Of a stretch of DNA of 64,000 nt, positions 1-64,000 are shown piece after piece (position 1 is the stretch's first letter; every line of letters begins with the position of its first letter). The notes below the pieces were generated by a model. It was not told the origin of the DNA. It saw only the letters and a program-made list of their open reading frames with translations, and ran no database searches. Position numbers and translations under genes: made by a program. The stretch comes from Pararhodobacter sp. (GTDB lineage Bacteria; Pseudomonadota; Alphaproteobacteria; Rhodobacterales; Rhodobacteraceae): assembly GCA_020832545.1 (NCBI GenBank), contig JAFIEK010000006.1, positions 1 to 64,000 of the forward strand, written 5' to 3'.

Positions 1-57
1 GACAGTTTCATCCGCGTGAAGGAACAGGTGGCAAAGGCCGAAAGGGACGGACCATAA
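1..57 (+). CDS. 3' end of an unidentified gene (partial)
   Basis: The first frame is open from base 1 to a TAA at 55-57 and would encode an 18-residue lysine/glutamate-rich C-terminus ending VAKAERDGP. Too little remains to assign a function. A competing reading exists: the third frame is open from base 3 all the way to a TGA at 198-200, ending in residues ADKGIFAQ, and that stop overlaps the ATG of the next gene as ATGA. Only one of the two is likely to be real, and the upstream sequence needed to choose lies outside the window. Confidence 0.3.
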   Translation, partial: DSFIRVKEQVAKAERDGP

Positions 58-196
58 CCCAGGCGCGTCCCGCAAATGGCAGGGAACCATCCGCTCTGCC
101 CTTGCATCCGCCTGGGCGGGCGTGTTTCCTGACCCCGGACCGGGCGCGCCTCATCGCATCCGTTGATCATCTCGCCGACAAGGGCATCTTCGCGCA

Positions 197-2917
197 ATGA
201 ATACCAGTACAGATCTGAGCGGACCTGAAACCCCGACAGGCGGTGACACACACCGCGCGGCGCGGCACTGGGCAGAACCGGCCAGCGCCGTTCTGGCGGC
301 GCTGGACAGCACGCCCGAGGGGCTGAGCGCCGATGAGGCCCGCATCCGGCAAGAAAAACACGGCCCCAACAGCCTGCCCTCGGCCCCGCGCGCAGGCCCG
401 CTGCGCCGGTTCCTGCGCCAGTTCAACAACCTGCTGATCCTGGTGCTGATTGTGGCGGCGGTGATCACCGCGCTGTTGCAGCACTGGGTGGATACGGCCG
501 TGATTCTGGCGGTGGTGGTGATCAATGCGGTGATCGGCTTTGTGCAGGAGGGCAAGGCCGAGGCCGCGCTAGAGAGCCTGCGCAGCATGCTGGCCCCGCG
601 CGCCAATGTGCTGCGCGACGGCAGCCGCGAAGGTGTGCAGGCGGTGGATCTGGTGCCGGGCGACATTGTGCTGCTCAAGGCCGGGGACAAGGTTCCGGCG
701 GATCTGCGGCTGATCGAGACGGCGGGGTTGTCGGTGGAAGAGGCCATCCTGACCGGCGAATCTGTGCCGGTACGCAAGGGCACAGATCCGGTCGAGGGCG
801 GGGCCGAACTTGGCGATCGGAGCTCGATGGTGTTTTCCGGCACGCTGGTGTCCGAGGGCACGGCCACCGGCGTCGTCACCGCGACGGGCGCGGACAGCGA
901 GATTGGCCGGATTGGCGGGCTGATGGCTTCGGTCACGGTGCTGACCACGCCTTTGATCCGGCAGATGGGCCGCTTTGCCAAGGTGCTGACCGGCTTCATC
1001 ATGGTCGTGGCGGCGCTTCTTCTGGCCTTTACCGTGCTGTGGCGGGGCCTGGCGTTCAATGAAGCCTTCATGATTGTCGTCGCGCTCTTTGTCGCGGCGA
1101 TCCCTGAGGGGTTGCCGGCTGTGCTGACGGTCACACTGGCCATTGGCGTCCAGGCGATGGCGAAGCGCAATGCCATTGTGCGGCGGTTGCCGGTGATCGA
1201 GACGCTTGGCGCGGTCTCGGTGATCTGCACTGACAAGACCGGCACCCTGACGCGCAACGAAATGGCGGTCACCACGCTGGTAACAGCGGGCGACGTGCTG
1301 GATGTCACCGGCGAGGGCTATGCGCCCAAGGGCAAGGTTCAGCGCGACGGCGCGGATGTGACACCCGATGCCGTTCACACCGCCCTGGCCCGCGTGGCAG
1401 CACTTTGCAACAACGCCCATCTGCGCGAGGGCGAGAACGGCTGGCGGGTTGAGGGCGACCCGATGGAGGGCGCGCTGCTGGCCCTTGCCACCAAGCTGGG
1501 CCGCGCGCCGGACGAGCGCCCGCGCGCGCTGGCCACCATCCCGTTTGACGCGCGCTATCGCTACATGGCGGTGCTGCATGACACCGATGCGGGCCGCCGG
1601 GTGCTGCTGAAAGGCGCGCCCGAGGCGGTGCTGGAACGGTGCAGCCACCAGATGACCGGCGAGGGCCGCTTACCGCTGGATCGTAGCTGGTGGGAGGAAC
1701 AGGCCGAAGCGGTTGCCAATAATGGCCAGCGGGTTCTGGCGCTGGCGGAAATGCCCTTCGATGGCGATGCGATCGCCCATGATGACCTGTCCGGCGGGCT
1801 GACCCTGCTGGGCTTTACCGGATTGATCGACCCGCCGCGCACTGAGGCCGTGACAGCGGTGGCTGACTGCCTGTCTGCGGGCATCGATGTCAAGATGATC
1901 ACTGGCGATCACAAGGGCACCGCCCGCGCGATTGCCCGCCAGATCGGGCTCAGGCACACCGATACCGTTCTGACTGGTGCCGAGATCGAGGTGATGGATG
2001 ATGCCGCCCTGCAGGAGGCCGCGCTGCAAACCGATGTCTTCGCCCGCACCAGCCCCGAGCACAAACTGCGGCTGGTCAGTGCCTTGCAGGCGGGCGGGCA
2101 GGTGGTGGCGATGACCGGCGACGGTGTCAACGACGCGCCCGCGCTCAAACGCGCCGAGGCCGGGATCGCCATGGGTCTGAAGGGATCAGAAGCCGCGCGC
2201 GAGGCCTCGGATTTCGTGCTGGCCGACGACAACTTCGCCTCGATCGCCGAGGCCGTCCGGCAGGGGCGTACGGTCTATATCAACCTCAAGAAGGTGATCT
2301 CATTCCTGTTGCCGGTGAATGGCGGCGAATCCGCGGCGCTGATCATCGCCGTTCTGTTCGGGCTGATGCTGCCGGTCACACCGCTTCAGGTGCTGTGGGT
2401 GAACATGGTCAGTTCGGTCGTGCTGGCCATGAGCCTTGCATTCGAGCCGCCCGAGCGCGACGTGATGAATCGCCCGCCGCGCAAGCCGGAAGTGCCTATC
2501 CTGACACGGTTCATCCTGTGGCGGGTGGGGCTGGTCTCGGTGCTCTTTGCCATCGGGATTTACGGCCAGTTTCAGCTGGCACTGGCGCAAGGTCAATCGG
2601 TCGAGGTGGCGCGCACAATGGCGGTGAACACGCTGGTGGCGATGGAAGTGTTCTACCTCTTCTCCATCCGCTTCCGCCTGCGCAGCGTGCTGACCCTGGA
2701 AGGGGTCAGGGGCACCCCGGCAGTGCTGGTTGCGGTTGGCATCGTCGTGGCGTTGCAGGCTGCCTTCACCTGGGCACCGCCCATGCAGGCGCTCTTTGAC
2801 ACCCGGGCGCTGGGGCTGGCGGAGCTGGCACAATGCACCGCCGCCGGGGTTCTGGTTTTGCTGGTGCTGGAGTTCGACAAGATGATCGAGCGGGGTCGGA
2901 AGGCAAGACAGACGTAA
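197..2917 (+). CDS. P2-type cation-transporting ATPase (CtpF-like)
   Basis: This is a 906-residue P-type ATPase that should pump a cation across the inner membrane using a phospho-aspartate intermediate. It has the N-terminal cation-ATPase domain, the actuator motif TGES at about 186-189, the M4 motif PEGLP at about 303-307, the phosphorylation motif DKTGT with Asp346, and the hinge motif GDGVND at about 641-646. Several membrane helices flank the actuator domain and follow the hinge. M5 keeps an Asn-Gly-Gly-Glu-Ser motif. M6 reads LWVNMVSSVVLAMSLAFEPP and lacks the Asp found at the equivalent place in SERCA Ca2+ pumps, so the transported ion is uncertain; mycobacterial CtpF-type pumps look similar. 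An AAGGG sequence lies about 12 bases before the ATG. The gene converges on nrdF with 17 bases between them. Confidence 0.93.
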   Translation: MNTSTDLSGPETPTGGDTHRAARHWAEPASAVLAALDSTPEGLSADEARIRQEKHGPNSLPSAPRAGPLRRFLRQFNNLLILVLIVAAVITALLQHWVDTAVILAVVVINAVIGFVQEGKAEAALESLRSMLAPRANVLRDGSREGVQAVDLVPGDIVLLKAGDKVPADLRLIETAGLSVEEAILTGESVPVRKGTDPVEGGAELGDRSSMVFSGTLVSEGTATGVVTATGADSEIGRIGGLMASVTVLTTPLIRQMGRFAKVLTGFIMVVAALLLAFTVLWRGLAFNEAFMIVVALFVAAIPEGLPAVLTVTLAIGVQAMAKRNAIVRRLPVIETLGAVSVICTDKTGTLTRNEMAVTTLVTAGDVLDVTGEGYAPKGKVQRDGADVTPDAVHTALARVAALCNNAHLREGENGWRVEGDPMEGALLALATKLGRAPDERPRALATIPFDARYRYMAVLHDTDAGRRVLLKGAPEAVLERCSHQMTGEGRLPLDRSWWEEQAEAVANNGQRVLALAEMPFDGDAIAHDDLSGGLTLLGFTGLIDPPRTEAVTAVADCLSAGIDVKMITGDHKGTARAIARQIGLRHTDTVLTGAEIEVMDDAALQEAALQTDVFARTSPEHKLRLVSALQAGGQVVAMTGDGVNDAPALKRAEAGIAMGLKGSEAAREASDFVLADDNFASIAEAVRQGRTVYINLKKVISFLLPVNGGESAALIIAVLFGLMLPVTPLQVLWVNMVSSVVLAMSLAFEPPERDVMNRPPRKPEVPILTRFILWRVGLVSVLFAIGIYGQFQLALAQGQSVEVARTMAVNTLVAMEVFYLFSIRFRLRSVLTLEGVRGTPAVLVAVGIVVALQAAFTWAPPMQALFDTRALGLAELAQCTAAGVLVLLVLEFDKMIERGRKARQT

Positions 2918-2934
2918 GCGTTGGTTGCGCCAGA

Positions 2935-3921
<987 letters not shown>

Positions 3922-3954
3922 TCATTCATGTGTTCATAAATATCCCACGGGGGT

Positions 3955-3975
3955 CCGGGGGTGTGAAACCCCCGG
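3955..3975 (-). promoter_or_regulatory. Intercistronic hairpin between nrdE and nrdF
   Basis: CCGGGGG and CCCCCGG form a perfect 7-bp stem with a 7-base loop inside the 73-base nrdE-nrdF gap. There is no T-run behind it, so it looks more like an RNA-processing or stability element than a full terminator. Its role is inferred from position only. Confidence 0.4.
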
Positions 3976-3988
3976 CGCTTGCCACCCC

Positions 3989-6121
3989 TCACAGGCTGCA
4001 GGACACGCAGCCCTGCACTTCGGTTCCTTCCAGCGCGGTCTGGCGCAGGCGGATGTAATAGATCGTCTTGATGCCCTTTTTCCAGGCATGGATCTGCGCG
4101 CGGTTGATGTCGCGTGTCGTTGCCTCGGACGGAAAGAACAGCGTCAGGCTGAGCCCCTGATCAACATGCTCGGTCGCCGCCGCATAGGTGTCGATCACCG
4201 CCTCGGGGCCGATCTCATAGGCGTCGCGATAGAACTCAAGGTTGTCGTTGGTCATGAACGGCGCGGGATAATAGACCCGGCCGATCTTGCCTTCCTTGCG
4301 GATCTCGATCTTTGACGCAATCGGATGGATCGACGAGGTGGAGTTGTTGATATAGCTGATCGATCCGGTCGGCGGCACCGCCTGAAGGTTGCGGTTGTAA
4401 AGCCCGTGTTCGATTACCGCCGCGCGCAGTTCCGCCCAATCGTCGCGCCCCGGCAGCGCCACCCCCATCCGCGCAAACAGGTCGCGCACGGTGTCGGTTT
4501 CCGGCAGCCAGTCGCGGGTGGTGTATTTGTCGAAATAGCTGCCGTCAGCATAGGTCGACTTCTCGAACCCCGCAAAGCTGCGCCCCTTTTCACGCGCCAG
4601 CGCGTTCGAGGCGCGGATCGCGTGGTATGCGATGGCGGCGAAATAGCAGCGCGTGAAATCAATCCCTTCCGCGCTGCCATAATGAATACGCTCACGCGCC
4701 AGAAAACCGTGCAGGTTCATCTGGCCCAGCCCCACCGCATGCGCCTCGTCATTGCCGCGCCGGATGGAGGGCACGCTGTCGATGGCAGACATCTCACTGA
4801 CCGCCGTCAGCGCCCGGATCGCCGTTTCCACCGTCGTGCCAAAATCCGGCCCGTCCATGGTGGTGGCAATGTTCAGGCTGCCCAGATTGCATGAGATATC
4901 GGTGCCCATGTGGCTGTAGCTCAGATCATCATTAAACTCTGACGCCTCGTTGACCTGCAAGATCTCGGAACACAGGTTCGACATGCTGATCCGCCCGGCG
5001 ATGGGGTTGGCGCGGTTCACCGTGTCCTCGAACATGATATACGGATAGCCGCTTTCAAACTGGATCTCGGCCAGCGTCTGAAAGAATTCCCGCGCGTTGA
5101 TCTTCTTCTTGCGGATGCGCTTGTCGCCCACCATCTCGGCGTATTTCTCGGTGATCGCGATCTCCGAGAAGGGCACGCCGTAAACCTGCGCCACATCATG
5201 CGGCGAGAACAGGTACATATCGGCATTCTCGCGTGCCAGCTCGAAGGTGATATCGGGGATTACCACGCCCAGGCTGAGGGTCTTGATGCGGATCTTCTCA
5301 TCCGCATTCTCGCGCTTGGTGTCCAGAAATCGCAGGATATCCGGGTGATGGGCGTTCAGATAGACCGCGCCTGCGCCCTGACGTGCGCCCAACTGGTTGG
5401 CGTAACTGAAGCTGTCTTCAAGCAGTTTCATCACCGGAATGACACCCGATGACTGGTTCTCGATCCCCTTGATCGGCGCGCCATGCTCACGGATGTTGGT
5501 CAGCATCAATGCCACGCCACCGCCGCGTTTGCTCAGTTGCAGCGACGAATTGATGCCCCGGCCAATCGATTCCATATTGTCTTCCAGCCGCAGCAGAAAG
5601 CATGAAATCAGCTCGCCGCGCGATTGCTTTCCCGCGTTCAGGAAGGTCGGCGTTGCGGGCTGGAAGCGGCCTGCGATCATCTCGTCCATCAACCGCATCG
5701 CCAGCGCCTGATCGCCGCGCGCCAGCGCCAGCGCGACCATCACCACCCGGTCCTCATAGCGTTCCAGATAGCGGTTTCCGTCGCGGGTTTTCAGTGTGTA
5801 GCTGGTGTAATACTTGAACGCGCCAAGGAAGGTGGGAAAGCGGAACTTGCGGGCAAAAGCGGCCTCCCAGATCGCGTGCAGAAATTCGCGCGGATATTGC
5901 GCCAGCACATCGGCCTCGTAATAGCCTTCATCGACCAGATAGCCCAGCTTTTCATCCAGCGAATGGAAGAACACGGTGTTCTGGTTGACGTGTTGCAGAA
6001 AATACTGCCGCGCCGCCTTGCGGTCGGCGTCAAAGCGGATGCGGCCCTCGGAATCATAGAGGTTCAGCATCGCATTGAGCGCGTGGAAGTCCATCGCAGG
6101 GTTCAGGCCGCCGTCGGGCAT
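3989..6121 (-). CDS. nrdE: Class Ib ribonucleotide reductase, alpha (catalytic) subunit
   Basis: NrdE is the 710-residue catalytic subunit that reduces NDPs to dNDPs. The radical-bearing active-site loop is present as NLCSE with Asn382, Cys384 and Glu386. The C-terminus ends CVSCSL, the swinging dithiol (Cys705, Cys708) that is re-reduced by NrdH. The nucleotide-site region [18 protein letters not shown] is well conserved. The short N-terminus without an ATP-cone is typical of class Ib, so no dATP activity control through a cone is expected. The start codon lies inside the 3' end of nrdI (19-base overlap), which implies translational coupling in nrdHIEF. Confidence 0.97.
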
Positions 6122-6522
6122 GTCATCTCTCTCCAGAATGTCGTCAGCCCGGCGCGGATGCGGGCAATGTCGGTCTCGGTTCCGGCCAGCTCAAAACTGT
6201 AAAGCCACGGGATCTGGCACTTTTCGGCAATGACCCGCCCCGCGAGGGCATAGGTCGCGCCAAAGTTGCGGTTGCCCCCGGCGATCACGCCGCGGATCAG
6301 CGCGCGGCGCATTGGGTCGTTGAGAAAGCGGATCACCGGCTTGGGCACCGCGCCCCGGCCTTCGCCATCGGCAAAGGTGGGGCAGATCAGCACGAAAGGC
6401 GCATCGGGGCGGGGCATTGCCGTGTCAGGGCCGGTTGGAATGCGCCGGGCGGGCAGATCAAGCGCTGCCACCAGTCGCGCGGTGTTGCCTGAGCGCGATG
6501 AGTAATAGAACAGCCCGCTCAT
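6103..6522 (-). CDS. nrdI: NrdI flavodoxin-like RNR maturase
   Basis: NrdI is a small flavoprotein that supplies the oxidant for building the Mn2-tyrosyl radical in NrdF. The sequence starts [14 protein letters not shown], the FMN phosphate-binding loop of flavodoxin-like proteins, and has the downstream [15 protein letters not shown] loop that is diagnostic of NrdI. The frame is open upstream to 6570, but Met at 6522 is chosen because the protein should begin directly with the first beta strand and because nrdH ends just 5 bases upstream. The product is 139 residues, normal for the family. It overlaps nrdE by 19 bases. Confidence 0.93.
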
Positions 6523-6527
6523 GGCAT

Positions 6528-6749
6528 TCAGGCCAGACGGCTGATCAGGTCTGGCCGGAACCCCGCCCAATGCGACGCGCCCGCCACAACGACCGGGGCC
6601 TGCCGGTAGCCCATTTCTGTGACCTGCGACAGGGCGGCGTCGTCCAGCGTCAGGTCGATCACCTCAAAATCAAGGCCGCGCGCGGTGAGCGCCCGGGTGG
6701 TGGCCGTGCACTGCACGCAGGCCGGTTTGGAATAAACGGTGATGGTCAT
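6528..6749 (-). CDS. nrdH: NrdH glutaredoxin-like electron donor
   Basis: NrdH is a 73-residue redoxin that reduces the NrdE C-terminal dithiol and is itself reduced by thioredoxin reductase. The CVQC active site (Cys11, Cys14) and the C-terminal GYRQAPVVV region with the WAGFRPD motif are characteristic of the family. The ATG at 6749 is preceded on the minus strand by AGGGGA at a normal spacing, so the longer open frame reaching 6854 is rejected. It is the first gene of the operon. The untranslated leader in front of it contains the cobalamin riboswitch. Confidence 0.94.
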
Positions 6750-6874
6750 AGCTTTCGTCCCCTGTTCTCTAATTCTGCCGGGCAGGGGGCACGAGGCTGG
6801 CGGCAGGCCAGATGGTCTGCCGACACTCACACGCTCCCCAAGGCCCACCGCCAATGGTCGTCGTCGCCTGCTCT

Positions 6875-7030
6875 GGCAGGTTTCCTGGCTCGCGGATCAT
6901 CGCTTGGCTGGCCTTCCCGGGGCGCTCCCCAGTGGCATTTCAGCGTCGCTCACCACTTACAGTTGCGGGGGCAGCGCCGGATTCTCACCGGCTTCCCTTT
7001 CACCCGCGACACGAGTCGCAGGCACCAGAA
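6875..7030 (-). promoter_or_regulatory. Cobalamin (AdoCbl) riboswitch controlling nrdHIEF
   Basis: Read on the minus strand, the leader has all landmarks of a B12 riboswitch in order: GGTGCC near 7021-7026, the GGGTGAAAGGGAAGCCGGTG block, GAATCCGGCGCTGCCCCCGC, AACTGTAAG, the B12 box GCCACTGGGG near 6935, and the closing P1 segment CCAGGAAACCTGCC ending at 6875. Between this aptamer and nrdH there are about 125 bases that include a hairpin at 6802-6821 (GGCAGACC pairing with GGCCTGCC with one mismatch) and a small inverted repeat at 6775-6785. These are candidate expression-platform elements. B12 riboswitches are known to repress B12-independent isoenzymes, including ribonucleotide reductases, when cobalamin is available. 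Confidence 0.93.
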
Positions 7031-7038
7031 CAAACTGC

Positions 7039-7068
7039 ATATTGGGGGTGGGGGGTAGATCTTGTCAA
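7039..7068 (-). promoter_or_regulatory. Predicted sigma-70 promoter of nrdHIEF
   Basis: On the minus strand TTGACA (7063-7068) is followed after 18 bases by CAATAT (7039-7044). Transcription would begin around 7032, which is where the cobalamin aptamer starts. The agreement between the two independent signals supports the call. The other side of the region up to 7130 holds only the tail-to-promoter gap after sbcC. Confidence 0.6.
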
Positions 7069-7130
7069 TATGTGGATTTGGCGGGGTGACGATTTCTTTG
7101 GTAACGCGGCCGAGGGGTGCTCTTTTTGCC

Positions 7131-10100
7131 TCAGCCCGGCCCGCGGGCTTCGACATGGCTGCCCGACAATCCCTTGCGGATGTAGAACCCGTTTGGAATG
7201 GCTTCCTGCACCAGCGGGACGTGTGATATCAGCCCGACGGCGCGGTTCTGGCTGACCAGTGCGTTCAGAACCTGCAAGACCTGATCCAGCGTCCCCGAGC
7301 CGTTTTCGGTATCAAGGCTGCCGAACCCCTCGTCAATAAAGATCGTGTCCAGCCGCACCTTGCCGCTTGCGCTTTCCACAACATCGGCCAACCCCAACGC
7401 CAGAGCCAGCGCGGCGATGAAACTTTCGCCGCCTGACAAGGTGGTGGTTGGCCGGGATTTGCCGGTGAAGAGGTCGAACACCTGAATCCCCAGACCCCGG
7501 CGGCCCCGGCCTGCCCCCTCGCCGTCGCGTTCCAGCCGGTAGCGGCCCGAGGTCATGGGGCCAAGGCGCAGGTTGGCGGCCTCCAGCACCCGGTCGAACA
7601 TCGTGCCGATGGCGAAGGTTTCCAGATCCAGCTTCTGCGCGTTGGTGCCGTTCACCAGCGCCGCCAGCAGGCGCAGCGGCCCCGAGGCGGTTTCGGCCTC
7701 ATCAAGGCGGCGCAGCGTGTCGGCCAGATTGCCTTGCAGGCGCGTCAGATGATCGCGGCGGCTGGTGGCAAGGATGCGCTGCTCGGTCGCAGCACTCTGG
7801 GTATCAGTGGCCGTGTCGAGCTGCGCGCTCAGATACGCCAGATCGGGGCGGGTCAGCCCGTCGACCGCTGCCGCTGCCGTGTCGGCGGCCTCTGTCGCAA
7901 TGCCAAGTTTGCGGCGATGATCCTCAACCGTCCGGCGATCCGCTTCGAGGGTTTCGATGGCAGGTTTGAGGGCGCGGAATTCCGCCTCGCTCAGCCCCGC
8001 CCGTTCCAGCCGGTCCTTGAGCGCGGCAACGGCTGTCTGATGGCGCTGCGTGCAGGTCGCGAGTGCTGCTGCGGCGGCTTCATGCTCTTTATGCGCCGCA
8101 ATGGCAGCTTCGCGGCTGGCCCGTGCTGCCGTTTCCGCCGCCGTTCTCTGCGCCTCAGCGTCCGCAAGCGCCTTTGTCGCGGTGGCACGGGCCGCTGTCA
8201 GGGCATCCGGGTCGCGCAAGTCATCGGGCACCGATGACAGCATCTCGTCGCGCCGCGCGGTCACGCGCGCGGTCTCTTGCTGGCTTTGTGCGACGGCGTC
8301 GCGCTGCGCGTCGCGCCGGGCCTCGGTGGCTGCGATCTCGGCGTCCAGCTGGTCAATGGCGGCCTCTGCCGCTGCGATATCGGTCTCAGGTCCAAGGGCG
8401 TCAAGCGCCTGCACCTCAGCCGCGATCTTGTCGGCGAGAGCGGCGCTGCTTTCGTCCGGTGGGACCAGCAGGGCAAGCCGGCCCTTGCGTTCACGCAGGG
8501 TGCTGGTGGTTCCGGCCAGCGCCTCTGCGGCTGCGCGCGCTGTGCTGTCGGCGGATTGCCACGCGGTTTTGGCGGTGCGGAACGCCTGATCAAGACCGGC
8601 ATGTTCCTGTGTGGCCGTTGCGGGGGCGGGGTGGTCGGTCGCGCCGCAAACCGGGCAGGGGGCACCGGGCGCAAGTTTCGCGGCGAGGTGATAGGCCTGC
8701 GCTGCGGTGAGGGCGCGCTCGGCCTGCTGAAACCCTGCAAGGGCGGCCTCGGCCCGCTGTGTCGCCGCCTCCAGTGTGGCGGTATGTGCCGCATGGGAGG
8801 CCTGCGCGCTCTGCACGTCCTGCGCGGCCTTTTCATAGCTCTGCGCAGCGGTGAGGGCGGCGGCAAGGCTGGCACGGCGCGCGGCCGTCGCGTGGCGCTG
8901 CCCTTCCGTCTGACGGGCGGTTTTCAGCTCTTCGGCCCGTGCGCGGCGGGTCTCAAGCAGGGCCGTCAACTGCTGCTGCGTGGTCAGGTGGGCCTGATTG
9001 GCCTGTCGCTCTGCTGTTGCCGCCGCAGCGACCATGTCCGAGATATCGGCGGCCTTGTGAAGCGCCTCGGCGTGGCGCTCAAAGGCATCAAGCTTGCGGC
9101 GCAGCGCGTCCAGCTCGCCCGCCCGTTCCATGATGGTGCTCAGCTCGTTGGCCGCTGCGCGGGATGCATCCTGCGCGCGCGCGTCAGCTGCCTGCGCCGC
9201 GCGCAACGTTTCGTTTGCTGCGGCCACGTCACGGGCGGCATCGTCCGCATATCGTTCGGTGTCTAGCAGCGTCTGCGCCCGCGCGGCCTGTGTCACCCGC
9301 TGCGCAAGCGCGTCCATCTTGACTGTCGCGGCCTGAAGCGTGGCAAGTTCCGTAGCTGCGGCCTCGGCATGGGCAAAGCGTGCCTCAATCGACTCGGCGG
9401 CTTTCAGCGCGGCTTGCGCGGCCTCGCAGGCTGCGCGGGCCTGCGCCTCGTGGGCTAGCTGCTGCGCAAGCTGCACCTCGGCGTCTTCGATCCCGGCATG
9501 CAAAGCCTCGGTGCTTTCAAACCCCTCCGCTGCAAGCTGGCGGGCGCAGAGCGTGCGTTCCTCGCGCACATGGCGCTCGGCGGTTTCGGCCTCGGATTTC
9601 AACTCGGCCATCAGCGACTGATACAGTGACACGTCGAACAATTCGCGCAGGATCTCCAGCCGGTCACGGGTCTTGGCGGAGAGAAAGGTTTCAAACCGGC
9701 CCTGCGGCAACAGCACGATCTGGCGGAACTGCTCGGGCCCATAGCCCAGCAGATCGGTGATGGCCGTATCCACCTCACGCACCTTCTTCTCGGCGATGAT
9801 CTTGCCGCGCGTGTCATCGGTGATGGTATCCGGCGCCATGCCGGTGGCGTTGAACAAATGCGCCTCATGCGGGCTGCGAGTCTCGCCCTCGCCGCGCTGT
9901 TTGGGGCGCATCTGCTCAGGCCGCCGCCAGACGACAAACCGCTGCCCGCCCACGTCGAACACAAACTCAACCTCGGTCTGCGCGCCCGGATCGGCATGAT
10001 CAGAGCGCAGCGAGGGGGCTTCCTGTTCGGATTTCGAAGGCTCGCCGAAAAGCGCGAAGGTCATGGCGCTGAACAGCGTGGACTTGCCCGCGCCGGTCTG

Positions 10101-10205
10101 CCCGTAGATGCCGAAAAGCCCTGCCGCAACCGCATCGCGAAAATCGATCACTTCGCGCCCGGCGAATGGCCCGAAGGCCTGAATGGTCAGACGGACGGGC
10201 CTCAA
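7131..10205 (-). CDS. sbcC: SbcC exonuclease subunit (Rad50-like ATPase)
   Basis: SbcC pairs with SbcD to cleave hairpin and protein-blocked DNA ends. The 1024-residue protein has a Walker A motif GQTGAGKST at about 35-43, a long Ala/Gln/Glu-rich coiled coil, a zinc hook CPVC at Cys517/Cys520 near the middle, a second coiled coil, and the ABC signature LSGGES near residue 920 followed by a Walker B-type segment DTIFIDEGFGSLD. The start codon is TTG, not ATG: it sits in a TTGA overlap with the sbcD stop, and translation from it gives the expected family N-terminus MRPVRLTIQAFGPF. The two genes are therefore translationally coupled. Confidence 0.95.
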   Translation of the reverse strand: MRPVRLTIQAFGPFAGREVIDFRDAVAAGLFGIYGQTGAGKSTLFSAMTFALFGEPSKSEQEAPSLRSDHADPGAQTEVEFVFDVGGQRFVVWRRPEQMRPKQRGEGETRSPHEAHLFNATGMAPDTITDDTRGKIIAEKKVREVDTAITDLLGYGPEQFRQIVLLPQGRFETFLSAKTRDRLEILRELFDVSLYQSLMAELKSEAETAERHVREERTLCARQLAAEGFESTEALHAGIEDAEVQLAQQLAHEAQARAACEAAQAALKAAESIEARFAHAEAAATELATLQAATVKMDALAQRVTQAARAQTLLDTERYADDAARDVAAANETLRAAQAADARAQDASRAAANELSTIMERAGELDALRRKLDAFERHAEALHKAADISDMVAAAATAERQANQAHLTTQQQLTALLETRRARAEELKTARQTEGQRHATAARRASLAAALTAAQSYEKAAQDVQSAQASHAAHTATLEAATQRAEAALAGFQQAERALTAAQAYHLAAKLAPGAPCPVCGATDHPAPATATQEHAGLDQAFRTAKTAWQSADSTARAAAEALAGTTSTLRERKGRLALLVPPDESSAALADKIAAEVQALDALGPETDIAAAEAAIDQLDAEIAATEARRDAQRDAVAQSQQETARVTARRDEMLSSVPDDLRDPDALTAARATATKALADAEAQRTAAETAARASREAAIAAHKEHEAAAAALATCTQRHQTAVAALKDRLERAGLSEAEFRALKPAIETLEADRRTVEDHRRKLGIATEAADTAAAAVDGLTRPDLAYLSAQLDTATDTQSAATEQRILATSRRDHLTRLQGNLADTLRRLDEAETASGPLRLLAALVNGTNAQKLDLETFAIGTMFDRVLEAANLRLGPMTSGRYRLERDGEGAGRGRRGLGIQVFDLFTGKSRPTTTLSGGESFIAALALALGLADVVESASGKVRLDTIFIDEGFGSLDTENGSGTLDQVLQVLNALVSQNRAVGLISHVPLVQEAIPNGFYIRKGLSGSHVEARGPG

Positions 10206-11344
10206 ACCGTATCCTCGCGTGCGTGGATGCGTCCAAGTGCTGCGGCCACAAAACCAAGTTCCGCCTCAGACAACCCGTCCTCGCGCACCAGTTCGAGGAA
10301 ATCGCCGGTCACATCCAACGGGTCTGCGATGGTCAGGCTGCGCCCGGTCAGTGACTTTGTCTCGGTGGCGCGCGCCTCGCGGTCGTAGGACAGCGCGCAG
10401 GCATGGGGGAACACCTCGCGCAGGCGCTTCATCGCGTCGATGACCGGTGTCTCATCCGTCAGAACCGCCTGCACGAAATCATCCGATGGGTCTGCAAGAA
10501 GCAACTCGGCGTGTTTGCCCCTGAGACTGCGCACGCGGCGCAGCGGCTGGAACGCGATGGCCTCGACCGTCACCTGACCCGTGGCATCAATTTCGACCAG
10601 AGTCATGGATTTTTCCGAACCCGCCTCGTCAAAGCCATAAGCCAGCGGCGCGCCCGAATAGCGGATATGCGCCGTGCCCACCGCTTGTGGTTTGTGCAGG
10701 TGGCCGAGGGCGACATACTGCGCGCCCGCGAAAATTTCTGGCCGCACAGTCTCGATCCCGCCGACGCGGGCGAGGGGGCGTTCGCTTTCGCTTCCCGTGG
10801 CACCCGCCACGAAGGCATGGGCGACGATCACCCAGCGCGCACCTTCGGGCAGGTTGCGGCGTGCGGCGGCGACCTGCGCGGCTAGCACATCTTCCGGCGT
10901 CTGGATCGTTTCATCGGAGAAACACTCGCGGGCGGCGTATTCATAGGCGAAAGGCAGGCCGGAAAACGCGACGGGGCCATGCGCATCTGTCAGGACAAGC
11001 GGCGGTTCCTCAGAGCTGAGCGCGCCGCGAATGAGGGCGCGCCGGGTGTCTGTCATGATCGACATCGCCGCGATGCGATCGCCGGAATCATGGTTGCCCG
11101 CAATCATCACCACGGCGGCGCCGGTTTCTGAGGCGATGCGCGACAGGAAGCCGTTGAATTGGCGCACGGCTGTGGCAGGTGGGGCGGCGCGGTCAAAGAT
11201 GTCTCCGGCGATGACAAGGACATCGGCGCGATGCGCGGCTACGGCTGCAACGATCTGACCGAGGATCGCGGCGTGGTCGTCTTCCAGCGAGATCCCGTTG
11301 AACTGGCGGCCCAGATGCAGGTCAGCAGTGTGCAGAATTCTCAT
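10202..11344 (-). CDS. sbcD: SbcD nuclease subunit (Mre11-like phosphoesterase)
   Basis: SbcD is the metal-dependent nuclease of the SbcCD complex. The 380-residue protein begins MRILHTADLHLGRQ, which gives the first metal ligands (DxH), followed by GDIFDR, GNHDS, and HAF and GHLH motifs, the usual calcineurin-like phosphoesterase set. The frame is open to 11446, but the ATG at 11344 places the first beta strand at the N-terminus as in all relatives. The stop overlaps the TTG start of sbcC. The gene starts 65 bases downstream of the acyltransferase on the same strand. Confidence 0.95.
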   Translation of the reverse strand: MRILHTADLHLGRQFNGISLEDDHAAILGQIVAAVAAHRADVLVIAGDIFDRAAPPATAVRQFNGFLSRIASETGAAVVMIAGNHDSGDRIAAMSIMTDTRRALIRGALSSEEPPLVLTDAHGPVAFSGLPFAYEYAARECFSDETIQTPEDVLAAQVAAARRNLPEGARWVIVAHAFVAGATGSESERPLARVGGIETVRPEIFAGAQYVALGHLHKPQAVGTAHIRYSGAPLAYGFDEAGSEKSMTLVEIDATGQVTVEAIAFQPLRRVRSLRGKHAELLLADPSDDFVQAVLTDETPVIDAMKRLREVFPHACALSYDREARATETKSLTGRSLTIADPLDVTGDFLELVREDGLSEAELGFVAAALGRIHAREDTV

Positions 11345-11409
11345 GGCCCGGTTCCGTCGGTGACTGCGCGCATGATGTCTATACGGCCCCAGTGCCCCGC
11401 CCGTCCACC

Positions 11410-12285
11410 TCAGGCCCCTTCCCAGCGCCTCAGCAGCCAGTACCACTGTTCGGGGTTGGCCAGAATGCGCGCCGACAGGCTGTCGTTGAACGCCTGTGTC
11501 ATGGTTTCGGCGTCGGTATGGGGAATGGCCGCTTCAAAGACCACATCAAAGGTGCTGCCGTCGCCGGTGCGGATGCCATAGGCCGGGACCATCGGCAGGT
11601 CATATTTCAACGCCAGCTGCGCGGCGGCCAGCGAGGTCAGCGCGGGTTGGCCCAGAAACGGCATGCGCACGCCCCCGGCATATTTTTCATCCAGCAGGAT
11701 GGCGATGAAGCCACCGGCGCGCAGATGCCGGACCAGCGCCTTGGTGCCGATGGTTCCGGTTTCAAGAATCGGTTTGCCGCCGCCTTCGATCCCGGTCAGC
11801 AGGCGGCGCTGGTAATGGCGATTGGCCTGACGGCGGTAGACGGCCCCGGTTTCCATGCCCTGCATCTTGAGCACGCCGCGCACCGCCTCCCACTGACCGA
11901 AATGGCCAGAGACGATGATCGCGCCTTTTCCGGCGGCGCGGGCGTCATGCAACACGGCAAGGCCGGGGCCGGAGGGGTTGAATTTTTCGGGCCGGGACTG
12001 GAATTCGGCGCAATGATAGATCTCGAACAGGGTCTGGCCCATGTTTCGGCCCATGTCTCCGCTCAGCCGCGCACGCTCACCATGCGGCATGTCGGGAAAA
12101 ACGCGCTGCACCTCGCGACCAAAGCGCCGCCGGGCCGGGGGAAACCAGCGCATGATCCAGCTGATCGCTGTGCCCAAGGCGCGCGAACGCCGCTCGAACC
12201 GGCGCCACCGCGAAACGGTCAGCGCCGAGAACAACGGGATATACCTGACATGATGCCAGGCGGATCTGAGCCGATTAGAAAGCAT
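11410..12285 (-). CDS. LpxL/HtrB-like lysophospholipid acyltransferase
   Basis: This is a member of the LpxL/HtrB acyltransferase family, which adds secondary acyl chains to lipid A or related lipids at the inner membrane. The catalytic HX4E motif is visible in SGHFGQWE, followed by a YRR...N segment and a later LLDEKYAGG...PFLG region characteristic of the family. The protein is 291 residues from the ATG at 12285. An in-frame ATG at 12342 would add 19 residues; neither has a strong ribosome binding site. Whether it acts on lipid A or on another lipid such as an ornithine lipid cannot be told from sequence. Confidence 0.85.
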   Translation of the reverse strand: MLSNRLRSAWHHVRYIPLFSALTVSRWRRFERRSRALGTAISWIMRWFPPARRRFGREVQRVFPDMPHGERARLSGDMGRNMGQTLFEIYHCAEFQSRPEKFNPSGPGLAVLHDARAAGKGAIIVSGHFGQWEAVRGVLKMQGMETGAVYRRQANRHYQRRLLTGIEGGGKPILETGTIGTKALVRHLRAGGFIAILLDEKYAGGVRMPFLGQPALTSLAAAQLALKYDLPMVPAYGIRTGDGSTFDVVFEAAIPHTDAETMTQAFNDSLSARILANPEQWYWLLRRWEGA

Positions 12286-12387
12286 GGGGAATATATGGCC
12301 AGTTTGTGGGCGATTGCCAAGGCCAAACCGGGTGCAGAACATGGTGGCGTGCGTTTCGGCGATCAGGGCAGGCTGAGTGCCCGGCGC

Positions 12388-13365
12388 TCAGGCGGCGACC
12401 ACGGCCCGGTTACGGCCCTTGTGCTTGGCCTCGTAAAGCGCGGCATCCGCGGCCAGCATCCAGTCTTCGATCGATCTGATATCGCGCGTGCGATGGGCGA
12501 TGCCCAGGCTGACAGTAATCCGGCGCGGTGCGATCGCGGCAATCTGCGCGGCTGCGATCGCGGCACGCAACCGCTCAGCCAGCGCCTCGGCGTCCTGGGG
12601 CGTGATGTCCTGCAGCAGGATCGCAAATTCCTCGCCGCCGTAGCGCCCGATCATGTCAGTCCGGCGCAATCCCTGGGTCAGGGTGCTGGCCACGGTGATC
12701 AAGGCCGCATCGCCGACCGGGTGGCCAAACAGGTCGTTGATCTGCTTGAAATGGTCAATGTCCAGCAGCAGCAGGCTCATTTGTATCTCGGCGCGCTCTT
12801 CAAAGGACATGCGCATGCGTTCCTCAAAGGCGCGCCGGGTCAGTGTGCCGGTCAGACCGTCGCGGCGTGACAACAGCCGCAGTTCCAGTTGCGACATGAT
12901 GAGCTTGGAGAAGTTTCGCAGCACGTCTTCCTCGGCCTTTGAATACTCGCGCGGCTCAGTCCCCATGACGCAGAGCGCGCCGATGTTGTAGCCATCGGGC
13001 GAGCGCAGCGGCACGCCGAGGTAGCTGCGAATGCCGGGGTCACCGGTTACTGAAGGATTATCCGCGAAACGGGGGTCGCGCGTGGCATCCGAGATCTTCA
13101 GCGCGGCCTCACTGCGGATCGTGTGATCGCAAAAGGCCACATCGCGCGGTGTCTCTTGAATGTCCAGGCCGAGCTGCGCCTTGAACCATTGCCGGTCAGA
13201 GGTGATCAGCGATACGGCGACATACTGCACCTGCAACACAGCTCTGATCAGCGAGATGATCTCCTGAAATTCGGCTTCGGGCGGCGTGTCGATGATCTGA
13301 TACCGCTCGACTGCGGCCAGCCGACCCGCTTCATCGTCCGGCTTGAATGTTGATAGGAAGGTCAT
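12388..13365 (-). CDS. GAF-domain diguanylate cyclase
   Basis: The 325-residue protein has an N-terminal GAF sensor domain (about 20-160) and a C-terminal GGDEF domain. The catalytic motif is GGEEF at 243-247, and an intact product-inhibition I-site RRTD (234-237) precedes it by five residues, so an active, feedback-inhibited c-di-GMP synthase is expected. No membrane segment is seen, so it is cytoplasmic. It lies divergently about 440 bases from the cellulose operon whose synthase has a c-di-GMP-binding PilZ domain; a functional link is likely but inferred. Its ATG overlaps the stop of a small upstream ORF (ATGA). Confidence 0.93.
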   Translation of the reverse strand: MTFLSTFKPDDEAGRLAAVERYQIIDTPPEAEFQEIISLIRAVLQVQYVAVSLITSDRQWFKAQLGLDIQETPRDVAFCDHTIRSEAALKISDATRDPRFADNPSVTGDPGIRSYLGVPLRSPDGYNIGALCVMGTEPREYSKAEEDVLRNFSKLIMSQLELRLLSRRDGLTGTLTRRAFEERMRMSFEERAEIQMSLLLLDIDHFKQINDLFGHPVGDAALITVASTLTQGLRRTDMIGRYGGEEFAILLQDITPQDAEALAERLRAAIAAAQIAAIAPRRITVSLGIAHRTRDIRSIEDWMLAADAALYEAKHKGRNRAVVAA

Positions 13366-13627
13366 GATATCGCGCAGTTCCCGATGGCTTGCTTGAGTTG
13401 TTCTACGAAACTGGCAATCAGATCATGCACATGGCGGTCAATGTCGCCCCGGCTATGGCCGACCTCACCTAGGGCGGTGACCAGGGCAATAACGCTGCGG
13501 CAATGGTCTTGCAGTACTGGTACAAGCCCGTGCGGCGGTTGCGGTTCCCTTCAGGCCCGGAAACCTTTGAGCAGGTGGCGGCACGGTCTGTGACGTCAAC
13601 ATAGGAAGTTGTGTCGCATTTTTCCAT
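13362..13627 (-). pseudogene. Small ORF, possibly frameshifted, coupled to the diguanylate cyclase
   Basis: Two minus-strand frames look coding here. An ATG at 13627 opens a 52-codon frame that stops at 13469. A different frame, with good codon usage, runs from about 13545 to a TGA at 13362-13364 and ends in ASFVEQLKQAIGNCAIS; its stop overlaps the cyclase start as ATGA. The second frame has no ATG, GTG or TTG near its beginning. The simplest reading is one small gene broken by a single-base shift around 13520, either a real decay, a programmed shift or a sequencing error. No family was recognised. Confidence 0.35.
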
Positions 13628-13807
13628 GTTTTTTCACATTTCGTCCCGCGCCGGGCCTGCGGGAAGGGCGTTGCCGCTCAGACCCGGCGCGTGCTGTTCA
13701 CCCGGGAGATGAGTTGCAATGACTGCTCGCAACTGGCCTCATCCATGCCAGTTTTCGAACAAAGTCTGTTAATAGAACGTTATTTACTCCTATGCTGACC
13801 TGAGTCG
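13628..13807. other. Divergent intergenic region between cyclase unit and bcs operon
   Basis: About 180 bases separate the small minus-strand ORF from bcsN. The part near bcsN is AT-richer than its surroundings, with TTAATAGAACGTTATTTACT at about 13767, and probably holds the bcs promoter. No exact promoter match or operator was identified with confidence. Confidence 0.4.
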
Positions 13808-14494
13808 GTGTTTCAATCGAGGTGCTTTGTGTTCGCAAACACAGATAGATCAGCGCTATTGCGCAAACTGCTGGCAGGGTTTGCGCTGGCGGGCAGCTTG
13901 CTCGCGCTGGGCGCATGCTCTGAGCGGATGCTGGCCGGGGCCGGGCTCTCGGCTGGCCCCGCCGACTGGGCTGCGCATGGGTCGGGGCAGGCATGGGTGA
14001 ACCCGCCTGAGTTGATACTGGTGATGGAGCGCCGCGGGCGCACCCATGCCGAGCAAAAGCTTGCGTTACCCAATCGGACCAGTTTGGCGGGCGATAATTT
14101 CATCTATCTGCAAACCGTCTCCACGCCCAATCCGCTGGGCATGCGCTTCGAGGCGGCGCTTGAGAATATCGGCGGCCTGCCGTCACCGTTCACCGAGGCA
14201 GATCTGGGCGCGATGCGCGCGCGCGAGGATTCCGCCGGGTCGCTGGCCTGGGCGGAATGGACCAGCGGGGCCGGAACCACCTGTGTACTGGCCATGCGCC
14301 GCCTGACAGTGGAGAATCGCGCGCTGCCCGAGAGGGTGACGGCGCTGGACATGGTGATGCGCAACTGCGTGCCCGGATCGGCAGATGACGCACTGGCACC
14401 CGCCGATGCGCGCCATGTCGCCTTTCCCGCACCAACGGGGGCCTGGCAGGGAGCGCAGCAGCGTATCCTGTCGCCATTGGCCGCACCGATGTGA
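13808..14494 (+). CDS. bcsN: Cellulose biosynthesis lipoprotein BcsN
   Basis: The 228-residue product looks like BcsN, a protein found beside bcsA in Rhizobiales and Rhodobacterales; its exact role in cellulose export is not established. The N-terminus has a hydrophobic signal segment ending in the lipobox LLALGAC, so it should be a lipoprotein of the cell envelope. The start is GTG at 13808; a second GTG at 13829 would still include the whole signal segment. The stop codon overlaps the bcsA start. The assignment rests on position, lipoprotein character and remembered family features. Confidence 0.75.
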   Translation: MFQSRCFVFANTDRSALLRKLLAGFALAGSLLALGACSERMLAGAGLSAGPADWAAHGSGQAWVNPPELILVMERRGRTHAEQKLALPNRTSLAGDNFIYLQTVSTPNPLGMRFEAALENIGGLPSPFTEADLGAMRAREDSAGSLAWAEWTSGAGTTCVLAMRRLTVENRALPERVTALDMVMRNCVPGSADDALAPADARHVAFPAPTGAWQGAQQRILSPLAAPM

Positions 14495-16890
14495 TGGGTG
14501 TGGCGCCGGCAACAGGGCAGAACAAGACGGCAGTTTCGCTGATCCTGCTCTGGGTCGCGCTGTTGATGCCGATCCTGCTTCTGGCCAGTATTCCGGCCTC
14601 CACCCGGGTGCAGGCCTTGCTGGGCTTCTCGGCCGTGGTGATCGTTCTGGTGCTCAAACCCTTTGCCCGAAAGCGTATTGTGGCGCGGGTTCTGCTGCTG
14701 GCGGTGGCCAGCATGCTGGTCATGCGCTACTGGATATGGCGCCTGACTGAAACGCTGCCGACGTGGGATGCGCCGGTCTCGCTGGCGGCGGCGCTTTTGC
14801 TGTTCACGGTTGAAACCTATGCAATCGCGGTCTTTTTCCTGACCGCCTTCATCAATGCCGATCCGCTGGACCGGGCCTTGCCAAAACCGGTGCACACCGC
14901 CGACCTGCCGCGTGTCGATATACTGGTGCCATCCTACAATGAACCGGCCGAAATGCTGAGCGTCACGCTGGCCGCCGCGCGGCACATCTATTACCCCAAG
15001 GACAAGCTGCGCGTGGTTCTGTGCGATGACGGCGGCACTGATCAGCGCTGCAACAGCCCGGACCCTGACCTTGCCGCCGCCTCGCGCGCCCGGCGGGCCG
15101 AATTGCAGGCGATGTGCGCGGAACTGGGGGTGATGTATACCACCCGCGCCCGCAACGAGCATGCCAAGGCGGGCAACATGTCGGCGGCGCTGGAAAAGCT
15201 GGATGGCGATCTGGTCGCGGTCTTTGACGCCGATCATGTGCCCAGCCGTGATTTTCTGGCCCGCACTGTGGGGTATTTCGTGGAAAACCCGCGCCTGTTT
15301 CTGGTGCAGACCCCGCATTTCTTCATCAATTCTGATCCGATCCAGCGCAATCTGGGCCTGCCCGCGCAATGCCCTGCCGAGAATGAGATGTTCTACAGCG
15401 ATCTGCATCGCGGGCTGGATCGCTGGGATGGCGCGTTCTTTTGCGGCTCGGCGGCTGTGCTGCGGCGCGCGGCGCTTGATGAGGTGGGCGGGTTTTCCGG
15501 TGAAACCATCACCGAAGATGCCGAGACCGCGCTCGATATCCATGCGCGCGGCTGGGAAAGCCTCTATGTCAACCGCGCGATGATCGCCGGGTTGCAGCCG
15601 GAAACCTTTGCCTCGTTTATCCAGCAGCGCGGGCGCTGGGCCACCGGGATGGTGCAGATGCTGCTCTTGAAGAACCCGCTGTTCCGGCGTGGTCTGCGGT
15701 TTCAGCAGCGGCTGTGTTATCTCAATTCCATGAGCTTCTGGCTGTTCCCGCTGGTGCGGCTGGGCTTTCTGATTGTGCCGCTGTTTTACCTGTTCTTCGG
15801 GCTTGAGATATTTGTCGCCACCGGGGCCGAGGTTCTGGCGTATATGGTCAGCTATCTGCTGGTCAGTTTCATGGTGCAGAACGCGCTTTTTGCGCGGGTG
15901 CGATGGCCGCTGATATCTGAGGTATATGAGGTGGCTCAGGCGCCCTATCTGGGCATGCAGATCCTGAAAACCGTGATCCGGCCCCGGGCTGCGAAATTCG
16001 CGGTCACCGCCAAGGACGAGACGCTTGAGGAAGATTACATCTCACCCATTTACAGCCCGCTGCTGATCCTGTTTCTGCTTTTGGGCGCGGGCATTGCCAT
16101 CGGGGTGTTTCGCTGGATCGCCTTTCCCGGTGACCGCACCACGGTCGAGGTTGTGGGCGGCTGGGCGCTGTTCAACTTTTTGCTGACCGGGCTGGCGTTG
16201 CGCTCGGTCGCCGAAAAGCAACAGCGCCGGACCACGCCGCGCGTAGACATGAAAGCCCCGGCCAGCGCCTGGGTTGCGATCGGCGATGACCGCGGGCCTG
16301 AAATGGAGGCGATGGTGCTGGATGCCTCGACCGGCGGGGTGCGCATTCAGTTCAAGCCGGTGGCGCATGACAGCCCCGCCGATCAGCGGCTCAAGGCGCT
16401 GGACAAGGGGGGCGAGGTGGTTCTGCGCCCGCGTTTCCCCGAAGCGACGGATCTGGAGCGCGATATCCGGGCCTTTGTCCAGTCCGTGCGCCGGGGGGCC
16501 GAGGGGGTGGTGGCCGGTCTGCGGTTTCTGCCCGACCAACCGCTGCGCACACGTGAGGCGGTGGCCTATCTGATCTTCAGCGACAGCGAGAACTGGCGCC
16601 ACTTGCGCGAAGATGTGACGCGCCCGCGTGGATTGCTGTTCGGCTTGCTATATGCGCTGTGGCTCAGCCTGATGGCAATCCCGCGTACGCTGGCCGATTT
16701 CGCGCGTGAACCCGCCCGCCGCCGCCGCAAGCTGCGCGAGGCGCGCGCCGAGGTTGCGCCTGCGCATTTGCTGGCCTTCGGAACGGGGTTTGACCCGGCC
16801 CCGCTTGACGGCACGGGCGACAAGAGCGCGACACCGAGGCGGCGTCAGGACGGGCTGGATTTCATTCTTGATCAGGACCCGCCCCCATGA
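14494..16890 (+). CDS. bcsA: Cellulose synthase catalytic subunit BcsA
   Basis: BcsA polymerises UDP-glucose into cellulose and pushes the chain through its own membrane channel. The 798-residue protein has N-terminal membrane helices, a GT2 domain with CDDGG (Asp178/179), DAD (245-247), TED (340-342) and QQRGRW (377-382), further membrane helices, and a C-terminal PilZ domain. The PilZ signature is intact: RTTPR (579-583) and DASTGG (610-615), so c-di-GMP activation is expected. An in-frame GTG lies immediately before the chosen ATG. The start overlaps bcsN by one base and the stop overlaps bcsB as ATGA. Confidence 0.97.
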   Translation: MGVAPATGQNKTAVSLILLWVALLMPILLLASIPASTRVQALLGFSAVVIVLVLKPFARKRIVARVLLLAVASMLVMRYWIWRLTETLPTWDAPVSLAAALLLFTVETYAIAVFFLTAFINADPLDRALPKPVHTADLPRVDILVPSYNEPAEMLSVTLAAARHIYYPKDKLRVVLCDDGGTDQRCNSPDPDLAAASRARRAELQAMCAELGVMYTTRARNEHAKAGNMSAALEKLDGDLVAVFDADHVPSRDFLARTVGYFVENPRLFLVQTPHFFINSDPIQRNLGLPAQCPAENEMFYSDLHRGLDRWDGAFFCGSAAVLRRAALDEVGGFSGETITEDAETALDIHARGWESLYVNRAMIAGLQPETFASFIQQRGRWATGMVQMLLLKNPLFRRGLRFQQRLCYLNSMSFWLFPLVRLGFLIVPLFYLFFGLEIFVATGAEVLAYMVSYLLVSFMVQNALFARVRWPLISEVYEVAQAPYLGMQILKTVIRPRAAKFAVTAKDETLEEDYISPIYSPLLILFLLLGAGIAIGVFRWIAFPGDRTTVEVVGGWALFNFLLTGLALRSVAEKQQRRTTPRVDMKAPASAWVAIGDDRGPEMEAMVLDASTGGVRIQFKPVAHDSPADQRLKALDKGGEVVLRPRFPEATDLERDIRAFVQSVRRGAEGVVAGLRFLPDQPLRTREAVAYLIFSDSENWRHLREDVTRPRGLLFGLLYALWLSLMAIPRTLADFAREPARRRRKLREARAEVAPAHLLAFGTGFDPAPLDGTGDKSATPRRRQDGLDFILDQDPPP

Positions 16891-19142
16891 GCGCGCGCAG
16901 CCTGACCCTTCTGCCCCTTCTGCCTGTACTGGCGGTGCTGCTGGCGCTGTTTGCCGCGCCGCAGGCCGGGGCACAGATCATCCAGTTTGAAGAATTTCAA
17001 ACCGATGAGCCGCCGTTTTCGCTGCGCCCTGATGACGAAGCGGCCCCCACGTCGTCGCCGTCGCAGTCGGGGCGCGGGCGGCTGGAAAGCGATCCGCCCG
17101 CCGCCGATCATGCAGACCCTGATCGCATGCAGCTGGTACCGTTGCGCGCTGCGACCCTGCGCCCGGAAGGGGTGGGGCCGGTGATGCGGTTCAACGGCGA
17201 GGTGGTCACCGAGCGCTTCATCCTCTTTTTGCCCGCAGACCCCGGGCAGACCGAATTGCGGTTGGCCCATCGCACCGGGATCGATGCGTTGCCTGAACGC
17301 TCGTCGCTGCGCGTCAGCGTCAACGGGAATGAGATACAGACATTGGTGCCCGACAATTTTGTGGATTTTGGCCAGGATGTGATCGACGTGCCTGAGGGCG
17401 TGTTGCATGCCGGGCGCAACAGTGTCGAGATCACCGCCCGCCACACCCATCGCGTGGCCTGCGGGCCAGATGCCGCTTTCGCGCTCTGGTCCGAGATCGA
17501 TACGGCCAACAGCGGTGTCCCAGTGCCCGCCAGAGACTTCGAGATCGGTCCCATCGGCTTTCTGGCCGCCATAGCCGCGCAGACCGCACAACAGATGCCT
17601 GTGGTGATCCGTCGCCCTGACCCAGAAGCCTCGCTTCTGGCGGCGGCCCCGTTCATCGGTCAGATTGCAAGCCTGCTGGGCGGCGCGCCGCCCCGGATCG
17701 AAAGCGCACCGTTCTGGGCCCTTGAAGGGCCCATGCCCGAGGCCGCGCGGATCACCGCGCTGGCACCGGGGCAGGGGCTGGAGGGGCCCCGGTTCGAACG
17801 CGGTGGCGATGGCGCGATCGTGCTGATGGTCGAACAGACCGACGATTTCGGGCCGATCAGCGACGGTCTGCTGGCGGCGGTTGGCGATCTGCCTGCCAGC
17901 GGGGCGGCCACGCTGACCCCGGGGCGGGCGCAGCCGCTATCAGCACTGGGGGCCGGGCGGTTGCAGGGCGAGGGGCGATACATCCGGCTGGCGGTGGATT
18001 TTGCCCTGCCGTGGGACTGGTTGCTGCTGGCCTCGCAAAAGGCGCGGCTGGATCTGGATTACCGCTTTGCCCCCGGCCTGCCGCAAGGGGCGCTGCTGCT
18101 GGTCAAGGTCAACGGCACCACCGTGCGCCTGCTGCCGCTGGACCGCGATGGCGGCCCGGATATGCCAACACTGCCCATCTCGTTCGAGGCCCGGCTGCTG
18201 CATCCGGGCGCAAACCGGATCGAGTTCGAGGCGCTGGTGCCCGGTGATCCGCCCGATGCTGCCTGCGCACCGATGGAGCGCGCGGTGCTGGACATATCCG
18301 CGGCCAGCCAGATCTATGTGCCGCAATCACCGCAAATGTGGATGCCCTCGATCGACCGCGCTCTCAGCCGGATGACTGGCTGGAACATCCATCTGACCCA
18401 ATCGGCTGAAGCGGCACTGCCGCCCGGTCTGGCCCCCCAGCTTGCCGCGGCGCTGATGATTGCGCAGCCCGGTGCGGGGCGCGATGACCCCTCGGCCCGG
18501 CTGAGCGTCGGCACGATGGGTGATCTGGAACGGATGGACGCACCGTTGCCACCGGCCAGCCGCCGGGCGCTGGCCGACAGCCTCAGCCGTCAACGCCTGC
18601 AACCCTCTGCAACCGAGCCGGGCACGACGCGCTGGGAGCTGATAGAGGCACCGGGCGACAGGGGCCTTTTCTCGGGGCTGGAGCAGATCACCGACTTGCC
18701 TGAGCGCGTGCGTCAGGCTGCGATCCGGATGGTGCGCGGCGATGCGCCTGCTCTGGAGGATTGGTTGGCCACACATCAGGGTCAGGCCGCTTTGCTGCAA
18801 CCTGACCCGGCCCGCCCGGATGACATCTGGCTGATCTTCGGCCCCTTTGCCGAGCCATCGACCATCGCCGGTGCCCTTGCCGCCAGCCAGGGCAGCCGCA
18901 GCGGGCCCGAGGGGCAGCTGGCGCTCTATGTCGCGGGCGAAGGCTGGGTGTCCTGGGCTGACCCGCAGCGCCCGCTTCATCTGTCCGACGGGGTGACGCC
19001 GGGCAATATCCGCGCGGTTCTGGGCAATCACGCGACTGTGTCACCACTCAGTTTCCTTGCGCTGATATTGTCACTTACCGCCATTTCGGCTTTGCTGGCG
19101 CTGGCGATCCTTGTCACAACGCGAAGAAGGGCGGGCCAATGA
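16887..19142 (+). CDS. bcsB: Cellulose synthase periplasmic subunit BcsB
   Basis: BcsB is the periplasmic partner that guides the glucan and anchors beside BcsA. The 751-residue protein has a signal peptide (about 1-29, ending QAGA), a long periplasmic region, and a single C-terminal membrane helix (roughly 723-744) followed by RRRAGQ, as needed for contact with BcsA. Length and arrangement match the family. It overlaps bcsA and bcsZ by 4 bases on either side. Confidence 0.93.
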   Translation: MSARSLTLLPLLPVLAVLLALFAAPQAGAQIIQFEEFQTDEPPFSLRPDDEAAPTSSPSQSGRGRLESDPPAADHADPDRMQLVPLRAATLRPEGVGPVMRFNGEVVTERFILFLPADPGQTELRLAHRTGIDALPERSSLRVSVNGNEIQTLVPDNFVDFGQDVIDVPEGVLHAGRNSVEITARHTHRVACGPDAAFALWSEIDTANSGVPVPARDFEIGPIGFLAAIAAQTAQQMPVVIRRPDPEASLLAAAPFIGQIASLLGGAPPRIESAPFWALEGPMPEAARITALAPGQGLEGPRFERGGDGAIVLMVEQTDDFGPISDGLLAAVGDLPASGAATLTPGRAQPLSALGAGRLQGEGRYIRLAVDFALPWDWLLLASQKARLDLDYRFAPGLPQGALLLVKVNGTTVRLLPLDRDGGPDMPTLPISFEARLLHPGANRIEFEALVPGDPPDAACAPMERAVLDISAASQIYVPQSPQMWMPSIDRALSRMTGWNIHLTQSAEAALPPGLAPQLAAALMIAQPGAGRDDPSARLSVGTMGDLERMDAPLPPASRRALADSLSRQRLQPSATEPGTTRWELIEAPGDRGLFSGLEQITDLPERVRQAAIRMVRGDAPALEDWLATHQGQAALLQPDPARPDDIWLIFGPFAEPSTIAGALAASQGSRSGPEGQLALYVAGEGWVSWADPQRPLHLSDGVTPGNIRAVLGNHATVSPLSFLALILSLTAISALLALAILVTTRRRAGQ

Positions 19143-20236
19143 AGCGCCGGCAGTTCCTGACCACAGCCAGCGCGGGCCTTGCGCTGGGGGCGGGCGTCAG
19201 CACGTTGACCAGCGCGTTGGCCAGTGCGGCGGCACATGCGCGCCAGCCCGGCTTGCCGCATCCGCTCTGGCCGCTCTGGCAGGCGTGGCGCAGCGCGCAT
19301 CTGGATTTCAGCGGCCGGGTCATCGATGCGCCGCAGCGGCTGGCCAGCCATTCCGAAGGGCAGGGCTATGGCATGGTGCTGGCCAGCGAGTTCGGTGACG
19401 CCGACGCCTTTCGCCGGATGGACGACTGGACGCAGGCCAATCTTGCAATCCGGCCCGATGCCTTGCTGGCGTGGCGATGGCTGCCGGATATTCCCCAGCG
19501 CGTGCCCGATCTCAACAATGCCAGCGATGGCGATCTGTTCTATGCTTGGGCGCTCTTGCGCGGGGCCGAGCGGTTCAACCGGCCAGAGCTGCGCGCCCGC
19601 GCCACTGAAATTGCCAGCGATCTGGTGCGCAAATGCGTGGCCGCCCGGCCCGACCGCCCCGGCACCCCGGTTCTGCTACCCGCCGAACAGGGGTTCATCA
19701 CGCGCGAGGGGATCATCTTCAACCCGTCCTATATCATGCCGCTGGCTTTGCGCGAACTGGCGTCGGCCACGGGCGAAAGCCGTCTGGAGCAGGTCGCGCA
19801 ATCAGGGCTGGATCTGATGGCGGATCTGTCACGCGGCGGGCTGGTGCCCGACTGGCTGGAAATCACCGCATCCGGCCCCCGCCCGGCGGCGGATTTTTCG
19901 TTCGACACCGGCTATGAAGCCCTGCGCGTACCGCTGTTTCTGGTCTGGTCCGGCGAAGCCGCGCACCCGGCTTTGCGCGAGATGACTGCGGCCATGGCGC
20001 AGGTTCCGGCTGGGCAGGCGGCGACTGTGATCGACAGCCGCAGCGGCGAGGTTCTTGAAATGAGCACGCATCAAGGCTACCGGGCCGTGGCCGCGCTGAC
20101 CTCATGTGTATCCCGTCAAGGCGTGGGGGCACCGCTTCCGCCATTCGCGCCGTCACAACCCTATTACCCAGCCACTTTGCATCTCTTTGCATTGATGGTG
20201 CAATCAAGGTTCTTTCCCTCATGCCTACCCATCTGA
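19139..20236 (+). CDS. bcsZ: Periplasmic endoglucanase BcsZ (GH8)
   Basis: BcsZ is an endo-1,4-beta-glucanase of family GH8 that trims nascent cellulose. The general acid is Glu73 in HSEGQGYGM and the catalytic Asp region is NNASDGD (Asp130/132). The N-terminus KRRQFLTTASAGLALG resembles a Tat or Sec signal with a twin basic start. At 365 residues it is of normal length. Its last 16 bases overlap the next gene. Confidence 0.93.
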   Translation: MKRRQFLTTASAGLALGAGVSTLTSALASAAAHARQPGLPHPLWPLWQAWRSAHLDFSGRVIDAPQRLASHSEGQGYGMVLASEFGDADAFRRMDDWTQANLAIRPDALLAWRWLPDIPQRVPDLNNASDGDLFYAWALLRGAERFNRPELRARATEIASDLVRKCVAARPDRPGTPVLLPAEQGFITREGIIFNPSYIMPLALRELASATGESRLEQVAQSGLDLMADLSRGGLVPDWLEITASGPRPAADFSFDTGYEALRVPLFLVWSGEAAHPALREMTAAMAQVPAGQAATVIDSRSGEVLEMSTHQGYRAVAALTSCVSRQGVGAPLPPFAPSQPYYPATLHLFALMVQSRFFPSCLPI

Positions 20237-21702
20237 ACCGCTCATCTGTTCTTCTCGCGCTGGCCTTGGTCTGTGCGCAGGCTCTGGCGCTTCCTGCTCT
20301 GGCGCAGACCCCCGGTCAGGATGACCTTCAGGCGCTGCGATACTACCTGCAGGAAGACAACCAGCAGGCCGTGCGCTCGGAAATGCGGCGCTTGCAGTTG
20401 CAGTTTCCGGAATGGACGCCGCCATCCGATCTGTCCAATCTGTTTGAGACGCGCGGGCCGGAAAACATTGACCGGATCTACCGGCTGATCGAGGCGGAGG
20501 ATTTTGATGCCGCGCGTGCCCTGATCGAAGAGACCGACAGCGCCTTTGCCGACTGGTCGCCACCCTCGGAAATGCTGGCGCTCTTGAATGTGTCCGAGGC
20601 CCAGCATGCCTTCAGCGCCGCGGTGGAAAGCAGTCAGCCCGAGGTGGCCGTCGGCATCGCCCGTGGCATTCCGGCGATCCTGTCATGCGAGCGCATCAAT
20701 AACGCCTGGGATCTGGGCGATATGCATCTGCTTTTGGGTGACACGAGCGCCGCGCTGAGTGTTTATCGCGCGGTGCTGCGCAGTTGCAGCGCGCCCGAGA
20801 TCCTGATCGCCACGCTGGAAAAGGCCGATGCGGTGGCAAGTCTGGACGAGCTGACCGAGTATTCAGACATCGCGCAGGCGCAGGCCCCGGCCGCTGAGGG
20901 GCGCATTCGTCAGGTTGAGGACCGGTTGCGCGCCGGGCGGCAGGTGCCCGCGCGCTGGGGCAATGGCGAGAGCGTGATCGCGCTGGATGCTGCGGGCGCG
21001 GCCACCGCCACAGCCACCGCCCCGCCGGTCTCAGCCGATAGCCCGCGCCCGCCGCCTCGCCCTACGGTTGCGGATGCCCCGTCAGCCCCCGCCGCACCAA
21101 CCGCCGCCGCGCCTGCTGCCGCGCCTTCAGCCCCCGCGCAACCTTCGCAACCGGCGCGCGGGGTGTCAGCGGTTCAGGCCGCCGCCGACCGCGGGGCCTG
21201 GGCGGAGTGTCTGGCGCTGTCCACCGGCGCCACCCAGATTGCGGTGATCTATCAGCGCGGCTGGTGCGCCTATAACGCTGACCGCACCATGGAGGCTATC
21301 GCCGCGTTTCGTGAGGCGGCGGCGCGCGGCACCTCGGACATCATGCGCCGGGATGCGCAATACGGCATGATGCTGTCGATGTTGCAGTTGAACATGACCG
21401 AAGACGTCGCCCGCCTGTCCGCCAACGCGCCGATGACGCGCGAGCAGCGGGTTGAGATTGAGGGTCAGATCCTCGACCAGCGCGGTGTGCGCGCCTATAA
21501 CAATCGCGAGTATGCTCGCGCGGTCAGTTTTTTCGATGCCCATGCAGAGCTGACGGGCATCATGCGGCGCGATCTACAACTGCTCAAAGGCTATGCCCTG
21601 CTCAATATGGGCCACCGCGAGGCTGCGCGGGCGATCTTCACGCAGTTGGACCGCCAGCTGTCCACCCGCGATACGCGCGCCGCGATCGAGGCGTCGTTCT
21701 GA
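20221..21702 (+). CDS. Secreted TPR-like protein of the cellulose operon (BcsC-like without barrel)
   Basis: The 493-residue product starts with a signal peptide ending in LPALAQ and has helical repeat regions at both ends resembling TPR, separated by an Ala/Pro-rich linker at about 265-320. It occupies the place of BcsC, but there is no C-terminal outer-membrane beta-barrel, so an exporter pore is missing or encoded elsewhere. The ATG at 20221 is chosen over the open frame extending to 20104 because it gives a clean signal peptide and a 16-base overlap with bcsZ. It probably forms a periplasmic scaffold. Confidence 0.7.
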   Translation: MPTHLNRSSVLLALALVCAQALALPALAQTPGQDDLQALRYYLQEDNQQAVRSEMRRLQLQFPEWTPPSDLSNLFETRGPENIDRIYRLIEAEDFDAARALIEETDSAFADWSPPSEMLALLNVSEAQHAFSAAVESSQPEVAVGIARGIPAILSCERINNAWDLGDMHLLLGDTSAALSVYRAVLRSCSAPEILIATLEKADAVASLDELTEYSDIAQAQAPAAEGRIRQVEDRLRAGRQVPARWGNGESVIALDAAGAATATATAPPVSADSPRPPPRPTVADAPSAPAAPTAAAPAAAPSAPAQPSQPARGVSAVQAAADRGAWAECLALSTGATQIAVIYQRGWCAYNADRTMEAIAAFREAAARGTSDIMRRDAQYGMMLSMLQLNMTEDVARLSANAPMTREQRVEIEGQILDQRGVRAYNNREYARAVSFFDAHAELTGIMRRDLQLLKGYALLNMGHREAARAIFTQLDRQLSTRDTRAAIEASF

Positions 21703-21744
21703 TCCGCCACAGCTGACTGCCGCACCTGTCTGCCACGCCGAACT

Positions 21745-21767
21745 ACCGGCCCGTATTTCGGGCCGGT
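21745..21767 (+). terminator. Hairpin after the cellulose operon
   Basis: ACCGGCCCG and CGGGCCGGT form a perfect 9-bp stem with loop TATTT, 43 bases after the last bcs gene. No T-run follows, so termination may need Rho or be incomplete. Confidence 0.5.
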
Positions 21768-21866
21768 CAGCTCTCTGGTGCTTGACAGCGGGGGGCAGGA
21801 CGTGGTGAATTTCAATCAAGCGATTAATCAAATCTTAACGACCCGCACAAAACCTGAGGCCCCGGC

Positions 21867-22565
21867 ATGAGCCGCTCGACAGCACAACCCAGCGCGCGCG
21901 CGACAACCCAGGAGGTGATTCTGGACGCCGCCGAAGAGGTGTTTGCCGACAGCGGCTTTCACGGGGCCACCACCCGTGCCATCGCCGAATGCGCGCAGGC
22001 CAATGCGGCGCTGATCCACTATTATTTCGGCAGCAAGGAAGCCCTGTTCGAAGCCGTGTTCGCCCGCCGCTCTGAAGCAATCAACGAGGAACGCCGGGCG
22101 CGGCTGGCGGCGTTGCATGACGCTGACGCAGTGACGCTGGAGGCGATACTGGACGCGCTCTTGCGGCCTACCGTCTCGCTGGGGCGCGACCCGGAACGCG
22201 GCGGGGCGCATTATGCACGGCTGCTGGTGCATGTTGCCTCAGGAACCGATGAGCGCTCGCGCCGCATGACGGGTGAGCGTTACAACGCCATTGCCCGGCA
22301 ATTCATTGCGGAAATTCTGGCAACGGTGCCCGGCCTGTCGCGCGGTGACGCGGTGCGCGGCTACATGAATGCCATCGCCATCGGCATGTCGCTGATGGCC
22401 CCGACTGGGCGCACCGAGGATCTGTCAGAGGGCGCGCTCAGCGACCGCGATCTGGACGCCATCATCTCCGGGGCGGTGCGCTTTATCGCTGCCGGTATCT
22501 ATGCGCTCGCCGCCCCGGGAGGGGGCGGCGGTGCAGCTGACACGCTGCCCGGACCAACCCCGTAA
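21867..22565 (+). CDS. TetR-family transcriptional regulator
   Basis: The 232-residue protein has an N-terminal TetR DNA-binding domain with the typical sequence ATTRAIAECAQANAALIHYYFGSKE; the C-terminal ligand domain is like that of CerR/YbiH-type regulators. It lies 34 bases before the TRAP binding-protein gene on the same strand and is the likely regulator of that unit. The ligand is unknown. The tail is glycine-rich. Confidence 0.9.
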   Translation: MSRSTAQPSARATTQEVILDAAEEVFADSGFHGATTRAIAECAQANAALIHYYFGSKEALFEAVFARRSEAINEERRARLAALHDADAVTLEAILDALLRPTVSLGRDPERGGAHYARLLVHVASGTDERSRRMTGERYNAIARQFIAEILATVPGLSRGDAVRGYMNAIAIGMSLMAPTGRTEDLSEGALSDRDLDAIISGAVRFIAAGIYALAAPGGGGGAADTLPGPTP

Positions 22566-22599
22566 CAGCGGGGCGCCGGTTTTTTTGGGAGGAGAAACC

Positions 22600-23670
22600 A
22601 TGAAAAATTCAATCCGCACTTATCTCAGCTTGCCGGTGCTTGCGGCGGGGCTGGCCCTGCCTGGCACTGCCCCGGCCCAGTCCATCGATGTGACACTGGT
22701 GAACGGCCACCCGCCGATCTTTTTGTGGGTCAAGCACCTGTCCGAGACCTTCATCCCCGCCGTCAACGCAGCGCTTGAAGGCACTGAGCATGAGATCAAC
22801 TGGTCCGAAGCCTATGGCGGCAGTCTGGCCGCCGTCGGTGGTGAGCTGGAGGCGATCGAGGACGGGCTGGCTGAAGTGGGGGCCATGCCCACCGTTTTCC
22901 TGCCCAACCAGTTGCCGTTGCAGAATGTCAGCTACAACACGCCCTTCGGCCCCTCGGATCCGCAGATTGTGATGGACACGCTGGACATGCTGCACGCCAC
23001 CGTCCCCGGCATGGTGGAAAGCTGGCATGCCTATGATGCCGAATATCTGGGCGGCGGCTTTGCGCTGGACAATTACGTGCTGATGACCACCTTCCCGGTG
23101 ACCAGCATCGATGATCTTCAGGGCCGCCGGATCGGTGCGCCCGGCCCGGCGGTGAACTGGGTTGAGGGCACCGGCGCGGTGGGGGTCTCGGGCAATCTGA
23201 CGACCTATTACAACGACATCCAGACCGGCGTGTTCGAAGGCGTGATCGTGTTTCCCACTGCTGCGGCCCCGGCGCGTCTGCATGAGGTTGCGCCCTATGT
23301 GACCATCACCGATTTCGGCGCGCAATACGCCGGAACGCTGGTGGCCAACCGCACATGGTTCGCCGATCAGCCCGAGGCTGTGCAGAATGCCCTGCGCGCG
23401 GGCGCTGAGGCCTATACTGCAGCCTATCTGGCCGAACAGACCGAGCGCGTTGAAGCCGCCATGGCCACCATCGCGTCAGACGAGGACCGGCTGCATGTGC
23501 TCAGCGCGGACGAGCGCGCCCGCTGGGCCGCCGCGCTGCCTGACATCGCTGGCAACTGGGCTGCGAATGCTGATGGCATGGGGTTGCCCGGCACCGAAGT
23601 GCTGAACGCTTATGTGGAAGCGCTCAAGGACGCTGGGGTCGATCTGGGCCGCGACTGGTCGCAGCGCTGA
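22600..23670 (+). CDS. TRAP transporter substrate-binding protein (DctP family)
   Basis: This 356-residue periplasmic protein captures the substrate for the DctQM permease that follows. It has a signal peptide ending APAQ and the DctP fold, including the region GRRIGAPGPAVNWV. GGGAGGAGAAACC gives a strong ribosome binding site for the ATG at 22600, so longer open frames upstream are rejected. The substrate cannot be read from sequence; the downstream enzymes suggest a carboxylate that ends as a beta-keto acid. A strong hairpin follows the gene. Confidence 0.92.
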   Translation: MKNSIRTYLSLPVLAAGLALPGTAPAQSIDVTLVNGHPPIFLWVKHLSETFIPAVNAALEGTEHEINWSEAYGGSLAAVGGELEAIEDGLAEVGAMPTVFLPNQLPLQNVSYNTPFGPSDPQIVMDTLDMLHATVPGMVESWHAYDAEYLGGGFALDNYVLMTTFPVTSIDDLQGRRIGAPGPAVNWVEGTGAVGVSGNLTTYYNDIQTGVFEGVIVFPTAAAPARLHEVAPYVTITDFGAQYAGTLVANRTWFADQPEAVQNALRAGAEAYTAAYLAEQTERVEAAMATIASDEDRLHVLSADERARWAAALPDIAGNWAANADGMGLPGTEVLNAYVEALKDAGVDLGRDWSQR

Positions 23671-23683
23671 CACCTGCCGCAAC

Positions 23684-23721
23684 CGCCCGCCCCTGCGCCC
23701 CGACCGGCGCAGGGGCGGGCG
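23684..23721 (+). promoter_or_regulatory. Strong intercistronic hairpin after the TRAP binding-protein gene
   Basis: CGCCCGCCCCTGCGCC and GGCGCAGGGGCGGGCG form a perfect 16-bp stem with a 6-base loop between dctP and dctQ. There is no T-run. Such hairpins are known to protect the upstream message from 3' decay or to attenuate transcription, which would give much more binding protein than permease. Confidence 0.7.
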
Positions 23722-23754
23722 ACCCATTCCTGCCCGGCTGACGGAACCCCCCTC

Positions 23755-24306
23755 ATGTCCACCACCGAAGACCTGCGCACGGGGCTCTGGCCCCTTGATG
23801 TCACCGCGCTGGCGCTTGACCGCGCGACGGCCGTGCTGTCGGCGCTTGGCACTGCGCTGATCCTTGGCATCATGCTTCTGATCGCCGCCGATGTGACGGG
23901 CCGCTTTTTCATGGGCAAACCCATCGCCGGGGTGCCGGAAATGGTGGCCATGTCGATCCTGGCTATCGTCTTTCTGCAGATCGCCAACACTTTGGCGCGC
24001 GGCAAGCTGACGCGCTCGGATGCCGTTCTGAAGATGCTGCAAAACCGCGTGCCCCGGCTGGGCGATGCGCTGGACGCGGTGTTGCACGGGGCCGGGGCCT
24101 GGCTGATCTGGACACTGCTCACCGCCTTTTACCCCTTGTTCATGCGCTCATACGGGCGCGGGCAGATGGTGGGCACGGTGGGGCAGTTTCTGGCCCCGAT
24201 CTGGCCGGTGCACGGTATTGTTCTGGTCGGATCGGCACTTTTGTTCGCGGTCTTTGTCACCCGTGCGCTGGCCCTGAGCGTGCATGCAGTGCGGGGGCGG
24301 CCATGA
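23755..24306 (+). CDS. TRAP transporter small permease (DctQ family)
   Basis: The 183-residue membrane protein has four hydrophobic segments and the DctQ pattern ADVTGRFFMGKPIAGVPEMV in the second. It partners the large permease, whose ATG overlaps its stop (ATGA). Confidence 0.9.
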   Translation: MSTTEDLRTGLWPLDVTALALDRATAVLSALGTALILGIMLLIAADVTGRFFMGKPIAGVPEMVAMSILAIVFLQIANTLARGKLTRSDAVLKMLQNRVPRLGDALDAVLHGAGAWLIWTLLTAFYPLFMRSYGRGQMVGTVGQFLAPIWPVHGIVLVGSALLFAVFVTRALALSVHAVRGRP

Positions 24307-25619
24307 CCGGTATTGAAATTGGTCTGTGGTCGCTGGCGGGTATTCTGTCGCTGATCTGGCTGGGCATGCATGTGTCCATCGCGCTGGCGCTGGTCAGTTT
24401 TCTGGGCATCTGGGCCCTGCGCGACAACCCGCAACTGGCCGCGCGCGCCCTGTCGCTGGCGGCGCGTGAAAGCATCTCGTCGTATCTCTTTGGTGTGGTG
24501 CCGCTGTTCGTGCTGATGGGGCTGGTGGTCAGCCGCGCCGATATCGGGCGCGATACGTTCGATGTGGCCAACCGCGCCTTTCACCGGCTCAAGGGCGGGC
24601 TGGGGATGGCGACAGTCGGGGCGAATGCGGTGTTTGCGGCGATCACCGGCATTTCCATCGCCTCGGCGGCTGTCTTCGCCAAGGTCGCTGTCCCTGAGAT
24701 GATGCGCATCGGCCATACCGGGCGTTTTGCCAGCGGGGTTGTGGCGGGCTCGTCGGTGCTGGGAATGATGATCCCGCCGTCGCTGCTCCTGATCCTCTAT
24801 GGCATCCTTGCTGAGCAGTCGGTGGGACATCTGTTCATCGCCGGTATCGGCCCCGGACTGGTGCTGGCGCTGGCGTTCTGCATCGGTATCGCGGTGATGG
24901 TGCGCTTCTTTCCGGGCTTCACCGGCACCGCCACCGCTATCCCGCGTGAGCGTCTGGCACCGGTGTCGCTGCTGCGCGACACCACCAGCAAGCTTCTGCC
25001 CATCGTGCTTCTGATCACGCTGGTCCTGGGCGGCATCTATGGCGGCGTTTTTACGCCGACCGAGGCCGGGGCGATCGGCGCGCTGGGGGCCATCATCATC
25101 GCGCTGGCCAAGCGGCGGATCGGGGCGCGCACGCTGTGGCAGGTGACGCTGGAGACCGGCCATATCACCGCCGCCATCTGCTTTCTGATCATCGCCGCCA
25201 CGATGTATTCGCGGTTTCTGTCGCTCTCGGGCCTGCCCGCCTTCATGACTGAATGGGTGACGGCGCGCGATGTGGGCATCTATGGTTTCATCCTGCTCTA
25301 CTGCCTGATCCTGATTGTTCTGGGCACGATCCTTGATTCCTCGTCGATCATGCTGATCGCGCTGCCCTTGGTGCTGCCCATTGCGCAGGCCATGCAGATT
25401 GACCTGATCTGGTTTGGCATCATCACGGTTCTGGCCGTTGAGATCGGGTTGCTGACACCGCCCTTGGGCCTGTCGGTCTATGTCATCAAGGGTGCGCTCG
25501 ATGATCCGCGCATCAGCCTTGGCGACGTGTTTTCCGGGGCTGCGCCCTTTGCCCTGATCATGGCGGTGGTGCTGGGGCTGATCATCGTCTTTCCCGCCAT
25601 CGCCATTGGCTTGCTTTAG
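24303..25619 (+). CDS. TRAP transporter large permease (DctM family)
   Basis: The 438-residue protein has about twelve hydrophobic segments and typical DctM motifs such as GSSVLGMMIPPSLLLILYG and GVFTPTEAGAIGA. It forms the sodium-coupled channel with the small permease. The next gene begins 10 bases after the stop. Confidence 0.95.
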   Translation: MTGIEIGLWSLAGILSLIWLGMHVSIALALVSFLGIWALRDNPQLAARALSLAARESISSYLFGVVPLFVLMGLVVSRADIGRDTFDVANRAFHRLKGGLGMATVGANAVFAAITGISIASAAVFAKVAVPEMMRIGHTGRFASGVVAGSSVLGMMIPPSLLLILYGILAEQSVGHLFIAGIGPGLVLALAFCIGIAVMVRFFPGFTGTATAIPRERLAPVSLLRDTTSKLLPIVLLITLVLGGIYGGVFTPTEAGAIGALGAIIIALAKRRIGARTLWQVTLETGHITAAICFLIIAATMYSRFLSLSGLPAFMTEWVTARDVGIYGFILLYCLILIVLGTILDSSSIMLIALPLVLPIAQAMQIDLIWFGIITVLAVEIGLLTPPLGLSVYVIKGALDDPRISLGDVFSGAAPFALIMAVVLGLIIVFPAIAIGLL

Positions 25620-25629
25620 GAGATTTAGC

Positions 25630-26400
25630 ATGAAAATCATTGACCTGTCCGTGCCGCTGGAAACCGGCATTGCATCAGACCCGCCGGGGTTTGAACCCAA
25701 GATCACCTATCTGGACCACAGCCAGACCGCAGGTCAGATCACCCAGTTCTTCCCCGGTATGACGCAAGAAGACCTGCCCGACGGCGAGGGCTGGGCGGTC
25801 GAGATGATCCAGTGCATCACCCATAACGGCACCCATCTGGACGCGCCCTATCACCACCATTCCACCATGGACGGCGGCAAACGGGCGATCACCATTGACG
25901 AGGTGCCGCTGGAATGGTGCTTCCAGCCCGGTGTGAAGCTGGATTTTCGTCATTTCCCCGACGGTTATGTGGTCCAGCCCGCGGATGTCGAGGCTGAGCT
26001 GACGCGCATCGGCCACACCCTCAGCCCGCTGGAGATCGTGGTGATCAACACTGCCGCCGGCGAGGCCTATGGCCAGCCCGATTATCTGGACAAGGGCTGC
26101 GGCATGGGCCGGGCCGCCACACTCTGGCTGCTGGAGCGCGGGGTGCGTGTGACCGGCACGGATGGCTGGTCATGGGACGCGCCGTTTTCGTTCACACGCG
26201 AGCGGTATATCGCCAACCCTGACCCATCCATCGTCTGGGAGGGGCATCGCGCCAGCATGGACATCGGCTATTGCCATATCGAGAAACTGGCCAATCTGGA
26301 CCAGCTTCCGCCCACCGGATTCCGCATTTCCTGCTTCCCGTTCAAGATCAAGGCAGCCTCGGCGGGTTTTGTCCGCGCTGTCGCTATAATGGAGGACTGA
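25630..26400 (+). CDS. Cyclase-family metal-dependent hydrolase (kynurenine formamidase-like)
   Basis: The 256-residue protein contains the metal-binding signature HNGTHLDAPYHH of the cyclase family (PF04199), which includes bacterial kynurenine formamidase and isatin hydrolase. These enzymes hydrolyse amides or lactams. The ATG at 25630 has a GGAG ribosome binding site. Its position directly after a TRAP system and before a BKACE enzyme suggests it opens or deformylates the imported compound; the substrate is unknown. Confidence 0.85.
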   Translation: MKIIDLSVPLETGIASDPPGFEPKITYLDHSQTAGQITQFFPGMTQEDLPDGEGWAVEMIQCITHNGTHLDAPYHHHSTMDGGKRAITIDEVPLEWCFQPGVKLDFRHFPDGYVVQPADVEAELTRIGHTLSPLEIVVINTAAGEAYGQPDYLDKGCGMGRAATLWLLERGVRVTGTDGWSWDAPFSFTRERYIANPDPSIVWEGHRASMDIGYCHIEKLANLDQLPPTGFRISCFPFKIKAASAGFVRAVAIMED

Positions 26401-26401
26401 C

Positions 26402-27340
26402 ATGGCACGCCCCCCCCGCAAGGTCATCATCACCTGCGCCGTCACCGGTGGCATTCACACGCCCACCATGTCCGACGCCGTACCCTATCGGCCCGCCGAT
26501 ATCGCATCGCAGGCGATTGACGCGGCCGAGGCCGGTGCGTCGATCCTGCACCTGCACGCGCGCGACCCCGAAAATGGCCGCCCCACGCCGGACCCTGATG
26601 TGTTCATGCAGTTTCTGCCGGTGATCAAGCAGGCCACCAATGCGGTGGTCAACATCACCACAGGCGGCGGGCTGGGCATGACGGTGGAGCAGCGCCTTGC
26701 CGCGCCGCTCAGGGCCGCGCCTGAGATGTGCTCGCTCAACATGGGGTCGATGAATTTCGCCATTCACCCGATGGCCGACAAATACACCGACTGGAAGTTT
26801 GACTGGGAAGAGCCCTTTCTGCGTGCGTCAGATGACTTCATCTTCCGCAACACCTTTCGCGATATCGAGACCGTGGTGAAGCTGCTGGGCGAGGGGCATG
26901 GCACGCGGTTCGAGCTGGAATGCTATGACATGGGGCACCTTTATAATCTGGCCTTCATGGCCGATCGCGGGGTGCTGAAACCGCCGTTCTTCATCCAGAC
27001 GATCTTTGGCATTCTGGGCGGGATCGGGGCGGACCCAGAGAACGTGGGCATCATGAAATCCACCGCCGACCGGTTGTTTGGCCGCGATTACCACTGGTCG
27101 GTTCTGGCGGCAGGCCGACACCAGATGCCCATTCTGACACAGGCGCTGACCATGGGTGCCAATGTCCGTGTTGGGCTGGAAGACAGCCTCTATATCGGGC
27201 CGGGCAAGCTGGCCGCCAGCAATGCCGAACAGGTGCGCAAGATCCGCGCGATCATCGAATCGCTGGATATGGAGGTGGCCTCGCCGGATGATGCCCGCGC
27301 GATGCTCGCGCTCAAGGGCGGCGACCGGGTGGCGTTCTGA
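26402..27340 (+). CDS. Beta-keto acid cleavage enzyme (BKACE, formerly DUF849)
   Basis: The 312-residue TIM-barrel protein shows the BKACE motifs: HLHARDP for zinc binding, GGGLGMTVEQR, SLNMGS and GLEDSLY near the C-terminus. Characterised relatives condense a beta-keto acid with acetyl-CoA to give acetoacetate and a new CoA ester, as in 3-keto-5-aminohexanoate cleavage in lysine fermentation. The family is diverse and substrate depends on pocket residues that cannot be judged here. It is followed with a one-base overlap by an SMP-30 gene. Confidence 0.9.
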   Translation: MARPPRKVIITCAVTGGIHTPTMSDAVPYRPADIASQAIDAAEAGASILHLHARDPENGRPTPDPDVFMQFLPVIKQATNAVVNITTGGGLGMTVEQRLAAPLRAAPEMCSLNMGSMNFAIHPMADKYTDWKFDWEEPFLRASDDFIFRNTFRDIETVVKLLGEGHGTRFELECYDMGHLYNLAFMADRGVLKPPFFIQTIFGILGGIGADPENVGIMKSTADRLFGRDYHWSVLAAGRHQMPILTQALTMGANVRVGLEDSLYIGPGKLAASNAEQVRKIRAIIESLDMEVASPDDARAMLALKGGDRVAF

Positions 27341-28365
27341 TGGCCCCTGCGAACCCGATTGACGGCTTCACCGTCACGGCGGCGAATCTGAGCTATATCG
27401 GCGAGGGGTTGCAACGGCCCGAGTGCATATTGGCCGAGCGCGATGGCAGCCTGTGGTCCGCCGATGCGCGCGGCGGGGTGGTGCATATTCGCCCTGACGG
27501 CACGCAACACCTGATCGCACAGGCGCTGGACACCCGCTTTGGGGCAACACAGGACGAGGCCGCGCGCTTTACCAGCGGCACCTTGCCCAACGGGCTGGCC
27601 TTTGATGCCGATGGCTCGATCCTCATTTCCAATTTTGGCACTGACCGGCTGGAGCGCATGACCCGCGATGGACAGACCGAGGTGGTGCTGGACCAGATTG
27701 ACGGCCAGCCGGTGGGCAAGGTCAATTTCGTGCTGCGCGATGGCAAGGGGCGCATCTGGATTACCGTTTCAACCCGTATCACCAACTGGATGGATGCGAT
27801 CAGCCCAAAGATCGCTGATGGCTATGTCGCGGTGCTGGACGGGCAGGGCGCGCGGATCGTGGCCGATGGCTTTGCCTTTACCAACGAGATCCGCTTCGAT
27901 GCCGCAGAGGAGTGGCTCTACGTTGTGGAAACCACCGCCCGGCGCATCACCCGGCTGCGGATCGGCGAGGGGGCGCAGGTTGAAGCGCGCGAGGTGTTCG
28001 GCCCCTCTGACACCGGCGGCTTCATCGACGGGATCGCCTTTGACGCACACGGCAACCTGTGGGGCACGCATGTCATGACCGACCGGGTGTTCGCGCTGAC
28101 GCCTGAGGGCGAGATGCGGGTGATTCTGGATGATACTGATCCGGTGAAGACCGCGGAACTGAACGCCGCTTTTGAAGCTGATGCGATCACGCCTGAATTG
28201 CTGCTCTCGCATGGCGGCACCATCGCGCCGTGGTTTGCCTCGGTCACATTCGGCGGGCTGGATCTGCGCAATGTTTACATCGGCTCACTGCGCGGCAACC
28301 GCATTCCGATGTTCCGCAGTCCGGTGGCGGGCCTGCCCATGGCGCACTGGAACGACGCAGGGTAA
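27340..28365 (+). CDS. SMP-30/gluconolactonase-family protein
   Basis: The 341-residue protein is a beta-propeller of the SMP-30/gluconolactonase/LRE family: LPNGLAFDADGSILISNFG, RIWITVSTRI and GFIDGIAFDAHGNLWGTH repeat the propeller blade pattern. Members are metal-dependent lactonases. Its ATG overlaps the BKACE stop (TGATG), so it belongs to the same operon and may open a lactone intermediate. It lacks a signal peptide. Confidence 0.85.
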   Translation: MAPANPIDGFTVTAANLSYIGEGLQRPECILAERDGSLWSADARGGVVHIRPDGTQHLIAQALDTRFGATQDEAARFTSGTLPNGLAFDADGSILISNFGTDRLERMTRDGQTEVVLDQIDGQPVGKVNFVLRDGKGRIWITVSTRITNWMDAISPKIADGYVAVLDGQGARIVADGFAFTNEIRFDAAEEWLYVVETTARRITRLRIGEGAQVEAREVFGPSDTGGFIDGIAFDAHGNLWGTHVMTDRVFALTPEGEMRVILDDTDPVKTAELNAAFEADAITPELLLSHGGTIAPWFASVTFGGLDLRNVYIGSLRGNRIPMFRSPVAGLPMAHWNDAG

Positions 28366-28368
28366 GTG

Positions 28369-28395
28369 GACGGGAAGCGCAGACCGCTTCCCGTC
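28369..28395. terminator. Hairpin between convergent genes
   Basis: GACGGGAAGCG and CGCTTCCCGTC form a perfect 11-bp stem with loop CAGAC in the 37-base space between two convergent genes. Neither strand has a clean T-run behind it. A bidirectional terminator is the natural reading. Confidence 0.5.
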
Positions 28396-28402
28396 AAAAG
28401 CT

Positions 28403-29773
28403 TTAGCCCAGAACCTCGCGCAGGGATTCGGCGGTCACCTCGACGATGGTATCGGCCTCGGCTTCGGTCAGGCAGAACGGTGGTGCGAAGCCCAGAATGT
28501 CGCCCTGCGGCATTGCCCGCGCGATCACGCCACGCTTGAGCATCGCGCCCACGACCCGTGCGCCGATCCCTTTGGCGGGGTCAAAGAAGGCGCGCTTTTC
28601 GCGGTCCTCAACCAGTTCAACCGCGCAGAGCATCCCCTCGCCGCGCACCTCGCCGACGTTGCGGTGATTGCCCACAGCCGCAGCCATCGCCGTGTTCAGA
28701 TAAGCCCCGGTGCGGCCCGCATTGCCGATCAGATCCAGCTTGTCGATCAGCTCAAGATTGGCAATCCCCGCTGCCGCGCCGATCGGATGGGCCGAATAGG
28801 TCCAGCCATGGCCAAGAACGCCGTTTTCATCGGTGCCGCGCGCCAGGACATCCCACATCCGCTGGCTCACGATGGAACCCGACAGCGGCGCATAGGCCGA
28901 GGTCAGGCCCTTGGCGATGGTGATCAGGTCAGGCTTGAGCGCATAATGGTGTGAGCCGAACATGCTGCCCAGACGGCCAAAGCCGGTGACAACCTCATCG
29001 GCGATGAACAGAATGTCGTGTCGCTCCAGCACCTTCTGCACCGCTTCCCAATACCCCGCAGGCGGCGGCACAATGCCTCCGGTGCCCAAAACCGGCTCGC
29101 CGATAAAGGCCGCGATGGTGTCAGCCCCCTCGCGCGCAATCAAGGCTTCCAGCTCACCCACCAGATGGGTAGTGAAGTCAGCCTCTGACATGTCAGCGCG
29201 CGGGCGGCGGAAGTAATAGGGGGCGTCGGTATGCACGACTTGGCTGAGCGGCAGGTCAAATTTCTTGTGGAACAACTCCAACCCCGTCAATGAGCCGGTC
29301 ATCAGGCCAGAACCGTGATAGCCGCGCCAGCGCGAGATGATCTTTTTCTTCTGCGGGCGGCCAAGGATGTTGTTGTAATACCAGACCAGCTTGATGTTGG
29401 TTTCATTCGCATCAGACCCGCCCAGCCCGAAATAGACCCGCGCCATATGATCGGGCGCGCGGTCCATCACCATCTTGGCCAGCGTGATCGACGCTTCCGA
29501 GCCATGCCCGGCATAGGCGTGGTAATAAGCCAGCTCATGCGCCTGTTTCGCAATCGCCTCGGAAATCTCGGTGCGACCGTAACCTGCATTGACGCAGTAA
29601 AGCCCGGCGAACGCATCAAGCAGGCGGTTGCCGTCACGATCCGTGATATGGCAACCCTCGCCGCCGGTGACGATGCGCTGCGCGGCCTCGCCCCGGGCGA
29701 ACTGGCCCAGATGGGTGGAGGGGTGCATGAAGTTGTCGCGGTCCCACTGGGCCAGCTGGTCATTGGTCAGCAT
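28403..29773 (-). CDS. doeD: Class III aminotransferase, ectoine catabolism (DoeD-like)
   Basis: A 456-residue PLP-dependent omega-transaminase. The PLP lysine is Lys288 in TIAKGLTSAYAPLS and the cofactor aspartate is Asp259 in FIADEVVTGFGR. In ectoine degradation DoeD transaminates L-2,4-diaminobutyrate to aspartate semialdehyde, and this gene sits with doeC, asnC and the rest of the ectoine cluster, which supports the assignment. The ATG at 29773 has AAAGGA at good spacing; an in-frame TTG seven codons upstream is less likely. It follows doeC after 33 bases. Confidence 0.85.
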   Translation of the reverse strand: MLTNDQLAQWDRDNFMHPSTHLGQFARGEAAQRIVTGGEGCHITDRDGNRLLDAFAGLYCVNAGYGRTEISEAIAKQAHELAYYHAYAGHGSEASITLAKMVMDRAPDHMARVYFGLGGSDANETNIKLVWYYNNILGRPQKKKIISRWRGYHGSGLMTGSLTGLELFHKKFDLPLSQVVHTDAPYYFRRPRADMSEADFTTHLVGELEALIAREGADTIAAFIGEPVLGTGGIVPPPAGYWEAVQKVLERHDILFIADEVVTGFGRLGSMFGSHHYALKPDLITIAKGLTSAYAPLSGSIVSQRMWDVLARGTDENGVLGHGWTYSAHPIGAAAGIANLELIDKLDLIGNAGRTGAYLNTAMAAAVGNHRNVGEVRGEGMLCAVELVEDREKRAFFDPAKGIGARVVGAMLKRGVIARAMPQGDILGFAPPFCLTEAEADTIVEVTAESLREVLG

Positions 29774-29806
29774 TATATTGTCCTTTATTTTCAACAGATG
29801 TGCGGC

Positions 29807-31306
29807 TCAATGCCAGTCGCGGCAGACATATTTGATATCGGTGAACGCTTCCAGCCCCCAGCGCGCGCCTTCGCGGGCCAGCCCCGATTGCTTCATGCCA
29901 CCAAAGGGGATCGGCGCGCCGGTAACCTTGGTGCGGTTGACGGCCACCATGCCGAACTGCAACGCGCGCGTCACCCGGTAGATGCGGCGCGGGTCCAGTG
30001 TGTGCAGGTAAGCGACCAGCCCGTATTCGGTGGCATTGGCGCTTGTGATCACCTCGGCCTCGGTCTCAAAGGGTGCGACGGCGGCGACGGGACCAAAGGT
30101 TTCCTCATGCATGATGGCGGCATCAAGCGGCACATCCACCAATAGCGTGGGCTGATAGAACAGCGGCCCCTGCGCATCGCGCGCGCCGCCGGTCAGACAG
30201 CGCGCACCACGGGTCAGCGCATCGGCGACATGGGCTTCCTGCTTGGCAACCGCGTTTTCATTCATCAGCGGGCCAAGGTCACAATCGGCCATGCCCGGCC
30301 CCAGCGTGAGCGCGCGGATACGTTCCGCAAAGCGGGTGCAGAAGGCGTCATAGAGCGGGCGCTCGATGAAAAAGCGGTTGGCGCCCAGACAATCCTGCCC
30401 GGTGGTGGCGAATTTGGCCTTGATCGCCTCATCCACCGCCTGCTCCAGATCGGCATCGGCAAAAACGATGAACGGCGCGTGCCCGCCCAGTTCCAGCACC
30501 AGCCGTTTCACGGTATCGGCGGACTGGCGGTAAAGCAGACGACCGACCTCGGTTGAGCCGGTGAACGACAGCGCGCGCACCCTTGGGTCTTTGGTCCATT
30601 CGCCGACGATCTCGGGCGCGTGGCCCGGCACCACGTTGAACACACCGGGCGGGAAGCCTGCGCGGCGCGCCAGTTCGGCCAGCGCCAGTGCGGACAAGGG
30701 CGTTTCAGCGGAAGGGTGCACCACGCAGGTGCAGCCCGCCGCAAGCGCGGCGGCGGCCTTGCGGGTGATCATGGCGCAGGGAAAGTTCCACGGCGTGATC
30801 AGCGCGGCCACGCCCACCGGCTCGCGCCAGACTTCAACCTCGGCATCGGGCAGATGCGAGGTCACGCCCTCGATATCCGGGCGCTTGGCCTCTTCGGCGT
30901 AGAATTCCACAAAGCTGGCGGCATAATCGATCTCGCCGCGCGCCTCGGACAAGGGTTTGCCCTGTTCCGCCACCATGATCAGCGCCAGATCCTCGCGCGC
31001 ATCGGCGATCAGGTCGAACCAGCGGCGCAACAGCGCTGAACGTGCCTGCGGCAGGGCCTCGGCCCAGGCGGGAAAGGCGGCTTGCGCGGCATCGACCGCC
31101 GCGCGCGCGGCGTCAGTGTCCATCCTGGCAACCTGGGCCACTATCGCGCCTGTGGCCGGGTCGGTGACGGGGAACTGCGCGCCGCTCTCCTGCCAGCCAC
31201 CGATATAGCCCGCGTGATGCAGCAGCGCGCTGTCGGTCAGGCGGTCGATGAGGGCTGTGGCCGTCGTTGCGGCTGGGGCAGGGCGGGGGCGCTGTGCGGC
31301 GGGCAT
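29807..31306 (-). CDS. doeC: Succinate/aspartate-semialdehyde dehydrogenase, ectoine catabolism (DoeC-like)
   Basis: A 499-residue NAD(P)-dependent aldehyde dehydrogenase. Visible motifs are TPWNFP, the general base Glu272 in LELGGHAP and the catalytic Cys306 in TTGQDC. It looks like the succinate-semialdehyde group; in ectoine clusters the member called DoeC or Ssd oxidises aspartate semialdehyde to aspartate. AAGGAG before the ATG at 31306 decides the start over an open frame to 31363. It probably forms a unit with asnC upstream and doeD downstream. Confidence 0.87.
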   Translation of the reverse strand: MPAAQRPRPAPAATTATALIDRLTDSALLHHAGYIGGWQESGAQFPVTDPATGAIVAQVARMDTDAARAAVDAAQAAFPAWAEALPQARSALLRRWFDLIADAREDLALIMVAEQGKPLSEARGEIDYAASFVEFYAEEAKRPDIEGVTSHLPDAEVEVWREPVGVAALITPWNFPCAMITRKAAAALAAGCTCVVHPSAETPLSALALAELARRAGFPPGVFNVVPGHAPEIVGEWTKDPRVRALSFTGSTEVGRLLYRQSADTVKRLVLELGGHAPFIVFADADLEQAVDEAIKAKFATTGQDCLGANRFFIERPLYDAFCTRFAERIRALTLGPGMADCDLGPLMNENAVAKQEAHVADALTRGARCLTGGARDAQGPLFYQPTLLVDVPLDAAIMHEETFGPVAAVAPFETEAEVITSANATEYGLVAYLHTLDPRRIYRVTRALQFGMVAVNRTKVTGAPIPFGGMKQSGLAREGARWGLEAFTDIKYVCRDWH

Positions 31307-31381
31307 CGGATACTCCTTGCTGATCGCCAAGAGTCTAGCCCCGGCCTGGCAGAGGAATCGCATGTTCCGCTGCCCCGGCGC

Positions 31382-31425
31382 AGGCGGATCATCTGTTTTG
31401 CGCCCTGCCTCAGGATGATCCGCCT
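31382..31425. promoter_or_regulatory. 12-bp inverted repeat overlapping the asnC stop
   Basis: AGGCGGATCATC (31382-31393) is exactly complementary to GATGATCCGCCT (31414-31425), with 20 bases between. The second arm encodes the last residues of AsnC. It could attenuate transcription into doeCD. No T-run follows. Confidence 0.45.
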
Positions 31426-31898
31426 AGCAGCGCCGCAAAGGGCGGGGGGGCTGATTTCACCTCTTTGGTGACGATATAGCTGAAATACCGCTTCACTCCG
31501 GCGCGGCTTTCCAGCAGCGCATCCATCAGCGCCTGATAGGCGGGCACATCGTGGGTGATGACCTGCATCAGGTAATCAAACCCGCCCCCCAGCGCCCAGC
31601 ACCCGGTGACTGCGTCCATCCGGGCAACCGCGCGCTCGAACGCCTGAAAGTTCTCGGCGCGATGGTTGTCCAGTTCAATGGTGACAAAGACCACCACATG
31701 ACGCGCCAGTTTCGCCAGCGCCACTTCGGCGCGGTATCCGCGGATCAGCCCGGCCTCTTCCATCCGGTTGAGGCGCGCCCAGCAGGGCGTGGGCGACAGA
31801 TGGACCCGGCGCGCCAGATCGGCCTTGGACAGCCGGCCCTCGGTGGACAGGATCGACAGGATGGCGATATCGCGGTCATCAAGGGCAAGGGGACGCAT
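31410..31898 (-). CDS. asnC: Lrp/AsnC-family regulator of ectoine catabolism
   Basis: A 162-residue Lrp/AsnC regulator with an N-terminal winged helix (LSKADLARRVHLSPTPCWARLNRME) and a C-terminal effector-binding domain with GGGFDYLMQV. AsnC/DoeX genes are regular members of ectoine-utilisation clusters and are thought to act as feed-forward regulators of catabolic genes. It is divergent from enuR, with 108 bases between the starts. Confidence 0.88.
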   Translation of the reverse strand: MRPLALDDRDIAILSILSTEGRLSKADLARRVHLSPTPCWARLNRMEEAGLIRGYRAEVALAKLARHVVVFVTIELDNHRAENFQAFERAVARMDAVTGCWALGGGFDYLMQVITHDVPAYQALMDALLESRAGVKRYFSYIVTKEVKSAPPPFAALLGGSS

Positions 31899-31990
31899 GG
31901 CGCTATCTTTCGCCGTGCGGGCCGCTTGTCAATCCTCGCAGAGCATTGATGCGGCTTTGACATGCGGGGGCTTGATCGGTGGCATGATTT

Positions 31991-32012
31991 TGTGATGATA
32001 CCAATCATGACA
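31991..32012. promoter_or_regulatory. Candidate EnuR operator over the enuR start codon
   Basis: TGTGATGAT (31991-31999), spacer ACCA, then ATCATGACA (32004-32012) make an imperfect palindrome with one mismatch in nine. It covers the enuR ATG at 32007, so binding would block enuR expression. On the minus strand the second arm plus one base reads TGTCATGATT, which recurs at 33466-33475 in the uehA promoter. Assignment to EnuR is inference from the repetition and from known autoregulation in MocR-type repressors. Confidence 0.55.
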
Positions 32013-33401
32013 AACTGGCTGCCAGATCCTGCCGCGATCACCCGCCCGGCGTATCGTTCGCTGGCCCGCGCGATTGTGACGGCGATCGAATCGGGTGAGC
32101 TGAAATCCGGCGATAAGCTGCCCACCCACCGCGATCTGGCGTTCAGGCTGGGCCTGTCGGTGCAAACCGTCAGCCGCGCGTATGAGGCGCTGATCCGTGC
32201 CGATGTGATTGCGGGTGAGGTGGGGCGAGGAACCTATGTCAAGGGTGCGCAGGTCGATGGCCGCGCGCCCCCCTATCAGCGGCTTGAAGGGGATGAGCCG
32301 GTCATCGACTGCTCCATGCTGACCCCGGTGCTGGGCGAGCCGCAGCGCACGGCAATGGACGCGGCGCTGAAGGGGCTGGCCGGGCATGTGCCGCTGGAGG
32401 TGCTGGGCTCGTTCCGGCCCCGGCAGGCGCTGCGCAATCATATCGAGCGCGTGCGCCCCTGGCTGGCGCTGTGCGGGATCGAGGCGCGGGCCGATCAGAT
32501 TCTGCCCACCAACGGCGCAACCCCGGCGATGACGATTGCCCTGCTGAGCGCTGCGGCGCCGGGCGATCTGGTGGTGAGCGAGGACCTGGGGCACCACTCG
32601 CTCAAAAGCCTTACGCGGCTGCACGGGTTGAAGCTGGATGGGCTGGCCTGCGATGATCAGGGCGTCCTGCCTGACGCGCTGGATCATGCCGCCCGCCAAC
32701 GCGGTGCGCGGGTTCTGTATCTTATGCCCTCGGGGAACAACGCGCGGGCGCTGACAATGGGGGCTGAGCGGCGGGCGGCGATTGTCGAGGTGGCGCGGCG
32801 CCATGATCTGATGATCGTCGAGAATGATGCCTGGGGCCCGTTGGAGCCGCGCCGCCCGCCGCCGCTGGCCATGCTGGCGCCGGAACGGGTGTTTTATTTC
32901 ACTGCGCTGACCAAATGCCTGATTCCGGCGCTGCGTTCGGGGTGGCTGATTGTCCCTGAAAGCCATGTCATCGCCGCCGTCAGCCGCCACATGATCACCA
33001 ACTGGATGGCCAGCCCGCTGGTGGCCGAACTGTCCGGGCGGGTGATCGAGGACGGCACGGCGCTGGAGCTGTTGCGCTGGCAGCGCCGGGCGCTGGCGCG
33101 GCGCAACGCCATTGCGCGGCGCCTGCTGGACGGGTTGGGAGCATGGGGCGGGGCGCATGGGCTGCATGTCTGGCTGCCGCTGCCCGATGGGTGGGATGAG
33201 GCCGGTTTCGTGCGCAGCGCCTTGCTGCGCGGTGTGGCGATCACGCCCGGAAGTGCCTTTGAAACAGGCAACCCGCGGCCCCGTGCGCAAGGCGTGCGCA
33301 TTTGCCTCGGTGCCCCTGACGAGCGCGGGCTGCGCGATGCGCTGACGGTGATCGCGCGGCTGGCCCGCAACATGCCCGAACCTGATTTCCTGACCCTGTG
33401 A
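32007..33401 (+). CDS. enuR: MocR/GabR-type repressor of ectoine utilisation (EnuR-like)
   Basis: The 464-residue protein fuses an N-terminal GntR winged helix (THRDLAFRLGLSVQTVSRAYE, about 40-60) to a class I aminotransferase-like domain. The PLP-binding lysine is Lys303 in FTALTKCLIPALRSGW. EnuR in Ruegeria pomeroyi is such a protein; it represses uptake and degradation genes and is released by ectoine breakdown products such as N-acetyl-diaminobutyrate. Its place beside uehABC strongly supports the same role. The ATG at 32007 is chosen because it precedes the first conserved helix; another ATG lies at 31995. Confidence 0.9.
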   Translation: MTNWLPDPAAITRPAYRSLARAIVTAIESGELKSGDKLPTHRDLAFRLGLSVQTVSRAYEALIRADVIAGEVGRGTYVKGAQVDGRAPPYQRLEGDEPVIDCSMLTPVLGEPQRTAMDAALKGLAGHVPLEVLGSFRPRQALRNHIERVRPWLALCGIEARADQILPTNGATPAMTIALLSAAAPGDLVVSEDLGHHSLKSLTRLHGLKLDGLACDDQGVLPDALDHAARQRGARVLYLMPSGNNARALTMGAERRAAIVEVARRHDLMIVENDAWGPLEPRRPPPLAMLAPERVFYFTALTKCLIPALRSGWLIVPESHVIAAVSRHMITNWMASPLVAELSGRVIEDGTALELLRWQRRALARRNAIARRLLDGLGAWGGAHGLHVWLPLPDGWDEAGFVRSALLRGVAITPGSAFETGNPRPRAQGVRICLGAPDERGLRDALTVIARLARNMPEPDFLTL

Positions 33402-33455
33402 CAGTTGGCGGCCCGGTCGGTGCACAATGAGTTTGCGCCCAACAATCAGGGGAAT

Positions 33456-33484
33456 TTGCATTCATTGTCATGATTCAATATACT
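33456..33484 (+). promoter_or_regulatory. Predicted sigma-70 promoter of uehABC
   Basis: TTGCAT (33456-33461) and TATACT (33479-33484) are separated by exactly 17 bases. This is the best sigma-70-like match in the gap, and it coincides with the candidate EnuR site. Confidence 0.6.
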
Positions 33485-33492
33485 GATTGACA
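33466..33492 (+). promoter_or_regulatory. Candidate EnuR operator in the uehA promoter
   Basis: TGTCATGATT at 33466-33475 sits in the spacer between the -35 and -10 elements and matches the word in the palindrome over the enuR start. TGTCA (33466-33470) is mirrored by TGACA (33488-33492) on the far side of the -10. Binding here would exclude RNA polymerase. Confidence 0.5.
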
Positions 33493-33712
33493 TGAAACCG
33501 GCGCAGGTCTTCTTTGTGAAGGCATCCGGAAGCGCAGGGCGGGGCCGCGAAACAGCCCCGTGACCGTCCCCAGAGGGCGGTTGGCACTTCCAGCATACGC
33601 CGACGCCACACCGTCGCCCATCGGGCGACAGGCCCGCGCATTCAGCCGCGTGCCTGATGGCAATCTGACGCAGTCGCGCCCCCGCTTCGGGCGCAGTAAA
33701 CAGGAGACACAG

Positions 33713-34723
33713 ATGAAATTCAAAACCGTCCTGATCGGTCTGACCAGTGCCGCCGCCCTGATGGCCACCAGCGCCTCGGCCCAGCAGACCTGGCGCTATG
33801 CCTTTGAAGAGGCGATCGACGAGGTGCAGGGTGTCTTCGCCACGCAGTTCAAGGATCACATCGAGGCCAATTCGGATCACACGGTTCAGCTGTTCCCCTT
33901 TGGCACGCTGGGTGAATCCGATGACATCATGGAGCAGACGCAGGCAGGTATCCTGCAGTTCGTGAACCAGTCGCCCGGCTTTACCGGCGCGCTGATCCCC
34001 GAAGCGCAGGTGTTCTTTGTGCCCTATCTGCTGCCGCAGGAAGGCGAGGCGCTCAATGAGTTCTTCCGCACCTCGGTCGCCATCAATGAGATGTTCCCCG
34101 AGCTTTACGCCCAGCACGGGCTGGAGCTGCTGACCATGTATCCGGAAGGCGAAGTGGTGATGACCACCCGCAACCCGGTGCGCAGCCCGGACGACCTGAG
34201 CGAGCAGAATATCCGGGTGATGACCAACCCGCTTCTGGTGGAAAGCTATCGTGCTTTTGGTGCCGTGCCCACGCCGCTGCCCTGGGGTGAAGTTTACGGC
34301 GCGTTGCAGACGAACATGATCCAGGGTCAGGAAAACCCCATGTTCTTCGTCGAATCGACCCGCATGTATGAGGTGACGGACCACATCACTTTCACCGGGC
34401 ACAACAACTTCACCACCGCGCTGATGGCCAATCAGGACTTCTTCAACGACCTGTCCGAGGAAGATCAGCAGCTGGTGCGTGAGGCGACGCAAGTCGCGTT
34501 CGACTATATCCTGGAATATCAGGAAGGTCTGACCGAGAGCGCGCTTGAAACGATCCTGGAGTCCAAGCCCTCAATGACTGTCACGCGGCTGTCCGACGAA
34601 GAGCGCCAGGCGTTCATGGACACCGCCGAGTCGGTTGAAGCGGAGTTCATTCGCATGACCGGCGACAGCGGCCGCGAGATCCTTGAGCAGATGAAGGCCG
34701 ACCTGGCCGCCGTCACTGACTGA
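33713..34723 (+). CDS. uehA: Ectoine TRAP substrate-binding protein (UehA-like)
   Basis: A 336-residue DctP-family periplasmic binding protein with signal peptide MKFKTVLIGLTSAAALMATS ending in SASA. In Ruegeria, UehA binds ectoine and hydroxyectoine. The assignment comes mainly from the surrounding enuR, uehBC, usp and eut/doe genes. CAGGAG before the ATG at 33713 fixes the start; longer open frames upstream are untranslated leader. Confidence 0.88.
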   Translation: MKFKTVLIGLTSAAALMATSASAQQTWRYAFEEAIDEVQGVFATQFKDHIEANSDHTVQLFPFGTLGESDDIMEQTQAGILQFVNQSPGFTGALIPEAQVFFVPYLLPQEGEALNEFFRTSVAINEMFPELYAQHGLELLTMYPEGEVVMTTRNPVRSPDDLSEQNIRVMTNPLLVESYRAFGAVPTPLPWGEVYGALQTNMIQGQENPMFFVESTRMYEVTDHITFTGHNNFTTALMANQDFFNDLSEEDQQLVREATQVAFDYILEYQEGLTESALETILESKPSMTVTRLSDEERQAFMDTAESVEAEFIRMTGDSGREILEQMKADLAAVTD

Positions 34724-34743
34724 TCCGCGCCTCAGCGCGTGCT

Positions 34744-34766
34744 CCGGCGGCAGCCCTTGCCGCCGG
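34744..34766 (+). promoter_or_regulatory. Intercistronic hairpin after uehA
   Basis: CCGGCGGCA and TGCCGCCGG form a perfect 9-bp stem with loop GCCCT, 20 bases after the uehA stop in a 191-base gap before uehB. The location repeats the arrangement seen in the first TRAP operon of this window. It probably stabilises uehA mRNA or limits read-through. Confidence 0.65.
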
Positions 34767-34914
34767 GGTTGCGACAGACCAAAGGTCAGAGCGTTTTTGC
34801 CGCGTCTGAACGTGCGGAAACAATCTGACGCCAAAGGCGGGCCCAACCCGCCTTCGGCCTCTCACCAGCCTTACCAGTAGTTTCGATATCAGCTCATTCG
34901 ATAGAGGCCTTCGC

Positions 34915-35559
34915 GTGACAGATCCTGACCGCAAGCCAGACGCCCCCCCGCCCATTGAGCCGCCAGCCGCCCTCGCCGCCGAGGACGACATCCCCGCCGC
35001 CGCCTACCGCTCTGACCTGCCCGGACCACTGGGCTGGGTCGACAACGGGATCGCCCGGATCGAGGCCATTCTTCTGGCTGCGGGCGTGTTGCTGATGGCG
35101 GCGAATACGGTTGCCAATGTGGTGGGCCGGTTCATTCTTGGCAGTTCCATCCAGTCGACCGAAGAGGTCAACCGGATCCTGATCATCGTCATTACCTTTG
35201 CCGGGATCAGCTACGCTGCCCGCCACGGGCGCCACATCCGCATGACCGCCTTTTTTGATCTGTTACCGGCGCGCGCGCGCAAGGTTCTGATGATCTTCAT
35301 CGCCCTGATCACAGCGGCGGTGATGTTCGCGCTGGCGTGGTATTCCTGGGGCTACCTGCAAACCACATTCTCGCGTGGTCGTTTGCTGCCCTCATTGCAG
35401 ATCCCGGTCTGGTGGACACTGGTCTGGGTGCCGGTCGGCTTTTTCATGACCGGGCTTCAGTACCTGCTGACGGCGATCAAGAACATTCTTCAAAAAGACA
35501 TCTACCTCTCGACCAATGTGCTTGAGGGATATGGCGATGACGACGAACAGGAAGTCTGA
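34915..35559 (+). CDS. uehB: Ectoine TRAP small permease (UehB-like)
   Basis: A 214-residue DctQ-family protein with four membrane segments after a proline-rich 30-residue N-terminal extension. The motif [20 protein letters not shown] is typical. It starts at GTG (34915) preceded by AGAGG. It is separated by 12 bases from the large permease. Confidence 0.87.
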
Positions 35560-35571
35560 GGGGGCGGCAAC

Positions 35572-36858
35572 ATGGCACTGACAATCCTGAGCGTGATGGT
35601 GGTCCTGCTCTGCCTCGGCTTTCCGATGATGATCCCGCTGATCGTGGCGGCGGCGCTGGGGTTCTATCTCAGTTTCGGCGGCTTCGGCCAGTTGGAGACA
35701 ATGGTCTCGCAGATGCTCGCCGGTATCCGCCCGGCCTCGCTGATCGCGGTGCCGATGTTCATCTTTGCCGCCGATATCATGACGCGCGGCCATTCAGCCG
35801 GGCGGCTGATCGATTTGGTGATGGCCTTCGTGCGCCATCGCAAGGGTGGGCTGGCTATTTCCACCGCCACTGCCTGCACCATGTTCGGCGCGGTCTCGGG
35901 CTCCACTCAGGCGACCGTTGTCGCCGTCGGTTCGCCGCTGCGTCCGCGCATGCTCAAGGCCGGCTACAAGGACAGTTTCACGCTGGCGCTGATCGTCAAT
36001 GCCTCGGACATCGCCTTTCTGATCCCGCCGTCGATCGGCATGATCATCTATGGCGTGATCTCTAACACCTCGATCGCCGAGCTGTTCATCGCCGGGATCG
36101 GGCCGGGGCTGCTGATCCTGTTCTTGTTCTCGATCTATTGCTGGATTTACGCGGTGCGCAACAACGTGCCCTCGGAAGAGCCTGCCACGTGGAAAGAGCG
36201 CGCGGTTGCCGTGCAAAAGGCGCTCTGGCCGCTGGGCTTTCCCGCGATCATCATCGGCGGTATCTATGGCGGGATCTTCTCGCCGACCGAGGCGGCGGCG
36301 GCCTGTGTGCTCTATGCGCTGATCCTTGAGATGATCATCTTCCGCACGCTCGACATCAACGGCCTGATCGCCACCGCGCGCTCAACGGGCCTGATCACAG
36401 CGGTGGTGTTCATCCTTGTCGGGGCGGGGGCCGGGTTCTCGTGGATCATCTCGTTCGCGCAGGTGCCGCAGGCGGTGCTGGGGGCCATCGGCATCGATCA
36501 GATGGGGCCGATCGGCGTTTTGTTCGTGATCTCCATCGCCTTCTTCATCGGCTGCATGTTCGTCGATCCGATCGTGGTGATCCTTGTCATGGTGCCGATC
36601 TTCGCCCCGGTGGTAAACGCCGTGGGGCTGGACCCGGTGCATGTGGGGGCGCTCATCGTCTTGCAGGTGGCCATCGGCTCGGCCACACCACCCTTCGGCT
36701 GCGACATCTTCACGGCCATCGCGGTGTTCAAACGACCGTATTATGAGGTGATCCGCGGCACGCCGCCCTTCATTGTCATCCTGCTGAGCGTGTCGGTGCT
36801 GCTGATCTTCTTCCCACAGATTGCGCTGTTCCTGCGTGATCTTGCCTTTCCCCGATAG
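35572..36858 (+). CDS. uehC: Ectoine TRAP large permease (UehC-like)
   Basis: A 428-residue DctM-family protein with about twelve membrane segments and motifs such as DIAFLIPPSIGMIIYG and GIFSPTEAAAACV. Together with UehAB it should import ectoines with sodium. The following universal stress protein gene starts 9 bases later. Confidence 0.9.
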   Translation: MALTILSVMVVLLCLGFPMMIPLIVAAALGFYLSFGGFGQLETMVSQMLAGIRPASLIAVPMFIFAADIMTRGHSAGRLIDLVMAFVRHRKGGLAISTATACTMFGAVSGSTQATVVAVGSPLRPRMLKAGYKDSFTLALIVNASDIAFLIPPSIGMIIYGVISNTSIAELFIAGIGPGLLILFLFSIYCWIYAVRNNVPSEEPATWKERAVAVQKALWPLGFPAIIIGGIYGGIFSPTEAAAACVLYALILEMIIFRTLDINGLIATARSTGLITAVVFILVGAGAGFSWIISFAQVPQAVLGAIGIDQMGPIGVLFVISIAFFIGCMFVDPIVVILVMVPIFAPVVNAVGLDPVHVGALIVLQVAIGSATPPFGCDIFTAIAVFKRPYYEVIRGTPPFIVILLSVSVLLIFFPQIALFLRDLAFPR

Positions 36859-36867
36859 GAGGGAGCG

Positions 36868-37305
36868 ATGTTTTCCAAGATCCTCGTGCCTTTCGACGGC
36901 TCGTCCGGTGCCGAAGATGCGATCCGCAAGGCGGTGGAGCTGGCGGGGCTGACCGGCGGCGAGATTGTGTTGTTGACCGTCTATCGCCACCATTCCATGC
37001 TTGAGGCCTCGTTCTCCATGGTCCGGCCCGCTGATCCGGGCAATATGGATGAGATCATGCGCAAACACGCGCAAGAGGTGGCCGAGCACGGCAAGGCCGT
37101 TGCCCGTGATGCCGGGGCAGAGAAGGTGCGCGCCTTCATTAAGTCCGGCCCGCCCGCGCGCACCATTGTCGCATGGTCCAAGGAAAAGGATGTTGACCTG
37201 ATTGTGCTGGGCAGCCGGGGTCTGGGCTCGGTCGAGGGCTATCTTCTGGGGTCGGTTTCGCACAAGGTGACGGGGCTGGCGCAATGCCCCGTTCTGGTTG
37301 TCTGA
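36868..37305 (+). CDS. TRAP-associated universal stress protein (TeaD-like)
   Basis: A 145-residue UspA-domain protein with the ATP-binding motif G-x2-G-x9-G-S visible in GSRGLGSVEGYLLGS. In Halomonas, TeaD is an ATP-binding USP encoded with the ectoine TRAP system TeaABC and lowers uptake. The same position here supports that role. GGAGGGAG gives a strong ribosome binding site. Confidence 0.9.
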   Translation: MFSKILVPFDGSSGAEDAIRKAVELAGLTGGEIVLLTVYRHHSMLEASFSMVRPADPGNMDEIMRKHAQEVAEHGKAVARDAGAEKVRAFIKSGPPARTIVAWSKEKDVDLIVLGSRGLGSVEGYLLGSVSHKVTGLAQCPVLVV

Positions 37306-37313
37306 GGTCACGC

Positions 37314-38072
37314 ATGCCTGAAACCCCGCCCGTCGCTTCCCTGCCCGGCACGGAGAGGCAGCCTGACCCTGTCCGCATTGGACTGCTGGCACTGGCCACC
37401 GACCTGACGCTGGAACATGATCTGGCGCAGATGCTGCCCGCCAGCCTGCGGCTGCATGTAACGCGGCTGGCCTTTGCCAACCCCACCACACCCGCCAATC
37501 TGCGCGCCATGCTGCCCGGTATTTCAGCGGCCACTGAACTGCTGGTGCCCGGCGTGCCGCTGGCGGCGATCGGTTTTGGATGCACTTCGGGCGCGGTGGT
37601 GATCGGCGATGCGGCGGTGTCGGCGGCGGTCGGCGCGGTGCGGCCCGGCGTGCCGGTCTGCACCCCGGCGGGATCAGCCGTGCAGGGGTTGCGCGCTCTG
37701 GGGCTGCGCCGGATCGCGCTTTTGACACCCTATGTCGATGAAACCACTGCGCCGGTGGCGGCCTATTTCGCGCAGGCCGGGCTGGAGGTGGTGCATGTCG
37801 TCGGGCTGGGGATGGAGGATGATCGCGACATCGCCCGCCTTGACCCCGCCACCATCATCGATGCCGCCCACCGTGCCAACCACCCGCAGGCCGAGGCGCT
37901 CTTTGTGTCCTGCACCTCAACCCCAATTCTGCCGCTGATCACGGCGCTTGAAGGGGCGTTGGGCAAGCCGGTGCTCAGCTCCAATCAGGCGTTGGGCTGG
38001 GCGATGCTGGCAGCCACAGGGGTGACCGGGCAGGGGCCGGGGCGGCTGTTCGCACCACCGGCGGCGGCATGA
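37314..38072 (+). CDS. eutA: Asp/Glu racemase-superfamily protein of ectoine catabolism (EutA)
   Basis: A 252-residue member of the maleate isomerase/arylmalonate decarboxylase group. The two catalytic cysteines of the superfamily are visible as GCTSGA and SCTSTP. EutA with EutB and EutC has been proposed to convert 5-hydroxyectoine to ectoine; the chemistry is not firmly established. The start at 37314 follows the usp stop after 8 bases. Its stop overlaps eutB (ATGA). Confidence 0.86.
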   Translation: MPETPPVASLPGTERQPDPVRIGLLALATDLTLEHDLAQMLPASLRLHVTRLAFANPTTPANLRAMLPGISAATELLVPGVPLAAIGFGCTSGAVVIGDAAVSAAVGAVRPGVPVCTPAGSAVQGLRALGLRRIALLTPYVDETTAPVAAYFAQAGLEVVHVVGLGMEDDRDIARLDPATIIDAAHRANHPQAEALFVSCTSTPILPLITALEGALGKPVLSSNQALGWAMLAATGVTGQGPGRLFAPPAAA

Positions 38073-39061
38073 CGGCGGGGCCGGTCGCACCGGGACTGGC
38101 AGAGTTCCGCGCCGCCGCCCGGCGGCTTGCGAGCCATCTGCGCCCCACGCCCTGCACCCTGTCCTCTGCACTGACCAAGCTGGCTGGCGTGCCGGTCTGG
38201 CTGAAGCATGAACACCTTCAGACCACCGGAGCGTTCAAGCTGCGCGGGGCCACCAACGCCGTGCTGCAACTGCCCGAGGGCGTGGCGGGCGTCACCACGG
38301 CCTCAACCGGCAATCACGGGCGCGCGCTGGCCCATGCCGCCAAGGCACGCGGGCTGAACGCGGTGATCTGCATGTCGCGGCTGGTGCCAGAGAACAAGCG
38401 CGCCGCCGTCACTGCGCTGGGGGCTGAGGCGCGTATCATCGGTGACAGTCAGGATGACGCGCTGATCGAGGCTGAGCGGCTGGTGCGCGACGAAGGTTTT
38501 GCGCTGATCCCGCCTTTTGATCATCCGCATGTCATTGCCGGGCAGGCCACGTTGGGCCTGGAAATGGCCGATGCCGTGCCCGATGCCGCCAGCGTTCTGG
38601 TGCCACTGTCGGGCGGCGGCTTGCTGGCAGGGGTGGCGGCGGCGATGAAGGCGCGTAACCCCGCGCTTCAGGTGATCGGCATCAGTATGGAACGCGGCGC
38701 GGCCATGGCCGAAAGCCTGAAAGCCGGGCACCCGGTCGATGTGCACGAGCGCGCCACGCTGGCCGATTCGCTGGGCGGCGGGATCGGGCTGGAGAACCGG
38801 CTGACGTTTTCCTTGGTGCGCGGCTTGCTGGATGAGGTGATCTTGCTGAACGAGGCCGAGATCGCCGCCGGCATCCGCCACCTTTACTTGCGTGAAGCGC
38901 AGGTGGTTGAGGGGGGCGGCGCGGTGGGGGTGGCAGCCCTTCTGGCCGGGAAGTATCGCCCCGAGGGCCCGGTCGTTCTGCCACTGACAGGCGCCAATAT
39001 CGACCCCGCGCTGCTCGACCGGATCATCGCGGGACAAACCCCTGATCTGGAGACTGAATAA
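38069..39061 (+). CDS. eutB: Threonine dehydratase-like PLP enzyme of ectoine catabolism (EutB)
   Basis: A 330-residue fold-type II PLP enzyme. The cofactor lysine is Lys57 in TTGAFKLRGA, followed by the substrate loop STGNHG and the glycine-rich phosphate loop SGGGLL. It resembles serine/threonine dehydratases; in eut clusters it is EutB. Start and stop overlap with both neighbours (ATGA and TAATG). Confidence 0.88.
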   Translation: MTAGPVAPGLAEFRAAARRLASHLRPTPCTLSSALTKLAGVPVWLKHEHLQTTGAFKLRGATNAVLQLPEGVAGVTTASTGNHGRALAHAAKARGLNAVICMSRLVPENKRAAVTALGAEARIIGDSQDDALIEAERLVRDEGFALIPPFDHPHVIAGQATLGLEMADAVPDAASVLVPLSGGGLLAGVAAAMKARNPALQVIGISMERGAAMAESLKAGHPVDVHERATLADSLGGGIGLENRLTFSLVRGLLDEVILLNEAEIAAGIRHLYLREAQVVEGGGAVGVAALLAGKYRPEGPVVLPLTGANIDPALLDRIIAGQTPDLETE

Positions 39062-40044
39062 TGCCGCGCATCCGCATTCTGACCGAGACTGATCTGCGCG
39101 GCATCCTTGATCTGTCGCTGGAACTGGTGGATTGCGTGGCAGATGCCTTTCGCGCGCTGGCGGGTGGCCGCGTGGTCATGCCGCCGATCCTGTCGATGGC
39201 GATTGCCGAGCATAACGGCGAAGTCGATGTGAAAACCGCCTATGTGCCGGGGCTGGACGGGTTTGCGATCAAGGTCAGCCCGGGTTTTTTCGACAACCCA
39301 AGGTTGGGCCTGCCTTCGACCTCGGGTCTGATGATGGTGTTTTCCACCCGCACGGGCCAGTTGCAGGCGTTGCTGTTGGACAACGGCTACCTGACAGACC
39401 TGCGCACTGCGGCTGCCGGGGCGGTGGCCGCGCGCGCATTGGCACGCGAAGATGCGACCAGTGCCTGTATTCTGGGCGCCGGGCTTCAGGCGCGCATGCA
39501 GTTGCGCGCGCTGTCGCTTGTGCGCCCGCTCACCCGCGCCAGCGTCTGGGCGCGCGATGCGGCAAAGGCACAGGCCATGGCGTATGAGATGAGCGCGCAG
39601 CTGGGCTTTCCCGTCACCGCCATGAGCGACCCGCAGGCGGCGGTGTCGGCGGCTGATATCATTGTCACCACCACCCCCGCCACAAGCCCGGTGGTGCAAG
39701 CCGACTGGTTGCGCCCGGGCCAGCATGTCACCGCCATGGGCTCGGATCAGCACGGCAAGAACGAGATTGACCCGGCAGCCTTTACCCGAGCCCGCTATGT
39801 TGCTGATCGCCTGTCACAAACCCGCGAACTGGGAGAGCTGCGTGTCGCACTTCAGGCGGGGATTGTCGCTGCGGGAACAGAATTCAGTGAACTGGGCGCG
39901 GTATTGGCCGGGGACGCCCCCGGCAGACAATCGGCAGACGAGATCACGCTGGCTGATCTGACCGGAACCGGCGTTCAAGACACCGCCATCGCAACGCTGG
40001 CCCTTGAAAAGGCGGCGGGCGCTGGCGTCGAGATTACGACCTGA
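39061..40044 (+). CDS. eutC: Ornithine cyclodeaminase-like protein of ectoine catabolism (EutC)
   Basis: A 327-residue member of the ornithine cyclodeaminase/mu-crystallin family with an NAD-binding segment CILGAGLQARMQLRAL and the ITTTPATSPVV and HVTAMGSDQHGKNEID segments. In eut clusters it is EutC. It overlaps eutB by one base and is followed by doeA after 10 bases. Confidence 0.9.
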   Translation: MPRIRILTETDLRGILDLSLELVDCVADAFRALAGGRVVMPPILSMAIAEHNGEVDVKTAYVPGLDGFAIKVSPGFFDNPRLGLPSTSGLMMVFSTRTGQLQALLLDNGYLTDLRTAAAGAVAARALAREDATSACILGAGLQARMQLRALSLVRPLTRASVWARDAAKAQAMAYEMSAQLGFPVTAMSDPQAAVSAADIIVTTTPATSPVVQADWLRPGQHVTAMGSDQHGKNEIDPAAFTRARYVADRLSQTRELGELRVALQAGIVAAGTEFSELGAVLAGDAPGRQSADEITLADLTGTGVQDTAIATLALEKAAGAGVEITT

Positions 40045-40054
40045 GAAGGCCACC

Positions 40055-41236
40055 ATGGCAAACCCGACCCCTCGTTTTGGGCGCGACGAATATGCCGCGC
40101 GCCTCGGCGCTACCCGTGCGGCCATGCAGGCGCGCGGGATCGATACGCTGATCGTCACCGACCCGTCGAACATGGCCTGGCTGACGGGGTATGACGGCTG
40201 GTCTTTCTATGTGCATCAATGCGTGATTGTCGGGCCTGATGGCGACCCGCTGTGGTTCGGGCGCGGGCAGGATGTCGCCGGGGCGCAGCGAACCGCCTGG
40301 CTGCCCGATTCTGCGCTGATCGGCTATCCGGACCATTTCGTTCAATCGACCGAGCGTCACCCGATGACGTATCTGGCTGCGCGGCTGAGCGACCGGGGCT
40401 GGCACAGGGGCCGCATCGGGGTGGAGATGGACAATTACTGGTTCACCGCCGCCGCTTACCGCGCACTTAGCCATCTGCCCGCTGATCTGATCGATGCCAC
40501 TGCGCTGGTGAACTGGCAGCGGCTGGTCAAATCACCCGCCGAACTGGATTGCATGCGCCGGGCCGCACGGATTGTCGAGAAGATGCACGCGCGCATTCTG
40601 GAGAAGGTGGAACCGGGCCTGCGCAAATCTGATCTGGTGGCCGAGATTTATGACGCCGCGCTGCGCTATGATCCTGATCTGGGCTTTGGTGGCGATTACC
40701 CGGCGATCGTGCCCATGCTGCCTTCAGGCAGCGATGCCGCCGCCCCGCATCTGACCTGGGATGACCGGCCGATGCAGGCGGGCGAGGGCACGTTCTTTGA
40801 AATCGCGGGCTGCTATCAGCGCTATCACTGCCCATTGTCGCGCACCGTCTTTCTGGGCAAGCCCAGCCAGACGTTTCTGGATGCCGAAGCGGCCACGCTG
40901 GAAGGGATGGAGGCCGGTCTTGAGGTCGCGCGCGCAGGCAACACCTGCGAGGATATCGCGAACGCCTTTTTCACCGTGCTGGCCAAACACGGGATCACCA
41001 AGGACAACCGCACCGGCTACCCCATCGGCCTGAGCTATCCGCCCGACTGGGGCGAGCGCACCTGCTCGCTGCGGCCCGGTGATCGCACGGTCCTGCAACC
41101 CGGCATGGCTTTCCATTTCATGACCGGATTGTGGATGGAGGACTGGGGCTTTGAAATCACCGAGAGCATTGTCATCACCGAAGGGGCGCCCGAATGCCTC
41201 GCCTCGGTGCCGCGTCAACTTTTCATCAAGGCGTGA
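40055..41236 (+). CDS. doeA: Ectoine hydrolase (DoeA/EutD)
   Basis: A 393-residue protein of the creatinase/M24 aminopeptidase fold (pita-bread). DoeA opens the ectoine ring to N-acetyl-diaminobutyrate. The N-terminal creatinase-like domain and the C-terminal catalytic domain (from about 160) are both complete, with segments such as GFGGDYPAIVPMLPSGSDAAAPH and ERTCSLRPGD. GAGAAGG before the ATG at 40055 decides the start. It is also called EutD. Confidence 0.92.
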   Translation: MANPTPRFGRDEYAARLGATRAAMQARGIDTLIVTDPSNMAWLTGYDGWSFYVHQCVIVGPDGDPLWFGRGQDVAGAQRTAWLPDSALIGYPDHFVQSTERHPMTYLAARLSDRGWHRGRIGVEMDNYWFTAAAYRALSHLPADLIDATALVNWQRLVKSPAELDCMRRAARIVEKMHARILEKVEPGLRKSDLVAEIYDAALRYDPDLGFGGDYPAIVPMLPSGSDAAAPHLTWDDRPMQAGEGTFFEIAGCYQRYHCPLSRTVFLGKPSQTFLDAEAATLEGMEAGLEVARAGNTCEDIANAFFTVLAKHGITKDNRTGYPIGLSYPPDWGERTCSLRPGDRTVLQPGMAFHFMTGLWMEDWGFEITESIVITEGAPECLASVPRQLFIKA

Positions 41237-41239
41237 GTC

Positions 41240-42235
41240 ATGAACCCAAACCCCATTACCCCCACCATTCCCTACGATCAGGATGGCAAGTTCCACGGCT
41301 TCCTGCGACTGCCACATTCGCGCAATGAAAGCGCCTGGGGCGCGGTCATGATCCCCATCACCGTGGTGCGCAACGGCGATGGGCCGACGGCGCTGTTCAC
41401 AGGTGCCAATCACGGTGACGAATACGAGGGGCCGATTGCACTGCAGGCGCTGGCGCATGAGCTGGAGCCTGAACAGATCCGTGGCCGGGTGATCATCGTG
41501 CCCTATATGAATTACCCCGCCTTCCGCGCCGCTGCCCGCGTGTCACCCATTGATATGGTCAACCTGAACCGCGCCTTCCCCGGCGCGCCTGACGGCACGG
41601 CCACCCACAAGATCGCCAATTATTTCAACGATACGCTGGTGCCGATGGCCGATATCGTGCTGGATTACCATTCCGGCGGCAAGACGCTGGATTTCCTGCC
41701 CTTTGCCTGCGCGCATTATCTGGATTCGGTCAGCCAGCAAGAGGCCTGCGTGGCTGCCGTGCAGGCGTTCAACGCGCCCTATACGCTGATGCTGCGCGAG
41801 ATCGACAATGTCGGCATGTATGACACGGCGGTGGAAGGGCAGGGCAAGGTCTTTGTCACCACCGAACTGGGGGGCGGCGGGTCGGCCACCGCGCGCTCTG
41901 CCCGGATTGCCCGGCGTGGGGCGCTTAATGTGCTGATCCATGCGGGTATTCTGGAAGGCGAGCGCGATCAGGAGCGCACGGTGATGCTGGATATGCCTGA
42001 TGAGGATTGCTACCATTTCGCCGTATCCGAGGGGCTGGTGGAGCCGCTGGTGGATCTGGGTGAACCGGTGGAAAAGGGCGCTGTCATCGCCCGCGTCTGG
42101 TCGGCTGACCGCACCGGGCTGCAACCCTTGTGCTACTATGCGCAGCGCTCGGGCATACTGGCGGCGCGGCATTTTCCGGGGCTGATCCAGACCGGTGACT
42201 GCCTGGGGGTGATCGCCACCGCGATGGAGGACTGA
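41240..42235 (+). CDS. doeB: N-acetyl-diaminobutyrate deacetylase (DoeB/EutE)
   Basis: A 331-residue zinc enzyme of the succinylglutamate desuccinylase/aspartoacylase (M14) family. Zinc ligands are His58 and Glu61 in GANHGDEYEG and His144 in LDYHSGG. DoeB removes the acetyl group from N-acetyl-2,4-diaminobutyrate to give diaminobutyrate for DoeD. It starts 3 bases after doeA and ends the plus-strand ectoine operon. Confidence 0.92.
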   Translation: MNPNPITPTIPYDQDGKFHGFLRLPHSRNESAWGAVMIPITVVRNGDGPTALFTGANHGDEYEGPIALQALAHELEPEQIRGRVIIVPYMNYPAFRAAARVSPIDMVNLNRAFPGAPDGTATHKIANYFNDTLVPMADIVLDYHSGGKTLDFLPFACAHYLDSVSQQEACVAAVQAFNAPYTLMLREIDNVGMYDTAVEGQGKVFVTTELGGGGSATARSARIARRGALNVLIHAGILEGERDQERTVMLDMPDEDCYHFAVSEGLVEPLVDLGEPVEKGAVIARVWSADRTGLQPLCYYAQRSGILAARHFPGLIQTGDCLGVIATAMED

Positions 42236-42259
42236 GGCCGAGAGGGGGGGGCGCACGCC

Positions 42260-43096
42260 TTAAAGCGTGAACAGACCCATCTGCCTGAGCGTGTTGGCCG
42301 CCTGCACCAGGCGAGGGCCGACATCGGTTTCCATGTCTTCGCGGCGGCTGCGATAGGTGGGCAGCGCACAGGTCAGCGCCACGGGCAGGCCGTCATCGGT
42401 ATAACCCAGCGGGGCCGAGGCCGCGTATATCGAGGGCCGCCAGTCGCCATATGAGATGCAAAACCCCTCATCCGAGCGGCAACGCTCGATCCCGGCAACG
42501 GTATGCTCGGCGAAGCGGGTGAAGAGGTCAGGATAGGCCAGCCGCGACAGGGCCAGCGTATCGTTGAATTCCTGTGCAGGCAGAATAGACAGCAACGCTC
42601 GCCCCGAGGCCGAGGCCACCAGCGGCCCGGTGATGCCGATTTCGGGCACATGGGGAAAGTTTTGCGCATCGCCCGCCGACTGCACCGACACAAAATCAGC
42701 GCCCGACACCACCACCAGAGTCACATTGCCCGAGGTGAATTCAGCCACATCCCGCATCAGGCCGACCGCCGAATGACGCCAGCGCGAGGCGGCGAGAACC
42801 GGGTAGGCCAGCGTCAGGATCTTGGGGGCGAGGCGAAAAGTTCCGGTCTTGTCCCGGCGGATGAAGCCCTGCGAAATCAAGGTCTTGCACAGGCGCGAGA
42901 CGGTGGGCCGGTTTAGGTTCAGCCGCCGGGCAATTTCGGCATTGCTCAGCGTCTCGCCCGCCGTGCGAAAGCATGACAGCACCTCCAGCCCGCGGATCAG
43001 CGTGGTCGAGACCGAACCATCACGCGTCAGTTCCTCATGATCGACGATCACACCGGCTTCGGCCCAGTCCTTCATGGTGTCCAGTTCGCTACTCAT
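42260..43096 (-). CDS. IclR-family transcriptional regulator
   Basis: A 278-residue IclR regulator with an N-terminal winged helix (LSNAEIARRLNLNRPTVSRLCKTL) and a C-terminal effector domain (SASGRALLSILP). Its ATG overlaps the stop of the CoA-transferase gene (ATGA), so the two are co-transcribed. TGGAA/TTCCA half-sites in the divergent promoter 1.2 kb upstream are plausible operators for it. The effector is unknown. Confidence 0.92.
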   Translation of the reverse strand: MSSELDTMKDWAEAGVIVDHEELTRDGSVSTTLIRGLEVLSCFRTAGETLSNAEIARRLNLNRPTVSRLCKTLISQGFIRRDKTGTFRLAPKILTLAYPVLAASRWRHSAVGLMRDVAEFTSGNVTLVVVSGADFVSVQSAGDAQNFPHVPEIGITGPLVASASGRALLSILPAQEFNDTLALSRLAYPDLFTRFAEHTVAGIERCRSDEGFCISYGDWRPSIYAASAPLGYTDDGLPVALTCALPTYRSRREDMETDVGPRLVQAANTLRQMGLFTL

Positions 43097-44331
43097 AGAC
43101 AGTTCTTTTCGCGTAGTGTGTCGATTTCGTCCTCGGACAACCCCAGCGTGTTGCGATAAATGAAATCGTTGTCCTTGCCAAGCGCCCCCCCCGCCCAGCG
43201 GATCTGGCCGGGCGCGTTGCGCATGCGCGGCACCACATTCTGCATCTGCACCGTGCCGAAATCATCATCCGCGACGGTGGTGATGGCTTCGCGGGCCTGC
43301 ATCTGCGGGTCGGTAAATATCTGGTCAATGCTATGAACCGGGGCGAGCGTGCCGTTGGCGTTGCGAAAGCGCTCAATCACCTCGTCCAGGGTATGGGCGG
43401 CGATGAAGGCGCCAAAAATGCGGTCCAGATCGCCCGCATTCTGCACCCGCAGGCTGTTGGTGGCAAAGCGCGGGTCCTCGGCCAGCTCTGGCCGGTCGAT
43501 GGCGCGGGCGTTGTTGCGAAAGGTCACGGCGGTGCTGCCCGCGAGCGAGACATAGCGCTTGTCGGCGGTCATGTAGACATCGGATGGGGCGGAATACTGG
43601 TTGCGGTTGCCGCTGCGCTCACGGATCGCGCCCAGCTGGTCATATTCTATGGCCAGTGACTCGATCATCCGCAACACCGCCTCGGTCAGCGACAGATCGA
43701 TTTCCTCGCCCTGTTCTGGCTGATCGCGCAAGACCCGGATCAGCGCGGCGCAGACGGCAAAGGCACCGAACACGCCGCCGATCGAATCAGCCAGCGGATA
43801 GCCGGTGTGCATCGGTGGGCGATCCGCGTCGCCGGTGATCTGGGTCAGCCCGCCCATCGCTTCGAAGATGCGAGCGAAACCGGGTTGGCTGGCATAGGGC
43901 CCGTCCTGGCCAAAGGCGCTGACGCGCAGCACCACAAGGCGCGGATTGGCGGCCCAGAGGGTGTCAATATCCAGTCCCCAGCGGTCCAGCGTGCCGGGGC
44001 GGAAGTTTTCGATCAGAACATCGGTGTCGGCCAGCATGCGTTTGAAGACCTCTGCGCCTTCAGGCTTGCGCAGGTCCAGCGTGCCATGGCGTTTGCCGCG
44101 ATTGGTCACTTTCCACCACAAAGGCTTGCCGTCCTTGAACGGCGGAAAGCCGCGCAGCCCGTCGCCCGCGCCGGGCAGTTCCAGCTTGGTAACCTCGGCC
44201 CCGAAATCGGCCAGCAGGCTGGCGGCCATCGGGGCGGCGATGATCGTGGCGATGTCCAGCACACGCAAACCCCGCAGCGGGCCGCTGTGTCCGGGCTGTT
44301 GCGGGGTTTCCGTGGCGGGCCGGTGGGTCAT
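43093..44331 (-). CDS. Family III CoA-transferase (CaiB/BaiF type)
   Basis: A 412-residue CoA-transferase with family motifs GLRVLDIATIIAAPMAASLLADFGAEV, NRGKRHGTLDLR and IENFRPGTLDRWG. It moves CoA between carboxylates and probably activates the imported substrate. The ATG at 44331 is preferred because GGAAG lies at correct distance and because another ATG at 44343 is inside a palindrome that looks like an operator; both are possible. It is divergent from an acyl-CoA dehydrogenase gene. Confidence 0.9.
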   Translation of the reverse strand: MTHRPATETPQQPGHSGPLRGLRVLDIATIIAAPMAASLLADFGAEVTKLELPGAGDGLRGFPPFKDGKPLWWKVTNRGKRHGTLDLRKPEGAEVFKRMLADTDVLIENFRPGTLDRWGLDIDTLWAANPRLVVLRVSAFGQDGPYASQPGFARIFEAMGGLTQITGDADRPPMHTGYPLADSIGGVFGAFAVCAALIRVLRDQPEQGEEIDLSLTEAVLRMIESLAIEYDQLGAIRERSGNRNQYSAPSDVYMTADKRYVSLAGSTAVTFRNNARAIDRPELAEDPRFATNSLRVQNAGDLDRIFGAFIAAHTLDEVIERFRNANGTLAPVHSIDQIFTDPQMQAREAITTVADDDFGTVQMQNVVPRMRNAPGQIRWAGGALGKDNDFIYRNTLGLSEDEIDTLREKNCL

Positions 44332-44397
44332 TGGAACTTCCATATATTGATCGAGTGTTGACAGGACGTTACGATATATGGAATACAAGCGTCAACA
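44332..44397. promoter_or_regulatory. Nested inverted repeats in the IclR-linked divergent promoter
   Basis: TGGAACTTCCA (44332-44342) is an exact palindrome. TTCCATATAT (44338-44347) is mirrored by ATATATGGAA (44374-44383), and TGTTGAC (44356-44362) by GTCAACA (44391-44397). TGGAA-type half-sites are typical of IclR-family operators. The region separates the CoA-transferase and acyl-CoA dehydrogenase genes and would serve both. Confidence 0.55.
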
Positions 44398-44424
44398 ATA
44401 ACAAAAAACAAAATAGGGGGGAGG

Positions 44425-45726
44425 ATGGATTTCGAATTGTCGCCGGTGTCGCGCTCTGTCCGCGACCGGGCCGAGAATTTCTTTCAGGCCAGTATATTGC
44501 CGCGCCACCGTGCGTGGCATCAGGCGGTTGTCCGCGAGGGCCGGTTTGCGCCCTTCATGCCCCGGCTACAGGATGAGGCGCGGGCGGCTGGCCTGTGGAA
44601 CCTTGGCCTGCCCCTGCTGCGCGACGATGAGCCCGGCACCCGGCTCAGCAATCTCGAATTCGCCCCCGTGGCCGAAATTCTGGGGCGGTTGCCCTGGGCC
44701 TCGCAGGTGTTCAACTGTCAGGCGCCGGATGTGCCCAACATGGCCATGATGCAGGCGCTGGCAACGCCCGACCAGCGTGCGCGCTGGCTGAACCCGCTGC
44801 TCGATGGCACCATCCGTTCGGCCTATGCGATGACAGAGCCCGATACCGCCTCGTCCGATGCGACGAATATCGCCACGCGGATCGAGTTTGGCACCGGGCC
44901 GGACGCGGGCATGATCACGCTCAACGGGCGCAAATGGTTCGCCACCGGCGGCGCGCACCCCGATTGCGCGTTTCTGATCGTCATGGGGGTCAGCGACCCC
45001 GATGCCCCGCGCACCGAACGTCAGAGCATGGTGATCGTGCCGATCGACACGCCTGGGCTGGTGCTGGAGCGCGAGTTGTCCTTCATGGGCTGGCGCGATC
45101 ATGTCGCACCGATTGGCGAATTCACGCTGCGCGATGTCAAGGTGCCGGTCGCGAACCTGTTGGGCGAACGTGGGCAGGGATTTCGTGGCGCGCAGGTGCG
45201 GCTGGGCCCGGCGCGCATTCACCATTGCATGCGCTGCATCGGCATGGCCGAGATGCTGCTGGCGCAGATGATTGCCCGCGCCCGCGAACGCTCGACCTTT
45301 GGCCGCAGCGTGATCGACTATGACACCATTCAGGGTTGGATCGCCGAGGCGCGCGTCGAGATCGAGATGGTGCGGCTGTTCATCCACAAGGCCGCTGCGA
45401 TGGTTGATCAATCGGGCGGGCAGGGCGGCGGGCGTGATGTCTGGCGGCAGGTGTCGATGATCAAGATCGCTACGCCGCGCATGCTGCAAACCATCGCCGA
45501 CCGTGCAGTGCAGGTCTTTGGCGCGATGGGGGGCGTGGAGGAAACGCTTATTCACCACGCCTGGGCCTATGCGCGCTGGTTTCGCATCGGCGACGGGCCA
45601 GATGAGGTGCATCTGCGCCAGATTTTCCGCACCGAGCCCACGCCGGACTGGTCGATTGCCGATTGCCCCTATATCGCGCCCCCCGTGTTTGCGAGCGAGT
45701 CTGCGCAGATCGGGGCGGCACAATGA
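44425..45726 (+). CDS. Acyl-CoA dehydrogenase (ACAD10/11-like)
   Basis: A 433-residue FAD-dependent acyl-CoA dehydrogenase. It has the FAD-binding AYAMTEPDTASSDATN and GRKWFATGGAH segments and ends with GDGPDEVHLRQIFR, a C-terminal motif typical of ACAD10/11-like enzymes. It is the first gene of the plus-strand operon and overlaps the TRAP permease gene (ATGA), which suggests that the imported compound becomes an acyl-CoA. Confidence 0.92.
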   Translation: MDFELSPVSRSVRDRAENFFQASILPRHRAWHQAVVREGRFAPFMPRLQDEARAAGLWNLGLPLLRDDEPGTRLSNLEFAPVAEILGRLPWASQVFNCQAPDVPNMAMMQALATPDQRARWLNPLLDGTIRSAYAMTEPDTASSDATNIATRIEFGTGPDAGMITLNGRKWFATGGAHPDCAFLIVMGVSDPDAPRTERQSMVIVPIDTPGLVLERELSFMGWRDHVAPIGEFTLRDVKVPVANLLGERGQGFRGAQVRLGPARIHHCMRCIGMAEMLLAQMIARARERSTFGRSVIDYDTIQGWIAEARVEIEMVRLFIHKAAAMVDQSGGQGGGRDVWRQVSMIKIATPRMLQTIADRAVQVFGAMGGVEETLIHHAWAYARWFRIGDGPDEVHLRQIFRTEPTPDWSIADCPYIAPPVFASESAQIGAAQ

Positions 45727-47615
45727 ACCGCCCTGACCTCAGAACCCTCACCGCCGGGCTGGGCAGTGTCATTGCCGTCGTGATCGCGATGCAGGCGATC
45801 TATGTGGCGTATAAGGGTGCGTTCGATATTGCCTTTACCCGTGCGGGCCTGTTGTGGGCCGGTGTCGTGGTGTCGCTTTTGTTCACGCCGCTGGCAGACC
45901 GGGTCACCGGCGGGCGCGGGCGGCAGGCTTTGGCCTGGGCGCTTGATCTGGCCATGATCGCTGCGCTGACAGTGATCATGTGGCGCTTCATCGTGGTGCT
46001 GGGCCTGCTGGAACGCACGATCTACATGCTGACGCCCATGGATGTGGCGATGGCACTGGCGGGGATCGCAATCTTGCTGGAGGCCACGCGGCGTCTGTTT
46101 GGTCTGCCCATTGTGATCATCGCGGCTGTGGGGCTGTTGTTTTGCTTCATCGGCCCGTGGCTGCCGGGGTTTCTGAACCATTCCGGCATGCGGATCGAGC
46201 GGGTGGCGCTGACAGTCTGGTACAGTTTTCAGGGGGTGCTGGGCATTCCGCTGGGGATCGTGATCCAGATGGTGCTGATCTTCATCGTCTTTGGCGCGGT
46301 GCTTGAGGGGACGGGGGCCAGCAACGCGCTGATCCGCGTCTCATTGGCGCTGACCGGGCGCACGCGTGGCGGCCCCGCGCATTCGGCGGTGATTGCCAGC
46401 GGTATGTTCGGCTCGATGTCGGGCAGCGTGACGGCGAATGTGGTTGGCACCGGGTCATTCACCATTCCCATGATCAAGCGGCGCGGGTTCAGACCTGCCA
46501 CCGCAGGCGGGATCGAGGCCGCGGCCTCGACCGGCGGGCAGATCGTGCCGCCGGTGATGGGGGCTGCGGCCTTTCTGATGGCGGACCTGCTGGGCGTGTC
46601 CTATGGCACGGTGGCGGTGGCCGCGATCATCCCCGCGATCCTTTACTACGCCGCGCTTTTCACCGCGATCTCAATTCAGGCGGCCAAACAGAACATCCAA
46701 CCCGTGCCTGAGGCCGAGCGCCTGCCGCTGACCCGGCGTGATCTGTGGGCAAGCCTGCTGTTCATCATCCCCATCATTACCATCGTGGTGGTTCTGGTCA
46801 TGGGGCGTTCGCCGGCCATGGCAGGCTTTGTGGCCACCGTTACGGCGGCGGTTCTGGGCCTCTTTAACCCGCGCAACTGGAAAGACCCGTGGATTGTCTG
46901 GAAGGTGCTCAGCCATGCCGGGCGCAACTGTGCCAGCATTCTGGTGGCGGTCGGCGCGATCGGGGTGATCCTGGGTGTGCTGAACCTGACCGGGCTGGGG
47001 CTGTCCTTTGCCGCAGCGGTGTCGGGCATGGCGGAACAGTCGCTGCTGGCCGCGTTGATCATCACGGCGCTGGCCTGTCTGATGTTGGGCATGGGCATGC
47101 CCACACTGCCCGCTTATCTGATCATTGTGCTGGTACTTGGCCCGGTCATCACCCGGCTGGGGGCCGAGCAGTTGTCGGTGCATATGTTCGTCTTCTACTT
47201 CGGTGTTCTGTCGGCGATCACGCCGCCGGTTGCGATCGGGGCCTTTGCCGCCGCGCCCATTGCGCAGGCCAATCCGATGGAAACCTCGATCTCGGCGCTG
47301 AAACTGGCGCTGACCGGATTTCTGATCCCGTTTGTCTTTGTGTATGAGCCGATCCTTTTGCTGATCGGTCCCTTTGATCCCTTTGTCTTTGTGCGGGTCA
47401 TCGTGGCGCTGGGGCTGGCGATCTGGATGCTGAACACCGGTTTGCTGGGCTATGCCAGCACGCGGCTGGGCTGGCCTGAACGCGGGCTGCGGCTGGTGGT
47501 GGCGGGGTTGTTGCTGGTGCAGATAGCGAACCTGCAATTTGTCATGATCGCGGTCGCACTGGCCGTAATCGCAGGCAAGACGCTGGCGCTCAGGCGGGCG
47601 GGAGCACAGGCCTGA
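45723..47615 (+). CDS. Fused TRAP permease (DctQM type, TAXI partner)
   Basis: The 630-residue membrane protein joins the 4-helix small and 12-helix large permease parts in one chain, the form that works with TAXI binding proteins. Motifs such as GMFGSMSGSVTANVVGTGSFTIPMIK (read as a whole: positions about 225-250) and GMGMPTLPAYLI are typical. The ATG at 45723 overlaps the preceding stop (ATGA), which decides it over an open frame to 45663. The TAXI gene follows 41 bases later. Confidence 0.93.
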   Translation: MNRPDLRTLTAGLGSVIAVVIAMQAIYVAYKGAFDIAFTRAGLLWAGVVVSLLFTPLADRVTGGRGRQALAWALDLAMIAALTVIMWRFIVVLGLLERTIYMLTPMDVAMALAGIAILLEATRRLFGLPIVIIAAVGLLFCFIGPWLPGFLNHSGMRIERVALTVWYSFQGVLGIPLGIVIQMVLIFIVFGAVLEGTGASNALIRVSLALTGRTRGGPAHSAVIASGMFGSMSGSVTANVVGTGSFTIPMIKRRGFRPATAGGIEAAASTGGQIVPPVMGAAAFLMADLLGVSYGTVAVAAIIPAILYYAALFTAISIQAAKQNIQPVPEAERLPLTRRDLWASLLFIIPIITIVVVLVMGRSPAMAGFVATVTAAVLGLFNPRNWKDPWIVWKVLSHAGRNCASILVAVGAIGVILGVLNLTGLGLSFAAAVSGMAEQSLLAALIITALACLMLGMGMPTLPAYLIIVLVLGPVITRLGAEQLSVHMFVFYFGVLSAITPPVAIGAFAAAPIAQANPMETSISALKLALTGFLIPFVFVYEPILLLIGPFDPFVFVRVIVALGLAIWMLNTGLLGYASTRLGWPERGLRLVVAGLLLVQIANLQFVMIAVALAVIAGKTLALRRAGAQA

Positions 47616-47656
47616 GACCAAATGACGTAACTATCGACGTGATCAGGGAGGAAACG

Positions 47657-48691
47657 ATGACGCGATTTGATATCAAAATGACGGCGGGTGCTGTGCTTGC
47701 CGGGGCGATGCTGCTGGGCGGGGCTGGAGCGGCCGACGCACAGGGGCGTTCGCTGCAGATGGCCTCGCTGGGCTCGGATTCGCCCACCACGGTCTTTTCC
47801 ATCGCCACCAGTGAAATCCTGCGGCGCGAACTGGGCCACCGGATCCAGCTGGCTACCGGCTCTGCGGCGACGCGGCAGGCGGTCGATGCGGCCAATCAGG
47901 AGGTGGATCTGTTCGTCACCGCCGTGTCGATCAACCATTTCATGAAAAATCAGCTGAACATGTATGCCGACATGGCCAATGCGGGTGAGCTGTTCGACAA
48001 TCTGCGCGCCGTGCTGAACTACCCGCTGGGCGCGTATCATGGCATCGTCTGGGCCGACAGCGGCATCACCACGATGGAGGGTTTCGCGGATCAGCGGGTC
48101 TTTGCCGGGCCGCCTGCGGGCGCTGCGCGCAATGTGGTGGAACAGATTATCCGTGGTGCGACGGGGTTTGAGCCCAATGAGCAGTATCAGTCAATGAACC
48201 TTGACTGGGGCGCGGCGGCGCAGGCGTTCCAGGACCGTCAGATCGATGTCTATTTCATTCCCACACCGATCCCCAGCGCTGCCGTGGCGCAGATCTCGGC
48301 GATGGGTGAGTTCCGGGTGATCGGCATTCCTGACACCGCGCTTGACAGCCCCGAGCTGGAGGCCGCGCTGTCGATCCCCGGGCGCAGCCTGAACACGCTG
48401 GAGCCCGGCACCTATTCGAACCTTGTGAACGAAGAACCGGTGCAACTGATCGACTCGCTCGTGGGCTTAGGCACGCATCGCTGGATGAGCGAGGATGAGG
48501 TCTATGACATCACCCGCGTAATCTTTGAAAACAACCCTGATCTGGTTGAAGCGGCGCGCTGGATGTCGGTGATCACCCCGGAAAACGCATTGGCAGAAAT
48601 GAACATGCCGCTGCACATGGGGGCCTATCGCTACTATCAGGAGGTTGGCATCGAGGTGCCGGATCATCTGCTGCCGCCCGAACTGAACTGA
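47657..48691 (+). CDS. TAXI-family TRAP substrate-binding protein
   Basis: A 344-residue periplasmic protein with a signal peptide (ending ADAQ) and the TAXI-type fold: PTTVFSIATSEILRRELG near the N-terminus and FAGPPAGAARNVVEQII in the middle. TAXI proteins are used for glutamate, alpha-ketoglutarate and other mostly unknown substrates. AGGGAGGAAACG gives a very strong ribosome binding site. A T-tailed terminator follows directly. Confidence 0.92.
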   Translation: MTRFDIKMTAGAVLAGAMLLGGAGAADAQGRSLQMASLGSDSPTTVFSIATSEILRRELGHRIQLATGSAATRQAVDAANQEVDLFVTAVSINHFMKNQLNMYADMANAGELFDNLRAVLNYPLGAYHGIVWADSGITTMEGFADQRVFAGPPAGAARNVVEQIIRGATGFEPNEQYQSMNLDWGAAAQAFQDRQIDVYFIPTPIPSAAVAQISAMGEFRVIGIPDTALDSPELEAALSIPGRSLNTLEPGTYSNLVNEEPVQLIDSLVGLGTHRWMSEDEVYDITRVIFENNPDLVEAARWMSVITPENALAEMNMPLHMGAYRYYQEVGIEVPDHLLPPELN

Positions 48692-48699
48692 TGCCCCCA

Positions 48700-48729
48700 C
48701 CCCGTGCGGCCTGACCGCGCGGGGTTTTT
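48700..48729 (+). terminator. Rho-independent terminator after the TAXI gene
   Basis: CCCCGTGCG (48700-48708) pairs with CGCGCGGGG (48716-48724), one G-U pair in nine, and is followed at once by TTTTT. It stands 22 bases before the next acyl-CoA dehydrogenase gene, so the latter depends on read-through or on a promoter inside this short stretch. Confidence 0.85.
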
Positions 48730-48751
48730 CTGTCTGAAAACGGACCAAAGC

Positions 48752-49915
48752 ATGGATATTTCCCTCTCCGCCACCGACCGTGAATTTCGCGATGAGGTGC
48801 GCGCTTTTCTTGCCACGCATCTGCCTGCCGAGATCGCCGCCACCTTTCATGCCGCCCGTCGCCATTCCTTTGATGAGATGATGCGCTGGCATCGTATCTT
48901 GCACAAAAAAGGCTGGGTCGCGCCGCATTGGCCGGTGGAACACGGCGGCGCGGGCTGGAGCGTGATGCAGCAGCATATTTTTGACACCGAGGCCATGGCC
49001 GCCGGTGCCCCCCGTTTGCGGCCCTTTGCCCTGCGCATGATCGGGCCGATCCTGATCCGGTTCGGCAATGACTGGCAGCGCGAACGGTTTCTGCCGCCGA
49101 TGCTGAGCGGCGAAGAATATTGGTGTCAGGGCTTTTCCGAGCCGGGCGCGGGTTCTGACCTCGCCGCATTGGCCACCCGCGCGGTGCGTGATGGCGATGA
49201 TTACATCGTCACCGGCCAGAAAACCTGGACCACGACGGGCCAGCACGCCCGGTGGATGTTCGCACTGGTGCGCACCGACCCAAAGGCCGATCGCCCGCAA
49301 AAGGGCATCTCGATGCTCTTGATCGACATGCAAAGCCCCGGTGTGCGGGTGCAGCCGATCATCACCATAGACGGCGACCATCATGTCAACGATGTGTTTC
49401 TGGATGAGGTGCGGGTGCCGGCGTGCAATCTGGTGGGGCAGGAAAACAAGGGCTGGGACTATGCCAAATATCTGCTCGCACATGAGCGGGTGACGGTGGC
49501 AAATGTCGGTCAGGCCAAGGCCGAGGTCGCGCTTCTGACGCGGCTGGCGCGGGCGCGCGGCTGCCTTGAAGACCCGGTTTTCGCCACGCAGTTGATTGAC
49601 CTTGAAACCGATCTCTCGGCGCTGGAGGTCACCAACCTGCGCATGCTCTCGCAACTGGGCCCAAAAGGCGATGCAGGGGCGCTGTCGTCGTTTCTGAAGC
49701 TGCGCGGCACCGAGATCCAGCAGCGCATCACCGAACTGGCGATGACGGTCATGGGGCCCGAGGCCGCGCCCTGGCGTGGCCCCGGCGGCAACGCCGGTCG
49801 TGGGGCGGAAGGCTATGGCACTCACGGCTGGCTGTTCTCGCGTGCCTTCACCGTTTTTGGCGGGTCGAGCGAGATACAGAAGAACATCGTGGCCAAACAG
49901 ATATTGGGGCTTTGA
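48752..49915 (+). CDS. Acyl-CoA dehydrogenase, large/catalytic subunit of a likely pair
   Basis: A 387-residue acyl-CoA dehydrogenase resembling PimC-type large subunits. It has the FAD segments QGFSEPGAGSDLA and GQKTWTTTGQHA. The usual C-terminal catalytic Glu position (MCAD YEG) is Gly in VFGGSSEIQ, but an isovaleryl-CoA dehydrogenase-type Glu is present in LLAHERVTVA. The following gene is a second dehydrogenase that lacks both, so the two probably form a heteromer. The ATG at 48752 follows the terminator closely. Confidence 0.9.
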   Translation: MDISLSATDREFRDEVRAFLATHLPAEIAATFHAARRHSFDEMMRWHRILHKKGWVAPHWPVEHGGAGWSVMQQHIFDTEAMAAGAPRLRPFALRMIGPILIRFGNDWQRERFLPPMLSGEEYWCQGFSEPGAGSDLAALATRAVRDGDDYIVTGQKTWTTTGQHARWMFALVRTDPKADRPQKGISMLLIDMQSPGVRVQPIITIDGDHHVNDVFLDEVRVPACNLVGQENKGWDYAKYLLAHERVTVANVGQAKAEVALLTRLARARGCLEDPVFATQLIDLETDLSALEVTNLRMLSQLGPKGDAGALSSFLKLRGTEIQQRITELAMTVMGPEAAPWRGPGGNAGRGAEGYGTHGWLFSRAFTVFGGSSEIQKNIVAKQILGL

Positions 49916-49918
49916 CGC

Positions 49919-51013
49919 ATGCTGGATTTCACGCTGAGTGACGAACAGCGCATGATCGCTGACACCATGGCGCAGGTTCTGACTGATCACGGCCTGCCTG
50001 CCGCCACGCCGCCGGACCGTGCCGCGCTCTGGCAGGCGCTGGCCGGGCTGGGCATGGCGGGGTTGCCCTTTGCCGAGGATCGTGGCGGCGCGGGGCTGGG
50101 GGTGGGCGACAGCGTGTTTGCCATGATCGAGGCCGGGCGCTTCGGGGCTGATCTGCCGCTTTTGCCGTCGGTCCTGCTGCCCGCGCTCTGTCTGCGCCAG
50201 GGCGGCTCCGAGACCTTGCCACAGGCGCTGGTCACCGCGCTGATCACCGGGCAGACCCGGCTGGGCGCGGCAGTGGATGACGCCCCGTCAGAGCCCGTCA
50301 GCGCGCGTCAGGTGTCCGGCGGGGTCCGGCTGGCCGGGCGCAAGGTTGCCTGTCTTGGGGCCGAGGGCGCGCAGGCGCATCTGCTGATCACGCAACAGGC
50401 GGTGTTTCTGGTTCCGGCGGACACACCGGGCTTGATTTGTGAGGCATATCAACTGGTTGATGGCCAGTGCGCGGCGGATCTGCGTTTTGATGGTGTGGAA
50501 CTGCCCGCATCGGCACAGATCGGCGGGCCACCACTGGCCGCACTTTTACGCGACGCAGGCGCGCTGGCGCTGACCGCCGAGGCCCTGGGCGCAATGGAGC
50601 GTATCAACGCCATGACGCTTGAACATCTCAAGACCCGCCGCCAGTTCGGTCAGACGATCGGGCGCTTTCAGGTGCTTCAGCACAAGATGGTCGATATGGT
50701 GCATGAGACCGAGCATCTGACCTCACTCACCCGGCTTGCGGCGCTGGAATGTGACGCCACCGACAGCGGTGCCGCCACCCGCCGCGCCCGCGCGGTGTCA
50801 CGCCTGAAACGCCATCTGGCCACCCGCATCCGCCCCGCCGCCGCTGCCGCCATACAGTTGCACGGCGGGATCGGCATGACGGCGGAATATGTGTTGGGCG
50901 CGCTGGTCAAGCGTGTTCTGGTGGCCGATATGCTGTTTGGCACCGCCGAAGACCACGCGGCGCGGCTGCGCCGGTTGCTGGTTGAGGACCCCTTGCAGGA
51001 CCTGCCGATCTGA
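49919..51013 (+). CDS. Acyl-CoA dehydrogenase-like subunit, probably non-catalytic partner
   Basis: A 364-residue acyl-CoA dehydrogenase-fold protein starting 3 bases after its partner. It retains the fold, including the RRQFGQTIGRFQVLQHKMVDM helix and LHGGIGMTAEY, but neither catalytic Glu is visible: the C-terminal site reads FGTAED and there is no ERxVLA-type helix. This is the pattern of small subunits in heteromeric dehydrogenases such as PimCD or steroid-degrading FadE pairs. Function is inferred. Confidence 0.85.
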   Translation: MLDFTLSDEQRMIADTMAQVLTDHGLPAATPPDRAALWQALAGLGMAGLPFAEDRGGAGLGVGDSVFAMIEAGRFGADLPLLPSVLLPALCLRQGGSETLPQALVTALITGQTRLGAAVDDAPSEPVSARQVSGGVRLAGRKVACLGAEGAQAHLLITQQAVFLVPADTPGLICEAYQLVDGQCAADLRFDGVELPASAQIGGPPLAALLRDAGALALTAEALGAMERINAMTLEHLKTRRQFGQTIGRFQVLQHKMVDMVHETEHLTSLTRLAALECDATDSGAATRRARAVSRLKRHLATRIRPAAAAAIQLHGGIGMTAEYVLGALVKRVLVADMLFGTAEDHAARLRRLLVEDPLQDLPI

Positions 51014-51046
51014 GCGCGCCTGCCCCATATAAGGAAAGCTGACGAG

Positions 51047-51838
51047 ATGAGCGAAACTACCCTGACACAGACGCGCGAAGGCGCGGTTCTGGTGCTGACC
51101 CTTGACGGCGCGACGACGCGCAATTCGATCAGCCCGCCGGTGTATCGGCAGGTACAGGCCGCCGTGATCGATGCCGCTGGCGACTCGACGGTCAGGGCGA
51201 TTGTGCTGACCGGGGCGAACGGCTTCTTTTCCTCGGGCGGCAATATCCACTCGCTCAAGGCCAGTGCGCAGAAATCCATGGCCGAGGTGACCGCCAACAC
51301 CGATGCGCTGAATGTGATGATCAAGGCGCTTCGAGATTGCCCCAAGCCTGTAGTCGCTGCCATCGAGGGGGGCGCGGCAGGGGCTGGGGCCTCGCTCGCG
51401 CTGGCCTGTGACATGATCGTGGCGGCACGCGATGCCAAGCTGGTGGTGGCCTATGTCAAGGTCGGCCTCTCGCCCGATGGTGGGGTCACGCATTTTCTGG
51501 CACGCAGCCTGCCGCGCCAGCTTGTGGCCGAGATGTGTATGCTGGGCACCCCGGTCGGGGCCGAGCGGTTGCACGCGCTGGGGGTGGTGAATGCCCTGTG
51601 CGCGCCGGGCGCGGCGCAGGCCGAAGCGCTGGCGCTGGCCGGGCAGTTGGCCGCAGGGCCAGCGCAGGCGATTGCCGGGATCAAGGCGCTGATCGAGGCC
51701 GCGCCTGAGGCCGAGCTGGCCACCCATCTTGACCGCGAGGCCGAGGGGATCAACCGCGCACGTTACGGAACGGAAGCCAGCGAGGGGCTTGCAGCTTTTC
51801 TCGAAAAGCGCAAACCTGACTTCAGCAGCAAGAGTTGA
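51047..51838 (+). CDS. Enoyl-CoA hydratase/isomerase
   Basis: A 263-residue crotonase-family protein. The oxyanion-hole segments FSSGGNIHSL and IEGGAAGAGASLALACD are present. The active-site segment GLSPDGGVTHFL has Asp where hydratases have Glu, which is more typical of isomerases such as PaaG. It should act on the enoyl-CoA made by the dehydrogenase pair encoded immediately upstream. Confidence 0.9.
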   Translation: MSETTLTQTREGAVLVLTLDGATTRNSISPPVYRQVQAAVIDAAGDSTVRAIVLTGANGFFSSGGNIHSLKASAQKSMAEVTANTDALNVMIKALRDCPKPVVAAIEGGAAGAGASLALACDMIVAARDAKLVVAYVKVGLSPDGGVTHFLARSLPRQLVAEMCMLGTPVGAERLHALGVVNALCAPGAAQAEALALAGQLAAGPAQAIAGIKALIEAAPEAELATHLDREAEGINRARYGTEASEGLAAFLEKRKPDFSSKS

Positions 51839-51843
51839 GGCCC

Positions 51844-52872
51844 ATGAACAAACCCGCCCCCCCCATCACCCGTCAGCACCGCCTGCCGCCCGTCCTGCGC
51901 GGGCTGCGCATTCCCGTGGTGGCCTCGCCGATGTTCATCATCTCCAACCCCGATCTGGTGATTGCCCAGTGCAAGGCCGGGATCATCGGCAGCTTTCCGG
52001 CGCTCAATGCGCGCGACGAGGCGGGCGGGCCGGTGGTGCTGGAGCAATGGCTCAAGCGGATCACCGAGGAACTGGACCGCCACAATCAGGCCAACCCCGA
52101 CCGCCCCGCCGCCCCCTTTGCCGTCAACCAGATCGTGCATCGCTCGAATGGGCGCCTTGACCGGGATGTGGAGATCTGCGCGCGCTGGAAAGTGCCGATC
52201 TGGATCACCTCGCTGGGCGCACGGGTCGAGGTGAATGAGGCCGCGCATTCCTGCGGCGGAATCGCGCTGCATGATATCATCAACAACCGCTTCGCCCGCA
52301 AGGCGATCGAGAAGGGTGCGGACGGGCTGATTGCCGTGGCAGCCGGGGCCGGGGGGCACGCTGGGCCGATTAACCCGCTGGCGCTGGTGGGCGAAATCCG
52401 TGAATGGTTTGATGGCCCGCTCTTGCTGTCAGGCGCCATTTCGACCGGGCGGGCGGTGCTTGCGGCGCGGGCGATGGGGGCTGATCTGGCCTATGTCGGC
52501 TCGCCGTTCATCGCCACTGAAGAGGCGAATGCGGTAGCAGACTACAAACGGATGATCGTCGAGGGCGGGGCCGATGATATCGTCACCTCGTCGATCTTCA
52601 CGGGCGTTTCGGGCAATTACCTCAAACCCTCGATCGCGCGCACCGGGCTTGACCCCGATAACCTGCCACAGGCGCAGACCGACATGAGCTTTGCCGACAG
52701 CGATTCGGCCAAGCCGAAGGCGTGGAAAGAGGTCTGGGGTTCAGGGCAGGGCATCGGCGCGGTGCGCGATGTGGTACCGGCGGCGGCACTTGTGGACCGG
52801 CTGGCACGCGAATACGCCGCTGCCAAGATAGAACTGGCAGCAGAACTGGCGGCAGAGCAGAGCACCGGCTAA
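51844..52872 (+). CDS. Nitronate monooxygenase-family flavoprotein
   Basis: A 342-residue FMN-dependent TIM-barrel protein of the nitronate monooxygenase/2-nitropropane dioxygenase family. The N-terminal strand PVVASPMFIISNPDLV and the FMN and active-site loop AAGAGGHAG with its His are clear. Members often act on nitronates, but relatives are also enoyl reductases. In this acyl-CoA operon a CoA-linked role is possible. The ATG at 51844 lies 5 bases after the previous stop. Confidence 0.88.
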   Translation: MNKPAPPITRQHRLPPVLRGLRIPVVASPMFIISNPDLVIAQCKAGIIGSFPALNARDEAGGPVVLEQWLKRITEELDRHNQANPDRPAAPFAVNQIVHRSNGRLDRDVEICARWKVPIWITSLGARVEVNEAAHSCGGIALHDIINNRFARKAIEKGADGLIAVAAGAGGHAGPINPLALVGEIREWFDGPLLLSGAISTGRAVLAARAMGADLAYVGSPFIATEEANAVADYKRMIVEGGADDIVTSSIFTGVSGNYLKPSIARTGLDPDNLPQAQTDMSFADSDSAKPKAWKEVWGSGQGIGAVRDVVPAAALVDRLAREYAAAKIELAAELAAEQSTG

Positions 52873-53212
52873 CCACGCATTTCAGGCCAAACGCGCGCGG
52901 CCCCGCCCAGTGCGAGGGGCGCGCGCGCCTTTCCTCCGCCAGACTCCGCTGCACGAAGTGGTGCCAGCGGTATCGGCATTCAGGTGCAGCGCGTGCCCCC
53001 TCTACCCATCCGTATCTGATGCAGCGCCTGCCCGTCCGGTTGTGCGCTCAAGGGGCTTGTGCCCCTTCGGTCAGGCGTTCAGTGGTGACGTTTCGTCTGC
53101 CATCGCATGGGTATAAGCCTGGCTTATATCATGCAGGTGAAATCCCTATTATCGCGCGCCCCTTCTGCCGCGTAGCCTGTGCGCAGGAAACCCCGGAAGA
53201 GCGGAGAGCGGC
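52873..53212 (+). other. Intergenic region with terminator, hairpin and palindrome
   Basis: This 340-base gap holds three symmetric elements and no convincing gene. CGCGCGCGGCCCC (52892-52904) pairs with GGGGCGCGCGCG (52916-52927) with one bulge and is a likely terminator for the preceding operon. AAGGGGC-TTGT-GCCCCTT at 53050-53067 is a perfect small hairpin. The palindrome at 53112-53128 is listed separately. The promoter of the sulfatase operon should lie between the last two. Confidence 0.5.
53112..53128. promoter_or_regulatory. Perfect 17-base palindrome, candidate LysR-type operator
   Basis: TATAAGCC-T-GGCTTATA is perfectly symmetric and contains the T-N11-A core (TAAGCCTGGCTTA) of LysR-type binding sites. 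It lies 85 bases before the sulfatase gene. The LysR gene at the end of that operon is the natural candidate regulator; this is inference. Confidence 0.55.
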
Positions 53213-54817
53213 ATGGCCAAGCGGCCCAATTTTATCCTGTTCATCACCGACCAGCAGCGCGTCAACCATCTGGGCTGCTACGGTAACGAGGTGCTGACAA
53301 CCCCGGCCATTGATGCGCTGGCACGCAAAGGCACGCGGTTTGATCGGTTCTATGTCACCAACCCCGCTTGCATGCCCAACCGCGCGGCAATGATCACCGG
53401 GCGCACCTCATCGGTGAACGGCGTGCGCTCGAACGGCATTCCGCTGTCGTTACGTGCCATGACCTATACCGAGCTGTTGCGCGCCGGGGGCTATCACACG
53501 GCGGCGGTGGGCAAGGTGCATTTGCAGAACATGAGCCCCTGGAAGCCGATCGCCCGCAAGCCTGACCCGGGCCGCCACCAGCCCCCGCCGCCGGGCCGCG
53601 ATGAGGCGGTGCCCGAGGATCTGTCGCACCCGCTCTACAATCAGGAAACCTCGCTGGCGTGGGAAAACCCCGATCATGACCTGACGCTGCCCTATTACGG
53701 GTTTGAGCATGTGGACCTGACCGCCATGCATTGCGATCAGGTGCATGGCCATTACAGCCGCTGGCTGGAGGCGCGGCATCCGGGCTCGAAATCGCTGATC
53801 GGGCCAGAGAACGCGCTGCCGTGGGATGGTGGGATGTCGGACTTTCAGGCCTGGCGCACCCGCGTGCCGGAAGAGCTGTATTCGACCTTTTACATCCGCG
53901 ACCATGCCGAAAGCTTTCTGCGCCGCCGCGCGACGGGCGATGATGACCGGCCGTTCTTTCTGCAATGCTCGTTCAATGACCCACATCACCCGTTCACGCC
54001 GCCGGGCAAGTATTTTGACCTCTACAACCCCGCTGACGTTGACCTGCCGCCCAGTTTCCATCTGCGCGGCAATGACTTGCCAGAGCCGGTGCGCCTGCTG
54101 CACGAGGCGCGCGACAGCGGCCAGCAGGACCGCAGTTCGTGGATTGCGCAGGCCGTGCATGAGGCCGATGTGCGCCAGGCCATCGCGCTGACCTATGGCT
54201 CCATCACCATGATCGATGACGCCATTTCGCGTGTCCTTCAGGTGCTGGGCGAGACTGGGCTGGATCGCGATACGGTGATCATGTTCACCTCGGACCACGG
54301 GGATTTCATGGGCGATCACCAGCTTATGCTCAAGGGGCCGATGCATTACGACGGGCTGGTGCGGGTGCCTTTCATCTATGTCGACCCGGCAATGGAAGGG
54401 CAGCAAAAGGCGCAGACCGCCAGCCTGTCCTCGACCATCGACATCGCGGCGACGGTGCTCGATCGCGCGGGGCTGGCGCCGTACAACGGCTTTCAGGGCA
54501 CCTCGCTTCTGGGGGCGGTCACCGGCGATGCGCCGGACCGCGATGAGGTGCTGGTCGAAGAGGACAACCAGCGCGCCTTCCTTGGCTTCAAGGAGACAGT
54601 GCGCCTGCGCTCACTGATCACCACGCGCTACCGGCTCAGCGTCTATCGCGGGGCGGCGCGCGGGGAACTTTATGATCTTCAGGAGGACCCGATGGAAATC
54701 AGAAACCTCTGGTCGGACCCTGAACACGCCCAGACCCGCCGCGAACTGACCGAACGGCTGCTGCAACGCATCCTGCGCATGCAGGATACCAGCCCCATTG
54801 CCACCGGACAGGCCTGA
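53213..54817 (+). CDS. Sulfatase/phosphonate monoester hydrolase-family enzyme
   Basis: A 534-residue alkaline phosphatase-superfamily hydrolase. Cys53 in CMPNRAAMITGR lies in a CxPxR context and should be converted to formylglycine. Metal-binding residues are visible in FITDQQR at the N-terminus and FTSDHGD further on. It may cleave sulfate esters or phosphonate monoesters. No signal peptide is apparent, so it should be cytoplasmic, consistent with an imported substrate. No formylglycine-generating enzyme is encoded in the window. Confidence 0.9.
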   Translation: MAKRPNFILFITDQQRVNHLGCYGNEVLTTPAIDALARKGTRFDRFYVTNPACMPNRAAMITGRTSSVNGVRSNGIPLSLRAMTYTELLRAGGYHTAAVGKVHLQNMSPWKPIARKPDPGRHQPPPPGRDEAVPEDLSHPLYNQETSLAWENPDHDLTLPYYGFEHVDLTAMHCDQVHGHYSRWLEARHPGSKSLIGPENALPWDGGMSDFQAWRTRVPEELYSTFYIRDHAESFLRRRATGDDDRPFFLQCSFNDPHHPFTPPGKYFDLYNPADVDLPPSFHLRGNDLPEPVRLLHEARDSGQQDRSSWIAQAVHEADVRQAIALTYGSITMIDDAISRVLQVLGETGLDRDTVIMFTSDHGDFMGDHQLMLKGPMHYDGLVRVPFIYVDPAMEGQQKAQTASLSSTIDIAATVLDRAGLAPYNGFQGTSLLGAVTGDAPDRDEVLVEEDNQRAFLGFKETVRLRSLITTRYRLSVYRGAARGELYDLQEDPMEIRNLWSDPEHAQTRRELTERLLQRILRMQDTSPIATGQA

Positions 54818-54828
54818 AGGATGACCCG

Positions 54829-56271
54829 ATGACCAACGCCGCCCCCTATCCGCAACTCGCGCTTCTGATCGACGGTGAATGGATCACCGACACAGGCGCG
54901 GGCGAGCCGGTTCTCAACCCCGCCGATGAAAGCGTGCTGGGCCATTTGCCCCATGCCGATACCGCGCTCTTGGACCGTGCCGCCGATGCCGCCGCCCGGG
55001 CCTTTGCGCAATGGTCGCTGACCCCGGCGATTGAGCGCAAGCGCATCCTCAACCGCACCGCCGTGATCTTGCGCGAACGCGCGGGCGAGATCGCGCAGTG
55101 GATGGCGCTGGAGCAGGGCAAACCCCCGGCTGAGGCCGCAGGCGAGGTGGCCGGAGCGGCGGATATCTTTGAATGGTATGGCGACGAGGCCCCGCGCCTT
55201 TATGGCCGCACCGTGCCCGCGCGCATGGCCGGGCTGCGCCATGAGGTGCGGCGGCTGCCCATCGGCCCGGTGGCCGGGTTCGCGCCGTGGAACTTTCCCG
55301 CCCTCACGCCCGCCCGCAAGATCGCAGGCGCACTGGCGGCGGGCTGCACCATCGTCATGAAACCCGCCGAGGAAACGCCCGCCACCGCCATTGCCATCGC
55401 CCGCGCGCTGATCGATGCAGGTTTGCCACCCGGCTGCCTCAATCTGGTGTTTGGCCAGCCCGCGCAGATTTCGGAACATCTGATCCCGCATCCCTTGATC
55501 CGCAAGATTTCGTTCACCGGCTCCACCGCTGTGGGGCGCCATCTGGGTGCGCTGGCAGCAGCTTCGGTCAAGCGGGCGACGATGGAGCTGGGCGGCCATG
55601 CGCCGGTGGTGGTCTGCGCCGACGCGCCGCTGGATCAGGTGGTGCCCGCGCTGGTGGCTGCCAAGTATCGCAACGCAGGCCAGGTCTGCATCTCGCCGTC
55701 GCGATTCTTCGTGGCGCGCAAGATCTATGACAGCTTTGTGGACCGCTTCGCCGAGGCCGCCGCCGCGCTCAAGGTGGGGCCGGCGTTGCAGGTGGGCACG
55801 CAGATGGGCCCTTTGGCCAATGACCGGCGACTGGCGGCCATGGCGCGGTTGGTCGAGGATGCAGGCGCGCGCGGGTTGCGCCGTGTGACCGGGGGCGCAC
55901 GGATCGGCAACCGGGGCTATTTCTGGCAGCCCACCGTGATCGCCGAGGCCAGCGACGACGCGCTGGTGATGACCGAGGAACCCTTTGGCCCCATTGCCCC
56001 GATCAGCCCGTTCGATGATCTGGGTGACGCCCTGACCCGCGCCAACGCGCTGCCCTACGGGCTGGCGGCCTATGGTTTCACCGGCTCGCAGGCCACGGCC
56101 AACCAACTGGCGTCAGGGTTGCGCGCGGGGATGGTGGGGGTCAACAGCATGGCCATTTCCGTGGCCGAGTTGCCCTTTGGCGGCGTGGGTGACAGTGGCT
56201 ATGGCTCTGAGGGCGGCACCGAGGGGCTGGAGGGTTATCTGGAAACGCGCCTGATCAGTCAGACGGTGTAA
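54829..56271 (+). CDS. NAD(P)-dependent succinate-semialdehyde-type dehydrogenase
   Basis: A 480-residue aldehyde dehydrogenase of the succinate-semialdehyde group with APWNFP, general base Glu253 in MELGGHAP and catalytic Cys287 in RNAGQVCISP. It is the second such enzyme in the window and is paired with the sulfatase rather than ectoine genes. It starts 11 bases after the sulfatase and ends 3 bases before the next gene. Confidence 0.93.
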   Translation: MTNAAPYPQLALLIDGEWITDTGAGEPVLNPADESVLGHLPHADTALLDRAADAAARAFAQWSLTPAIERKRILNRTAVILRERAGEIAQWMALEQGKPPAEAAGEVAGAADIFEWYGDEAPRLYGRTVPARMAGLRHEVRRLPIGPVAGFAPWNFPALTPARKIAGALAAGCTIVMKPAEETPATAIAIARALIDAGLPPGCLNLVFGQPAQISEHLIPHPLIRKISFTGSTAVGRHLGALAAASVKRATMELGGHAPVVVCADAPLDQVVPALVAAKYRNAGQVCISPSRFFVARKIYDSFVDRFAEAAAALKVGPALQVGTQMGPLANDRRLAAMARLVEDAGARGLRRVTGGARIGNRGYFWQPTVIAEASDDALVMTEEPFGPIAPISPFDDLGDALTRANALPYGLAAYGFTGSQATANQLASGLRAGMVGVNSMAISVAELPFGGVGDSGYGSEGGTEGLEGYLETRLISQTV

Positions 56272-56274
56272 GCC

Positions 56275-57504
56275 ATGCAAGCCACCGCAGACCCCGCGAT
56301 CCTGACAATCTTTCACCGGCCCGATGACCCGTGGAGCCACCTGTTGCTCCAATGCCTGCCGCGTCTGGTGGCGCAATACGATGTGCACCTTCGCTTCGTC
56401 ACCGTGCCGTTGCCGGGGCCGGATTATGCGCCACGTCCGCCTGAGCTGATGGCCAACGGGTTGCGCGACGCGGTGGACCTGTGCCGCCATCTGGTACTGG
56501 ATTTCCCCGAAAACCCGCGCGCCCCTGATCCGGCCCATGCCGCACTTGCCGCGCGTATCCTGCTGGCCCGGCGTGATGCGGCCAGCTACCTTGATACTGC
56601 GCTGGTTCTGGGGGCTGCGCTCTTTGGCCCGGCTGAGAATGCGCAACAGGTGTTGGCGCGCGCCGAGAAGACCATCGCCCTGCCCACCGAGGATGAGGCG
56701 GGGGCGATCCTCGTTGCCAACACTGCCGCGCAGCAGGCGATGGGGCATTATCACAGCGCCATGATCCATTTTGAGGGTGGTTGGTATTGGGGTGTTGACC
56801 GGCTGTGGCATCTGGAGAACGTGCTGATCAATCGCGGCTTCCGTCGCGGCACCGGGGTGCCGGGTGTGGTGCCGCGCCGGGCAGAGGCGGGCCTGCCCGC
56901 ACTTGATCTGCCGCCGGACCCCGAACTGCGTTTTTACTGCTCTTTCCGCAGCCCCTATGCCTATCTCGCCACTGCCCGCACCTTCGCGCTGGGGCGGCGC
57001 TACCGGCTGCGGGTCTCGCCCCGGTTGATCATCCCGATGAAGATGGCAGGCTTTGCCATCCCAAAGATCAAGGCAGATTACTTTCGCACCGACTGCGCCC
57101 GTGAAGGGCTGCGCCATGGCGTTGAATTCGGCCATTTTACAGACCCTTACGGGCCGGGGTTAAGACGGGCGATGGCGCTTTATCCGCGCGCGCTGGCCGA
57201 AGGGGTGGCTGAGGGGTTCATCCTGTCGGTGATGCGCGGGGTCTGGGTGGAAGGGCGCGATCTGGCCGATGATAACGACCTTGCCGCCCTTGCATCGCGC
57301 GCTGGTCTGGACCCCGCTCAGGCTCTGAAACATGCCGACCCCGAGGCCGATCTGTCCTGGGCTGACCGTCACCGCGAGGAACTGGCCGCCCATGACCAAT
57401 ATGCGGCCCCGGTGTTTGTGATCGGCGACTACATGACATGGGGGCAGGACCGGCTGTGGATGCTGGAGTCTGTCCTGGACCGCGCGCTGGAGCGGCGGCG
57501 ATGA
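56275..57504 (+). CDS. Tandem thioredoxin-fold (HCCA isomerase/DsbA-like) protein
   Basis: The 409-residue protein consists of two copies of the 2-hydroxychromene-2-carboxylate isomerase/GST-kappa fold. The first (about 10-190) begins TIFHRPDDPWSHLLL and ends YWGVDRLWHLENVL. The second (about 218-405) begins YCSFRSPYAYL and ends TWGQDRLWMLESVL. Only the second keeps the Ser-Pro-Tyr active-site motif; the first looks degenerate. Single-domain relatives are glutathione-dependent isomerases of aromatic degradation. The substrate here is unknown. Confidence 0.8.
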   Translation: MQATADPAILTIFHRPDDPWSHLLLQCLPRLVAQYDVHLRFVTVPLPGPDYAPRPPELMANGLRDAVDLCRHLVLDFPENPRAPDPAHAALAARILLARRDAASYLDTALVLGAALFGPAENAQQVLARAEKTIALPTEDEAGAILVANTAAQQAMGHYHSAMIHFEGGWYWGVDRLWHLENVLINRGFRRGTGVPGVVPRRAEAGLPALDLPPDPELRFYCSFRSPYAYLATARTFALGRRYRLRVSPRLIIPMKMAGFAIPKIKADYFRTDCAREGLRHGVEFGHFTDPYGPGLRRAMALYPRALAEGVAEGFILSVMRGVWVEGRDLADDNDLAALASRAGLDPAQALKHADPEADLSWADRHREELAAHDQYAAPVFVIGDYMTWGQDRLWMLESVLDRALERRR

Positions 57505-58376
57505 CAATCTGCCCGCCCATGACCGAGATTGCCGACACCGCCAATACCCCGCCGGCGATCGCGTTGATCTATGCCGATATCCGCGCCACCACCGGCAGCG
57601 CAGTGGTCAATCTGGTGTTCCGGCGGTTGGCGGCAATGGGCGCGCCGGTTCTGGCGATGGTGTGGCACGGGCTGCGCCCGGCCTATGCCGATGCGCGGCT
57701 GGACCGGCTGGCGGCCTTGCTGGCCCCGGCGTTGCCAAAGGCCGGGGGGGCGACGCTTTCTGACTGGGCCACCCGGCCCGAGGGGGCGGTGCTGCGCCGG
57801 ATCGTGCTGGAATATGACCGCAACAACCGCCGCAACCTGATCGCCTTTTCCGCGCTTCTCGCCGCTCAACCTCAACAGCAGCCGTGCCGTCCTGATCGCG
57901 CCCGGCGCAACCGGCGCGCCGCAGAGAGTGTGCCACCTGACCCTTGGGAAGTCATGATGCAGGGCGCGCCCTTGTCTGACAGCGCGCCGCCGATGCCGGA
58001 TGCGGGAACCCTGGACCCGCAGACCCGCGCCTGCCTGGAGCGCCTTGACTGCTTTGGCGACCCCGGCAGCGGGCCGCCGCGCGCCAGCCTGTACCGCCAC
58101 CTCGCCGCCGCGCCCGGTTTCTTGCTTGCTGCCGAGGCCCGGCTGGCCCCGCTGCACGCCAGCGGCACGCTGACACAGGCCACTATGGCGCTGAGCGCGC
58201 GCGCCGAACAGGCCGCGCGCCTGCTGCCGGACCTGACCATGGACCCGGCCTTTCAGGCCCGCATCGACCCCGCCATCGGCGCGCTGGTGCGGCGGACGAT
58301 TCCCAAGATGGTGCCGATTGGCCGTTTGCTGGGCACCCTGCTGCTGCCCGCACCCATGTCAGAGCCGGGCGCATGA
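57501..58376 (+). CDS. DehI-like (halocarboxylic acid dehalogenase family) protein
   Basis: A 291-residue, mostly helical protein with two similar halves: ALIYADIRATTGSAVVNLVFRRLAA near the start and PRASLYRHLAAAPGFLLAAEARLAPL in the second half. This pattern recalls the DehI family (PF10778) of haloacid dehalogenases, but the match is from memory and the catalytic Asp was not located. Its ATG overlaps the preceding stop (ATGA). If not a dehalogenase it is an uncharacterised helper of the pathway. Confidence 0.5.
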   Translation: MTICPPMTEIADTANTPPAIALIYADIRATTGSAVVNLVFRRLAAMGAPVLAMVWHGLRPAYADARLDRLAALLAPALPKAGGATLSDWATRPEGAVLRRIVLEYDRNNRRNLIAFSALLAAQPQQQPCRPDRARRNRRAAESVPPDPWEVMMQGAPLSDSAPPMPDAGTLDPQTRACLERLDCFGDPGSGPPRASLYRHLAAAPGFLLAAEARLAPLHASGTLTQATMALSARAEQAARLLPDLTMDPAFQARIDPAIGALVRRTIPKMVPIGRLLGTLLLPAPMSEPGA

Positions 58377-58384
58377 GCGCGCAT

Positions 58385-59338
58385 TCAGCCGGGGGTGATC
58401 AACCGGGCGAGGCGGGCCAGAACGGCTTCGGTGCGCGCGCGCAAGGTGGCCTCGGTCAGCGCCTGCGCGGCGTCCAGCGCCTTGCGCCGCGCGGCGGGCA
58501 CCGCGCGCTGGCGGCGCGTGGCCCAGACCCAACCGCGCATCACCTCGGGCGCGATGATGGGCGCGGCACTCAACAGCCCCGCCTCCAACGGGTCCACAAA
58601 GGCGATCGGTGCCAGCACCGCAAAGCCTTCGCCCGCGCTGACAAAGCGGGTGGTTTCGCTGACCAGATCAATCACGAACCGCGCCTGCAGCTGCACGCCC
58701 TGCGCCTCGGCGGCGGCGCGGATCAGCCGGTGCAGGGCGTTGCGCTCTTCCTGCAGGATCAGCGGATAGCGCCCCAGATCGGACAGCGCCACCTTGTCAC
58801 CCGGCGCGAAATGGCCGGGCGGACCCACCAGATAGAGCGGCTCGGACAGGATCGGCCGGGTTTGCAGCTCGGGCATGGCCTGCCCGTGAAACAGCACCGC
58901 CGCATCGATGCGCTCAGCCAGCAGCCATTCGGCCAGATGCGCGCTCATCCCCTCGCTCAGTTGCAGACGCGGCGCGCCGGGGGTGTCGGTGGCGGCTTGC
59001 AGAAGCGGGTGGGCGATCAGCGGGCCAACCGTCATCGGCAGGCCCAGCCGGATATCGGGCAGCGCGCCCCGGGCCTTGGTGCCTGTATCCAGCCGCTCCA
59101 GCGCCGTGAAGACCTCGGCGCATACCTCCAGCACCTCACGTCCGCGTGCGGTGGGCAGCACGCCCCGCGCCGAGCGGTCCAGCAGGCGTGCGCCAAGCGC
59201 CTCTTCCAGCGTGCGGATATGCTGGCTGACAGCGGGCTGGGCGATGTTCAGCACCTCGGCGGCGCGGGTCATGCTGCCCGCCTCGACCGCCGCCATAAAA
59301 CACCGCAGGTGCCGCAGTTCGATCCGGTTGCGCTGCAT
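58385..59338 (-). CDS. LysR-family transcriptional regulator
   Basis: A 317-residue LysR regulator with N-terminal helix-turn-helix (MTRAAEVLNIAQPAVSQHIRTLEEALG) and a C-terminal effector domain. It is divergent from the isomerase gene with only 38 bases between and convergent with the DehI-like gene. It probably controls the flanking catabolic genes; the palindrome at 53112 fits a LysR site. Confidence 0.94.
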   Translation of the reverse strand: MQRNRIELRHLRCFMAAVEAGSMTRAAEVLNIAQPAVSQHIRTLEEALGARLLDRSARGVLPTARGREVLEVCAEVFTALERLDTGTKARGALPDIRLGLPMTVGPLIAHPLLQAATDTPGAPRLQLSEGMSAHLAEWLLAERIDAAVLFHGQAMPELQTRPILSEPLYLVGPPGHFAPGDKVALSDLGRYPLILQEERNALHRLIRAAAEAQGVQLQARFVIDLVSETTRFVSAGEGFAVLAPIAFVDPLEAGLLSAAPIIAPEVMRGWVWATRRQRAVPAARRKALDAAQALTEATLRARTEAVLARLARLITPG

Positions 59339-59376
59339 GTGTTGCCGCCCTTTTGCCCCTTAACAGGAACTGTCCC

Positions 59377-60057
59377 ATGACCCTGCATCTGGAAACCTTC
59401 TGGTCCTTCCGCAGCCCCTATTCCTACCTTGTCACGCCCCGGCTGGTCGCATTCGCCGCCGCGCATCAGGTTGAGGTTACCATACGCCCGGTTCGCCCGC
59501 TCGCAACCCGCGATCCGGCGTTTTTCAAGCGGATGGGGCCGGGGTGGCGGCCTTATCTGTTTGTGGATACTGCGCGCGAGGCCGAGTATCTGGGCCTGCC
59601 CTTTCGCCGCCCGGTGCCTGACCCCATCGTACAGGACCCGCAGACGCATGAGATCGCCACCGAGCAGCCACATATCCGTCGTCTGACCCATCTTGGCATC
59701 GCCGCTGTCGAGCGGGGGCGGGGGCTGGCCTACATCGATGCGGTGTCGCGGCTTTTGTGGACGGGCAGGGTGGACAACTGGCATCAGGGCGAACACCTCG
59801 CCCGCGCGGCAGCCGAGGCCGGGCTGGACCATGCAGAGCTGACCGAGGCCATCACCCGTGACCCGGCCCACCACGACCGCACGCTTGAGGCCAATGAGGC
59901 CGCGCTGGCCGAGGCCGGGCATTGGGGTGTGCCGTCTTTCGTGTTTCAGGGTGAGATGTTCTTTGGGCAGGACCGGTTTGACCGGCTGGTCTGGCGCATG
60001 CGTCAGCACGGGCTTGCCCCGCGCGAGGCCGCTGGGCACACTGGGCCGGAAGAATGA
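59377..60057 (+). CDS. 2-hydroxychromene-2-carboxylate isomerase family protein
   Basis: A 226-residue single-domain GST-kappa/HCCA-isomerase-fold protein. The active-site motif is SFRSPYSYL, followed by the family segment GHWGVPSFVFQGEMFFGQDR. These enzymes isomerise intermediates of naphthalene-type degradation using glutathione. AGGAAC precedes the ATG at 59377. Its 3' end overlaps the lactonase gene (ATGA). Confidence 0.9.
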   Translation: MTLHLETFWSFRSPYSYLVTPRLVAFAAAHQVEVTIRPVRPLATRDPAFFKRMGPGWRPYLFVDTAREAEYLGLPFRRPVPDPIVQDPQTHEIATEQPHIRRLTHLGIAAVERGRGLAYIDAVSRLLWTGRVDNWHQGEHLARAAAEAGLDHAELTEAITRDPAHHDRTLEANEAALAEAGHWGVPSFVFQGEMFFGQDRFDRLVWRMRQHGLAPREAAGHTGPEE

Positions 60058-60974
60058 CCCCCGCCGCTGCACCTTCGATGCCCATGCCCTCCGGACCGGA
60101 CTTTCACTGCGCCGCCCCGCTGCCGATCACGCGCGCCCCGGCCTTCGCCGCGCCGCCCGGCGCTTGTGATGCCCATGCGCATGTGATCGGCCTGCCGCCC
60201 GCGCATCCCTTCGTGGCCGCCCGCAGCTATACCCCGCCCGAGGCCACGCCCGCCGCCTATCTGGCCAATCTGGCGGGGCTGGGGATGGCGCGCGGGGTGC
60301 TGGTGACGGTCTCGGTGCATGGCGACAACAATCGCCTGATGGCCGAGACTGTCGCCGCCCATCGCGGCCGGTTGGCAGGCGTCGCGGTGGTGCGCCCGGA
60401 GGTGAGTGACCGTACACTTGACGTGCTGGCCGAGGCCGGGGTGCGCGCGCTCAGGCTGAACATGCTGTTTGGCGGTGGCACCGGCATGGAGGCAATGGCA
60501 GCGCTGGCACCGCGCTGCGCCGCGCGCGGCTGGCATCTGGAGTTGCTGCTGGACGGGCTGATGCTGCCCGCCATGGAACGCCAGTTGGCGGCGCTGCCGT
60601 TGCCGGTGGTGATCGATCATATGGGCCATCTGCCGCCCTTGGGCACCGCGCGCGATGCAGAGCGCGCGGCGGCCATTGCGGTGATGGAGCGTTTGCTGGC
60701 GACCGGACGGTGTTGGGTGAAACTGTCGGGTGCCTATCGCTCGTCGCGGGGCGGGCCGCCCTGGGCCGACACCGTGGCGCTGGCGCGGCGGTTGCACGCG
60801 GCGGGGCCTGATCGCTGTGTCTGGGGGTCGGACTGGCCGCATGTCGCGCAATCAGTGATGACCTTCACGCCAGGTGATACGCTGGACTGGCTGGGCGCGG
60901 TGCTGCCGCAGGCCGGCGCGCGCAACCGCGTGCTGACCGACAATCCGGCGCGGCTTTATGGCTTTGCGCGCTGA
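60054..60974 (+). CDS. Amidohydrolase, 2-pyrone-4,6-dicarboxylate lactonase (LigI)-like
   Basis: A 306-residue amidohydrolase-superfamily TIM barrel of the COG3618 type. Visible motifs are DAHAHV (metal-binding), VVIDHMGH, WVKLSGAYR and GSDWPH with the catalytic Asp. Relatives hydrolyse lactones of aromatic and sugar breakdown. Its coupling to the isomerase suggests consecutive steps on a ring-derived compound. Confidence 0.87.
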   Translation: MTPAAAPSMPMPSGPDFHCAAPLPITRAPAFAAPPGACDAHAHVIGLPPAHPFVAARSYTPPEATPAAYLANLAGLGMARGVLVTVSVHGDNNRLMAETVAAHRGRLAGVAVVRPEVSDRTLDVLAEAGVRALRLNMLFGGGTGMEAMAALAPRCAARGWHLELLLDGLMLPAMERQLAALPLPVVIDHMGHLPPLGTARDAERAAAIAVMERLLATGRCWVKLSGAYRSSRGGPPWADTVALARRLHAAGPDRCVWGSDWPHVAQSVMTFTPGDTLDWLGAVLPQAGARNRVLTDNPARLYGFAR

Positions 60975-61080
60975 CAAGCCACTTGTGGCGCGTCAGGGTT
61001 TTCACGGGCGCGCCGGGAATTGGCGCTTTCCCCAGAGCCGGCGGGGCGGTATGGGAGGGGTTGCAGCAAAGGGCCCCCAG

Positions 61081-62295
61081 ATGACCGACGAAACACAGGA
61101 TACCGCCACCACTCTTCCCGTCGTGCGGATGCGCCCGAAAACGGAAGCCCGCGCCATCCGGCATGGTTTCCCGTGGGTCTATGCGGATGAGCTGGTGCTG
61201 GACCGGCGCACCAAGAACCTGACGCCGGGCGCGCTGGCGGTGCTGGAAGACAGTGAGCGCCGGCCTCTGGGGCTGGTCACCGTCAACCCATTGTCGAAAA
61301 TCTCCGCCCGCATGCTGGACCGCAACCCCGAGGCGGTGATCGATGCCGAATGGCTGACCGCCCGGCTGCAACGCGCCCTGGACCTGCGCGCGCGGGTCTA
61401 TGACGCGCCCTATTACCGGCTGGTGCATGCCGAGGCCGATGGCCTGCCCGGTGTCATCATTGACCGGTTTGGCGATGCGGCTGTGATCCAGCCCAATGCC
61501 GCCTGGGCCGAGGCGCATATCGACGCGCTGGCGCAGGCGCTGGCCACCGTCACCGGTGTGCGCACCATCATCAAGAACGGCACAGGACGCGCCCGCACGC
61601 TTGAGGGGCTGACAGAGGATACCGCGGTGCTGCAAGGCGCGGTCGATGGCCCGGTGCCGGTGCCGATGAACGGTGCCACCTATCTGGCTGACCTGATGGG
61701 CGGGCAGAAAACCGGCCTCTTTTTTGACCAACGCCCCAACCATGCCTTTGCCGCCGGGCTGGCCAAAGGCGCGCGGGTGCTGGACCTGTTCAGCCATGTC
61801 GGCGGTTTTGCGCTGGCCGCCCTGGCCGGTGGCGCGGCGCAGGCGCTGTGCGTGGACAGCTCGGCCCCGGCGCTGGCGCTGGCCGAGGGTGGCGCGAAGG
61901 CCTCGGGCTTTGCGGACCGTTTCACCACCCGCAAGGGCGAGGCCTTCGCCACGCTTGAGGCCCTGGCGGCTGAAGGCGAAAGTTTCGATCTGGTGGTGTG
62001 TGACCCGCCCGCCTTCGCCCCCAACAAACCGGCGCTGGAGGCGGGTTTGCGCGCTTATGAGCGTGTCGCCCGTCTGGCCGCGCCGCTGGTCGCACCGGGT
62101 GGCTTTCTGGTGCTTTGTTCCTGCTCACATGCCGTTGATCTGGCCTCATTTCGCAATGCCTGTGGGCGCGGGATCGGGCGCGGGGGGCGGCGCGCGCAGC
62201 TTCTGCACACCGGCTTTGCCGGGCCGGACCATCCGCAACTGCCGCAGCTGGCCGAAAGCGGCTACCTGAAAGCGCTGGTCTTCCGGCTGGACTGA
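61081..62295 (+). CDS. rlmI: Class I SAM-dependent rRNA methyltransferase (RlmI-like)
   Basis: A 404-residue protein with an N-terminal PUA domain (about 15-95) and a SAM-binding methyltransferase domain: VLDLFSHVGGFAL (motif I), VVCDPPAFAPNK (motif IV) and CSCSHAV. It matches the RlmI family that makes m5C in 23S rRNA. The ATG at 61081 is chosen because the PUA domain begins soon after. It is followed with one-base overlap by a PIN gene. Confidence 0.9.
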   Translation: MTDETQDTATTLPVVRMRPKTEARAIRHGFPWVYADELVLDRRTKNLTPGALAVLEDSERRPLGLVTVNPLSKISARMLDRNPEAVIDAEWLTARLQRALDLRARVYDAPYYRLVHAEADGLPGVIIDRFGDAAVIQPNAAWAEAHIDALAQALATVTGVRTIIKNGTGRARTLEGLTEDTAVLQGAVDGPVPVPMNGATYLADLMGGQKTGLFFDQRPNHAFAAGLAKGARVLDLFSHVGGFALAALAGGAAQALCVDSSAPALALAEGGAKASGFADRFTTRKGEAFATLEALAAEGESFDLVVCDPPAFAPNKPALEAGLRAYERVARLAAPLVAPGGFLVLCSCSHAVDLASFRNACGRGIGRGGRRAQLLHTGFAGPDHPQLPQLAESGYLKALVFRLD

Positions 62296-62816
62296 TGGCC
62301 CAGAAGCGCGTTCTGCTCGATACCTGCGTTCTGTATCCGCCGATCCTGCGCGATTTCCTGCTGGCACTGGCCGCACGTGGGCTGTTTGCCCCGCTGTGGT
62401 CAGACGGTATCGCGGCGGAATGGCTGCATCTGGCGGCGCGCGACGGGGCGGTGGATGTGCCAGCGCTTCTGGCGCGGATGGCGGCGCGCTGGCCTGAGGG
62501 CAAGGTGGAACCGGGCGATGCGGCGGTGCTGGATCTGCCCGACACCGGGGACCGGCATGTGCTGGCCGCCGCCATCGCGGGCCGGGCCGATCTGATCCTG
62601 ACCGCCAATCTGCGTGACTTTCCGCCCCGCGCACTGGGGCCGCACGGGTTGCGCGCCCGCGCGCCCGATGATTTCACCATGGACCTCTGGCTCGCCGCCC
62701 CCGCCATCGTCGAGGATGAGGTTTCTGCCCTCTGGCCCGCGCTGACAGGCCGCCCCCTGCGCAATGCGTTGAAAAAGGCCGGGCTGCCGCGTCTGGGCAA
62801 GGCGCTGGAGGTCTGA
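62295..62816 (+). CDS. PIN-domain protein (RSP_2648-like)
   Basis: A 173-residue PIN-domain protein with the acidic residues in LLDTCVLYPP near the N-terminus, a Glu in IAAEWLHL, GDRHVLAAAI and TANLRDFP. The family is a putative RNase. It is not accompanied by a small antitoxin gene and overlaps rlmI (TGATG), a neighbourhood common in Rhodobacterales. Role in RNA quality control is a guess. Confidence 0.8.
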   Translation: MAQKRVLLDTCVLYPPILRDFLLALAARGLFAPLWSDGIAAEWLHLAARDGAVDVPALLARMAARWPEGKVEPGDAAVLDLPDTGDRHVLAAAIAGRADLILTANLRDFPPRALGPHGLRARAPDDFTMDLWLAAPAIVEDEVSALWPALTGRPLRNALKKAGLPRLGKALEV

Positions 62817-62819
62817 GCA

Positions 62820-63716
62820 ATGGATATCTGGGTATGGGTGACGATCGCGGCGGCGGCGGTGCAGACTCTGCGTTTTGTGCTGCAAAAGCGGCTCAAGGGG
62901 CTGGGCCTGTCCACCGGCGGGGCGACGTTCTCGCGGTTTGTGTTCGCAGCCCCCATCGCCGGGGCCGCGCTGGTGGCGCTGATGGTCGCGCGCGGCGACA
63001 GTCTGCCCGCACTGCCTGCGGCCTTCTGGCTGTGGGCGATGGCCGGGGGGGCCGCGCAGATCATCGCCACCTTCTGCACCGTCGCGCTGTTTTCGGAACG
63101 CTCCTTTGCCGTCGGCATCGCGTTTACCAAGACCGAAGCCATTCTGGTTGCCGGGTTTTCGGCGCTCTTGCTGGCTGAGCCGGTCTCGCTACTGGGGTTG
63201 GTGGCAATCCTGACCGGCACGCTGGGCGTTCTGGTCCTGTCGCGCCCGGCGGGTGGCTGGACGGGGCAGGGCGCCAGCCACCGCGCATTGGTGCTGGGCC
63301 TGCTGGCGGGTGGGTTCTTTGGGCTGTCAGCCATCGGTTACCGCGCCGCAACGCTGGAGGTTGACCACCCGCTGGCGCTGTTTCGCGCACTGGTGGCGCT
63401 GGTCACGGCCACCGCCTTTCAGACGCTGGCCATGGCTTTGTGGCTGCGCTGGCGTGAACCGGGCGAACTGGCACGCGTGATGGTGCGGTGGCGGGCGGTG
63501 CTGCCGGTGGGGGTGACGGGTGTTCTGGGCAGCGCGGGCTGGTTCATCGCCTTTGCCCTGCAAAACGCGGCCTATGTGCGTAGCCTCGGCCAGATCGAGC
63601 TGATCTTTTCGATCCTTGCCTCGGTGGTGTTCTTTCGTGAAAAGGTCCGGCTGGTCGAAGTGCTGGGCATGGCGCTGCTGGCGGTATCGATCATCATGAT
63701 CGTCGCGCTGATCTGA
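62820..63716 (+). CDS. EamA/DMT-family transporter
   Basis: A 298-residue membrane protein with about ten hydrophobic segments in two EamA-like halves, e.g. FSERSFAVGIAFTKTEAILV in the first and SLGQIELIFSILASVVFF in the second. The substrate is unknown. It starts 3 bases after the PIN gene. Confidence 0.88.
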   Translation: MDIWVWVTIAAAAVQTLRFVLQKRLKGLGLSTGGATFSRFVFAAPIAGAALVALMVARGDSLPALPAAFWLWAMAGGAAQIIATFCTVALFSERSFAVGIAFTKTEAILVAGFSALLLAEPVSLLGLVAILTGTLGVLVLSRPAGGWTGQGASHRALVLGLLAGGFFGLSAIGYRAATLEVDHPLALFRALVALVTATAFQTLAMALWLRWREPGELARVMVRWRAVLPVGVTGVLGSAGWFIAFALQNAAYVRSLGQIELIFSILASVVFFREKVRLVEVLGMALLAVSIIMIVALI

Positions 63717-63803
63717 AGCCAGATATGCAAAAGGGGCTGGGATTTGGCAGCCATTGCGCTATCGTAAAGCGGGGGAGTGCAACGCGAAGGGAGAGCGCGG
63801 GGC

Positions 63804-64000
63804 GTGTTCAAAGACCAGCATCATGAGTGGCTGCGCGGGTTCCGGCGCAATCTATTCGGTTATGCCTGCGCGCTGACCACAGACACGGCGCGTGCCGAAG
63901 ACCTGTATCAGGATGCGCTGGTGCGCGCGATGGCAGCACGCTCGGTGCCCGCTGAACAGATCAGCTTCCGGGTGTGGATGTTCCGGTTGCTGCGCAACCT
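63804..64000 (+). CDS. ECF-type RNA polymerase sigma factor (5' part)
   Basis: The frame from GTG at 63804 is open to the window end (65 codons). It contains sigma region 2 features: ARAEDLYQDALVRAM followed by FRVWMFRLLRN. GGGAG lies in front of the start. The rest of the gene, and any anti-sigma factor, are outside the window. Confidence 0.82.
   Translation, partial: MFKDQHHEWLRGFRRNLFGYACALTTDTARAEDLYQDALVRAMAARSVPAEQISFRVWMFRLLRN

Follow-up and report, generated by a model that had tools for sequence, protein, structure and literature searches.

A predicted cobalamin riboswitch in front of the class Ib ribonucleotide reductase operon nrdHIEF in a Pararhodobacter genome and in many of its relatives

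A gene set for class Ib ribonucleotide reductase (RNR), nrdHIEF, was found on the minus strand of the window, by which we mean the whole 64,000-nucleotide (64 kb) stretch of Pararhodobacter sp. DNA that was analysed. Its leader contains a full-length cobalamin riboswitch aptamer, promoter hexamers and two sites resembling boxes for the repressor NrdR. The features are listed below in window coordinates, in the order in which they follow one another towards and through the operon.

7063..7078, no strand assigned: upstream NrdR-box-like site, 9 of 16 positions matching the consensus used; overlaps the -35 element
7063..7068, minus strand: -35 element TTGACA, read from the sequence; TTGAC in 53/53 riboswitch leaders
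7032..7047, no strand assigned: downstream NrdR-box-like site, 11 of 16 positions matching the consensus used; overlaps the -10 element
7039..7044, minus strand: -10 element CAATAT, read from the sequence; weak (3 of 6 to TATAAT), position conserved
6858..7044, minus strand: cobalamin riboswitch aptamer, full length (RF00174, 136.7 bits, E 2.7e-34, model positions 1-189 of 189)
6838..6857, minus strand: conserved hairpin after P1 with loop C-GGNGG-G (CGGTGGG at 6850-6844); CGGNGGG in 53/53 leaders, stem supported by RNAalifold
6758..6791, minus strand: putative ribosome binding site (RBS) sequestor hairpin, CCCCUG (6788-6783) with CAGGGG (6764-6759); not significant in the window sequence alone
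6528..6749, minus strand: nrdH, ATG at 6749 (TIGR02194, 96.1 bits)
6103..6525, minus strand: nrdI, start position approximate (PF07972; TIGR00333, 131.5 bits)
3989..6121, minus strand: nrdE, class Ib alpha subunit (TIGR04170, 1213.9 bits)
2935..3915, minus strand: nrdF, class Ib beta subunit (TIGR04171, 476.2 bits)

The gene set downstream of the riboswitch encodes a B12-independent RNR consisting of NrdH, NrdI, NrdE and NrdF, and the dedicated class Ib models all matched, as expected from the first-pass annotation, which had named the operon from the sequence alone. The aptamer lies on the nrdH strand, the final base of the RF00174 match being 109 nt away from the nrdH ATG. The nearest long open frame 5' of the leader stops at 7131, so the leader is intergenic. 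In a covariance-model scan the aptamer scored far above the RF00174 gathering score (31.5 bits), and nothing else in the 64 kb exceeded an Rfam threshold. A complete set of B12-riboswitch landmarks, including the B12 box, had been read from the minus-strand leader in the first-pass annotation, and the strong covariance score over all 189 model positions agrees with that reading. The span then given, 6875-7068, leaves out the last 17 bases of the aptamer match and the expression platform (6857-6747). Judged by its sequence, this is a typical RF00174 riboswitch, which would be expected to bind cobalamin.

The same genome (4.37 Mb, 102 contigs, 99.93% complete) encodes the B12-dependent NrdJ whose presence elsewhere had been predicted from the leader: a long NrdJ of 1221 aa was identified at L012:6016-9678 on contig C34 (NF005736, 2224.8 bits), together with a second, shorter class II RNR of up to 781 aa at L011:7518-9860 on contig C91 (TIGR02504, 596.1 bits). 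PF02867 matched only NrdE and these two NrdJ proteins in the whole genome, so that no class I alpha-subunit gene beyond that of nrdHIEF was found.

With 150 of 305 first-look candidates scored, at least three cobalamin riboswitches were found genome-wide. The second (L010:8128-8328) precedes a TonB-dependent receptor which, with the frame read by eye, resembles btuB, and the third (L009:8799-9000) precedes a small frame without a Pfam or NCBIfam match. CobN, CobJ/CbiH and CobA were taken as three markers of de novo corrin/cobalamin synthesis; none had a match over cut-off in the genome, with one 66-bit CobJ/CbiH match below it. A PduO-type adenosyltransferase was encoded in the genome. On these markers, the simplest reading is that the organism is probably a B12 auxotroph that salvages B12. 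Since the three synthesis markers were without a match and the adenosyltransferase was present, the switch probably reads imported B12. MetE had no match in the genome. MetH was found as two adjoining pieces, frames of 377 and 928 aa (G000:C6:11006-14586), with one TGA inside the first match.

Related loci, numbered with the prefix L, were retrieved with the window NrdI through six peptide patterns, which gave 78 loci in 75 genomes, a sample of near relatives and not a census. RF00174 was found in 52 of these 78 nrdI loci, with scores from 96.4 to 145.1 bits; each aptamer has the orientation of nrdI and lies immediately 5' of nrdHI, and seven of the 52 outscored that of the window. Judged from these sequences, many members of the lineage share this layout.

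The promoter proposed in the first-pass annotation, TTGACA-N18-CAATAT, is in place, with hexamers at 7068-7063 and 7044-7039 and 18 bases between them. A consensus promoter scan, which needs 4 of 6 matches, listed none at the nrdH leader; CAATAT shares only 3 of 6 positions with TATAAT. All 53 riboswitch leaders, that of the window among them, have TTGAC 5' of the aptamer. In 52 leaders it precedes the first base of the aptamer match by 22-25 bases, and the hexamer lying 18 nt beyond TTGAC reads CAATAT in 24 and CTATAT in 7 (31/53). The weak -10 element is supported by this conservation of TTGAC and the hexamer among the leaders of relatives. If these hexamers are used, the first transcribed base would be expected at about 7036-7030, on the 5' edge of the aptamer.

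NrdR boxes were sought with acaCwAtATaTwGtgt, taken as the NrdR box consensus. With 20 of 32 matches to this consensus, the two sites at 7078-7063 and 7047-7032 (31 bp apart) formed the top pair in the 64 kb. An operator-like inverted repeat at 44337-44384 of the window, TTCCATATAT...ATATATGGAA, was among the next-best pairs of the same scan. Of 77 related loci (the 78 minus L088), 63 have as their top-scoring box pair the one that precedes nrdI. Among the 52 loci with a riboswitch, the position of the pair relative to the aptamer is -32 to -35 in 41; the best pair was located at -64 to -67 in nine others (seven of Paracoccus, two of Salipiger) and at -46 in two Gemmobacter loci. Such a pair was also present in leaders without a riboswitch, for instance L055, L057 and L080. 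One copy of the nrdR gene (159.8 bits) was identified in the genome. From the boxes and this gene, an NrdR layer at the promoter is probable, in which NrdR would bind the two sites. NrdR control of nrdJ was considered and set aside: the top-scoring site in front of the long nrdJ matches 12 of 16 positions and its partner only 7.

Past the aptamer, the motif CGGNGGG was found in all 53 riboswitch leaders, N being A in 38, C in 10 and T in 5, and compensatory changes support four of the five base pairs in the hairpin that presents it (RNAalifold). The exact motif was present within 30 nt past two of nine other cobalamin riboswitches of the same genomes, and some others were similar by eye. Pairing of the GGNGG loop with the aptamer CCCCC was dismissed, since none of the 53 leaders has G at the variable position, which is always A, C or T. 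A kissing-loop contact was sought by eye between L5 and the loops of the expression platform, and convincing complementarity was absent.

Applied to the whole platform, RNAalifold returned the GGNGG hairpin only and the arms of the sequestor were not aligned, so an accessibility test was used in its place. The CAGGGG arm overlaps the Shine-Dalgarno (SD) sequence AGGGGA (6763-6758). Across the 53 riboswitch leaders the mean unpaired probability of the SD region was 0.335, versus 0.484 in shuffles (p 3.1e-5). In 18 riboswitch-less leaders, a control set that omits L079, L081, L083, L084, L085 and L087 (no nrdH recognised by the pattern used) as well as L088 and L091, the values were 0.518 and 0.529 (p 0.38), and the two groups of leaders differed in SD accessibility at p 4.2e-4. 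Taken singly, the sequestor stem of the window was unexceptional, its best stem being reached by 30 of 100 shuffles; at most 5 of 100 shuffles reached the best stem in only 10 of the 53 leaders. The window SD in a 100-nt leader was more open than in shuffles (0.53 vs 0.33), and the folding z-scores were -0.58 and -0.16. In full-length folds the SD core was paired with or without 42 forced aptamer pairs and an ON state was not seen, so simple folding does not show a switch. A terminator-like site was not found on the minus strand at 6600-7200. Family-wide pairing close to the RBS and the absence of a terminator-like site together point to control by translation; the most likely output would be that the ligand-bound aptamer favours the hairpin hiding the nrdH RBS.

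Premature termination of transcription, intrinsic or Rho-dependent, might control nrdHIEF instead of RBS hiding. The Streptomyces nrdABS switch works on transcription, to judge from the title of Borovok 2006 (cited in PMC5962746), much nrdAB transcription in Propionibacterium acnes (P. acnes) seems to end ahead of the first gene in the account of PMC3848588, and the statistical weakness of the window stem would also fit. The lack of a terminator-like site in the interval above and the family-wide enrichment of RBS-proximal pairing speak against this alternative, which we regard as rather unlikely, and we keep hiding of the RBS as the preferred output.

The presence of the riboswitch was compared with that of the long NrdJ, whose status in the 75 genomes was taken from the matches listed, the completeness of those genomes not being given; two genomes (G031, G057) were scored as positive on partial matches. 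L088, without upstream DNA, was excluded from the genome counts (64 + 10) and from the NrdR-pair count; L073 and L086 belong to one genome, which was counted once, and L079/L087 and L081/L085 are likewise one-genome pairs. Among the matches listed, the riboswitch was present in 51 of the 64 genomes with a long NrdJ and in none of the 10 without (Fisher p 1.6e-6, kinship ignored); the p value was 2.1e-4 when the group without a long NrdJ was restricted to the six genomes that are Rhodobacterales by title. Kinship of the genomes weakens these statistics. The association is one-sided: among the matches listed, a riboswitch was never found without a long NrdJ, and 13 of the 64 genomes, 9 of them titled Paracoccus, had a long NrdJ and no riboswitch. 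That any NrdJ would explain the riboswitch was ruled out, because three of the ten genomes without a long NrdJ (those of L023, L027 and L058) had, among the matches listed, the short form only and no riboswitch. The short class II RNR (the 781-aa frame in L011) is widespread in related genomes, and its presence alone does not track the nrd riboswitch.

An NrdE tree was built with 74 rows, 73 of which had both traits, five loci giving no NrdE row of 400 aa. On this tree, at least 9 changes are needed to account for the riboswitch and 6 for the long NrdJ. In five independent tree pairs differing in NrdJ, the riboswitch was concordant in 3.3 on average and never opposite (p 0.25); with five pairs only, p 0.05 is out of reach.

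Two further observations were made on the retrieved loci. The records that hold L081, L085 and L084 bear the names Bacillus subtilis SK6B4 and Microbacterium sp. Se63.02b; these nrdI loci are like those of Pseudochrobactrum, and in the NrdE tree L081 falls with that genus, which suggests that the records may be mislabelled or mixed assemblies. In addition, a second cobalamin riboswitch was found head to head with that of nrdHIEF, on the minus strand, at L048:3142-3335, L050:3143-3355, L061:3156-3354 and L089:3150-3355; the one in L089 precedes frames that read, by eye, as a B12/cobalt uptake operon (BtuF- and BtuC-like).

The co-occurrence counts also bear on the possibility that the role of the switch is one of dosage or metal economy, without any isoenzyme swap, class Ib being the aerobic workhorse whose production B12 merely trims. 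The 13 of 64 genomes with a long NrdJ and no switch (among the matches listed) and the second class II enzyme of the Pararhodobacter genome itself would be compatible with such a role. The riboswitch was nevertheless missing from 10/10 genomes without a long NrdJ (among the matches listed), which fits an isoenzyme swap better, and we consider economy alone an unlikely explanation.

Traces of the riboswitch were sought in leaders without an aptamer by comparing the stretch from the boxes to the RBS in the 18 riboswitch-less leaders with the 53 intact riboswitches, using 100 shuffles of each. In 11 of the 18 (L017, L021, L023, L024, L031, L038, L044, L052, L056, L068 and L080), no shuffle reached the observed local score, the margin being narrow in L024 and L068. 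The remnant score was reached by one shuffle in L057 and in L058, by two in L039 and by four in L020; L055 (14/100), L027 (47) and L033 (90) gave no remnant signal. The clearest remnant was that of Paracoccus caeni (L023), with a score of 64 versus a maximum of 35.5 in shuffles. Its leader retains a mutated B12 box and the hairpin that follows, and shares promoter and boxes with that of P. amoyensis (L019), which has an aptamer and a long NrdJ. Some remnant-bearing genomes still encode a long NrdJ; NrdJ loss is therefore not the sole route to decay. RF00174 at E up to 5 gave no match in the nrdH leaders of 16 riboswitch-less loci scanned, L038 and L052 being among the riboswitch-less loci scanned at the gathering score only.

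That the window aptamer is itself an irrelevant relic, with class Ib under NrdR alone, is very improbable: the decayed remnants of relatives, the NrdR-like pair that persists where the aptamer is gone and the unexceptional expression platform of the window could be read that way, but the aptamer scores within the range of its 52 relatives, both forms of NrdJ are encoded in the genome, and switches that have been lost fall below detection in the scan of 16 loci at E up to 5.

We therefore favour, with high though not full confidence, a riboswitch on nrdHIEF through which the class Ib enzyme would be made when B12 is short, with a hidden RBS as output, NrdR as a second layer and external B12 as the signal. 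When B12 is scarce, the class Ib enzyme would be made; when B12 is present, nrdHIEF would be turned down and the cell would use the B12-dependent counterpart. Acting at the box pair over the promoter, NrdR would probably tune transcription to the deoxynucleotide pool, and the B12 sensed would probably come from outside the cell. The main interpretation of the first-pass annotation, a class Ib RNR repressed by B12, is supported by these sequence comparisons; the NrdR-like boxes and the expression platform are additions to it.

More tentatively, and as a possibility that we hold to be less than even, the Rhodobacterales nrdHIEF leader may be a standing two-input device, with NrdR acting at the promoter and the riboswitch in the mRNA, in which the riboswitch persists only as long as the genome retains the long NrdJ and is otherwise eroded where it stands, the promoter staying intact; the GGNGG hairpin would then be a working, undescribed part of the switch. 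If so, the leaders would form a readable fossil record of lost B12-dependent DNA precursor synthesis.

Members of this lineage trade B12 with algae. With the riboswitch before nrdHIEF, class Ib RNR in a common lineage would come under the isoenzyme-swap rule that holds for cobalamin riboswitches, and in a probable B12 auxotroph the enzyme for DNA precursors would be chosen according to the B12 that other organisms provide. The many close natural variants, with the switch present, absent or decayed, could be used to gauge the value of the switch.

The Streptomyces genome with a riboswitch at nrdABS also has class II nrdJ and nrdR. The class Ia nrdABS operon of Streptomyces has a cobalamin riboswitch (Borovok 2006, cited in PMC5962746) and is like the window in that the riboswitch precedes a B12-independent RNR; it is unlike it in enzyme class (Ia vs Ib), in its transcriptional output and in belonging to actinobacteria. 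For P. acnes, the account in PMC3848588 gives annotated cobalamin riboswitches before nrdAB and nrdDG, not nrdRJ, and a predicted nrd-box that overlaps the promoter of nrdAB; a riboswitch on a B12-independent RNR plus an nrd-box makes a comparable two-layer arrangement. In contrast to the window, these are class Ia and III enzymes, nrdAB has a single nrd-box instead of a pair, and transcription seems to stop in the leader (PMC3848588). The nrdDG genes of Desulfovibrio vulgaris and Desulfuromonas, also B12-independent, carry a B12-element, and B12 is predicted to inhibit them in genomes with an NrdJ, but they encode a class III anaerobic enzyme and belong to delta-proteobacteria (PMC545781). 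The cobalamin riboswitch of metE follows the same logic for methionine synthase isoenzymes (PMC4428469, PMC2211319); the enzyme pair is a different one, and the window genome is without a MetE match. A large comparative survey with 15 Rhodobacterales has an isoenzyme category, and its main text contains neither nrd nor ribonucleotide (PMC3766115). The rule that the first-pass annotation had called known for B12-independent isoenzymes thus has precedents in class Ia and class III, as described in these sources (PMC545781, PMC3848588, PMC5962746). A description of the class Ib case was not found in an open-access literature search, and older B12-element surveys may list one. The window therefore presents an ordinary mechanism on a target class, Ib, not found described, under a rule itself known for class Ia and III, and the new points are its wide distribution in the lineage, the probable NrdR layer and the decay of the switch in relatives.
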